Shown: positions 1-35,738 of the stretch, one piece after another
How the letters are laid out: every line of letters starts with the position of its first letter
Position numbering within the stretch: position 1 is the stretch's first letter
From: Lysobacterales bacterium
GTDB taxonomy: Bacteria; Pseudomonadota; Gammaproteobacteria; Xanthomonadales; SZUA-36
Assembly (NCBI GenBank): GCA_011524975.1
Contig: WTJD01000174.1
Location: forward strand, 1 to 35,738
Length of the DNA: 35,738 nucleotides
Direction: 5' to 3'
Translations under genes and position numbers: made by a program
Notes under the pieces: model-generated
Database searches by the model: none
Told to the model about the DNA's origin: nothing
Seen by the model: only the letters and a program-made list of their open reading frames with translations

Positions 1-243
1 AAGTTAATGAAATATTTAGCTTTATCGGCTGCAGGCCACCATTAATTTTTTGAAATTGCACAAACTGGACCAACATAATCTTAATTAAGGATGCAATTTG
101 CGAATATGGCCGCCTCTTACTCTTCAGAACGCTTAGCTGATCGAAAACCGATCGTCCTGATTGCTGGGTTATGCTGGAACAATGGCGGGTTACCGCCACA
201 CCGTCAGCGACAACGATTGCCCGGTGCGGTAATCTCTGGTCCC
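1..243. other. AT-rich window edge with no supported gene
   Basis: The first 90 bases are clearly richer in A and T than the rest of the window. The reading frame of the following phosphatase is open back to an ATG at 91, but residues encoded by 91-243 do not look like a signal peptide or a conserved domain, so I treat this stretch as upstream sequence. An AAGG directly abuts the ATG at 91, which is too close to act as a normal ribosome binding site. I see no RNA gene or clear promoter here. Confidence 0.4.
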
Positions 244-1524
244 GTGAGTTCCGGATTTCGACGTCAACGGTCCTTGTTCAAGGCGGTTCCATTCGCGTTT
301 TTCGCATTAGCCGCCCTGCTTTGCGGCATGGTGAGTGCCGACGAGGCCGCGTTGGAATGGAACGAGGTACCTCGCATTGTTGCCATTGGCGACCTGCACG
401 GTGACTACGAGCAGTACCTCAAGGTGTTGACCGACGCCGGCTTAATCAGCAAGCGGGGAAAGTGGACAGGGGGCGACACGCACCTTGTGCAGACCGGCGA
501 TGTGACCGACCGGGGCCCTGACAGCATTGCCATCATCGAGCACCTGGAAGCGCTCAAGAAGCAGGCGCGCAGGAAAGATGGACGCGTGCATACCCTGATT
601 GGCAACCATGAGGCCATGAATTCCTACGGCGATCTGCGTTATGTGCACCCGGGTGAGTACGCGCACTTTACCAATCGGCGCTCAGCGAGCTTGCGTGAAA
701 TGCAATGGGATTACACCTTGGCGCAGCTGGAGCAAACGCAGGCCGAGACGCTTGCGACGCTGGATCTTGAACAATATCGCAAGGAGTGGGAACAGCAGTA
801 CCCGCTGGGCTGGGTCGAGCACCGGAACGCCTGGATGCCGGATGGAGAATACGGTCAATGGTTGCTTGAAAACCCGGTCGCGGTGATGGTCAATGGCTCG
901 ATATTTCTGCATGGTGGCATCAGCGCCAGCTACTGCCATATGAGCCTGCGGGAAATGACGGATCAGGCGCATCAGGAGTTGCGTCATTTCAATCCGCAGG
1001 CCCCCGGCATGATCGAAGACCCAATGGGGCCTCTGTGGTACCGGGGACTTGCCGAGGACGACGAGCAGATGCTGATCCCGGTTGTTGAGGCCATTCTGGA
1101 GCGATACGAGGCCGAGCGCATCGTGGTCGGCCACACGCCCACCGGGGGCGTGGTGTGGCCGCGATTCCAGGGCCGCGTGGTTGCGAATGACACCGGGATC
1201 GCCGCACATTACGGTGGTCACGAAGGATTTCTCGAAATTGTCGGTGACACGGCAGTGGCGGGCTACGGGGACCAGCGACTGGAATTGCCTCGGGATGACG
1301 CGGGGCGTGAAGACTATCTGAAGGCTGTTATGGCGCTCCAGCCGGGCAACGAATTGCTGGCCGAGCGGTTGCAGTGGCTGCAAAGCTCTGCTGCCGGGCC
1401 TTCAGACTCTGAAGCGGGTGCCCCGCCTGCCGAGGATGAGGCTGGAAGCGCTCAGGCGCAGGGCGCCAAGGCGGAAGCGAGCGATGCCGGTGCCGTCGGG
1501 GTCAGCCCCGACATTTGTCGATGA
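244..1524 (+). CDS. secreted Shewanella-like PPP-family metallophosphatase
   Basis: This is a calcineurin-like phosphoesterase that should hydrolyse phosphomonoesters with a two-metal centre. The PPP signature motifs appear in order: GDLHGD, GDVTDRGPDS, LIGNHEAMN, HGGIS and VVGHTP. The LIGNHEAMN form is typical of the Shewanella-like (SLP) branch of the PPP family. From a GTG at 244 the product is 426 residues and starts with basic residues, a hydrophobic stretch (FAFFALAALLCG) and a likely cleavage site near VSADEA, so it is probably exported. A TTG at 274 or the ATG at 91 are possible alternative starts; none has a good ribosome binding site. The C-terminal ~45 residues are a low-complexity Ala/Glu/Gly tail. 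The 3' end overlaps the convergent gene by 23 bases. Substrate is unknown. Tyrosine phosphatase activity is known for some SLP members, but nothing here proves it. Confidence 0.82.
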   Translation: MSSGFRRQRSLFKAVPFAFFALAALLCGMVSADEAALEWNEVPRIVAIGDLHGDYEQYLKVLTDAGLISKRGKWTGGDTHLVQTGDVTDRGPDSIAIIEHLEALKKQARRKDGRVHTLIGNHEAMNSYGDLRYVHPGEYAHFTNRRSASLREMQWDYTLAQLEQTQAETLATLDLEQYRKEWEQQYPLGWVEHRNAWMPDGEYGQWLLENPVAVMVNGSIFLHGGISASYCHMSLREMTDQAHQELRHFNPQAPGMIEDPMGPLWYRGLAEDDEQMLIPVVEAILERYEAERIVVGHTPTGGVVWPRFQGRVVANDTGIAAHYGGHEGFLEIVGDTAVAGYGDQRLELPRDDAGREDYLKAVMALQPGNELLAERLQWLQSSAAGPSDSEAGAPPAEDEAGSAQAQGAKAEASDAGAVGVSPDICR

Positions 1525-2554
1525 TCAATTCCTGGATGTTTTCCTCGGATTCCACGCTGTCGTAGAAGCCTGCAAGGAATCTGCGGGCGTTCCCTTTTTT
1601 GCGCCCGCTCAGACGTTTCTCGTTATCCAGCAGCGCAAAAATGGCGTCCCGTTGACCGCGCATACGTTCCAGGGTGGCGGGTATTTCGTCGTTGTTAAAA
1701 CAGAACCCGCGGTAAACCCGTTGCTTGAGACTGCGGATTCGCAGCTGCTGCGGTGGCGCCGCGTAGTGGGCGTCCACCAGTCCTGAGGAGTCGAAGTCGT
1801 AAGGGATGGCGAATACCGGCCGGTCGGTCTCGCTTTTGCCGATCAGCTTCCCGTTGTGGCAGCATTCCCCGCCCCCCGGCCCGGCGGTCGCGGCCCAGTC
1901 GAGATTGCCGATCATGTACTGAAAAAGCGTGTAATTGGCAGTTTCAGCCGGGTCCAGATCGGTGGGCTTGAGTGCATCGATCGACAGTTCCTTGAGATCG
2001 AGGCGGTCAGCCAGGTCATCCACATCTTCGATAAGAAAGCTGAAACTGCTGACTTTGAAACTCCGGCTTTTCTCGTCCTGGTAGGTGGCTTGCAGCGGAC
2101 GCACGCGGAAGCTGTATGGCGTAATCAGGTTATACATCCGGTAGATCATGAATTCGAGCAGGTTGTAATTCAAAAATCGTTTGTCTTTCTGGCAGTAAGT
2201 GACCAGCTTGAGCGAACTTTGCCCTCTGAACTCGGTGCCCTTGTTGGCTTTTTTGTCAAAGTACACCTTGAGGGGCGGGAAGTCGCAAACCTTGTCTCGC
2301 CGTGTCAGCCCCCGCGTTTTGTATTCCACGTCCATGCTGCGCTCCTCCCCGCTCTCCGTCACATAACGGAAAGTTCCCGGGAAGCGCTCCTCGCTGTCCT
2401 TGTCGCGCATGATCTGACGCCATGGTCCGGTGAGGGTCACCTCGATGGGATGCTCCGCCTCGAACAGCTTTGCCGGTTTGGGCGGCTCTTCCTGTGCCTG
2501 GGCCGAGGCAAATAATGTCAGCATCCAAGCGATGATCAACGACTTTTTCAGCAT
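1502..2554 (-). CDS. secreted hypothetical protein with CotH-kinase-like motifs
   Basis: I cannot name this gene with certainty. The 350-residue product begins with a clear signal peptide (KKSLIIAWMLTLFASAQAQ), so it is probably periplasmic or secreted. The middle holds a patterned core: SLKLVTYC near 114, LLEFMIYRMYN near 132, GNLDW at 216-220 and IPYDFDSSGL from 250. The order of a GNxDW motif followed by a PxDFD motif resembles the catalytic and metal-binding segments of CotH-type atypical kinases, but this is a motif resemblance only. Several cysteines (90, 121, 231, 232, 285) could form disulphides. The ATG at 2554 has GGGGAAAG upstream. The frame is open further upstream, but that extension overlaps the divergent dehydrogenase gene and is not believed. 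It is convergent with the phosphatase and their 3' ends overlap. Confidence 0.7.
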   Translation of the reverse strand: MLKKSLIIAWMLTLFASAQAQEEPPKPAKLFEAEHPIEVTLTGPWRQIMRDKDSEERFPGTFRYVTESGEERSMDVEYKTRGLTRRDKVCDFPPLKVYFDKKANKGTEFRGQSSLKLVTYCQKDKRFLNYNLLEFMIYRMYNLITPYSFRVRPLQATYQDEKSRSFKVSSFSFLIEDVDDLADRLDLKELSIDALKPTDLDPAETANYTLFQYMIGNLDWAATAGPGGGECCHNGKLIGKSETDRPVFAIPYDFDSSGLVDAHYAAPPQQLRIRSLKQRVYRGFCFNNDEIPATLERMRGQRDAIFALLDNEKRLSGRKKGNARRFLAGFYDSVESEENIQELIIDKCRG

Positions 2555-2648
2555 GACTTTCCCCAGCGATCGGTTAGCGGCATCATTACAGACCCGGTCA
2601 TGGCAGTCAAAAGCGGCCGGAATGAACCGTCCGCACGGGGCCAGGAAC

Positions 2649-4043
2649 ATGTCCACATCGCGCATCGATACATTCAGGGCCCAGTGTCCGGGGTTGAGCC
2701 TCTCCACCGATCCCGGCGTGCTGGAGTCGCACGGCCAGGATTGGACCCGGTTTCGTCGACCCGATCCGACGGCTGTGGCTTTTCCGGCGGACAACACGCA
2801 GGTCAGTGATCTTGTTCGCGCGGCCATTGCCACTGGGATGCACCTTGTGCCCTCAGGCGGCCGAACAGGACTCAGCGGCGGTGCGCTGGCGGCCTCGGGT
2901 GAGATCGTGGTGTCCATGGACCGTATGCGGAGGATTCTCCATGAAGATCCTGCTGACCGCCTGCTGACGGTGCAGGCAGGAGTGGCCATCGCCGAGGTGC
3001 AGGCCCGCGCCCGTGAACTCGGTCTGTACTATCCGGTGAGCTTCGCCGCCGAGGGCAGCGCCCAGGTGGGAGGAACCATTGCCACCAATGCCGGCGGCAT
3101 CCGGGTGCTGCGGCACGGCATGACGCGCGAACGGGTTAAAGGACTCAAAGTCATCGATGGCCGGGGGCGGTTACTGGACCTGAACCGGGGCCTGGTAAAA
3201 AACGCCAGTGGATATGACCTGCGCCATCTGATGATCGGCAGTGAGGGGACGCTGGGCATTGTCGTGGAAGCGACGCTTCGCCTGACCGAAGCCCCGCCGC
3301 CTTCGCGAGTGATGTTGTTGGCGCTTGATTCCATGCCGGTCATGATGACGGTGCTGGCTAAGCTGAGGGGCAGCCTTCGGCTGTCAGCCTGCGAGTTTTT
3401 TTCGGTGGGCGCGCTGGAACTGGTCTGCCGGTCATTCGATCTGCGCTACCCATTGGAAACCTCAGCGGACGGGTTTCTGCTGGTTGAATTTGACGTACCG
3501 GCGGCTTCGGAGCAGCACATCGAGGAGCAGGCGCTGGCGATCTTTGACGAGATGCTCGAGCGGGGCTGGATTCTGGATGGTGTCCTCTCGACCAGCGAGG
3601 CACAGAAGCGGGCGTTGTGGCGCTACCGGGAAGCCATTTCCGAGGCGGCCGCCCCGTACACGCCCTACAAAAACGACCTGTCGGTTCGCGTGTCGAAACT
3701 GCCTGATTTCCTGCAGGACCTGACGACGCTGGCTGAAGCGCGTTTTGCCGGCTGCTCCCTGCTGTGGTACGGCCATGTGGGTGACGGAAACCTGCACATG
3801 AATGTTCTGAAGCCCGAGGGTGAGGAAACGGCGGCATTCGAGCGCCGCTGCAAAGAGGCCAGTGAAGCGATCTACCGGCTGGTTCGCGCTTACGGCGGCA
3901 GCGTCTCGGCAGAGCATGGGATCGGTTTGCTCAAGCGACCCTTCCTGGGTTACTCCTGCTCAGAGGAGGAAATTGAGCTGATGCGGGGCATCAAGCAGGT
4001 CATGGATCCACACGGTATTCTGAATCCGGGCAAACTGTTGTAG
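2649..4043 (+). CDS. FAD-binding oxidoreductase, GlcD / D-lactate dehydrogenase type
   Basis: This is a flavoprotein that should oxidise a D-2-hydroxy acid such as glycolate, D-lactate or D-2-hydroxyglutarate and pass the electrons to a quinone, cytochrome or flavoprotein acceptor. The N-terminal half is a PCMH-type FAD domain with PSGGRTGLSGG and GGTIATNAGGIR for cofactor binding and NASGYDLRHLMIGSEGTLG. The C-terminal half is the FAD-linked oxidase cap with the metal/substrate motif WYGHVGDGNLHMNV and a late SAEHGIG. The product is 464 residues, the usual size for GlcD-like enzymes. The ATG at 2649 has AGGA very close upstream; an in-frame ATG at 2622 is an alternative. There are no glcE or glcF partners nearby and no iron-sulphur domain is fused, so the exact substrate cannot be told. 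It is divergent from the CotH-like gene. Confidence 0.85.
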   Translation: MSTSRIDTFRAQCPGLSLSTDPGVLESHGQDWTRFRRPDPTAVAFPADNTQVSDLVRAAIATGMHLVPSGGRTGLSGGALAASGEIVVSMDRMRRILHEDPADRLLTVQAGVAIAEVQARARELGLYYPVSFAAEGSAQVGGTIATNAGGIRVLRHGMTRERVKGLKVIDGRGRLLDLNRGLVKNASGYDLRHLMIGSEGTLGIVVEATLRLTEAPPPSRVMLLALDSMPVMMTVLAKLRGSLRLSACEFFSVGALELVCRSFDLRYPLETSADGFLLVEFDVPAASEQHIEEQALAIFDEMLERGWILDGVLSTSEAQKRALWRYREAISEAAAPYTPYKNDLSVRVSKLPDFLQDLTTLAEARFAGCSLLWYGHVGDGNLHMNVLKPEGEETAAFERRCKEASEAIYRLVRAYGGSVSAEHGIGLLKRPFLGYSCSEEEIELMRGIKQVMDPHGILNPGKLL

Positions 4044-4058
4044 CGGGTGCGCGAACGC

Positions 4059-4325
4059 TTAGAAATCGTTCAGCTGTGTGGTGCCGATACCCTTGTGTTC
4101 CAGCAGTATCGGGATGCTGTCCTCGATGGGGTAAATCACTTTCTGGTCTTCGGTGATCAGGGCCTCCTCCAGCGCCTGTTCAACCGGCTTGCCATCGACG
4201 AAAAGAATGCCGCCTGACTCAATGGCGCTATTCAGTTTTGAGAGTTTCTCCGGCAGCAGCATCGTCAGCGGCGATTTGCTGACCGGGCAGCACAAAATTT
4301 CAAGCAGTTTTCCGTCGATAGGCAT
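4059..4325 (-). CDS. Trm112/YcaR-like small protein with a changed zinc motif
   Basis: The product is an 88-residue Trm112-family protein. These proteins either stand alone in bacteria (E. coli YcaR) or activate methyltransferases in eukaryotes and archaea. The N-terminus GKLLEILCCPVSKSPL matches the family pattern LLEIxxCPxCxxxL except that the second cysteine of the CxxC pair is a serine (S16). The typical C-terminal half is present as QKVIYPIEDSIPILLE. The protein is longer than YcaR because of an insert (about residues 25-55) between the two conserved parts. The ATG at 4325 has GGA about 6 bases upstream; a TTG at 4337 is a possible earlier start. It lies 15 bases beyond the stop of the convergent dehydrogenase. 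Loss of a zinc ligand suggests that metal binding has been lost or changed. Its biological role is not known. Confidence 0.8.
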   Translation of the reverse strand: MPIDGKLLEILCCPVSKSPLTMLLPEKLSKLNSAIESGGILFVDGKPVEQALEEALITEDQKVIYPIEDSIPILLEHKGIGTTQLNDF

Positions 4326-4337
4326 GTTGATTTCCAA

Positions 4338-4656
4338 GCGTGATGGTCGCGGTGCATTTTACGCAATGGCGCACCTGTTTGTAATCACCCCCACTGGTAC
4401 AATCCAGGGTTTCTGGCGGCGCGCGTGTGGTGAAACCCGTGATCTCGTTTCCCGTGTTCGGCATTATGAAGGGCTCCCGCCCGGTTCGGCGGCATGAGCG
4501 GCGCGGGGCCGACCGCCTGGATTTCACGTTCGGCGCACGGGCGCTCTGCCCTGATGCCTCGACAGCCATGGGGCGTGGCCGTCAAGTCATCATGGCCGCC
4601 ACTGGCCTGGCGCTCGCGCCCACGGGTATCCCGGCAAGCCCAGGACCCAAGATCGC
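4338..4656. other. 319-base gap before the hydantoinase gene
   Basis: No convincing gene is seen here. Open frames exist on both strands (for example a GTG-started one at 4427-4669) but their translations are rich in Arg, Pro and Ala and show no recognisable domain. An extended minus-10 element lies at 4395-4403. If it is used, the hydantoinase transcript would have an untranslated leader of about 240 bases. I could not find a remnant of the usual partner subunit HyuA. Confidence 0.5.
4395..4403 (+). promoter_or_regulatory. possible extended -10 promoter (TGGTACAAT)
   Basis: The sequence TG-G-TACAAT fits the extended minus-10 form of sigma-70 promoters. The minus-35 position holds only CTGTTT at 4375-4380 with 17-base spacing, a weak match. 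It points toward the hydantoinase gene 250 bases downstream. Confidence 0.35.
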
Positions 4657-6195
4657 TTGGACGGCGTAGCGCTCAGTCTGTTTTCCAGCAGGGTCGCGGC
4701 CATTTGCGAAGAGGCCGGGGCGATGCTGGGCCGCGTGGCTTTTTCACCGAATATCCGGGATCGCCTGGACTATTCCTGTGCGCTGTTCGACGCGTCGGGC
4801 CGCTTGCTGGGCCAGGCGACTCACATGCCGGTTCACCTTGGCAGCATGGCGTACGCCATGGTGGACCTCGTGCAGTCCCGCAGCTGGGCGCCGGGCGACA
4901 TGGTCGTGTTGAACGACCCCTATCGAGGAGGAACCCACCTGCCCGACGTGACCTTCGTGGCCCCGATTTTCGTCGGTGACCAGATCGCCGGATTCAGCGC
5001 CAATCGCGCCCACCACGTGGATATCGGCGCGGACGCTCCCGGGTCTATGCCGTTGAGCCACGACCTGTCGGAAGAGGGCATCCTGCTGGCTCCGGTCAAG
5101 ATCGTCCACAACGATGAATGGGTCGCGGAGGTGCTGGAGCCTATTCTGGACCGATTGAATGACCGGGCTGCCTCGCTGGGTGATTTCAGCGCCCAGGTCG
5201 CCGCCAACCGGCTGGCGGCCGGACGCCTGCGGCACCTGGTGGAAGGCATGGGTTTGGAACATTTTCAGAGCAGCTGCGCTGAACTTCAGCGCTATGCCCG
5301 GCAATTGGCCAGAGACAGCCTGGCGCGCTTGCCCAACGGCCGTTTTCGGTTTACCGACTTGATGGATGACGATGGAATGGGCAACACCGACATCGCGATA
5401 CGGGTGACCATCGACATCGGGGAGGCTGAAGTCCAGGTGGATTTCAGTGGCACCGCGGAGCAGGTGCAAGGCAATCTGAATTGCCCGCTGCCGGTGACGG
5501 CGGCAGCGGTTTTTTACGTTTTTCGCTGCCTGATGCCCGATCATGTGCCGCCGTGCCATGGCGCCATGGAAGATATCCACCTGGTCGCGCCGGCCGGTTG
5601 CCTGGTCAACGCCAGGCCGCCCGCCGCGGTGGCGGCGGGCAATGTCGAAACCAGCACGCGCATCGTCGACGTGGTGTGTGGCGCACTGGCCACGGTGGTG
5701 CCAGAGCGCATCGGGGCCGCCGCTCAGGGCACCATGAATAACCTGGCGATGGGTGTTCGCGGAGACAGCGGCTGGGATTACTATGAAACCATCGCCGGTG
5801 GTCACGGCGCCAGTGCGGGCGCCAACGGTCGCCATGCCCGACACAGTCACATGACCAACACGCTCAATACCCCGGTCGAGATACTGGAGTTGAATTACCC
5901 GCTGTGGGTCGAGGCGTATGCGCTTCGTCCTGCGTCGGGCGGTCGCGGCCAGTTCAACGGCGGTGACGGGGTCATCAGAAGCTATCGCTTTCTGTCCGAC
6001 GCGGATGTGACCATCCTGAGCGAGCGCCGGCGTCACGCTCCCTGGGGCCTTGAGGGCGGTGAGGCGGGCGCCCGCGGAAACAATCGGCTGGATGGACAGG
6101 ACATCGGCGGAAAGTTTTCCAGCCGGGTTCGGGCCGGCCAGTTGCTGCAAGTGTTCACGCCAGGTGGCGGCGGTTACGGAAGCCCCGAGACCTGA
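4657..6195 (+). CDS. hyuB: hydantoinase B / oxoprolinase family subunit (HyuB-like)
   Basis: This 512-residue protein belongs to the hydantoinase B/oxoprolinase family, the beta subunit of ATP-dependent enzymes that open cyclic amides such as N-methylhydantoin or 5-oxoproline; the same family includes acetone carboxylase subunits. Family marks include ATHMPVHLGSM, GDMVVLNDPYRGGTHLPDV, NRAHHVDIG, GNVETSTRIVD, ETIAGGHGA and the C-terminal TPGGGGYG. The N-terminus LDGVALSLFSSRVAAICEEA aligns with the usual MDPVTLEVFRNRLxAIAEEM, which supports the TTG at 4657. The frame is open upstream to about 4555 but has no other start codon. The alpha subunit HyuA, normally next door, is absent from the window. 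It is convergent with rnt, 21 bases away. The substrate cannot be inferred. Confidence 0.85.
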   Translation: MDGVALSLFSSRVAAICEEAGAMLGRVAFSPNIRDRLDYSCALFDASGRLLGQATHMPVHLGSMAYAMVDLVQSRSWAPGDMVVLNDPYRGGTHLPDVTFVAPIFVGDQIAGFSANRAHHVDIGADAPGSMPLSHDLSEEGILLAPVKIVHNDEWVAEVLEPILDRLNDRAASLGDFSAQVAANRLAAGRLRHLVEGMGLEHFQSSCAELQRYARQLARDSLARLPNGRFRFTDLMDDDGMGNTDIAIRVTIDIGEAEVQVDFSGTAEQVQGNLNCPLPVTAAAVFYVFRCLMPDHVPPCHGAMEDIHLVAPAGCLVNARPPAAVAAGNVETSTRIVDVVCGALATVVPERIGAAAQGTMNNLAMGVRGDSGWDYYETIAGGHGASAGANGRHARHSHMTNTLNTPVEILELNYPLWVEAYALRPASGGRGQFNGGDGVIRSYRFLSDADVTILSERRRHAPWGLEGGEAGARGNNRLDGQDIGGKFSSRVRAGQLLQVFTPGGGGYGSPET

Positions 6196-6216
6196 CGGCC
6201 TGAATGCGCGACCTGC

Positions 6217-6822
6217 TTACATCCCGGTCAGGATTTTCCAGCGATTGACCGCCGAGCAGAACAGGTCAGCGGTCTTTTCCGCGTCATAGGCTGCTGAATG
6301 CGCATTCGCTTCGTTCCACTCCAGGCCGGCGGCTTGCACCGCGCGTGAGAGGACGGTCTGGCCGAAGACCAGCCCACCAATGGTGGCCGTATCAAATGAA
6401 CTGAACGGATGGAACGGGCTGCGCTTGTAAGCGGTACGCTCGATCATGGCGTTCAGGAAACCCAGGTCAAAGATCGGGTTGTGCGCGACCATGATGGCGC
6501 GCTGGCATCCGGTGGCACGAACTTCTTTGCGCACAGGCAGGCAGATTTGACGCAGGGCTTCTTTTTCGACCAGGGGGTTGCGCTCAGGGTCGTCGAGGTC
6601 GATGCCTGTGAATTCCAGGGATCGGGGGTCGATCACGGCACCCTCGAACGGTTTTACATCCACGGAAATGGTTTCCGCCCTTCGCAAACGCCCAAAATCA
6701 TCCATCTGGAGCACGCAAATGGCCACTTCGAGCACGGCATCGGTGCCCGGATTGAAGCCTCCGGTTTCCAGGTCGAGTACGACCGGCAGGAAACCCCTGA
6801 AGCGGTCTGCGATAGATGGCAT
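6217..6822 (-). CDS. rnt: ribonuclease T
   Basis: Ribonuclease T is a 3'-5' exoribonuclease that trims the CCA end of tRNA and matures 5S and 23S rRNA 3' ends. The 201-residue protein has the DEDDh exonuclease residues in the expected places: D17 and E19 in LDLETGG, D119 in HNPIFD, H175 and D180 in HSAAYDAEKTA. Close agreement with the E. coli enzyme runs through RAIMVAHN, KRSPFHPFSSFDTA and FCSAVNRWK. The ATG at 6822 gives the usual N-terminus (DRFRGFLPVV). An upstream extension in the same frame has no family resemblance and overlaps the divergent gene. Only 42 bases separate it from the divergent TraB-family gene, so the two promoters must be close or overlapping. Confidence 0.95.
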   Translation of the reverse strand: MPSIADRFRGFLPVVLDLETGGFNPGTDAVLEVAICVLQMDDFGRLRRAETISVDVKPFEGAVIDPRSLEFTGIDLDDPERNPLVEKEALRQICLPVRKEVRATGCQRAIMVAHNPIFDLGFLNAMIERTAYKRSPFHPFSSFDTATIGGLVFGQTVLSRAVQAAGLEWNEANAHSAAYDAEKTADLFCSAVNRWKILTGM

Positions 6823-6864
6823 ATACTGTTTGGCTTGTGCAGCTGAGGCAGGCTGGGAGCATAA

Positions 6865-7788
6865 GTGAATAGACCGAAAATTGCCACGCGGAGTTGGTCG
6901 AATGTCCCGATGGCCGGGTTGCGGCTGCTGCTGGCGTGGATGCTGTTGGCGGCACCGCTGGCAAATGCCGCGGGCACGCCCGTGTTCTGGTCGGTGGCCC
7001 GTGACGGCGAGCACCTGGGTTATTTGCTGGGAACCATTCACAGCGAAGACGCCAGGGTACTGGAATACGCCCGGCCTTTTCTCGACAGCTTGACGGGCAG
7101 CCGGGTATTCGCCATGGAGCTTGTGCCCGATCTGCCGACCCTGGCGGCACTGGCTGAGAGGATGCAGTTGCCGGAAGGCCAGGACCTTGAGCAGGTGGTC
7201 GGTCCACTGAGATTCGCGGCCGTTCAGGAGGCCTTGGCCTCCTACGGTGTTCCGGCTGCCCAGGCGCAGCGCATGCAGCCCTGGGCGGCAATGATGACCC
7301 TCAGCGTGCCGCCGCCCAAAACCGGCTTGTTCATGGACTTCTCGCTGTCACTGCGCGCGTCCGGTGCAGGCGTCCGCGTCATCGGCCTGGAGACGCTGGA
7401 TGAGCAGTTGTCGTTTCTCGAGGGTATGAATCTCGATCAGCAGTTGGCCATGCTGGACCACGCGATCGAGGAGTCGGGCAGGACCCAGCAGGTCCATGAC
7501 GAACTGGTGGACATTTACCTGGCCGGAGACCTGCAGGTGTTGCACGACCACGCCATGGAGCAACTGCTGGAGGTTGACGAGGCCGCCCGTGAAACGTTCC
7601 TGCAACAGGGCATTGTGCTGCGCAATCGTCGCATGCTGGAGGCCGCGGAACCGCACCTGCAAGGTGGCGGCGCATTCATCGCCGTCGGGTCATTACACCT
7701 GACGGGCGAGACCGGTCTGCTGAAACTGTTGAGTGACTCCGGTTACGATCTCGAGCCCGCCGGCTGGCCGTTTATCGCGAAACCGTGA
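6865..7788 (+). CDS. exported TraB/GumN family protein
   Basis: The product is a 307-residue member of the TraB/PrgY/GumN (TIKI-like) superfamily. The two family GxxH motifs are present: LLGTIHSED near residue 55 and [18 protein letters not shown] near 275, with conserved acidic residues (FAMELVPD) between. TIKI relatives in animals are metal-dependent proteases; bacterial members are mostly uncharacterised. An N-terminal hydrophobic segment ([19 protein letters not shown]) looks like a signal peptide, so it acts outside the cytoplasm. The GTG at 6865 is supported by GGGAG five bases upstream; an ATG at 6910 is the alternative. The 3' end overlaps that of the convergent hvfX by 17 bases. No functional link to the hvf operon is shown by this overlap. 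Confidence 0.82.
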
Positions 7789-8440
7789 GCTTCAGGCCCA
7801 GCGCGGCCGCGACAGCGAACAGGACGCCACCCCAGATGGGCTCGACCCACACGGTCGCAAGGCCCAAAACGGTGAACACCATCGCCGTGCCAGCGGTGTC
7901 TATGGCCGCCCGGTCCTGTGGGTCGCCACGCTGACTCATCAGCACGAGGACACGGTCGAGACTGATGCGCCCCCCGCCGTGAAACAGCAGAGGCAGCAGC
8001 ATGATGAGGAACAACAACGGCAGCTTGTAATTCCCGGCACCCTTGGCGGTAATCACATACCCTTCCCACAGTGCCTCCAGGCTGTCCCACTCCGCCGGCC
8101 AGTGCACCGCGGCGGTCGCCACCATGGTGATCACGATCAGTGACACGGCAGCGAAACGCGTGAACAGCCCCAACAGCAGGGCGATGGAAAACAGGATCTC
8201 GGCCCAGGTGGCCATGAACCAGTTGATATCGGTTGGCAGCACGTCAAACGGGAACGGAAAGCCCTTTTGCCAGCCAGCCCAGGGGATTTCTCCAAACCAG
8301 TTTTCGCCGCGCAGCTTGGTGATGCCAGCCTCCCAAAACTCCCAAAACAGAATGAGACGCAGGCCCAGTGGCCAGATGTATTCGCCGGCGGTACGCAGGC
8401 GCCGGGTCGTCGAGTCATATCCGTTGAGGACGTTCATCAT
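7772..8440 (-). CDS. hvfX: HvfX-like DoxX family membrane protein
   Basis: The 222-residue product is an inner-membrane DoxX-family protein with about five hydrophobic helices, among them [61 protein letters not shown] and [12 protein letters not shown]. It is the last gene of the hvfABCX operon, and DoxX proteins occupy this position in many copper-RiPP (bufferin) clusters. The exact role is unsettled; supplying reducing power or helping export or maturation are proposals only. The ATG at 8440 has GGGAGT seven bases upstream, and a second ATG follows directly at 8437. The gap to the hvfC stop is 25 bases. A longer frame reaching into hvfC is not credible because the ribosome binding site lies within it. 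Confidence 0.82.
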
Positions 8441-8465
8441 TTGCTTACTCCCATAGGGCGTGACT

Positions 8466-9254
8466 TCATACCGGCCGCGTGCCAAGAATGATCTCTCGCG
8501 TCTGGAAATCCGCCAGGACCTGCTTGCCGCCGCCGATGACCACGTCCGGGTCGGGGTGATTGATCTCCCCGGCCAGGCGCTTCAGTACGTCAAGACCGGT
8601 GAGGGCGCCAGGTTCTTTCAAAATGTGTATCAGCAGCAGGGAAACCGCGTTCAGCTGCATGAAGTTGACCTTGTCCCGACGGTTTCGGTAGACGAGCAGG
8701 TGCGTGGCTTCCCCGGGCGCGTCCTGGGGTTGGAACTCGGGCCGAATCTGGTGAACCGGGTATCGGTAACTCAGCGGCCAGGCCAGGGGCGACAGCACGG
8801 GCTGCTCCGCCAGCAGATCGCCCTCAGGGTTGGCGTCGATGGCGTCCAACTCCTGTTCGTCCAGCGACAGGGCCAACTCCACCCACTCGTAGTGAGCCAG
8901 TTCCAGCATGAATGGCGGGTCCCCCGGTTCCGGCGCGCGTTCGTCCTGCAGGTACTTCAGAAATTCACGTGCGATTTCGGGAAACAGCGGTGTTGTGGAA
9001 CGATGATGGTGGTAGAACGCCCGCGTCAGGCTGTCCCAGGCATCGTCGTCGTGCAGTTTTCTTAATACCGGGAAGTTGCCGGACAGAAAATTGCGGATAT
9101 TGCGGAAGAACAGTCCGCGGTAGATCTCCATGCGGCGGTCTTCGATGCCGCCTGGGGCGGGGTGCTGATCCGGGGCGCGCAGGTGGGCTGCGAATGATTC
9201 GAGCGCCTGGCGCAGGGATTCAGGCGGTTCTTTGTCCCTGGGGTTTCGCATCAT
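8466..9254 (-). CDS. hvfC: HvfC, DUF2063 partner of the RiPP maturase
   Basis: This 262-residue protein has the DUF2063 (HvfC/BufC N-terminal) pattern, seen as [21 protein letters not shown] and [19 protein letters not shown], followed by a second mixed domain with [16 protein letters not shown] and [17 protein letters not shown]. In characterised relatives the DUF2063 protein pairs with the MNIO enzyme and probably recruits or presents the precursor peptide. The coding sequence overlaps the end of hvfB by 35 bases in another frame, which suggests coupled translation and a fixed ratio of the two proteins. Two adjacent ATG codons (9254 and 9251) are possible starts. No metal-binding motif stands out. 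The assignment rests on the family pattern plus operon position, both strong here. Confidence 0.88.
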
Positions 9255-10083
9255 GGTTCTCGCGGCCTGCCTGGGCCGCGTGGATCAATTGGACTTCCGC
9301 CAGCAGGTCAGGGACCGGGGGGAAATTGAAATCGCGCTCCAGCAGCGTGGGAAACACGCCGAAGCAATGGTAGGCCTCATCCAGCAGGGCCCAGACGTTG
9401 TCGATGACACCGGCACCGTGCGTATCGACAATCAGGTCCTCCGCCTCGCTGTAATGACCTGCAATGTGTCCGTAGCAAATGCGCTCACCGGGCAGGCCCT
9501 TGAGGAATTCAACGGGGTCGTAGCCGTGGTTCACGCTGTTGACGTAAATGTTGTTCACATCCAGCAGGAGATCGCAGTCCGCTTCCTCCACCACCGCGTT
9601 GATGAATTCCAATTCGCTCATCTCAGCGCCGGGCGCGGCATAGTAAGACACATTCTCGATGCCGATGCGCCGGTTGAGCAACTCCTGAGTGCGACGAATT
9701 CTTCCCGCGACATAATGCACCGCCTCCTCGGTGAACGGGATGGGCATGAGGTCATACAGGTGCCCGCCGTCGGTGCAATAGCTGAGGTGCTCGGTGTAAA
9801 CGCGCACCTTGTGTGTTTCCAGAAAATGACGGATGCGTCGGATGAAGGTCTCATCCAGGGGCTCCGGCCCGCCAAGTGACAGGGAGAGTCCGTGGCACAC
9901 GAAGGGGAAACGCTCAGTGAATGCCCGCAGCTGTCGGCCGAAACGGCCGCCGACACCGATCCAGTTGTCCGGCGCCACTTCCATGAAGTCGACCTGCGAC
10001 AGGTCGCAATCCTGAAGCGGGCCCAGCAGGGCCCGCCTCAGACCAAGTCCGGCACCTTCGACGAGATAAGCGCTTTGCTTCAT
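9220..10083 (-). CDS. hvfB: HvfB, MNIO-family (DUF692) RiPP maturase
   Basis: This 287-residue protein is a DUF692 multinuclear non-heme iron oxidative enzyme (MNIO), the family of MbnB. In related HvfABC and bufferin systems it uses O2 and a bi- or tri-iron centre to convert cysteines of the precursor into copper-binding heterocycles (oxazolone/thioamide or thiooxazole). Likely metal-site motifs are in order: H64 in [10 protein letters not shown]98-H99 in YTEHLSYC, E143 in IENVSYY, D175 and N178 in DVNNIYVN, H206 and H210 in GHIAGH, D220 and H222 in VDTHG, and E249 in LLERDFNFP. The fold is a TIM barrel in known members. The start is the ATG at 10083, 33 bases after the hvfA stop; a TTG two codons earlier is an alternative. 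No strong Shine-Dalgarno sequence is visible, so translation may be kept below that of hvfA. Confidence 0.93.
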
Positions 10084-10116
10084 GGGCAAAGGGTCGTGGT
10101 GCTCACGGCAACGGTT

Positions 10117-10470
10117 TTACGCGCCGCCGCACTTGCCCTCGCCGCACTTGCCTTCGCCGCACTTGCCTTCTTCACCCTTGTCGTCATCACCGTGGCCTTC
10201 GCCGCACTTGCCCTCGCCACATTTGCCCTCGCCGCACTTGCCTTCTTCACCCTTGTCGTCATCACCGTGGCCTTCGCCGCACTTGCCCTCGCCACATTTG
10301 CCTTCTTCACCCTTGCCGTGATGGGCGGCCAGCATGTAACCCGTGTCGAGATCGGACATCGCGAACGGATTTTCATCAGCGTGGGCAGTTGTGCTGATGG
10401 CCAGTGAGGAAACGAATGCAACGCCAACGGCAGCTGCGACGGGTTTGATGATTTGCTTCTTGATCGCCAT
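10117..10470 (-). CDS. hvfA: HvfA/bufferin precursor with eight EGKCG core motifs
   Basis: This is the 117-residue precursor of a post-translationally modified copper-binding peptide. Residues 1-31 form a signal peptide ending AHA, followed by DENPFAMSDLDTGYMLA, the short conserved stretch typical of HvfA/bufferin-1 precursors. From residue 53 to the end the protein is almost pure repeat: eight EGKCG units with cysteines at 59, 64, 79, 84, 89, 104, 109 and 114, in clusters of two, three and three, split by two GHGDDDKGE spacers. These are the only cysteines. In characterised relatives the EGKCG cysteines are the modified residues that bind copper. An excellent ribosome binding site GGAGG lies nine bases before the ATG. 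It is the first gene of the operon, as expected for a product needed in excess of its enzymes. Modification and metal binding are inferred from family. Confidence 0.93.
   Translation of the reverse strand: MAIKKQIIKPVAAAVGVAFVSSLAISTTAHADENPFAMSDLDTGYMLAAHHGKGEEGKCGEGKCGEGHGDDDKGEEGKCGEGKCGEGKCGEGHGDDDKGEEGKCGEGKCGEGKCGGA
10123..10314 (-). repeat. nested tandem repeats encoding EGKCG clusters
   Basis: The core of hvfA is a two-level DNA repeat. The small unit is 15 bases (one EGKCG). The large unit is 75 bases, encoding KGEEGKCG, two further EGKCG units and then EGHGDDD (residues 73-97). The preceding copy (residues 53-72) is 60 bases and lacks one small unit. The final copy ends in GGA instead of the spacer. 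Such repeats are prone to expansion and contraction by slippage or recombination without loss of frame. Confidence 0.9.
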
Positions 10471-10739
10471 GGGTGGGAACCTCCAAAGTTTTCCGTGCCG
10501 GGTGTCTTCCCGGCTTCAGGTTTACGGCGCCCTCAGGCGCCCGTTGATCACGATATTGACTGTGCGTTCGGTGTTGCCGGAAATCCGCTCTGCCACACCA
10601 ATCGCTCAGTCTAACTGCAGCGTGGCCATTTTCCCATTATTCGGGCGCGTGGCAGCGCTGTTGATAGATAGACCGGATTCGGTCGGATTTGATTACACCG
10701 CTCGGTGAAAGAAACGATCTGCGGGATGAGCCGAGCGGC
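10471..10739 (-). promoter_or_regulatory. hvfA upstream region with two short hairpins
   Basis: The gap between nth and hvfA (269 bases) has no gene. Two perfect inverted repeats lie just before the hvfA ribosome binding site: GCCGGG/CCCGGC with a six-base loop at 10497-10514, and GGCGCC/GGCGCC with a four-base loop at 10526-10541. Both would fold in the 5' leader of the transcript. I found no convincing sigma-70 pair or metal-regulator operator on this strand, so the promoter may use an ECF sigma factor, as has been described for some bufferin operons; this is an inference. Confidence 0.4.
10698..10738 (-). terminator. inverted repeat just after nth, possible weak terminator
   Basis: CCGCTCGG at 10698-10705 pairs with CCGAGCGG at 10731-10738, a perfect eight-base GC-rich stem with a 25-base loop, starting two bases beyond the nth stop codon. 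There is no U-rich tract after it, so it is not a standard intrinsic terminator. It may protect the 3' end or reduce read-through into hvfA. Confidence 0.3.
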
Positions 10740-11372
10740 TCAAACCCGTTTTTTTCCGTGGCGGCAAAGATCTCGCACAATGCACTCATCGCAATGGGGC
10801 TTGCGGGCCGTGCAAACGTAGCGACCATGCAGAATCAGCCAGTGATGGGCATCTTTCAGAAAGGGTTCCGGGACGTTCTTCAGCAGCTTTCTCTCCACGG
10901 CCAGCGGCGTTTTACCGGGCGCCAGGCCTGTTCGGTTCGAAACTCTGAAGATATGGGTGTCAACCGCGATGGTGGGTTCGCCAAATGCAGTATTGAGTAC
11001 GACATTGGCGGTTTTGCGCCCCACGCCAGGGAGTGCCTCCAGCGCTTCTCTCTCTCGCGGCACCTCTCCGTCGTGCTTGTCGAGCAGGATGCGGCAGGTC
11101 TTGATGATATTGGCTGCCTTGGTGTTGAACAGGCCAATGGTGCGAACGTAATCGCGCAGCGTGTCCTCGCCCATGTCGAAAATGGCCTGTGGCGTATTGG
11201 CCACGGGGTACAGGCGCCGGGTCGCCCGGTTCACGCCGACGTCGGTGGCTTGTGCTGAGAGGATGACCGCCACCAGCAACTCGAAGGGTGAGTCATATTC
11301 GAGTTCCGTCGTCGGCCGCGGATTGTTGTCCCGCAGCCGCTGAAAAAACGCCTGTCGATCGGCCAGGTTCAA
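10740..11372 (-). CDS. nth: endonuclease III (DNA glycosylase/AP lyase)
   Basis: Endonuclease III removes oxidised pyrimidines from DNA and cuts the strand at the abasic site. The 210-residue protein matches the E. coli enzyme in length and position: the helix-hairpin-helix LPGVGRKTANVVL with catalytic K120, D138 in VDTHIFR, and the C-terminal [4Fe-4S] loop with C187, C194, C197 and C203. The start is a TTG at 11372 that overlaps the rsxE stop as TTGA, so translation is probably coupled to the rsx operon. The rsxABCDGE-nth order is the same as in E. coli. The last residues GKKRV are basic, which may help DNA contact. Confidence 0.97.
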   Translation of the reverse strand: MNLADRQAFFQRLRDNNPRPTTELEYDSPFELLVAVILSAQATDVGVNRATRRLYPVANTPQAIFDMGEDTLRDYVRTIGLFNTKAANIIKTCRILLDKHDGEVPREREALEALPGVGRKTANVVLNTAFGEPTIAVDTHIFRVSNRTGLAPGKTPLAVERKLLKNVPEPFLKDAHHWLILHGRYVCTARKPHCDECIVRDLCRHGKKRV

Positions 11373-12052
11373 GCGGCCCCCAGCGCCTTGTTCAAGACGG
11401 TCGACCTACGCGAACGGCGCGTCTGCAGCCAATTGCGCGCGGCCACCAGCAGGCCCAGCCCAATAAAGGCGCCCGGCGGGAGAATGGCCAGGAGGAAGCC
11501 CTCGTAATGGGGCAGGACGGTCAGTTCCAGTGCGCGACCGGCTTCGCCAAACATGAGATGGGCTTGTGACAGCAGCGTCCCACGCCCGAGCAGTTCACGC
11601 AGGGCTCCGAGCAGCACCAGGGTAAGGCAGAATCCCAGTCCGGTGGCCAGGCCGTCAACCATGGCGGCCAGCGGGTGATGCCGGGACGCAAAGGCTTCGG
11701 CCCGGCCGATAATGGCGCAGTTGGTCACAATCAGAGGTATGAAGATGCCGAGCACGCGATACAGGTCGTGCACAAACGCCTGCATGAGCAACTGGATGAC
11801 CGTGACCACAGAGGCGATGATCAGCACAAAGGCCGGAATGCGAATCTCCGGACGCAGCAGGCCGCGCAGCCATGAGACGGACAGGTTGGAAGCAACCAGG
11901 GTCAGCAGGGTCGCAAGACCAAGGCCCAGGCCGTTGACCACCGTGCCGGTCACCGCCAGCAGCGGGCACAGGCCGAGCAGCACCACGAGCCCGGTATTCT
12001 GGTGCCAGAGACCGTCCATGAAAACCTGCTTTAAACGGGGGCGTTCAGTCAT
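11369..12052 (-). CDS. rsxE: Rsx/Rnf complex subunit E
   Basis: RsxE (RnfE) is an integral inner-membrane subunit of the Rnf-type electron-transfer complex. The 227-residue product has about six membrane helices and the conserved segments TGLVVLLGLCPLLAVT, YRVLGIFIPLIVTNCAIIGRAEAFAS and GTLLSQAHLMFG. The cysteines in GLCPLLA and TNCAII correspond to residues that, in Rnf structures, hold an iron-sulphur cluster in the membrane between RnfA and RnfE. The ATG at 12052 lies inside the end of rsxG (eight-base overlap). A longer open frame upstream is only a shadow of rsxG. The C-terminus is a basic, cytoplasmic tail (RRSRRS). Confidence 0.95.
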   Translation of the reverse strand: MTERPRLKQVFMDGLWHQNTGLVVLLGLCPLLAVTGTVVNGLGLGLATLLTLVASNLSVSWLRGLLRPEIRIPAFVLIIASVVTVIQLLMQAFVHDLYRVLGIFIPLIVTNCAIIGRAEAFASRHHPLAAMVDGLATGLGFCLTLVLLGALRELLGRGTLLSQAHLMFGEAGRALELTVLPHYEGFLLAILPPGAFIGLGLLVAARNWLQTRRSRRSTVLNKALGAA

Positions 12053-12698
12053 CGCGTTTCTGCTCGTTGCGCCGGTACAGGGCATCCCTGTTGGCCTGAT
12101 GATATTCCAAGGCGCGCTGTACTGCTTCAACCACGGCCCGGGGCGTGATCGTGGCGCCAGTGAACTGGTCGAAGACGCCGCCGTCTCGCGTGACACCCCA
12201 GTGCTCCGGTTCAGGGTCTTCCAGTGAGCGGCCTGTGAACGCCAGTATCCAGTCACTGCGTTCCGCTTCGATAGGGTCTCCCAATCCTGGCGTTTCCCTG
12301 TGCGATACCACCCGCACGCCGCTGATGCGGCCGTCGGCCAGGATACTGGTGAGAAGTTGGATGTCGCCGTTGTAACCATCCGGCGCTACATGGTCGAAAA
12401 CAACCGCCACGGGCTGCTCGCCCTTGCGGGCGCGGTACACGCGCACAGCCCCATCATTTCGAGAAAGGCTGTCGTGCCTGAGGGTCAGGGTATCTCCCAG
12501 CGGGTCGTTGTCGTATGCGCCTTCCGGTAATACCCGCCCCAGTTGCCTGATGAGCGCCTGGCGTTCCTGTTCCGCGATCCGCTCCCGCGTCAATTCGTTG
12601 ACCGCTGCCAACAGCCCCGTTCCGAGAATGGCGATCAGCGCAAGTAAGCCTGCGCTGGACAAGACCTGATGTGCCACCCCGGTGGTTTTCCCGCTCAT
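12045..12698 (-). CDS. rsxG: Rsx/Rnf complex subunit G, covalent flavoprotein
   Basis: RsxG carries a covalently bound FMN on the periplasmic side of the complex. The 217-residue protein has one N-terminal membrane helix (LLALIAILGTGLLAAV) and an FMN-binding domain with the attachment motif TGAT, T183 being the expected flavin-linked threonine. HRETPGLGDPIE is a further conserved family segment. The ATG at 12698 overlaps the rsxD stop as ATGA. Attachment of FMN normally needs an ApbE flavin transferase; no apbE is in this window, so it would have to be elsewhere. Confidence 0.95.
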   Translation of the reverse strand: MSGKTTGVAHQVLSSAGLLALIAILGTGLLAAVNELTRERIAEQERQALIRQLGRVLPEGAYDNDPLGDTLTLRHDSLSRNDGAVRVYRARKGEQPVAVVFDHVAPDGYNGDIQLLTSILADGRISGVRVVSHRETPGLGDPIEAERSDWILAFTGRSLEDPEPEHWGVTRDGGVFDQFTGATITPRAVVEAVQRALEYHQANRDALYRRNEQKRDD

Positions 12699-13729
12699 GT
12701 CCCGTACGCCCTGGGCCGTGTATACCGGTCGATCAAGGGCGCCGCCATGTTCATCAGCAGCACGGCGAATGCGACACCGTCCGGGTAGCCGCCCCACTGG
12801 CGAATGACCAGGGTGATCAGGCCGACACCCAGGCCAAACCACAGCCTGCCGAGGTTGCTGGTGCAACCCGATACCGGGTCGGTGGCGATGAAGAAGGCGC
12901 CCAGCATCAGCGCGCCGGAAAAAAGGTGTTGCGCGGGAGAGAGGTGCGTCACCGGGTCCAACAGCCAGAAGGGCAGGGTGACGGCAGCCACGACGCCCAG
13001 CGTGGATACGGGAACCTGCCAGGTGATGATTCTCCGCGCGAGCAGGTAAAGCCCGCCCGCCAGGTATGCGGCTGCCACCCACTCCCATCCCATCCCGCCG
13101 AACTGGCCAAATACAGGCGACTGCATGATCTCCGGCAGGGATTCGCCGGCATGCATGCCGGTTTTCAGGGTATCGAGCGGGGTCGCCTGGGTGATGCTGT
13201 CCCAGCTCACACCCTCCGGCAGCGCGCCGTGCAAGATCGCCGCCAGCGTCTCGTTGAAGCTCAGCGAGTGCGTTGAAAGATCGGCCGGGGCCTGCCACCG
13301 GGTCAGGTATTTGGGGAAACTGATGAGAACGACCACGTAGCCGATCATGGCCGGGTTGAACACGTTCTGGCCCAGGCCGCCGTACAGGTGCTTGGCAACA
13401 ACGATGGCCATCAGCATGGCCACGGCCGAGATCCACCAGGGTGCCAGCGGCGGTATACACAAGGCGAACAGCACGGCCGTGACGACGGCTGAACCGTCAC
13501 CCAGAAAGCGCGCAATGCTGCGCTCACGCATGCGCAGCATCAACGCCTCAAAGCCCAGCGCGAAGCCGGTCGCCAGCGCGATTTGCACCAGCACGCCGGG
13601 GCCGAAGAACACGATTTGCAGCAGGATGCCGGGAATCAGCGCGTATAACACCTGGCGCATCACCTGGCCGACGGTCGCCGTCGACGGGATGTGTGGCGCC
13701 TGGCTGGTTTTGAATGCCTGTCGCTTCAC
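12695..13729 (-). CDS. rsxD: Rsx/Rnf complex subunit D
   Basis: RsxD is a polytopic inner-membrane subunit with a covalent FMN. The 344-residue protein has about ten hydrophobic helices and the conserved segments YGGLGQNVFNPAMIGY, TQATPLDTLKTG and GAFFIATDPVSG. T183 in the ATPLD motif is the likely flavin-linked residue by comparison with characterised RnfD. The start is a GTG at 13729 overlapping the rsxC stop (GTGA). AGGAG sits directly before the GTG, which is closer than normal; no better start is available, so coupled translation is likely. Confidence 0.95.
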   Translation of the reverse strand: MKRQAFKTSQAPHIPSTATVGQVMRQVLYALIPGILLQIVFFGPGVLVQIALATGFALGFEALMLRMRERSIARFLGDGSAVVTAVLFALCIPPLAPWWISAVAMLMAIVVAKHLYGGLGQNVFNPAMIGYVVVLISFPKYLTRWQAPADLSTHSLSFNETLAAILHGALPEGVSWDSITQATPLDTLKTGMHAGESLPEIMQSPVFGQFGGMGWEWVAAAYLAGGLYLLARRIITWQVPVSTLGVVAAVTLPFWLLDPVTHLSPAQHLFSGALMLGAFFIATDPVSGCTSNLGRLWFGLGVGLITLVIRQWGGYPDGVAFAVLLMNMAAPLIDRYTRPRAYGT

Positions 13730-15252
13730 CTCCTGACCTCCTCGTTGGGGACAGGCGTCTTCTTTTTCGCGGCGCTCCGCTCCCGCAATGCCTTTTTCTT
13801 GGCCGCCAGGCGCTCACGTTTTTCCTGTTTCTGCCGTTCCAGCCGTGCTGCGCGGGCATCAAATCGTTCTCGCGCGTGGTCGGCCGCGGCGCGTTCCCGA
13901 GCCTGCGCTTTGAGTTGCCCCTTGCCATGTCTGAACCAGGCCGCGAGTGGGATATGGCTGGGGCAGACAAAATCGCAGCAGCCGCACTCAATACAGGCGC
14001 GCAGGTGGTGGTCCGCGGCGGCCTCCCATTGCCCGGTGCGAACCTGCCACTGCAACTGCTGTGGCAGCAGGCCGGCCGGGCAGACGCGGGCACATTCCCC
14101 ACAGCGTATGCAGGGCATTTCCGGTTGCGGGGCTCTCAGGTCGTCGGCTGAAAGCACCAGCAGGCAATTGCTGGCCTTAACCACGGGCTCGCTGTCCGAT
14201 CGCAGGCTGAACCCCATCATCGGCCCCCCGACCACCAGGCGGTCCGCGTCGTCGCGGTAACCGCCGCAGTGATGCACCAGGTGCGATACCGGGGTGCCAA
14301 TCAGCGCCAGCAGATTGCGTGGCTCAGCAACGCCATGCCCCGTTACCGTCACGTAACGCTCGATCAGCGGTCGTCCGCGGATGACGGCGTCGGCCACCGC
14401 GGCGGCGGTGCCGACATTCTGCACCAGGATGCCCAGGTCGGCCGGAAGTCCGTCCGCCGGCACTTCCTGTCCGGTCAGTACCTGGATCAGCTGTCTTTCA
14501 CCACCCTCGGGATAGATGGCAGGCACTTTGACCAGTTCGATGTCCGTGGCCTCGCCGACGGCCTGCTGCAGGGCGTCGAATACGGCGCCCATCTGGTCTT
14601 CGATGGCCAGGATGACGTGCTCCGCGCCACTGGCCCGCTGCAGCACCCTGGCGCCGTCGATGACCCGGTGGGGCTCCTCCCGCATCAGCATCTCGTCGCA
14701 GCTGATATAGGGCTCGCATTCAGCGCCGTTGAGCAGCAGCGTCCGGGTACCCCGTACTCGGCCAAGCGACGCTTTTTGATGGGTGGGGAAGACGGCTCCA
14801 CCCAGGCCGACCACGCCCGCTGCGCACAGGGCGTCGAGCAGGTCCCGGGGTTCGCGGGTCTGCCAGTCCGTGACGGGTGACGGTTCACACCAGCGGTCCT
14901 GACCGTCCGGTTCAATCACGACGCACGGTCCCGACCGGCCGGAAGGATGGCTCATGGGTCGATGCTCAATGGCGCGGACGGTTCCCGACGTGGGCGCGTG
15001 CACGCTCACGCCGCCGCTGCAGTCCACCTCGCCCAGGCGCTGGCCTTTAAGCACCCGGTCGCCAGCCTGGACGAGCGCCTGCGCGGGCAGACCAAGGTGT
15101 TGTTGCAGGGGCACGATCAGGACGTCAGGCAGAACCGGGCGCTCCACAGGCCGCGCACAGGAAACCTGTTTGTGGTGACGCAGCCGCAGGCCGCCGCGCA
15201 AGCGGTGCAAAAACCGCCCCCCGGGCGTGCCGGCATCGTGAGGAACGCTCAT
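13726..15252 (-). CDS. rsxC: Rsx/Rnf complex subunit C, iron-sulphur flavoprotein
   Basis: RsxC is the peripheral, cytoplasmic subunit that exchanges electrons with NADH. The 508-residue product has the RnfC N-terminal barrel ([20 protein letters not shown]), an NADH/FMN-binding Complex1_51K-like domain ([27 protein letters not shown]) and two [4Fe-4S] motifs, [12 protein letters not shown] and [12 protein letters not shown]. The tail is only a short Lys/Arg/Ala stretch, unlike the long repeated extension of E. coli RsxC. The ATG at 15252 has GGAGG six bases upstream and overlaps the rsxB stop as ATGA. The frame runs further upstream, but only as a shadow of rsxB. Confidence 0.95.
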
Positions 15253-15803
15253 TGCACACCTCCGGCGGCCGGTCGGCCGGGTTCCGGCCAGGCCCAGACC
15301 GTACCGTCCTGATCCGGGATGACCATTGCGATACAGTCCACGGGGCAGGGGGGCAGACACAGGTCGCAGCCCGTGCATTCCTGCTCGATCACGGTATGCA
15401 TCAGCTTGGCCGCGCCGACGATGGCGTCGACAGGACAGGCCTGTATACACAGCGTGCAGCCGATACAGGCCTGTTCGTCGATCACAGCCACCGTGGTGGG
15501 TTGTTCTTCGCCATTTTCCGGGTTCAATGGCTTTGGCTCACGGCCGAGCAGGTCCGCCAAGGCGCGAATGCCGGCCTCACCTCCGGGTGGGCACTGGTTG
15601 ATGTCCGCCTCATCGCTGGCGATGGCTTCCGCATAGGGCCGGCAGCCCGGGTATCCGCATTGACCGCATTGCGTCTGGGGCAAAATCGCGTCGATCTGAT
15701 CGATCACCGGGTCGGACTCGACCCGGAAACGGACCGCGGCCCAGCCCAGCCCCAGGCCGATTAGCAAGCCCAATGCCAGCAATGTAACAACGGCGATGAG
15801 CAT
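15249..15803 (-). CDS. rsxB: Rsx/Rnf complex subunit B, ferredoxin-like
   Basis: RsxB is the polyferredoxin subunit that receives electrons on the cytoplasmic face of the membrane. The 184-residue protein has an N-terminal membrane helix ([19 protein letters not shown]), a [4Fe-4S] domain with CGQCGYPGC and a later cysteine in NQCPPGG, and two ferredoxin motifs [12 protein letters not shown] and [12 protein letters not shown]. Length and motif spacing are normal. The ATG at 15803 follows the rsxA stop by a single base. Confidence 0.97.
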
Positions 15804-15804
15804 G

Positions 15805-16386
15805 TCAGAGGTTGGCCAGGCCGTTAAAGCCCATGAACGCCAGGGCCATCAGGCCTGCTGTAACCAGACCGATGGACGCTCCCCGGAAGTGCAGCGGTAC
15901 ATCGGCGTAGGCGAGCCTTTCCCGCATGGCCGCGAACATGACCAGCACCAGGCCGAAGCCCGCGGCCGCGCCAAATCCGTACAGGGCGGATTCCAGCAAG
16001 TTGTGCTGCTCTTGCAGGTTGAGCAGGGCAACACCAAGGACAGCGCAGTTGCTGGTGATCAGTGGCAGAAAGATGCCGAGCACGCGGTAGAGCAGGGGGC
16101 TCGTTTTGCGCATGATCATTTCCGTCAGCTGAACCATCGCGGCGATGACCAGTATGAAGCCCAGCGTGGACAGGTACTCAAGGCCCAGTGGGTGCAGCAC
16201 GTAGGTGAACAGCAGGTAGCTGGACACCGAAGACAATGTCAGGACGAAACCGGTGGCCACGGCCATCCCGATAGCGCCCTCCAGCTTGGTGGAAACGCCC
16301 ATGAAGGGACACAGGCCGAGAAACCGGACCAGCACGAAGTTGTTCGCCAGCACCGTACTGACCAGGATCAGCAACTCTTCCTTCAT
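15805..16386 (-). CDS. rsxA: Rsx/Rnf complex subunit A
   Basis: RsxA is a six-helix inner-membrane subunit, homologous to RsxE with inverted topology. The 193-residue protein shows [18 protein letters not shown] and [19 protein letters not shown]; the cysteines in these two segments are those that face the intramembrane iron-sulphur centre in Rnf structures. It begins 16 bases after the metG stop, so metG and the six rsx genes may share a transcript. No strong Shine-Dalgarno sequence is visible before the ATG at 16386. Confidence 0.97.
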
Positions 16387-16402
16387 GTGACCGGTATCGC
16401 TG

Positions 16403-18421
16403 TCAGGTCACTCGCAGACCCGGTATGGCGCCGTCATCCGGGCTGAGAAGATACAGGTCCGCACCGCCCGATCCGGCAGCCAGTACCATGCCCTCTGATA
16501 CGCCGAAGCGCATTTTCCTTGGCTTGAGGTTGGCCACCATGACGGTGAGCCGGCCTTCCAGCTGCTCTGGTTCATAGGCCGACTTGATACCCGCGAACAC
16601 CGTGCGCGTCTCGCCGCCGAGGTCGAGTTCCAGCTTGAGCAGCTTGTCCGCCTCGGGCACGTGCTCGGCGCGAACGATTCTGGCCACGCGCAGGTCCACC
16701 TTGAGAAACTCGTCGATGCCGATTTCCTCGGCCAGGTCGAGTGTTGGCGCCTGTGGCTCGCTTGCGGGTTTGAGCGATTCGCGCGAGGCCTCGACCATGG
16801 CTTCCACGCGCGCCGGGTCGATCCTGGCCATCAGCGGCTCGAAAGCATTGATCGCGCAGCCCGCCATCGGCTGGTCGAGGTCGGACCATGGGCCCACATC
16901 CACCCCCAGAAACCGGGACGCTTTTTCCGCGGTGTGCGGAATGGCCGGCGCCAGCAGGGTGATCAGCACGCGGAACAGGTTGATGCCCTGTGAGCACACC
17001 GCCTGCACCTCATCGTCCCTGCCGTCCTGCTTGATCATCTGCCACGGCTTGTGGTCATCGATGTAGCGATTGGCCTCGTCCGCCAGGGCCATGATGCGGC
17101 GGATGGCGGCCTGGTAGTTACGCCCCTCGAAGTCTGCTGCAATCTCGCCGCGCGCGTCGATGAACCGCTGGTATAGATCCGGCTGGGGCAGCGTGCCGGC
17201 CAGCTGATTGTCAAACCGCTTTTGTATGAAACCGGCGCAGCGGCTGGCGATGTTGACCACTTTTCCCACGAGGTCGGAGTTGACCCGCTGCGCGAAATCA
17301 TCGAGGTTCAGGTCGATGTCGCTGGTGCCCGCACCCAGCTTGGCGCAGAAGTAGTAGCGCAGATAGTCGGGATTCAGGTGGTCGAGGTAGGTGCGCGCCT
17401 GAATGAATGTGCCGCGGGACTTGGACATCTTGGTGCCGTCCACGGTGAGGAAACCATGCGCGTACACCGCCGTCGGTGTGCGAAAACCGGAGCCCATGAG
17501 CATGGCCGGCCAGAACAGCGTGTGAAAGTACATGATGTCCTTGCCGATAAAGTGGTAGATCTCGGCGTCGGAGCCTGGCCCCCACCACTCGTCGAAATCC
17601 AGGCCGCGATCCTCGCACAGCTCCAGGAAGCTGGCCATGTAGCCGATGGGCGCGTCCACCCAGACGTAGAAATACTTGTCTTCGGTGTCGGGGATTCTGA
17701 AGCCGAAATAAGGCGCGTCACGTGTGATGTCCCAATCGCGCAGGCCGTCGGCGAACCATTCGTCAATCTTGTTGACGACCTCTTTTTGCAGCTGGCCGCC
17801 GGTGAGCCACTGTTTGAGGCGATCCTCGAAATCACCGAGGCGGACGAAATAATGCTCTGAATCCCGCATGACGGGGGCGGTGCCTGACACCGCGCTGCGA
17901 GGCTCGATCAGGTCGGTGGGGGCGTAAGTGCTGCCGCAGGACTCGCAGGAATCGCCGTATTGATCCTCAGATTTGCACTTGGGGCAGGTCCCGCGAATAA
18001 ACCGGTCAGGCAGGAACATGCCTTCTTCTTCATCGAAGAATTGCGAGATGGTTTTTCGCTCGATATGGCCGCCTTCCCGCAGGCGTTTGTAAATGGTCTC
18101 TACCAGTTGCTGGTTCGCCGGCGAGTGCGTTGACGAGTAGTGGTCATAGCTGAGCCCGAAGTCGCGGAAGTCGCGCTGGTGTTCCTCCTGCATCCGATCG
18201 ATCAGTGCTTCGGGCGTGATCCCGGATTTCTGGGCGCTCAGCATGATGGGGGTGCCGTGCGCGTCATCCGCCCAGGCAAAATAGCATTCGTGCCCCTGGG
18301 CTCTCTGAAAGCGGGCCCAGATGTCGGTCTGGACGAATTCCAGCATGTGGCCTATGTGAATGGCTCCGTTGGCGTAGGGCAGCGCGCTGGTCAACAGGAT
18401 TTTTCTATGTTTCTCGGTCAT
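16403..18421 (-). CDS. metG: methionyl-tRNA synthetase
   Basis: This class I synthetase charges tRNA-Met with methionine. The 672-residue, full-length protein has the HIGH motif (H22-H25), a zinc knuckle with CPKC and CESCG, the KMSKS motif within [12 protein letters not shown], and an anticodon-binding helical domain. The C-terminal ~105 residues form a Trbp111-like tRNA-binding domain ([30 protein letters not shown]) used for dimerisation. The ATG at 18421 fits the family N-terminus. It is divergent from apbC across a 181-base gap, the same arrangement as in many gammaproteobacteria. Confidence 0.98.
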
Positions 18422-18552
18422 CTTGATCGTTGGTCGGGCTCGTTGTCAGTGGGCGGTCGGATCAAGTCGCGCATTATCGCATGAGACCCGGCGAAGCTGT
18501 ACCCGGGGCCGGGCGCCCGGCGTCCCGCGCGACTCGCCCGCCTGAACGATCT

Positions 18553-18561
18553 TGTTACAAT
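18553..18561 (+). promoter_or_regulatory. extended -10 promoter upstream of apbC
   Basis: TG-T-TACAAT is a close match to the extended minus-10 consensus. The expected minus-35 position has no good match, which is tolerated by extended minus-10 promoters. It lies 41 bases before the GTG start of apbC. Confidence 0.45.
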
Positions 18562-18602
18562 AGCGCGCTTTGGCAAACCCCTGAAGCGGAGGGTGCAAAC
18601 GC

Positions 18603-19691
18603 GTGGATCAGATTTCCCGAGAGGCGGTCGAGGCCCGGCTCGCCGATATCATCGATGAAAACACCGGTGTTGACCTGGTCAGTGGCGGTAACGTGCGTGA
18701 TGTTCAAATACGCGACGGTGCGGTGGTGCTTGATCTGCTCATGCGATACCCCTGTGAAGAGGTGCGTGACGGTCTGGCTGAACGTGTGCGGCAGTCACTC
18801 GCGGATGTCACCGGTGTGTCCTCCGTCACGGTTAGCGTCGATTGGAAAGCGCATTCGCACCGGGTGCAGGGCGACCTCAAACCCCTGTCGACCATTCGCA
18901 ATATCATCGCGGTCGCCTCCGGCAAGGGCGGTGTCGGTAAATCTAGCACCGCAGTCAACCTTGCGCTGGCCCTTTCCCGGGATGGCGCCCGGGTGGGTAT
19001 CCTCGACGCCGATATTTACGGGCCGAGCATACCGCGGATGCTGGGCGCTTCCGGTCAGCCGGAGACCGATGGCAAGCGAATCGCGCCAAAGCGCGCTCAC
19101 GGCCTTCAGCTGATGTCGATCGGATTCCTGATTGACGAGGAAACGCCGATGATCTGGCGGGGCCCGATGGTCACTTCCGCGCTGCAGCAGCTGCTGACGG
19201 AGACCGACTGGGACGACCTGGACTACCTGGTGGTGGATCTGCCTCCGGGAACCGGCGATATTCAACTGACCCTGGCGCAGAAGGTGCCCGTGGCCGGCGC
19301 GGTGATCGTGACCACGCCGCAGGATATCGCCTTATTGGACGCGCGCAAGGCCTTGCAGATGTTCCGCAAGGTCGAGGTGCCGGTGCTGGGCGTGGTTGAA
19401 AACATGAGCACTCATGTTTGCAGCCAGTGCGGTCACGAGGAGGCCATTTTTGGCAGCGGCGGCGGCTCCGCGATGGCTGATCAGTACGAAATACCCCTGC
19501 TGGGCCAGTTACCGCTGGCGCTGGAAATCCGCGAGGGGCTGGATACCGGCCGTCCCATCGTTGCCGTCAACCCCGACTCGCCGCTGGCCGATGCCTACAT
19601 GTCGTTTGCCCGACGGACCGCGGGGGCGCTCTCGCTGATGCCGCGCAACCGCAAGCTGGACTTGCCGACCATCCAGCTGCAGAACACCTGA
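18603..19691 (+). CDS. apbC: iron-sulphur cluster carrier protein ApbC/Mrp
   Basis: ApbC (Mrp) is a P-loop ATPase that binds and delivers [4Fe-4S] clusters to target proteins. The 362-residue protein has an N-terminal MIP18/DUF59 domain (residues 1-85, with [13 protein letters not shown]), then the deviant Walker A motif GKGGVGKS at 107-114, [23 protein letters not shown] and the cluster-binding CxxC in [14 protein letters not shown]. The GTG at 18603 has GGAGGG nine bases upstream. It is followed after 10 bases by dcd, probably in one transcript. Clients in this window could include Nth and the Rsx iron-sulphur subunits, which is only a possibility. Confidence 0.96.
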
Positions 19692-19701
19692 GGAGCGGGT
19701 C

Positions 19702-20271
19702 ATGAGTATTAAATCCGATCGCTGGATTCGGCGCATGGCCGAGACCGAAGGGATGATCGAGCCATTCGAATCGGCACAGGTCCGCCAAGCTGAAAACGGT
19801 GACCGGCAGATCTCCTATGGCACGTCCAGCTACGGATATGACGTCCGTTGCGCTGCCGACTTCAAGATATTTACCAACATCAACTCGGCGGTGGTCGACC
19901 CCAAGAATTTCTGCGAGAGCAGTTTCGTCAATTTTAACGGGGATGTCTGCATCATCCCGCCCAACTCCTTCGCGCTGGCGCATACGGTGGAGTATTTCCG
20001 CATCCCGCGGAACGTGCTCACCATCTGTCTTGGCAAGTCCACCTACGCGCGTTGCGGCATCATCGTCAACGTGACGCCGCTGGAGCCCGAGTGGGAGGGC
20101 CACGTGACCCTGGAGTTCTCGAACACCACGCCGCTGCCGGCGCGCATCTACGCCAACGAGGGGGTGGCGCAGTTCCTGTTCTTCGAATCCGACGAGGAGT
20201 GCGAAACTTCGTATCGGGACCGCTCAGGCAAATACCAGGGCCAGACCGGGGTGACGCTGCCGAAGGCGTGA
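19702..20271 (+). CDS. dcd: dCTP deaminase
   Basis: dCTP deaminase converts dCTP to dUTP and ammonia, the main route to dTTP in gammaproteobacteria. The 189-residue homotrimer subunit shows the active-site segments [10 protein letters not shown] (S113), [17 protein letters not shown] with catalytic E138, and GVAQFLFF. The size matches the shorter form found in Pseudomonas-like lineages. The ATG at 19702 has GGAGCGGG upstream. The apbC-dcd neighbourhood is common. It converges on the DegS-like gene with 39 bases between them. Confidence 0.97.
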
Positions 20272-20310
20272 AGCCGGCCCAGGCGGCCGGTGGAATCGGT
20301 TGATCTTCCC

Positions 20311-21432
20311 CTAGCGCAGCGGCGGTTGCTGAATCAGCGTGGCGTAGGTAGAAAACTGCTGCTGGTTTCTCTGTACTTCCAGTTCCACCTGGGCGCCGGG
20401 TTCGATCCGCGAGATCGCCAGCAGGAAGGCGCGCGCGTCGTCGATCCGGATTCCGTTGAACGACAGGAGCACATCACCCTGGCGAATGCCTGCTTTCCAT
20501 GCCGGCCCGTCCATGGATACCTCGCTGACCTGAATGCCCTGCCGCGCGGCGCTGCCATCCGCCTGGAGCGACAGCGGCAGGTCGCTGAAGGACGCGCCCA
20601 GCCAGCCGCGCCGGACCGAGCCGTATTCGATGATTTGCTGCATCACGTCGCTGGCGAGCGCAATGGGGATGGCGAAGCCGATGTTTTGGCCGCCCTGGGC
20701 GCGGCCGAGGTTGCGCGTGTTGATGCCGATGACCTCACCCATCGCGTTGATCAGCGCCCCACCGCTGTTGCCGGCATTGATGGCGGCATCGGTTTGTATG
20801 AAATCTTCGTAAAGCGCCGCGCGCAGATCATTGCGGCCGGTGGCGCTGACGATGCCCATGGTGACGGTGTGGCTCAATCCCAGGGCGTTGCCGATCGCAA
20901 GAACCACGTCCCCGACGCGCAGCCGGGATTCCAGCGCCAGCGGCGCCACGGGCAAGCCGTCGAGGTCCACTTTCAATACCGCCAGGTCGGTCTCCGGGTC
21001 TGACCCAACGACCTGAGCGGGCGCCAGGCGCCCGTCCCAGAGAGCGACCTGGATGTTACGCACCTGGCTGATAACGTGGTTGTTCGTGAGGATGTAGCCG
21101 TCCTCGCGGACCAGCACCCCGGAGCCCATGTCCTGTCGTGAGCGTGCCAGGTAGGCATTGCCAAGGATGCGCTGCAACTGCGGGCTGACCTGCTGATATT
21201 CCACCCGCCGCGTGTAAATGGATACGACCGATGGTGCGGTCCGGTCCACGGCGTCGGCATAGGATACCGGCCCGTGGCGCTGAAGCCCGGCGGCGCCATT
21301 CGCGGGCGTGGCGTCCTGCCCGCGGTCAGAGAGCCTGGGCCAGGCAAACAACACCAGGAAGGCGACGGCCAGACCGGCGGTCGCGTAACGCAAAATAAAC
21401 AAGGCTGTGCTGCGGAAATTTGACATGGGCAT
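20311..21432 (-). CDS. degS: DegS/AlgW-type periplasmic serine protease with one PDZ domain
   Basis: This is a membrane-anchored HtrA-family protease of the kind that senses misfolded outer-membrane proteins and cuts the anti-sigma factor RseA/MucA. The 373-residue protein has one N-terminal membrane helix (LRYATAGLAVAFLVLFAW), a trypsin-like domain with the triad H in TNNHV, D in DLAVLKV and S in GNSGGAL, and a single C-terminal PDZ domain (GIQVSEVSMDGPAWKAGIRQGDVLLSFNG). One PDZ domain plus an anchor separates it from DegP/DegQ. Two ATGs (21432 and 21426) are possible starts; GAGG lies 11 bases before the first. No anti-sigma gene is in the window, so the target is inferred. Confidence 0.9.
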   Translation of the reverse strand: MPMSNFRSTALFILRYATAGLAVAFLVLFAWPRLSDRGQDATPANGAAGLQRHGPVSYADAVDRTAPSVVSIYTRRVEYQQVSPQLQRILGNAYLARSRQDMGSGVLVREDGYILTNNHVISQVRNIQVALWDGRLAPAQVVGSDPETDLAVLKVDLDGLPVAPLALESRLRVGDVVLAIGNALGLSHTVTMGIVSATGRNDLRAALYEDFIQTDAAINAGNSGGALINAMGEVIGINTRNLGRAQGGQNIGFAIPIALASDVMQQIIEYGSVRRGWLGASFSDLPLSLQADGSAARQGIQVSEVSMDGPAWKAGIRQGDVLLSFNGIRIDDARAFLLAISRIEPGAQVELEVQRNQQQFSTYATLIQQPPLR

Positions 21433-21489
21433 CGATTCGAATACCTCAAATCTTGAATGCAGGCCGGTCTGCACGCAAGTCTAACTTAT

Positions 21490-21508
21490 GCAGGGTGTCT
21501 GACCCTGC
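21490..21508. repeat. perfect hairpin in the degS/petA divergent region
   Basis: GCAGGGT and ACCCTGC form a perfect seven-base inverted repeat around a five-base centre. It lies between the divergent degS and petA genes, upstream of the likely petA promoter and inside the degS 5' region. It could be a regulator binding site or a leader hairpin for degS; there is no T-rich tract. Confidence 0.4.
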
Positions 21509-21527
21509 GTTGACGGAGCGGGATTGA

Positions 21528-21557
21528 TTGTTTCCTGAGACCCGTTTCGGATAAAAT
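21528..21557 (+). promoter_or_regulatory. likely sigma-70 promoter of petABC
   Basis: TTGTTT (21528-21533) and TAAAAT (21552-21557) are separated by 18 bases and give a plausible sigma-70 promoter about 110 bases before the petA start. TTGATT at 21524 is an overlapping alternative minus-35. Confidence 0.42.
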
Positions 21558-21669
21558 AGTGGATTGCTCGCGCCCGGATGAGCGCAGGTCCTCCAGACCG
21601 ACCATCATCGCGGCGCGACTCGTCACCAACGACCCGGCCTGGAGGCTGGAAAATCAACTGGAGTATGCA

Positions 21670-22266
21670 ATGTCAGCTGATGGCGTGAACAAGGAACGAC
21701 GCCGGTTTCTGATCGCCACGACGTCCGCCATGGGCGCCATGGGCGCAGGATTCGCCGCCGTACCCTTCATCAAGTCATGGTTCCCCAGCGCGCGCGCACA
21801 GGCCGTTGGCGCGCCGGTGGAGGTCAACGTTTCGAAGATCGAGCCGGGACAAATCGTGAAAGTACAATGGCGGGGTCAGACCATTGGTGTCCTGGCCCGC
21901 ACCGATGAAATGCTGCAGGACCTGACGCAGGTGGAGCCGGAGTTGCGCGACCCGGGGTCCGATGATGCCGAGCAACCTGATTACATCGACTCTGAAGGTC
22001 GGGCACTGAGGCCCGAATTCCTGGTGGTTAACATGCACTGCACGCATCTGGGCTGTATTCCGCAGTTGATCCCTCAGGTGGGCCCCCAGCCCTTTGATGA
22101 AAACTGGAAAGGCGGATTTTATTGCCCTTGTCATAAGTCGAAATTCGACCTGGCCGGGCGTGTTTACAAGGGTGTGCCCGCACCAGAAAATCTGAAAATC
22201 CCGCCCTACAGCTTCCTTGATGACGATACGCTTGTGATCGGCGTCAACCCGGGAGGTATGGTCTGA
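21670..22266 (+). CDS. petA: ubiquinol-cytochrome c reductase, Rieske iron-sulphur subunit
   Basis: This subunit of the cytochrome bc1 complex takes an electron from ubiquinol and passes it to cytochrome c1. The 198-residue protein starts with a twin-arginine-like signal-anchor (KERRRFLIATTSAMGAMGAG) and ends with the Rieske fold: C124-x-H126-x2-C129 in CTHLGC and C152-x-C154-H155 in CPCHKSKFD. The [2Fe-2S] ligands are therefore complete. The ATG at 21670 has GGAG six bases upstream; the frame is open upstream but without family resemblance. The stop overlaps the petB start by one base (TGATG). Confidence 0.97.
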   Translation: MSADGVNKERRRFLIATTSAMGAMGAGFAAVPFIKSWFPSARAQAVGAPVEVNVSKIEPGQIVKVQWRGQTIGVLARTDEMLQDLTQVEPELRDPGSDDAEQPDYIDSEGRALRPEFLVVNMHCTHLGCIPQLIPQVGPQPFDENWKGGFYCPCHKSKFDLAGRVYKGVPAPENLKIPPYSFLDDDTLVIGVNPGGMV

Positions 22267-23510
22267 TGAGCGAACAGAGCGGGGCGGTGACCAAGACCGC
22301 GAACGGACTCCTGCAGTGGGTCGACAAGCGCTTGCCGGTGCTGGACTTCTGGAACGCGCACCTGGCCAAATATTATGCGCCGAAGAACTTTAATTTCTGG
22401 TACTACATGGGCGGCTTCGCCCTGCTGGTGTTGGTGATCCAGATACTCTCCGGCATTTTCCTGACCATGCACTACAAACCGTCCGCGGCAGAAGCCTTCG
22501 CGTCGGTCGAGTACATCATGCGCGACGTTGAATGGGGCTGGCTGATTCGCTACATGCATTCCACCGGTGCGTCTTTCTTCTTCATCGTTGTCTATCTGCA
22601 CATGTTCCGAAGCCTCCTGTACGGCTCCCATCGGAAGCCGCGCGAACTGCTGTGGGTGTTTGGAATGCTGATCTACCTGCTGCTGATGGCCGAGGCGTTT
22701 TTCGGCTATGTGCTGCCCTGGGGCCAGATGTCTTACTGGGGCGCGCAAGTGATCATCAATCTGTTTGGCGCCATTCCCATGATTGGTGAACCGCTGACAG
22801 AGTGGATTCGCGGTGATTTCTTCATCTCGGACGCCACCATCAACCGCTTCTTCGCCTTGCACGTGATCGCCCTGCCGATCGCTCTGCTTGGGCTGGTGGT
22901 GTTGCACCTCTCCGCGCTGCACCAGACCGGTTCGAACAACCCCGACGGTATCGAGATCAAGGAAAACAAGGACGAGGACGGTATCCCGAAGGACGGCATT
23001 CCGTTCCATCCGTACTACACGGTGAAGGATATCTTTGGCGCCTCGATGTTTTTGCTGGTCTTTGCCTTCGTGATCTTTTTCTGGCCGGAGGCGGGCGGTC
23101 TGTTTCTCGAGCACGATAATTTCGTGGCCGCCGATCCGCTGGTGACGCCTGAGCACATCAAGCCAGTCTGGTATTTCACGCCCTTCTACGCGATTTTGAA
23201 GGCGGTGCCGGACAAACTGATGGGTGTGATTTTGATGGGCGTTTCCGTGGGCGTGCTTTTCCTGCTGCCCTGGCTGGATCGCTCACCGGTCAAATCGATA
23301 CGCTATAAAGGCGCCTGGTACAAGATCCTGGTGTTTTCCTTCGCGATCGCGTTTATCCGCCTCGGAATGCTGGGCATGGCGGAAGGCACCCCCGCTCAGA
23401 CCATAGAGATGCGCGTGTGGACTTTCGTCTACTTCTCGTTTTTCATCCTGCTGTTTTTCCTCAGCAAGGGAGGAAAGACCAAGCCTGTGCCAGACCGGGT
23501 GACCCACTGA
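22266..23510 (+). CDS. petB: cytochrome b of the bc1 complex
   Basis: Cytochrome b carries two b hemes and both quinone sites. The 414-residue protein has the full set of hydrophobic helices; conserved histidines occur in RYMHSTGASFFFIVVYLHMFR and FALHVIALPIALLGLVVLHL. The Qi/Qo region has LLMAEAFFGYVLPWGQMSYWG. The Qo motif reads PVWY (HIKPVWYFTPFYAILKAVP) and not the PEWY of mitochondria and alphaproteobacteria. The N-terminal and C-terminal domains are joined in one polypeptide, as in the bc1 type and unlike the split b6f type. It overlaps petA and petC by one base each, so the three are co-translated. Confidence 0.97.
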   Translation: MSEQSGAVTKTANGLLQWVDKRLPVLDFWNAHLAKYYAPKNFNFWYYMGGFALLVLVIQILSGIFLTMHYKPSAAEAFASVEYIMRDVEWGWLIRYMHSTGASFFFIVVYLHMFRSLLYGSHRKPRELLWVFGMLIYLLLMAEAFFGYVLPWGQMSYWGAQVIINLFGAIPMIGEPLTEWIRGDFFISDATINRFFALHVIALPIALLGLVVLHLSALHQTGSNNPDGIEIKENKDEDGIPKDGIPFHPYYTVKDIFGASMFLLVFAFVIFFWPEAGGLFLEHDNFVAADPLVTPEHIKPVWYFTPFYAILKAVPDKLMGVILMGVSVGVLFLLPWLDRSPVKSIRYKGAWYKILVFSFAIAFIRLGMLGMAEGTPAQTIEMRVWTFVYFSFFILLFFLSKGGKTKPVPDRVTH

Positions 23511-24235
23511 TGAAGATCAACGCAATCAAAACGCTGCTCGCTGTCCTGCTTCTCGCGCTGGCCAGTGGTCCGGCCGCCGCCGCGGGCGGTGCCTCGAACC
23601 TCGAACCGTCAGGCATTAACGTCAACGACACGGCTTCGCTGCAGCGTGGGGCCAAGATGTTTGTGAATTACTGCCTGTCCTGCCACGAGGCCAGCTACAT
23701 GCGGTACAAGCGCCTGTCTGAAGATCTCGGGCTGAGCGAGGAGATGGTCATGGACAACATGATCTTCGCGGATGCCAAGATTGGTGATCTCATGACCATC
23801 GCCATGGACCCGGAAGACTCCGCTCGGTGGTTTGGCAAGACGCCGCCCAATCTGACCCTGATTGCCCGGGCCAGGGGTGCTGACTGGCTGTATGGATTTC
23901 TCCGTTCTTTCTACCAGGATGAGAGCGGCCGTTGGAATAACTTGCTGCTGCCCAACGCGGCGATGCCGCACGTGATGTGGAGCCTGCAGGGCATCCAGGT
24001 CATGAGCCACGGCGAGGGTGATGAAGCGGGACAACTCGAGCTCCAGACGCCGGGTCTGATGAGCCCGGAAGAGTACGATGACACCATTCGCGACCTGGTA
24101 GCGTACCTCGACTACATGTCCGAACCCGCAAAGCTCAAGCGCAAGAACGTCGGCGTTTGGGTCATGTTGTTCCTGGCCGTTTTCGCATTCATGGCGTACC
24201 TGCTCAAAGCCGAGTTTTGGCGCGATGTACATTGA
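23510..24235 (+). CDS. petC: cytochrome c1
   Basis: Cytochrome c1 is the heme c subunit that passes electrons from the Rieske protein to soluble cytochrome c. The 241-residue protein has a signal peptide (LLAVLLLALASGPAAAAG), the heme site CLSCH (C55, C58, H59), the sixth-ligand region NAAMPHVMW near residue 150, and a C-terminal membrane anchor (VWVMLFLAVFAFMAYLL). The ATG at 23510 overlaps the petB stop. The open frame extends upstream only inside petB. The following sspA starts 31 bases downstream. Confidence 0.97.
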   Translation: MKINAIKTLLAVLLLALASGPAAAAGGASNLEPSGINVNDTASLQRGAKMFVNYCLSCHEASYMRYKRLSEDLGLSEEMVMDNMIFADAKIGDLMTIAMDPEDSARWFGKTPPNLTLIARARGADWLYGFLRSFYQDESGRWNNLLLPNAAMPHVMWSLQGIQVMSHGEGDEAGQLELQTPGLMSPEEYDDTIRDLVAYLDYMSEPAKLKRKNVGVWVMLFLAVFAFMAYLLKAEFWRDVH

Positions 24236-24266
24236 GCCGCAATAACCGAATTTCAGGAGTAGCGCA

Positions 24267-24905
24267 TTGATCACACCTGTGAAAGGCCGTTCCACCATGG
24301 CCCTGTATTCATCCCCCGACTGTATCCAGTGTCACCGCGTTCGTTTCGTTCTGGCGGAGAAAGGCATCAACGTCGAGATTGTCGATGTCAGTACGGATGC
24401 TTCGGCCGCCGCTGACCTGGCGGAGCTCAATCCTTACAACGAGACACCGACGCTGGTTGACCGGGATCTCATGCTGTACGACGCCGGCGTCATCAATGAT
24501 TATCTTGATGAGCGCTATCCTCACCCTCCGTTGATGCCGGTCGACCCGGTCTCCAGGGCCCAGTTACGTCTGGTCCATCATCGTGTTCTGCGTGACTGGT
24601 ATCCGCTGGCGAGCGCCCTGGCCAAGGCGCCGGGCAAGAAGGGAGACAAGCCCAGAAAACAGCTGCATGAGGCGATCGTCGCGGCCAATGATTTGTTCAA
24701 GGACTCCGAATTTCTGCTGAGCGAGGAACTGACGCTGGTTGACTGCACGTTGGCGCCCCTGTTCTGGCGTCTCCCGGCGTTTGGCATCAAGCTTGGCAAG
24801 CCCGCTGCCGCTGTGCAGGGGTATATTCAGAGGCTGATTTCCCGCAAGTCATTCAAGGCCAGCCTGACTTTGGCGGAGCGCGAACTCATCCTCAATGCCG
24901 GTTAG
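24267..24905 (+). CDS. sspA: stringent starvation protein A
   Basis: SspA is a glutathione-transferase-fold protein that binds RNA polymerase and supports starvation and acid survival. The 212-residue protein has the N-terminal thioredoxin-like part (MALYSSPDCIQCHRVRFVLA) and conserved YLDERYPHPPLMPVDPVSRA, LVDCTLAPLFWRLP and KASLTLAEREL. I chose the TTG at 24267 because AGGAG lies seven bases upstream and because the resulting N-terminus (KGRSTM) lines up with E. coli (KRSVM). The ATG at 24297 is the alternative. The CIQC motif is unusual, as most SspA proteins lack a catalytic cysteine pair. The petABC-sspAB arrangement is common in gammaproteobacteria. Confidence 0.96.
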   Translation: MITPVKGRSTMALYSSPDCIQCHRVRFVLAEKGINVEIVDVSTDASAAADLAELNPYNETPTLVDRDLMLYDAGVINDYLDERYPHPPLMPVDPVSRAQLRLVHHRVLRDWYPLASALAKAPGKKGDKPRKQLHEAIVAANDLFKDSEFLLSEELTLVDCTLAPLFWRLPAFGIKLGKPAAAVQGYIQRLISRKSFKASLTLAERELILNAG

Positions 24906-24939
24906 CCCGACAACCGGCAACGGCGGCTGGCGCTGAAGC

Positions 24940-25350
24940 ATGGACCTGCAGGATATGAACAGCAGCAAGCCCTACCTGCTGCGCGCGCTGCACGAATGGA
25001 TTCTCGATAACGGGTTGACACCGCATATCATCGTGGATGTTCATGCCCCGGATGTCCGGGTGCCCGACATCGCGCACCAGGATGGCAAGCTGGTGCTGAA
25101 TATCGCCCCACAGGCCACGCGGAACCTGGAGATGGGTAACGAGGTCTTCAGTTTCAGCGCTCGCTTTTCCGGTCAATCCCACCACGTGGCCGTGCCCGTC
25201 GACGCCATCCTGGCGGTGTATGCTCGCGAGAATGGTCAGGGCATGGTGTTCACACGGGAGGACTCAGACCCCGACGAGGGAGGCAAGACGCCGGTTGGCG
25301 AAGAGGGCGACGACCGGCCGCGCGGCCCCCATTTGCGCGTCATCAAGTAG
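24940..25350 (+). CDS. sspB: ClpXP protease adaptor SspB
   Basis: SspB binds ssrA-tagged proteins and hands them to the ClpXP protease. The 136-residue protein has the substrate-binding fold (SKPYLLRALHEWILDNGLTP, LNIAPQATRNLEMGNEVFSFSA, VPVDAILAVYAREN), a shortened acidic/Gly linker and the C-terminal ClpX-binding tail LRVIK, corresponding to LRVVK in E. coli. The linker is about 30 residues shorter than in E. coli. The ATG at 24940 gives MDLQD, matching MDLSQ of the family. The gap to sspA is 34 bases. Confidence 0.97.
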   Translation: MDLQDMNSSKPYLLRALHEWILDNGLTPHIIVDVHAPDVRVPDIAHQDGKLVLNIAPQATRNLEMGNEVFSFSARFSGQSHHVAVPVDAILAVYARENGQGMVFTREDSDPDEGGKTPVGEEGDDRPRGPHLRVIK

Positions 25351-25411
25351 CGCCGCCAACCCCAACACCGCTTGCCAATCCGGAAATGCCCGGAGGCTGC
25401 TGTCTCTGCCG

Positions 25412-25969
25412 CTAGGTTGCCCTGCCGCCGCGCCGGCGAAGCAGCACCTGCACCGCGCCTGTACCGCCGTCCACCGGCCTGCAGGATGCAAATGCCGCAA
25501 CCATGGGATGACGGCTCAGGAGCTTTTTCGTCACCTGCTTCAGGACCGGGCCATTGCGTGAACGAAGGCCCTTGCCATGGATAATGCGTACACAGCCGAA
25601 CCCCCGGGCATGAGCTTCGTCCAGGAAGTCCAGGATGGAAGCCTGGGCCGCCTCCGCGTTCATCTGGTGCAGGTCCAGACTGTCAGCGATGCTGTAATGG
25701 CCCCGTTTTAGCCGGGTCAGGTATCGTTTCTGCAGGCCGGGACGAAGAAAGTGGAGTTCTTCCCCGGTTTCCATCTCAGCGGGATCAACCGGATGGTGCA
25801 GCAGGTCCTTCATGACCTGTCGTTCATCCCTGGCGCGCTGGCGGGCGCGGGGCTCAGGCTTAGGGCGATCCGGCTCCGCGCGCCCGGAATCTTTCAACGG
25901 CGTGACGTCCGACATTTCCCGGCGAAACATTTCGACATCATCATGGCTTGTTGAGCGCCTTTTTGTCAT
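25412..25969 (-). CDS. Smr-domain protein
   Basis: This 185-residue protein has a C-terminal Smr domain, a small nuclease fold found in MutS2 and in stand-alone proteins such as SmrA/SmrB (YfcN). Domain marks are LDLHQMNAEAA, IIHGKGLRSRNGPVLK and GGTGAVQVLLRRR. The N-terminal half is charged and probably flexible (REMSDVTPLK, KPEPRARQRARDERQ). SmrB-type proteins cut mRNA at collided ribosomes, using a DLH motif and a basic GKG motif, both seen here (LDLHQ, HGKGLRS). The N-terminal part also resembles SmrB (VDPAEMETGEELHFLRPG), so SmrB is a reasonable but unproven name. It is divergent from surE. Confidence 0.85.
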   Translation of the reverse strand: MTKRRSTSHDDVEMFRREMSDVTPLKDSGRAEPDRPKPEPRARQRARDERQVMKDLLHHPVDPAEMETGEELHFLRPGLQKRYLTRLKRGHYSIADSLDLHQMNAEAAQASILDFLDEAHARGFGCVRIIHGKGLRSRNGPVLKQVTKKLLSRHPMVAAFASCRPVDGGTGAVQVLLRRRGGRAT

Positions 25970-26076
25970 GTCGCGGCCGGTGTTGCGTTCCCGAATTGGT
26001 ATGAAGTCCGTACAATACCATGACTGCGTTTAACCGCTCCGAGCGCGGGCGGGCGGCACCCTGGAAAAGCGGAGAA

Positions 26077-26862
26077 ATGGGTATTCATTTTCTGATCAGT
26101 AATGATGATGGCCTTCATGCCAGCGGCATCGCCGCGCTTGCAGAGCGCTGCAGGGCGCTGGGGCGGGTGACGATTGTCGCGCCTGACAAGGATCGCAGCG
26201 GCGCCAGTAATTCGCTCACGCTGGATGCGCCGGTGCGCATTCGCGAGATTGACGACCAAACCTTCGAGGTGACGGGAACCCCGACCGATTGCGTTCATAT
26301 CGCGATTACGGGTTTGCTCGATTCGGATCCTGATATCGTACTGTCCGGGATCAACGCGGGCGCCAATCTTGGCGATGATGTTATTTACTCGGGCACCGTG
26401 GCGGCGGCCATGGAGGGGCGGTTTCTGGGGCTTCCCGCGATCGCGCTGTCCCTGGTCTATGAGGATCGGCCAACGCATTACGCGACCGCTGCAGAGGCAG
26501 CGGCTCGCTTGATTGGCCAGCTGCGCGCTGACCCTTTGCCGGCCGACACCATACTCAACGTCAATGTGCCGGACCTTCCCTGGGAGGAGATCCAGGGTTT
26601 CGAAGTCACGCGACTCGGGCACCGCCATCGGGCGGAGCCGACCATCCGCATGATCGACCCCAGGGGGCGGCCGATGTACTGGATCGGGCCAGCCGGCGCC
26701 GAACAGGATGCCGGCCCAGGCACTGACTTCCATGCCGTGCGCAGAGGCTTTATCTCTGTCACGCCGATGCACGTGGACCTTACCCGCTATCAGGCACTGG
26801 AGCAGGTGTCTGGCTGGCTGGCCGCTATAGAGACCGATATGCCGGAGGAACCCGCCGCGTGA
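26077..26862 (+). CDS. surE: 5'-nucleotidase SurE
   Basis: SurE is a metal-dependent phosphatase of nucleoside monophosphates linked to stationary-phase survival. The 261-residue protein begins [18 protein letters not shown] with the metal-binding DD pair, followed by [22 protein letters not shown] and [26 protein letters not shown]. The ATG at 26077 sits just after GGAGAA; a start at 26020 would add 19 residues without family resemblance. A TACAAT hexamer at 26011-26016 could be a minus-10 but has no good minus-35. The surE stop overlaps the pcm start as GTGA. Confidence 0.97.
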
Positions 26863-27536
26863 TTCACAAACGAAAACTCGGAGAGGAAAATCGCGGCATT
26901 GGTATGACCTCGCCCGGTACGCGCGGCCGGCTGGTGGAACGCCTGCGCGCGCACGGTATCCGGAATGACCAGGTGCTGAAAGCCATCATGCAGGTGCCCA
27001 GGCATGAATTCGTGGACGAGGCGCTGTCCAGTCGGGCTTACGAAGATACCGCGTTGCCCATCAGCCGCGGGCAGACCATATCCCAGCCCTGGGTGGTCGC
27101 GAAAATGACCGAAGCGCTGCTCGAGGGTGGCGCCATGCAAAAGGTACTGGAAATAGGCACCGGGTCGGGATACCAGGCTGCCGTTCTGGCTCACCTGGTG
27201 CCGCAGGTGTTTTCGGTGGAGCGTATCAAGGAGTTATTGCGCATCGCGCGGCGCCGTTTTCATGCCCTGGGCCTGCACAACGTTCACGTGCGCCACGCGG
27301 ACGGCCACCTGGGGTGGCCCAGCCAGGCGCCATTCGACGGCATCATCGTGACCGCCGCCGCCACCGGCATTCCCATGGATCTCCTGGAACAGTTGCGGGA
27401 GGGGGGGCGCCTGGTCCTGCCGCTGGAGCGCGATCGACAGCAAAGATTGCTGTGCCTTGAAAAAACCGCGGAGGGGTTTGAGGAAACCGATCTCGGCGGT
27501 GTCATTTTCGTGCCCATGCTCAGCGGACTGGAATAA
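26859..27536 (+). CDS. pcm: protein-L-isoaspartate O-methyltransferase
   Basis: Pcm methylates L-isoaspartyl residues in aged proteins with S-adenosylmethionine so that they can revert to aspartate. The 225-residue protein shows [20 protein letters not shown], the SAM motif [15 protein letters not shown], and [15 protein letters not shown]. The GTG at 26859 has GGAGGAA eight bases upstream and overlaps the surE stop. An internal ATG ([15 protein letters not shown]) could give a shorter product close to the E. coli length. It belongs to the surE-pcm-yqaA-nlpD-rpoS stress cluster. Confidence 0.96.
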
Positions 27537-27539
27537 CAC

Positions 27540-28127
27540 GTGTTTACCCGGCTGTACGATCAGGTGCTCGAGTGGTCGGCTCACAAGCGGGCGCCGGCCT
27601 TCCTGGCCGCGCTCAGCGCGTCAGAGTCGAGTTTCTTCCCGATTCCTCCCGATGTCATGCTCGCGCCGATGTGCCTGGCACAGCCAAAGAGGTCGTGGCG
27701 TTTTGCGACCATTTGCACCATCAGTTCCGTGCTCGGGGGCTTGTTCGGGTTTTTGATCGGACAGTTCGCCTTTGGCTGGATAGAGCCGCTGATCCACCGC
27801 TGGGGCTATTCTGAAGCCTTTGACGGCGCCGTCGCGGCATTTGACCAATATGGGTTCTGGTACATCCTGCTGGCGGGTTTTACCCCGATCCCCTACAAAG
27901 TGTTCACCATCAGCGCGGGCGTGGTGGGGATGCCCCTCTCACCGTTCATCGCGGGGTCACTGGTGGGCCGTGGTGGACGATTTTTCCTGGTGGCGGGTCT
28001 GATTCGCCTGGGTGGAGAGAAATTCGCAACCCGGTTGCGTCGTTATGTCGACCTGATTGGCTGGTTGACCTTGCTGATCGCGGTGATCGTTTTAGCCGTG
28101 ATCAGCCAGACGGGAGGTCCGGGTTGA
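27540..28127 (+). CDS. yqaA: YqaA-type DedA/SNARE-associated membrane protein
   Basis: The 195-residue inner-membrane protein belongs to the DedA/VTT superfamily (YqaA branch). Members of the superfamily include flippases for undecaprenyl phosphate and phosphatidylethanolamine, but the role of this branch is not settled. Family segments include ESSFFPIPPDVMLAPMCLAQP, the reentrant-loop region LLAGFTPIPYKVFTISAGVVGMP, and GSLVGRGGRFFLVAGLI. The GTG at 27540 follows the pcm stop by three bases. The end overlaps nlpD as TTGA. Its location between pcm and nlpD is a conserved feature of several gammaproteobacteria. Confidence 0.88.
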   Translation: MFTRLYDQVLEWSAHKRAPAFLAALSASESSFFPIPPDVMLAPMCLAQPKRSWRFATICTISSVLGGLFGFLIGQFAFGWIEPLIHRWGYSEAFDGAVAAFDQYGFWYILLAGFTPIPYKVFTISAGVVGMPLSPFIAGSLVGRGGRFFLVAGLIRLGGEKFATRLRRYVDLIGWLTLLIAVIVLAVISQTGGPG

Positions 28128-28930
28128 TCCGGATTGCCGGACTGGTTCTGTCTTTTTTCCTGGTGGCCTGCGCAAGCAAGCCGCCGGCTCAGGTTGAGGA
28201 CCGCTCCGGTTCTGCCGCCGCCGCGTCCAGCGGGTATTACCGCGTGGTTTCCGGGGACACGCTGTATGCCATCGCCTTCAGCCATGGATTGGACTATCGG
28301 CGGTTGGCATCATGGAACGGGCTCAGGGCGCCCTATACCATCTATCCCGGCCAGAACCTGCGGTTGACGAGCCCCCCGGAAAATCGCAGTGCCAAAGCCG
28401 CCGACGCGTCTTCTTCCGCCCGGAATGAAACGCGGCCAAAAGCCACGCCGCCACCGGCAAGCGCGACCACGCGTCCCGCGCCTGTGCCTGCGCCCAAGCC
28501 CCCGACATCCGCGTCGAGCCAACGAACACCCGGTACCGGGGCCTCGTCCGCCAGCGGTTCGGGACGGTGGCTGTGGCCGGCGAATGGCAGGATTATTCGC
28601 GGTTTTTCGCCGACCGACCCATCTCGAGACGGCATCGACATTGCCGGCAGCGAGGGGGATCCCGTGCGGGCCAGCGCCGCGGGCACCGTCGTATACAGTG
28701 GCGATGGCCTGAAGGGCTACGGGGAACTGATCATCGTCAAGCATGACGACCGTTGGTTGAGTGCTTACGGGCACAATCGTAAGCGGCTTGTGGCCGAGGG
28801 AGAGAAAGTGAACGCGGGTCAGAAGATCGCGGAAATAGGGCGAAACGACCGCAACGAGCAGGTGCTGCATTTTGAAATTCGATCCAATGGCCGGCCCGTG
28901 AACCCCCTGGACCAGTTGCCGCCGCGCTGA
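28124..28930 (+). CDS. nlpD: NlpD-like lipoprotein with LysM and degenerate M23 domain
   Basis: NlpD is an outer-membrane lipoprotein that activates the amidase AmiC during cell separation. The 268-residue protein has a lipobox LVAC (C16), a LysM domain at about 38-83 (YYRVVSGDTLYAIAFSHG, YPGQNLRL), a Pro/Ala/Ser-rich linker to about 145, and a LytM/M23 domain. The metal ligands of active M23 peptidases are lost: the first histidine of HxxxD is replaced (RDGIDIAG) and the HxH motif reads VLH in QVLHFEIR. It is therefore probably an activator and not an enzyme, as in E. coli. The TTG at 28124 is supported by GGAGG six bases upstream and overlaps the yqaA stop. Confidence 0.94.
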   Translation: MIRIAGLVLSFFLVACASKPPAQVEDRSGSAAAASSGYYRVVSGDTLYAIAFSHGLDYRRLASWNGLRAPYTIYPGQNLRLTSPPENRSAKAADASSSARNETRPKATPPPASATTRPAPVPAPKPPTSASSQRTPGTGASSASGSGRWLWPANGRIIRGFSPTDPSRDGIDIAGSEGDPVRASAAGTVVYSGDGLKGYGELIIVKHDDRWLSAYGHNRKRLVAEGEKVNAGQKIAEIGRNDRNEQVLHFEIRSNGRPVNPLDQLPPR

Positions 28931-28972
28931 GCCGTCGTGGGCCGGCCAGCGCCCGCTGATCGTCGCCCACCC

Positions 28973-29025
28973 GCCGGCAGGCTGTCCTTTACTGCAGTAC
29001 TTGTGCTAAGTTGGTCTCTGCCGGC
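28973..29025 (+). repeat. inverted repeat in the nlpD-rpoS gap
   Basis: GCCGGCAG at 28973-28980 pairs perfectly with CTGCCGGC at 29018-29025 around a 37-base centre that contains the short palindrome ACTGCAGT. It lies 85 bases before the rpoS start and could form a leader structure or flank a promoter. No convincing sigma-70 pair was found inside it. Confidence 0.35.
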
Positions 29026-29110
29026 ACACAAACAGCGTCAAAGAGCCCCAAAGAGGACTTGATACGCGGAGTGCCCTGCAATTCTGGCAACCTGGGTGGA
29101 GGGAAGCCGC

Positions 29111-30049
29111 GTGAGTGTAAAAGGCAGGTCAGCCGATCAGGGGCAGGTCGCCTCTAATCTTGAGGGCAAGCGTCTCAAGCTGCCCGACACCGCCCGCGCC
29201 GCTCAAAGGGAGCGTCCGGAGCACCACGGTGATGTCACCCGTATTTATCTGAGCGAAATTGGCCGCACGCGGCTGCTGACCGCGGATGAGGAAATCGAGC
29301 TCAGCCGGGCAGCGCACGGGGGTTGCGCGGCCAGTCGGGCGCGCATGATCGAGGCCAATCTGCGCCTGGTCGTGAAAATTGCGCGTGCGTACATCAACCG
29401 GGGTCTGCCGCTGCTCGATTTGATCGAGGAGGGGAACCTGGGGCTGATTCGCGCGGTTGAAAAGTTCGACCCGGAACGGGGCTTTCGCTTCTCGACCTAT
29501 GCGACCTGGTGGATTCGACAGTCGGTTGAGCGCGCAATCATGAATCAATGCCGGACGGTCCGCCTGCCGATTCATGTGATTCGCGGGCTGACCGGCTACC
29601 TGCGCGCGTCCCGGCAACTGGAGCAGAAACTGGGCCGAAAACCCACGATCGAAGAGGTGGCCGTCGAAAGCAAAGACTCCCTGGATGAAGTCCACAGGAT
29701 GTTCGGTTTCAATGAGCCCACCACGTCCACGGATGAGGTCATGGCCAACGGGCGAAGGCTGGTGGACTCGATTGCGGACGACGATCACGGTGATCCCGAG
29801 TCCGAATATTCCGATTATGCCGCTGAACAACTGCTCGACGGGTGGATGGAGCGCTTGACCGAGCAGCAGCGCATGGTGGTGAATCAGAGATTCGGCCTCG
29901 ATGGCCAGGGACGCAAAACCCTGGAGGAAGTGGGGCAGATGTTGGGGGTGACGCGGGAACGCGTCAGGCAAGTCCAAATGGCGGCGCTGGTTCGATTGCG
30001 GGAGATTTCGAGACAGGCCGGGATTTCCGAGCTGCCGTTTGTTGATTGA
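29111..30049 (+). CDS. rpoS: RNA polymerase sigma factor RpoS
   Basis: RpoS directs transcription of stationary-phase and general stress genes. The 312-residue protein has sigma region 1.2/2 ([74 protein letters not shown]), region 3 and region 4 with the helix-turn-helix [18 protein letters not shown]. Its size and its position directly after nlpD identify it as RpoS and not RpoD. The GTG at 29111 has GGAGGG seven bases upstream; a GTG at 29096 would place this site inside the gene. The 180-base gap after nlpD contains an inverted repeat and may hold a private promoter, since in relatives the main rpoS promoter lies inside nlpD. Confidence 0.96.
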
Positions 30050-30051
30050 AC

Positions 30052-30148
30052 GGCCCCAAGAGCGCTCGGCCCCAAGAGCGCTCGGCCCCAAGAGCGCTTG
30101 ACCCCCAAAAGCTTTCTACCCCAAGGGTGCTTGACCCTAAGGGTGCTC
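30052..30148. repeat. six-copy 16-bp tandem repeat after rpoS
   Basis: Three near-identical 16-base units (GGCCCCAAGAGCGCTC at 30052 and 30068, and a copy ending in TT at 30084) are followed by three diverged ones at 30100, 30117 and 30133. One extra base sits after the fourth. Each unit contains CAAG and often CTTG or AGCGCT, so neighbouring units can form small hairpins. The array begins two bases after the rpoS stop and its last unit covers the stop codon of the convergent DUF498 gene. Confidence 0.85.
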
Positions 30149-30523
30149 GGCCATGGGCAGCAGGCCCGCGACCACCTTGCGGCCATCGGAAGCCAGGATG
30201 TTAAACGTACGGCAGGCGGCGTCTGTGGTCATCACTTCCAGCCCAATGCCGCGACGAATCACCTCGATCATCAGTTCTTTTGAGAGAAAGCCCTGCGTGG
30301 CACCCGTGCCCAGCAGCGCGACTTCCGGTTCCAGCGCGAACAGCGTTTCGAGGTGCTCGAGTCCGACCCTGTCGAGCCGCGCGGGCCCCCAGCCATCCAG
30401 CACCTGGTCCGGCGTGAGGATAATGGGGGCGGTGTAAACGGCTTGCCCGATTCTAATGCCGGCCTCGTCCACGGACCTGACGAAGTGATGCTCGCCGGGT
30501 TTTTCCAGCGTCACGTCGATCAT
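30137..30523 (-). CDS. DUF498/Mth938-domain protein
   Basis: The 128-residue product is a Mth938/DUF498 family protein, related to the human complex I assembly factor NDUFAF3. Family marks are VYTAPIILTPDQVLDGWG, LFALEPEVALLGTGATQGF and GIGLEVMTTDAACRTFNIL. The biochemical role of bacterial members is not known. The ATG at 30523 overlaps the yhbY stop as ATGA, so the two are coupled; the frame extends upstream only as a shadow of yhbY. The last codons and the stop lie inside the tandem repeat after rpoS. Confidence 0.85.
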   Translation of the reverse strand: MIDVTLEKPGEHHFVRSVDEAGIRIGQAVYTAPIILTPDQVLDGWGPARLDRVGLEHLETLFALEPEVALLGTGATQGFLSKELMIEVIRRGIGLEVMTTDAACRTFNILASDGRKVVAGLLPMAEHP

Positions 30524-30813
30524 TTGGGCAGCTCTATGACGGGCTTTTCCTGATTTCGGCGGTAGAAGCAGGCAACCTGGCCAATTTTGTGGACGATTTC
30601 CGCGCCGCACTGTTCGGAAATCTGCTGGATAATGGCAGCGCGCGATGCGCGATCCGTTCGCAGTTTTACCTTGATCAGTTCGTGATGGTCGAGGGCGCGC
30701 TCGAGTTCTGTGAGCACATTCTCGCTCAATCCTTTTTCCCCGATCATCACCACCGGGTTAAGATGATGGGTTCTGCCCCGGAGGAAGCGTTTCTGGGAAG
30801 CATTGATGGGCAC
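30520..30813 (-). CDS. yhbY: ribosome assembly RNA-binding protein YhbY (CRM domain)
   Basis: YhbY is a single CRM-domain protein that binds pre-50S particles. The 97-residue product carries LNPVVMIGEKGLSENVLTEL with the GxxG loop, and ALDHHELIKVKL. The GTG at 30813 gives exactly the E. coli length and N-terminal register; a TTG two codons earlier is possible. It is divergent from rlmE, another 50S assembly gene, the usual arrangement in gammaproteobacteria. Confidence 0.94.
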   Translation of the reverse strand: MPINASQKRFLRGRTHHLNPVVMIGEKGLSENVLTELERALDHHELIKVKLRTDRASRAAIIQQISEQCGAEIVHKIGQVACFYRRNQEKPVIELPK

Positions 30814-30884
30814 GATCAACCTGGATGTCTGAAAATGAAGAGGCCGAATTCTAACACGCCAGAGCCGGGCAAAAGGCCATTGTG

Positions 30885-31508
30885 ATGGCGCGCAGCAAGA
30901 GCAGTGGGCGCTGGTTACGGGAGCATTTTGATGATCCCTATGTCAAACGCGCGCAACATGAGGGGTGGCGTTCCCGGGCGGTGTACAAGCTGCAGGAATT
31001 GCAGGAGAAGTACCGTATTATCAGGCGGGGCATGACGGTCGTCGATCTGGGCGCGGCTCCGGGCGGATGGTCCCAGTACGCGCTGGATATCGTCGGGCGC
31101 GAAGGCCGGGTCATCGCCCTGGATATCCTGCCCATGGATCCGATCGAACATGTGCGCTTCATCCAGGGGGATTTTACCGAGCGCGCGCCGCTTGACTTGC
31201 TGGAAGCCGAATTGAATGGGCGGCAGGTTGATCTTGTGATGAGCGATATGGCGCCCAATATCAGTGGAATGAATGCGGTGGATCAGCCGCGTTCGATGTA
31301 CCTGGCGGAGCTGGCGCAGGCCTTTGCACTGCAGTGGCTTAAACCGGGCGGCACGTTCCTGGTCAAAGTTTTCCAGGGACAGGGTTCCGACGCGTTCCTG
31401 AGGTCGTGCAGGGACGCCTTTGACAAGGTGGTGGTGCGCAAGCCCGGTGCATCACGGCCGCGCAGTCGTGAAGTGTATATGCTGGGAACCGGGCGCAAGC
31501 TGAATTAA
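30885..31508 (+). CDS. rlmE: 23S rRNA 2'-O-methyltransferase RlmE (FtsJ/RrmJ)
   Basis: RlmE methylates the 2'-hydroxyl of U2552 (E. coli numbering) in 23S rRNA at a late step of 50S assembly. The 207-residue protein has the K-D-K-E tetrad in context: [27 protein letters not shown] and SREVYMLG, with the SAM motif [15 protein letters not shown]. The ATG at 30885 is preferred (AAAGG eight bases upstream); a GTG lies directly before it. It is followed by ftsH after 56 bases, the classical rlmE-ftsH operon. Confidence 0.97.
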
Positions 31509-31564
31509 CATGAACATAGTGCAGCCACCCAGGCTGCTCATCAGGACGAGAGAGACCAGAGCGT

Positions 31565-33520
<1,956 letters not shown>

Positions 33521-33580
33521 CCGCAGGCGCGGCGTCTTCGAAGCGCCGGCCGCCAGGCCGGCGGCGTTGACCGGAAACCC

Positions 33581-34438
33581 ATGAGCCCACAACGCCGCAC
33601 CCTGGATTGCGCCGGTCGCACATTGTGCCTCGATCAGCCCCTGATCATGGGCGTGCTCAACGTGACGCCGGATTCATTCTCGGATGGTGGCGCGTTCATC
33701 CATGCTGAAGACGCGCTGATGCAGGCGCACCGCCTGGCAGCCGCCGGCGCTGACATCATTGATATCGGGGGTGAGTCGACCCGTCCGGGGTCCGGGGCGG
33801 TCTCGGTGGATCAGGAACTGGAGCGCACCATCCCTGTTATTGAGCGGGTTCGCAATGAACTCCTGCTGCCCATCTCCATTGACACCAGTAAACCCGAAGT
33901 CATGCTGGCTGCTGCGACGGCAGGCGCGGGCATGATCAACGATGTGTGCGCGCTCAGGCAGCCTGGGGCCCTGGAAGCGGCTGCCAGCACGGGGTTGCCG
34001 GTCTGTCTGATGCATATGCGCGGTGAACCTGGTTCCATGCAGGATGCCCCCCGCTATGATGACGCTGTCGCCGAGGTGGAGGCATTCCTGCTGGAGCGCG
34101 TCACGGCCTGTCGCGAGGCAGGTATCCCGGGTGAGCAGATCCTGATCGATCCTGGGTTCGGATTTGGCAAGAAACTCGAGCATAATCTGGCGTTGTTGCG
34201 CGGAATCAGCCGGCTGGCCGCGCATGGTTACCCGTTGATCGCGGGCCTGTCTCGCAAATCCATGCTGGGTGAACTCACCGGGCGGGCGGTGAACGAGCGC
34301 GTGTCCGCGTCTGTCACGGCCGCTGTGTTGGCCGTTCAGGCCGGCGCCGCCATCGTCAGGGTGCACGATGTGGCCGAAACCCGGGACGCGTTGAACATTC
34401 TGCAGGCTGTTTACCCACAAGGCCTCCCACAAGGGTAA
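33581..34438 (+). CDS. folP: dihydropteroate synthase
   Basis: FolP joins 6-hydroxymethyl-dihydropterin pyrophosphate to p-aminobenzoate in folate synthesis and is the sulphonamide target. The 285-residue TIM-barrel protein has the loop motifs [63 protein letters not shown] and [10 protein letters not shown]. The ATG at 33581 is 60 bases after the ftsH stop. glmM starts 10 bases downstream, giving the usual ftsH-folP-glmM order. Confidence 0.97.
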
Positions 34439-34448
34439 AATTCGGCTT

Positions 34449-35738
34449 ATGGCCAGAAAATATTTTGGAACCGACGGGATACGGGGCCGGGTGGGCGTTG
34501 AGCCGATCACGGCGGATTTCATGCTGCGGCTGGGGCGTGCCGCCGGTGTGGTGTTGGCAAAAGATGATCCGCGCGCGGTGGTCATCGGCAAGGACACCCG
34601 GATTTCCGGCTACATGTTCGAATCGGCGCTCGAGGCCGGGCTGTCCGCGGCGGGCGCCAACGTGGCCATGCTGGGGCCGATGCCCACGCCCGCCGTGGCC
34701 TACCTGACGCGCACCCTGTACGCCTGCGCCGGGATTGTCGTCAGCGCTTCACACAATCCTTACTACGATAACGGCATCAAGCTGTTTTCGGTCAATGGGG
34801 AAAAATTCCCCGACGCGATCGAGGAGGCCATTGAGGAGGAGCTTGAGAAACCGTTCGTCACGGTGGATTCATCCGAAATGGGCAAGGCGGTGCGTATTGA
34901 TGACGCGGCTGGCCGCTACATCGAGTTTTGCAAGGGCACGCTGCCGTTCCAGACCTTGTTCAACGGTATGCGCCTGGTCGTGGATTGCGCCAATGGGTCC
35001 ACGTACAAGGTCGGTCCGGCCGTGCTGCGGGAACTGGGCGCCAAGGTGAAGGTCATCGGCAACCGCCCTGACGGCATGAATATCAATGACGGCTACGGAG
35101 CCACCAAGCCGGAGGCGTTGCAACGAGCGGTCATGGAACACGGGGCCGATGCCGGCGTCGCCTTCGACGGTGACGGCGACCGCGTGATCATGGTGGATGA
35201 CCGTGGCCGCGTTGTGAACGGTGATGAAATGCTCTATCTCCTGGCTGCGGCCCGGCAGGATTCAGGGGAATTGACCGGCGGGGTCGCCGGTACGGTCATG
35301 ACCAATCTCGGCCTGGAACTGGCTTTGGCGGAGCGCGGTATCGAATTCATCCGTACGCCGGTGGGTGACCGCTTCATACATCAGGCGCTGGTTGAAAAAG
35401 GCTGGTTGCTCGGCGGTGAAGCCTCTGGCCATATTCTCTGCCTCGATCGCGCCAGCACCGGTGATGGCATCGTCAGCGCTCTGCAGGTTCTGGAAGTCAT
35501 GGCGCGGACCGGACGCAGCCTCAAAGAACTGACCCGGGCGGTTAAAAAGTTTCCCCAGGTCATGATCAACGTGCCTATCGACGCGGCGCGGCGCCAGGAA
35601 CTGGGAGGTTCTGACCGCATACGCGCCGAGGTGGCTGCCGTCGAGGAAGCCATGCGCGACCGCGGAAGAGTGATTTTGCGCCCCTCGGGTACCGAGCCGC
35701 TCATCCGCGTCATGGTCGAAGGGATCCACCGAGATCTC
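34449..35738 (+). CDS. glmM: phosphoglucosamine mutase (3' end beyond the window)
   Basis: GlmM interconverts glucosamine-6-phosphate and glucosamine-1-phosphate for peptidoglycan and lipopolysaccharide precursors. The 430 codons present start [16 protein letters not shown] and show the phosphoserine loop [13 protein letters not shown] (S101), the magnesium loop [13 protein letters not shown], the sugar-binding GGEASGH and the phosphate-binding [15 protein letters not shown]. No stop codon is reached at the window end; about 15 residues are expected to be missing by comparison with the 445-residue E. coli enzyme. The ATG at 34449 follows the folP stop by 10 bases. Confidence 0.97.

Follow-up and report, generated by a model that had tools for sequence, protein, structure and literature searches.

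An HvfABCX-type operon encoding an EGKCG precursor, with a candidate hairpin in the hvfA leader, in a Lysobacterales genome

Gene content of the locus and its EGKCG precursor

The window analyzed in this study is the whole 35,738-nucleotide stretch of contig WTJD01000174.1 from a Lysobacterales bacterium. ORF and profile analysis of the window identified a complete four-gene set, hvfA-hvfB-hvfC-hvfX, encoded in that order by the minus strand:

10117..10470, minus strand: hvfA, precursor peptide of 117 aa
9220..10083, minus strand: hvfB, MNIO (DUF692) diiron oxidative enzyme of 287 aa
8466..9254, minus strand: hvfC, DUF2063 / PME-type-1 partner protein of 262 aa
7772..8440, minus strand: hvfX, DoxX-family membrane protein of 222 aa

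A four-gene set on one strand had been proposed in the original prediction, and all four family models were matched, three of the proteins scoring above the NCBIfam cut-offs as HvfB, HvfC and HvfX. The MNIO matched PF05114 (MbnB_TglH_ChrH) in Pfam with E=5e-102 and NF003818 with 440.9 bits (cut-off 360). The PDB search identified 3bww as the nearest solved MNIO (E=1e-72), which is itself a close relative of HvfB (PMC13419390). The MNIO motifs had been called intact, and this was borne out by an alignment of 100 sequences in which the His, Glu, Asp and Asn positions (H64, E98/H99, E143, D175/N177/N178, H186, H206, H210, D220/H222 and E249) were at least 97% invariant. Judged from the motif alone, D220/H222 of the window protein appear to correspond to the essential D242/H244 of HvfB. 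The partner protein, the 5' part of whose gene overlaps the end of hvfB, matched PF09836 (DUF2063, E=3e-24) and PF22106/NGO1945_C (E=1.5e-31) in Pfam, NF050145 with 310 bits (cut-off 142) and PDB 3dee with E=1e-11.

The membrane protein HvfX matched PF07681 (DoxX, E=8e-18) and NF050144 (130 bits, cut-off 80). Its ATG start is preceded by GGGAG as a Shine-Dalgarno sequence, while an alternative TTG start would extend the gene to 8485; at its 3' end, hvfX overlaps a convergent traB-like gene by 17 bp. Aligned columns revealed conserved charged and aromatic residues, including E34, E37, K42, H113, W114 and Y128. The structural model was all-helical (pLDDT 73), and a fold search with it against the PDB gave no significant match.

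The earlier label of "HvfABCX/bufferin-type" stood in its first half. The BufB equivalog model NF050167 gave 252 bits, below its cut-off of 310, and the locus was therefore assigned to the HvfB type and not to the strict bufferins. The operon is of a kind that is already published (oxazolin, fontiphorin and gonophorin, which are captophorins with 5-thiooxazole groups), to which the window locus adds a member. Together, we hold with high confidence that this is a chromosomal HvfABCX operon (captophorin, EGKCG type) for a periplasmic copper-binding modified peptide, the modification, export and copper role being attributed to it by analogy with relatives. Genes A, B and C were found in order at 92 of 110 loci, with X next in 54 of those 92. 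In some relatives an EGKCG precursor gene does not adjoin hvfB but is set off from it, about 2.4 kb upstream (L076, 2285-2794 and 5244-6044; L087, 648-1343 and 3734-4558).

The precursor was identified as such by KCGExKCG_twice (NF050137; E=3e-16, 58.8 bits against a cut-off of 19.5), while the HvfA equivalog model NF050188 gave 41.2 bits, below its cut-off of 95. A Sec-type signal was read by eye, with cleavage expected after AHA, and an alignment showed the segment NPFAMSDLDTGYMLA (NPF...DLDTGYMLA) to be conserved among relatives. The core comprises eight EGKCG motifs and two EGHGDDDKGE spacers, and every one of the eight Cys residues lies inside an EGKCG. The exported EGKCG-repeat peptide of the original prediction was supported. 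The Cys spacings (5, 15, 5, 5, 15, 5 and 5) are all multiples of five. By inspection, the five-residue register is preserved across the spacers; the same register is common to 11 precursors of the relative set, that of the window included. The gene contains a tandem unit of 75 bp, or 25 residues, with three EGKCG motifs. Since the copies are 96% alike, the sequence suggests a recent expansion of the repeat array, and a relative from the same genus (L003) has 10 Cys in its precursor.

The core had also been considered unusually long, a claim that did not survive comparison. In length and Cys number the window HvfA lay close to the medians for 82 unique relatives (120 aa and 7 Cys, with 60% at least as long, in a set that includes a few badly parsed sequences), and the published range is 31-506 aa and up to 58 Cys (PMC12452194). 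A published type with a 17-residue repeat and a predicted beta-helix was also considered, but is unlike HvfA, which has a 25-residue unit and a Cys spacing of 5/15. AlphaFold2 modeled HvfA as disordered (pLDDT 45, weak evidence from a shallow alignment) and gave no confident beta-helix.

Two variations on the precursor were observed in other genomes. In two members of the Ectothiorhodospiraceae (L072, ~5401-5973; L074, ~5287-5979), a pair of EF-hand-like loops (DADGDGS and DANSDG) lies within the EGKCG array, flanked by EGKCG on both sides; EF-hands in published precursor fusions are C-terminal (PMC12452194). In three other relatives, EGSCG occurs in place of many of the EGKCG motifs (L018, 827-1480, about 12; L022, 2384-2839; L025, 1093-1473), and given these replacements, the EGSCG branch may in nature do without the Lys that precedes the Cys.

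Inheritance of the locus and the role of its product

The order metG-rnf-nth-hvfABCX-traB-rnt (window 6217-18421) was kept in all five of the close relatives compared, and the block is partly retained in Gammaproteobacteria further removed, Thiogranum among them. A relative of HvfB was identified in 56 of 61 related genomes, or 43 of the 45 of good quality. Based on this synteny and distribution, hvfABCX is a stable, vertically inherited chromosomal trait in the group. A mobile or plasmid origin was rejected, as searches of a plasmid collection gave weak partial matches only and the synteny argues against it. The analysis of the genome found a single MNIO (the sole PF05114 protein), a single EGKCG precursor and a single DoxX protein, and a search for a second MNIO or a second EGKCG precursor there found none. 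With this locus, a gammaproteobacterial family known mainly from metagenome assemblies gains an example that is single-copy and vertically inherited, and there it looks like a part of core physiology, not an optional stress cassette.

The original prediction drew on related systems in which EGKCG cysteines are converted to copper-binding heterocycles. By homology a copper-binding product is supported, with the refinement that the ring is now assigned as 5-thiooxazole: in PMC13097082, the EGKCG products from Fontimonas, Haemophilus and Neisseria contain 5-thiooxazole and those tested bind copper, the earlier oxazolin structure is revised and the name captophorins is proposed. For Microbulbifer mmrABC, a loss of four H per Cys has been reported (PMC12538549).

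Based on these relatives, HvfA would be synthesized with its Sec signal and brought by HvfC to HvfB, which HvfC would also help to attain its active diiron state. HvfB would then oxidize the EGKCG cysteines to 5-thiooxazoles, with eight possible sites and about 4 Da lost at each. These steps are consistent with PMC13419390, in which HvfC is required to reach the active diiron state, a mixed-valent one, and HvfA lacking its signal is modified only poorly, in line with the signal peptide serving as the leader. In relatives, activity is weak when either the signal peptide or HvfC is missing. The modified peptide would pass through Sec into the periplasm, and there its thiooxazole sulfurs would bind copper and lower its toxicity, and HvfX, as an inner-membrane DoxX protein, would give help at the membrane.

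Copper protection at the window locus is what we infer from the relatives. The window genes covered by the scan include no copper-responsive regulator or copper gene, and homologues of copper-exporting ATPases lie elsewhere in the genome, separate from the hvf locus. Copper detoxification cannot be assumed for every family member, since the Microbulbifer mmr genes were reported as unexpressed and their role as unproven (PMC12538549). The modified peptide might instead serve mainly against oxidative or thiol stress, or in supplying copper to respiratory enzymes. The locus is a constant neighbor of rnf and nth, whose functions concern redox and oxidized DNA, and in a different setting a DoxX homologue has been tied to stress of an oxidative or sulfur kind (PMC12452194). 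However, this neighborhood may reflect plain vertical inheritance, and the characterized EGKCG and bufferin products bind copper (PMC13097082), so we consider such a role unlikely. That HvfA is exported largely unmodified, its eight free-thiol candidates and His and Asp spacers acting in the manner of a metallothionein, is highly improbable, as the adjoining hvfB and hvfC, both intact and strongly conserved, would be pointless without modification.

A hairpin in the hvfA leader

Upstream of hvfA, two perfect inverted repeats were identified:

10497..10514, minus strand: hairpin HP2, GCCGGG-AAGACA-CCCGGC, 26 nt before the ATG of hvfA and immediately 5' of the Shine-Dalgarno sequence
10526..10541, minus strand: hairpin HP1, GGCGCC-TGAG-GGCGCC

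The evidence for HP1 is weaker (p=0.007 against controls), while the GC-rich HP2 is at an enriched position. Stems whose 3' end falls 26-31 nt ahead of the ATG averaged a score of 13.1 in 29 hvfA leaders, compared to 8.6 for the 319 control genes (p=1.4e-8), and the enrichment was also found in a comparison with 60 controls taken from same-family genomes (p=1.6e-6); these p-values overstate independence through kinship, as nearly all 29 leaders are from one family, and the sequences used to test the position were those in which it had first been spotted by eye. In the comparison with the 319 controls, only the 26-31 nt bin was enriched, its neighbors having no enrichment. Over a wider range of positions, a stem score of at least 12 was found in 27 of the 29 leaders against 39% of controls, and more distant hvfA genes had a weaker enrichment at 26-37 nt.

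The 27 leader hairpins have 12 distinct 5' arms, as judged by the first four bases. A MAFFT alignment of the leaders scrambled the hairpin arms and an arm-anchored test was used instead: swapped arms paired in 21% of cases, compared to the 100% that own arms have by selection. Overall folding energy of the leader was ordinary when compared to shuffles (z of about -1.1), and the evidence for the hairpin is therefore its position and the complementarity of its arms, not its stability. Searches of the leader for a known riboswitch or RNA family found no Rfam match up to E=5.

A -10-like TTAGACT was found about 144 nt upstream of hvfA (window ~10608-10614, minus strand), and 11 of the 29 leaders have either TGNTAGNCT or TTAGACT at about 144-166 nt ahead of hvfA. 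From their sequence these are candidate extended -10 promoters, and a start from such a site would place the hairpin inside a leader of 130-155 nt.

Based on these observations, the hairpin is a candidate for an RNA element that influences how the HvfA precursor is expressed, and as part of the mechanism above it may set the amount of precursor from its place in the messenger ahead of the ribosome-binding site. Our tentative reading, offered with more doubt than confidence, is that this positionally fixed hairpin, often with a second one upstream, is an undescribed RNA element of the hvfA messenger in this gammaproteobacterial family, which would control precursor production at the level of translation, stability or attenuation and might respond to metal or redox state. 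A different reading is that the hairpin is an intrinsic terminator or attenuator governing read-through into hvfA. In one genus (L014, L024, L027, L030 and L117) a T run does follow directly after the hairpin, before the Shine-Dalgarno sequence. However, such a run is absent in most genera; HP2 itself is without one and was not called by the terminator scan, and we consider the terminator reading quite improbable. We found no published description of a hairpin ahead of hvfA, and the parts read of the EGKCG-cluster papers do not deal with the control of clusters whose operon includes no regulator gene. For such clusters, the conserved leader hairpin offers a direct, testable entry to their regulation.

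Comparison with known systems

The bufferins Buf1 and Buf2 of the Caulobacter type resemble the window locus in their Sec signal, MNIO, DUF2063 protein and, in many clusters, DoxX protein, and by analogy the 5-thiooxazole would probably be shared as well. They differ in precursor family and in belonging to the BufB model, and the window locus has no sigma or anti-sigma genes. Bulbicupramide (MmrABC, Microbulbifer) also has EGKCG cassettes, an MNIO with a DUF2063 protein and Cu(I) binding, the last of which may by analogy apply to the window product. Its cassettes have two Cys with KKK, whereas the window has blocks of three Cys, acidic His-containing spacers and, in addition, hvfX.

Fontiphorin (FonABC, Fontimonas thermophila) likewise combines EGKCG repeats with an MNIO and PME1, and its seven sites are converted to 5-thiooxazole; the number of repeats differs from that of the window precursor. 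Oxazolin (HvfABC/HvfX, Haemophilus influenzae) has, like the window, an EGKCG precursor with a Sec signal, an HvfB-type MNIO, a DUF2063 partner and a DoxX-family HvfX. Compared to oxazolin, the window HvfB is without the insertion present in 3BWW, a close relative of the oxazolin HvfB, and the window precursor has eight modifiable Cys instead of six, with EGHGDDDKGE spacers, encoded at a locus that is vertically fixed beside nth/rnf.

Follow-up and report, generated by a model that had tools for sequence, protein, structure and literature searches.

The window, the whole stretch of 35,738 nucleotides analyzed here (contig WTJD01000174.1 of a Lysobacterales bacterium), contains a complete hvfA-B-C-X operon on the minus strand. 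The first gene, hvfA (10117..10470), encodes an oxazolin/captophorin-type RiPP precursor of 117 residues. Its 117 codons run from 10470 down to 10117 and the protein ends with HHGKGE, a repetitive core and GA. The plus-strand frame across 10117-10314 is an Ala/Leu-rich ORF and was rejected as the gene. HvfA scored 58.8 bits against the family domain model NCBIfam NF050137 (cut-off 19.5) and 41.2 bits against the equivalog model NF050188, below its cut-off of 95. By these scores it is a member of the family and not a narrow ortholog of the H. influenzae type. Searches with the precursor against Pfam and against the sequences of solved structures gave no match. The N-terminus is signal-like (MAIKKQIIKPVAAAVGVAFVSSLAISTTAHA) and is followed by a conserved DENPF...DTGYMLA segment. 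Alignment with homologues placed a putative Sec signal, which may serve as the leader, at residues 1-31 (10378..10470, minus strand), with probable cleavage after Ala31 (STTAHA/DENPF). In the same alignment the NPF...GY segment that follows the signal is conserved.

The three other genes follow in order on the same strand, and each product scored above its NCBIfam cut-off. The hvfB gene (9220..10083) encodes an MNIO (DUF692) maturase related to 3BWW (NF003818, 440.8 bits, cut-off 360); ATG at 10083 is favored as its start over TTG at 10089. By its sequence HvfB belongs with the Lys-Cys group of MNIOs (FonB/HvfB). The marks of this group are an N-terminal Arg-Arg, here R16 and R17, and a C-terminal Asp-Phe with the catalytic Asp, here D251 and F252. 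These residues are kept in 143-151 of the 151 aligned HvfB proteins. The hvfC gene (8466..9254) overlaps the end of hvfB and encodes a partner protein with a DUF2063 domain and an RRE (NF050145, 310.2 bits, cut-off 142; PF09836, PF22106). HvfC matches 3DEE in both sequence and fold (Z 16.5). In the fold search with its model, 3DEE and TglI matched over most of the chain and MbnC more weakly (Z 5.5-6.7), a result that leaves the position of the substrate unindicated. The hvfX gene (7772..8485) encodes a DoxX-family membrane protein (NF050144, 130.1 bits, cut-off 80; PF07681) and starts at TTG 8485 or ATG 8440.

Two related systems were considered and rejected. The system does not qualify as a bufferin (BufA/BufB): with 252.1 bits against the BufB model, below the cut-off of 310, HvfB is not a BufB, and the precursor has no Pfam match. 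A methanobactin (MbnA/B/C) identity failed at the MbnB model TIGR04159 (40 bits, cut-off 325). Several relatives contain a second MNIO with 35-40% identity, possibly of the bufferin type (G011:C13, G039:C1, G054:C1, G055:C55, G060:C115 and others). The genome of the window contains a single MNIO. A scan for promoters and terminators 5' of hvfA found one weak sigma-70-like site (10664-10636), barely above shuffled sequences. Directly upstream of the operon are nth (endonuclease III) and RnfE/G/D/C-type genes (10740-15450, minus strand). A gene for a TraB/PrgY/GumN-family protein (6865-7788, plus strand) is convergent with hvfX.

The core of HvfA is (EGKCG)2-EGHGDDDKGE-(EGKCG)3-EGHGDDDKGE-(EGKCG)3-GA. 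A sequence-only reading had described eight EGKCG motifs in blocks of two, three and three, and the pentamers are indeed found at residues 56, 61, 76, 81, 86, 101, 106 and 111. On the minus strand, cluster 1 (residues 56-65) is encoded by 10276..10305, cluster 2 (residues 76-90) by 10201..10245 and cluster 3 (residues 101-115) by 10126..10170. The two spacers between them are present and identical as that reading had proposed, although each is the 10-mer EGHGDDDKGE in register with the pentamers and not the 9-mer GHGDDDKGE. Spacer 1 (residues 66-75, 10246..10275) carries a net charge of -4. Spacer 2 (residues 91-100, 10171..10200) is its exact copy.

Tandem Repeats Finder detected a 75-bp tandem repeat of 2.4 copies with 96% matches at 10125..10305. 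The corresponding protein unit is 25 residues long and comprises three pentamers and one spacer. A comparison at a lag of 75 bp showed all 30 bases of the two spacers to be identical. One spacer with its three pentamers differs from the copy in three codons, and cluster 1 differs from its copy in one. All four differences are synonymous, as are the codon differences among all eight pentamers. The identical spacers therefore reflect a recent duplication in which the protein sequence was kept. The 2-3-3 layout arose by tandem duplication of one 75-bp unit, and cluster 1 has only two pentamers because the array starts part-way through the unit. This description of the array as 2.4 copies of one unit is new here. 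The peptide had been pictured as a modular chain of three metal-binding cassettes. Modifiable cassettes are well founded, and were published earlier for other family members; three independent modules are not, as the array is one duplicated DNA unit.

The repeats are not a chance pattern, given the family score, the pattern statistics and the position of hvfA at the head of an hvfBCX operon. A degenerate pattern of the spacer and two pentamers was expected to match 0 times in the window and matched twice. The rest of the 3.24 Mb genome contains no second copy of the double motif KCGEGKCG. The locus is an ordinary member of the known oxazolin/captophorin family, and its novelty as a locus is low.

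The chemistry of the family has been established for other members. The Cys of EGKCG is converted to 5-thiooxazole by HvfBC and FonBC, and the products bind copper (PMC13419390, PMC12668002). The group was first described as oxazolone/thioamide and the assignment was revised later. In these homologues the Sec signal serves as the leader (PMC13419390, PMC12668002), and papers on homologues also report that the modification depends on HvfC. The oxazolin of Haemophilus influenzae (HvfA/HvfB/HvfC/HvfX, PMC13419390) resembles the protein studied here in its signal-like N-terminus, its EGKCG repeats near the C-terminus and its single operon with an MNIO, a DUF2063/RRE partner and a DoxX gene. It differs in having three AEGKCGEGKCG units with six Cys, all modified, whereas the window encodes eight Cys in a 2-3-3 arrangement with acidic, His-bearing spacers of 10 residues. 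Fontiphorin of Fontimonas thermophila (FonA/FonB/FonC, PMC12668002, PMC13097082) shares the clustered EGKCG motifs, and its MNIO likewise carries the Arg-Arg and Asp-Phe pairs. Its clusters are arranged 2-3-2, and its gene cluster is minimal, lacking DoxX. All seven of its Cys are converted to 5-thiooxazole and up to four Cu are bound (PMC12668002). Digestion of fontiphorin with LysC gave fragments with 2, 3 and 2 modified Cys (PMC12668002), so clustered cassettes with spacers are already published. On a short substrate FonBC needed two repeats for activity, and Ala scans of FonA found no single essential residue before the core (PMC12668002). Microbulbifer MmrA (PMC12538549), which also yields a copper-binding product, has three two-Cys EGKCG cassettes (2-2-2), and the number of Cys ranges from five to eight across strains. 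Unlike the acidic spacers of the window, the segments between its cassettes are Lys-rich (KKK), and the Microbulbifer loci that we retrieved likewise have Lys-rich spacers. Bufferins 1 and 2 (BufA/BufB/BufC) share the Sec-signal precursor, the MNIO with a DUF2063 partner, thiooxazoles and copper, but have DUF2282 or 6/12-Cys precursors instead of EGKCG repeats. Family members reach up to 58 Cys (PMC12452194).

We extracted 84 non-redundant precursors from a collection of named genomes and from relatives. Features of the leader are conserved among them and the cores are not. The number of Cys ranges from 2 to 17 and is most commonly 8. Among 403 clusters, 176 contain one motif, 203 two and 20 three. 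Spacers are 4-49 residues long and follow no 5-residue register except for a mode at 5. The sequence-only reading, which is partly supported overall, had held that its modular-cassette idea would be weak if close homologues lacked the spacers, and on this point the outcome is divided. Some spacer separates the Cys clusters in nearly all 84 precursors. The exact pattern EGHGDDDKGE is confined to its own genome; it is absent from the other 368 of the 369 genomes of the class that were scanned. The proposal that the spacers act as flexible hinges is compatible with these free lengths and with a predicted disordered core in HvfA (AlphaFold2 with 29 sequences, pLDDT about 40, pTM 0.13).

The charge of the core is matched by an opposite charge on HvfC. 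In a first comparison, core charge correlated negatively with HvfC charge (rho -0.66) and not with HvfB charge. With full-length HvfC, independent contrasts on the HvfB tree gave r -0.32. When the columns of HvfC were scanned in the discovery set, positions 55 and 54 came out on top and 47 and 59 further down; the scattered positions 74, 206 and 216 scored too. Positions 47, 54, 55 and 59, clustered in one stretch, were fixed before replication. Replication loci came from 370 genomes of the class and from relatives and were filtered against the discovery set. Of 71 loci kept, two with a different precursor type were removed, leaving 69, or 147 operons together with the 78 of the discovery set. 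The charge sum of the four positions correlated with core charge under phylogenetic contrasts with r=-0.67 in the discovery set (n=78), from which the positions had been chosen partly for their clustering, and with r=-0.60 (p=7e-8) in the replication set (n=69), which comes from the same class. Random sets of four HvfC columns performed as well in 2 of 5000 draws. Whole-HvfB charge was rejected as the matched partner, with r=0.01 under contrasts in all data. HvfX was rejected too, having shown no correlation in a set of n = 28 with incomplete ORFs.

Once the Lys fraction of the pentamers is controlled for, spacer charge still predicts the charge of the HvfC patch (t=-7.9), and the match holds among 88 precursors whose motifs are all Lys/Arg (contrasts, r=-0.37, p=4.5e-4). 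Independent sister pairs that differ in core charge by at least 0.12 per residue changed in opposite directions in 16 cases and in the same direction in 3, with 10 ties. Cores below -0.1 per residue go with a mean patch charge of +0.71, and those at or above 0.05 with one of -2.0. The window is in line with this trend; its HvfC has G47, R54, N55 and G59 and its core carries -0.13 per residue. In the AlphaFold2 model of HvfC (mean pLDDT 94.9) all four positions are located on helix 2, residues 39-60, encoded by 9075..9140 on the minus strand.

We infer from this covariation that the precursor and helix 2 may be in physical contact. In MbnBC, the leader-binding domain of the partner and the enzyme jointly form a cavity that holds the core (PMC8888699), and by analogy a contact of HvfC with the core is plausible. 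The last 25 residues of the leader also correlate with the HvfC patch (contrasts, r=-0.36), so the contact might be made at the junction of leader and core instead of at the spacers. The covariation is correlational; exposed faces of a helix are also those with freedom to vary, and errors in the tree or ecological factors outside the data could add to it. Ties in about a third of the sister pairs weigh against this reading, as do the published Ala scans of FonA and the good scores of the scattered HvfC columns. The sequence data suggest that the spacers are charge-matched handling segments that HvfC reads during iterative modification, a role absent from the sequence-only reading. A more specific proposal, to which we give somewhat less than even odds, is that spacer charge is part of an enzyme-handling code that is read by the helix 2 surface at positions 47, 54, 55 and 59, a surface that would have switched sign repeatedly along with the substrate. 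HvfC would then serve as an electrostatic track for iterative modification, one cassette after another, and not merely as a leader-binding RRE.

The best explanation of the whole, with a probability of roughly 0.7, is a copper-binding precursor with a 2-3-3 core formed by duplication and flexible spacers that are charge-matched to HvfC. In the cytoplasm, the HvfB-HvfC complex would recognize the Sec-signal leader of HvfA and turn the EGKCG cysteines, as many as eight, into 5-thiooxazoles. Modification of all eight is expected by analogy. The acidic spacers would be flexible segments and not dedicated metal sites, and would touch one face of HvfC helix 2 while the chain passes the active site cassette by cassette. 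After export the modified peptide, a flexible chain without a fold, would bind Cu(I), most likely several ions. The homologues are the source for both copper binding and the count of modified Cys. The mature product is best read as a Cu(I) chelator that has multiple sites and is disordered.

The strongest competing explanation, which we consider rather unlikely, is that unequal crossing-over or slippage in a repetitive gene produced the spacers as neutral by-products. Any flexible sequence would serve, and the charge trend would be an indirect effect of lineage or habitat. The recent duplication of the 75-bp unit with its identical spacers fits this explanation, as do the hypervariable sequence and length of the spacers among the 84 precursors and the frequent acidic cores among Wenzhouxiangella records. 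Against it, the charge match holds under phylogenetic contrasts, in the replication set, against random columns and in sister pairs, and whole-HvfB charge shows no trend under contrasts. Adaptation of the halophilic or acidic-proteome kind was likewise discarded as a source of the acidic spacers. Acidity across the proteome would render HvfC more acidic as well, and the opposite sign is seen.

The sequence-only reading had also offered the His and Asp residues of the spacers as possible extra metal ligands. Each cassette would then be a composite site for copper or another metal. Both spacers of the window contain one His and three Asp, an HH pair precedes the core here and in the genus-mate L004, and a spacer of Wenzhouxiangella L077 contains EHHDDD. 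Conservation lends extra His ligands no support, however. His accounts for 1.3% of spacer residues and occurs in the spacers of 20 of the 84 precursors, leaving 64 with none, and many homologues have Lys-rich spacers. L004, the one genus-mate searched, has the spacers ESDDDSKGE and DKSDDDKGE, in which by sequence the acidity is retained and the His is not. In homologues the copper is bound by the thiooxazole groups (PMC12668002). With spacers so variable in length and sequence, so few His in them and the exact spacer confined to its own genome among those scanned, conserved His ligands appear unlikely. Composite metal sites are less probable still than neutral spacers, a small probability being left for His ligation in this single peptide. 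A folded repeat protein with Cys inside and spacers as structural turns, modeled by AlphaFold2 as a beta-helix for a mid-size family member with 17-residue repeats (PMC12452194), is very improbable here, as the model of HvfA is disordered through the core, the repeat unit is 25 residues and the Cys-to-Cys gaps across spacers (9 to 54 in the 84 precursors) keep no fixed register.

The charge match with HvfC, in contrast to the cassettes, which were already known, is a testable novelty and the item most worth following up. We found no earlier report of it in searches of open-access papers. Within Pseudomonadota, the EGKCG captophorins form a large group of RiPPs. For RREs associated with DUF2063, a survey from 2025 reported no specific recognition motif (PMC12710340), and the threading of a precursor with many Cys has been posed as a question (PMC12452194). 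A replicated, sign-reversing match between spacers and an HvfC helix offers a specific, testable answer to how the DUF2063 partner recognizes its substrate, and possibly a rule for pairing precursors with maturases. The HvfA of the window, whose eight sites share one sequence and whose two acidic spacers are the same, is a tidy test substrate.

The survey also revealed variation in the motifs themselves. EF-hand-like DxDGDG segments are located inside the EGKCG core at nine loci (L071, L076, L208, L223, L224, L226, L239, L259 and L274), with EGKCG on both sides in, for example, L071, L076 and L208. Such segments have been described as fused at the C-terminus of precursors (PMC12452194). Pentamers with an acidic third residue, EGECG or EGDCG, are found in L273 and L277, where hvfA is upstream of hvfB and HvfB keeps the Arg-Arg and Asp-Phe residues; Glu at this position was badly tolerated by FonBC in vitro (PMC12668002). 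Ser replaces Lys (EGSCG) in many precursors, including L018/L037, L021, L025, L026 and L096, and occupies the third position in 135 of about 1060 [ED]GxCG motifs. The EGSCG arrays include 12 single-motif cassettes in a row in L018 and eight motifs in one cluster in L021.
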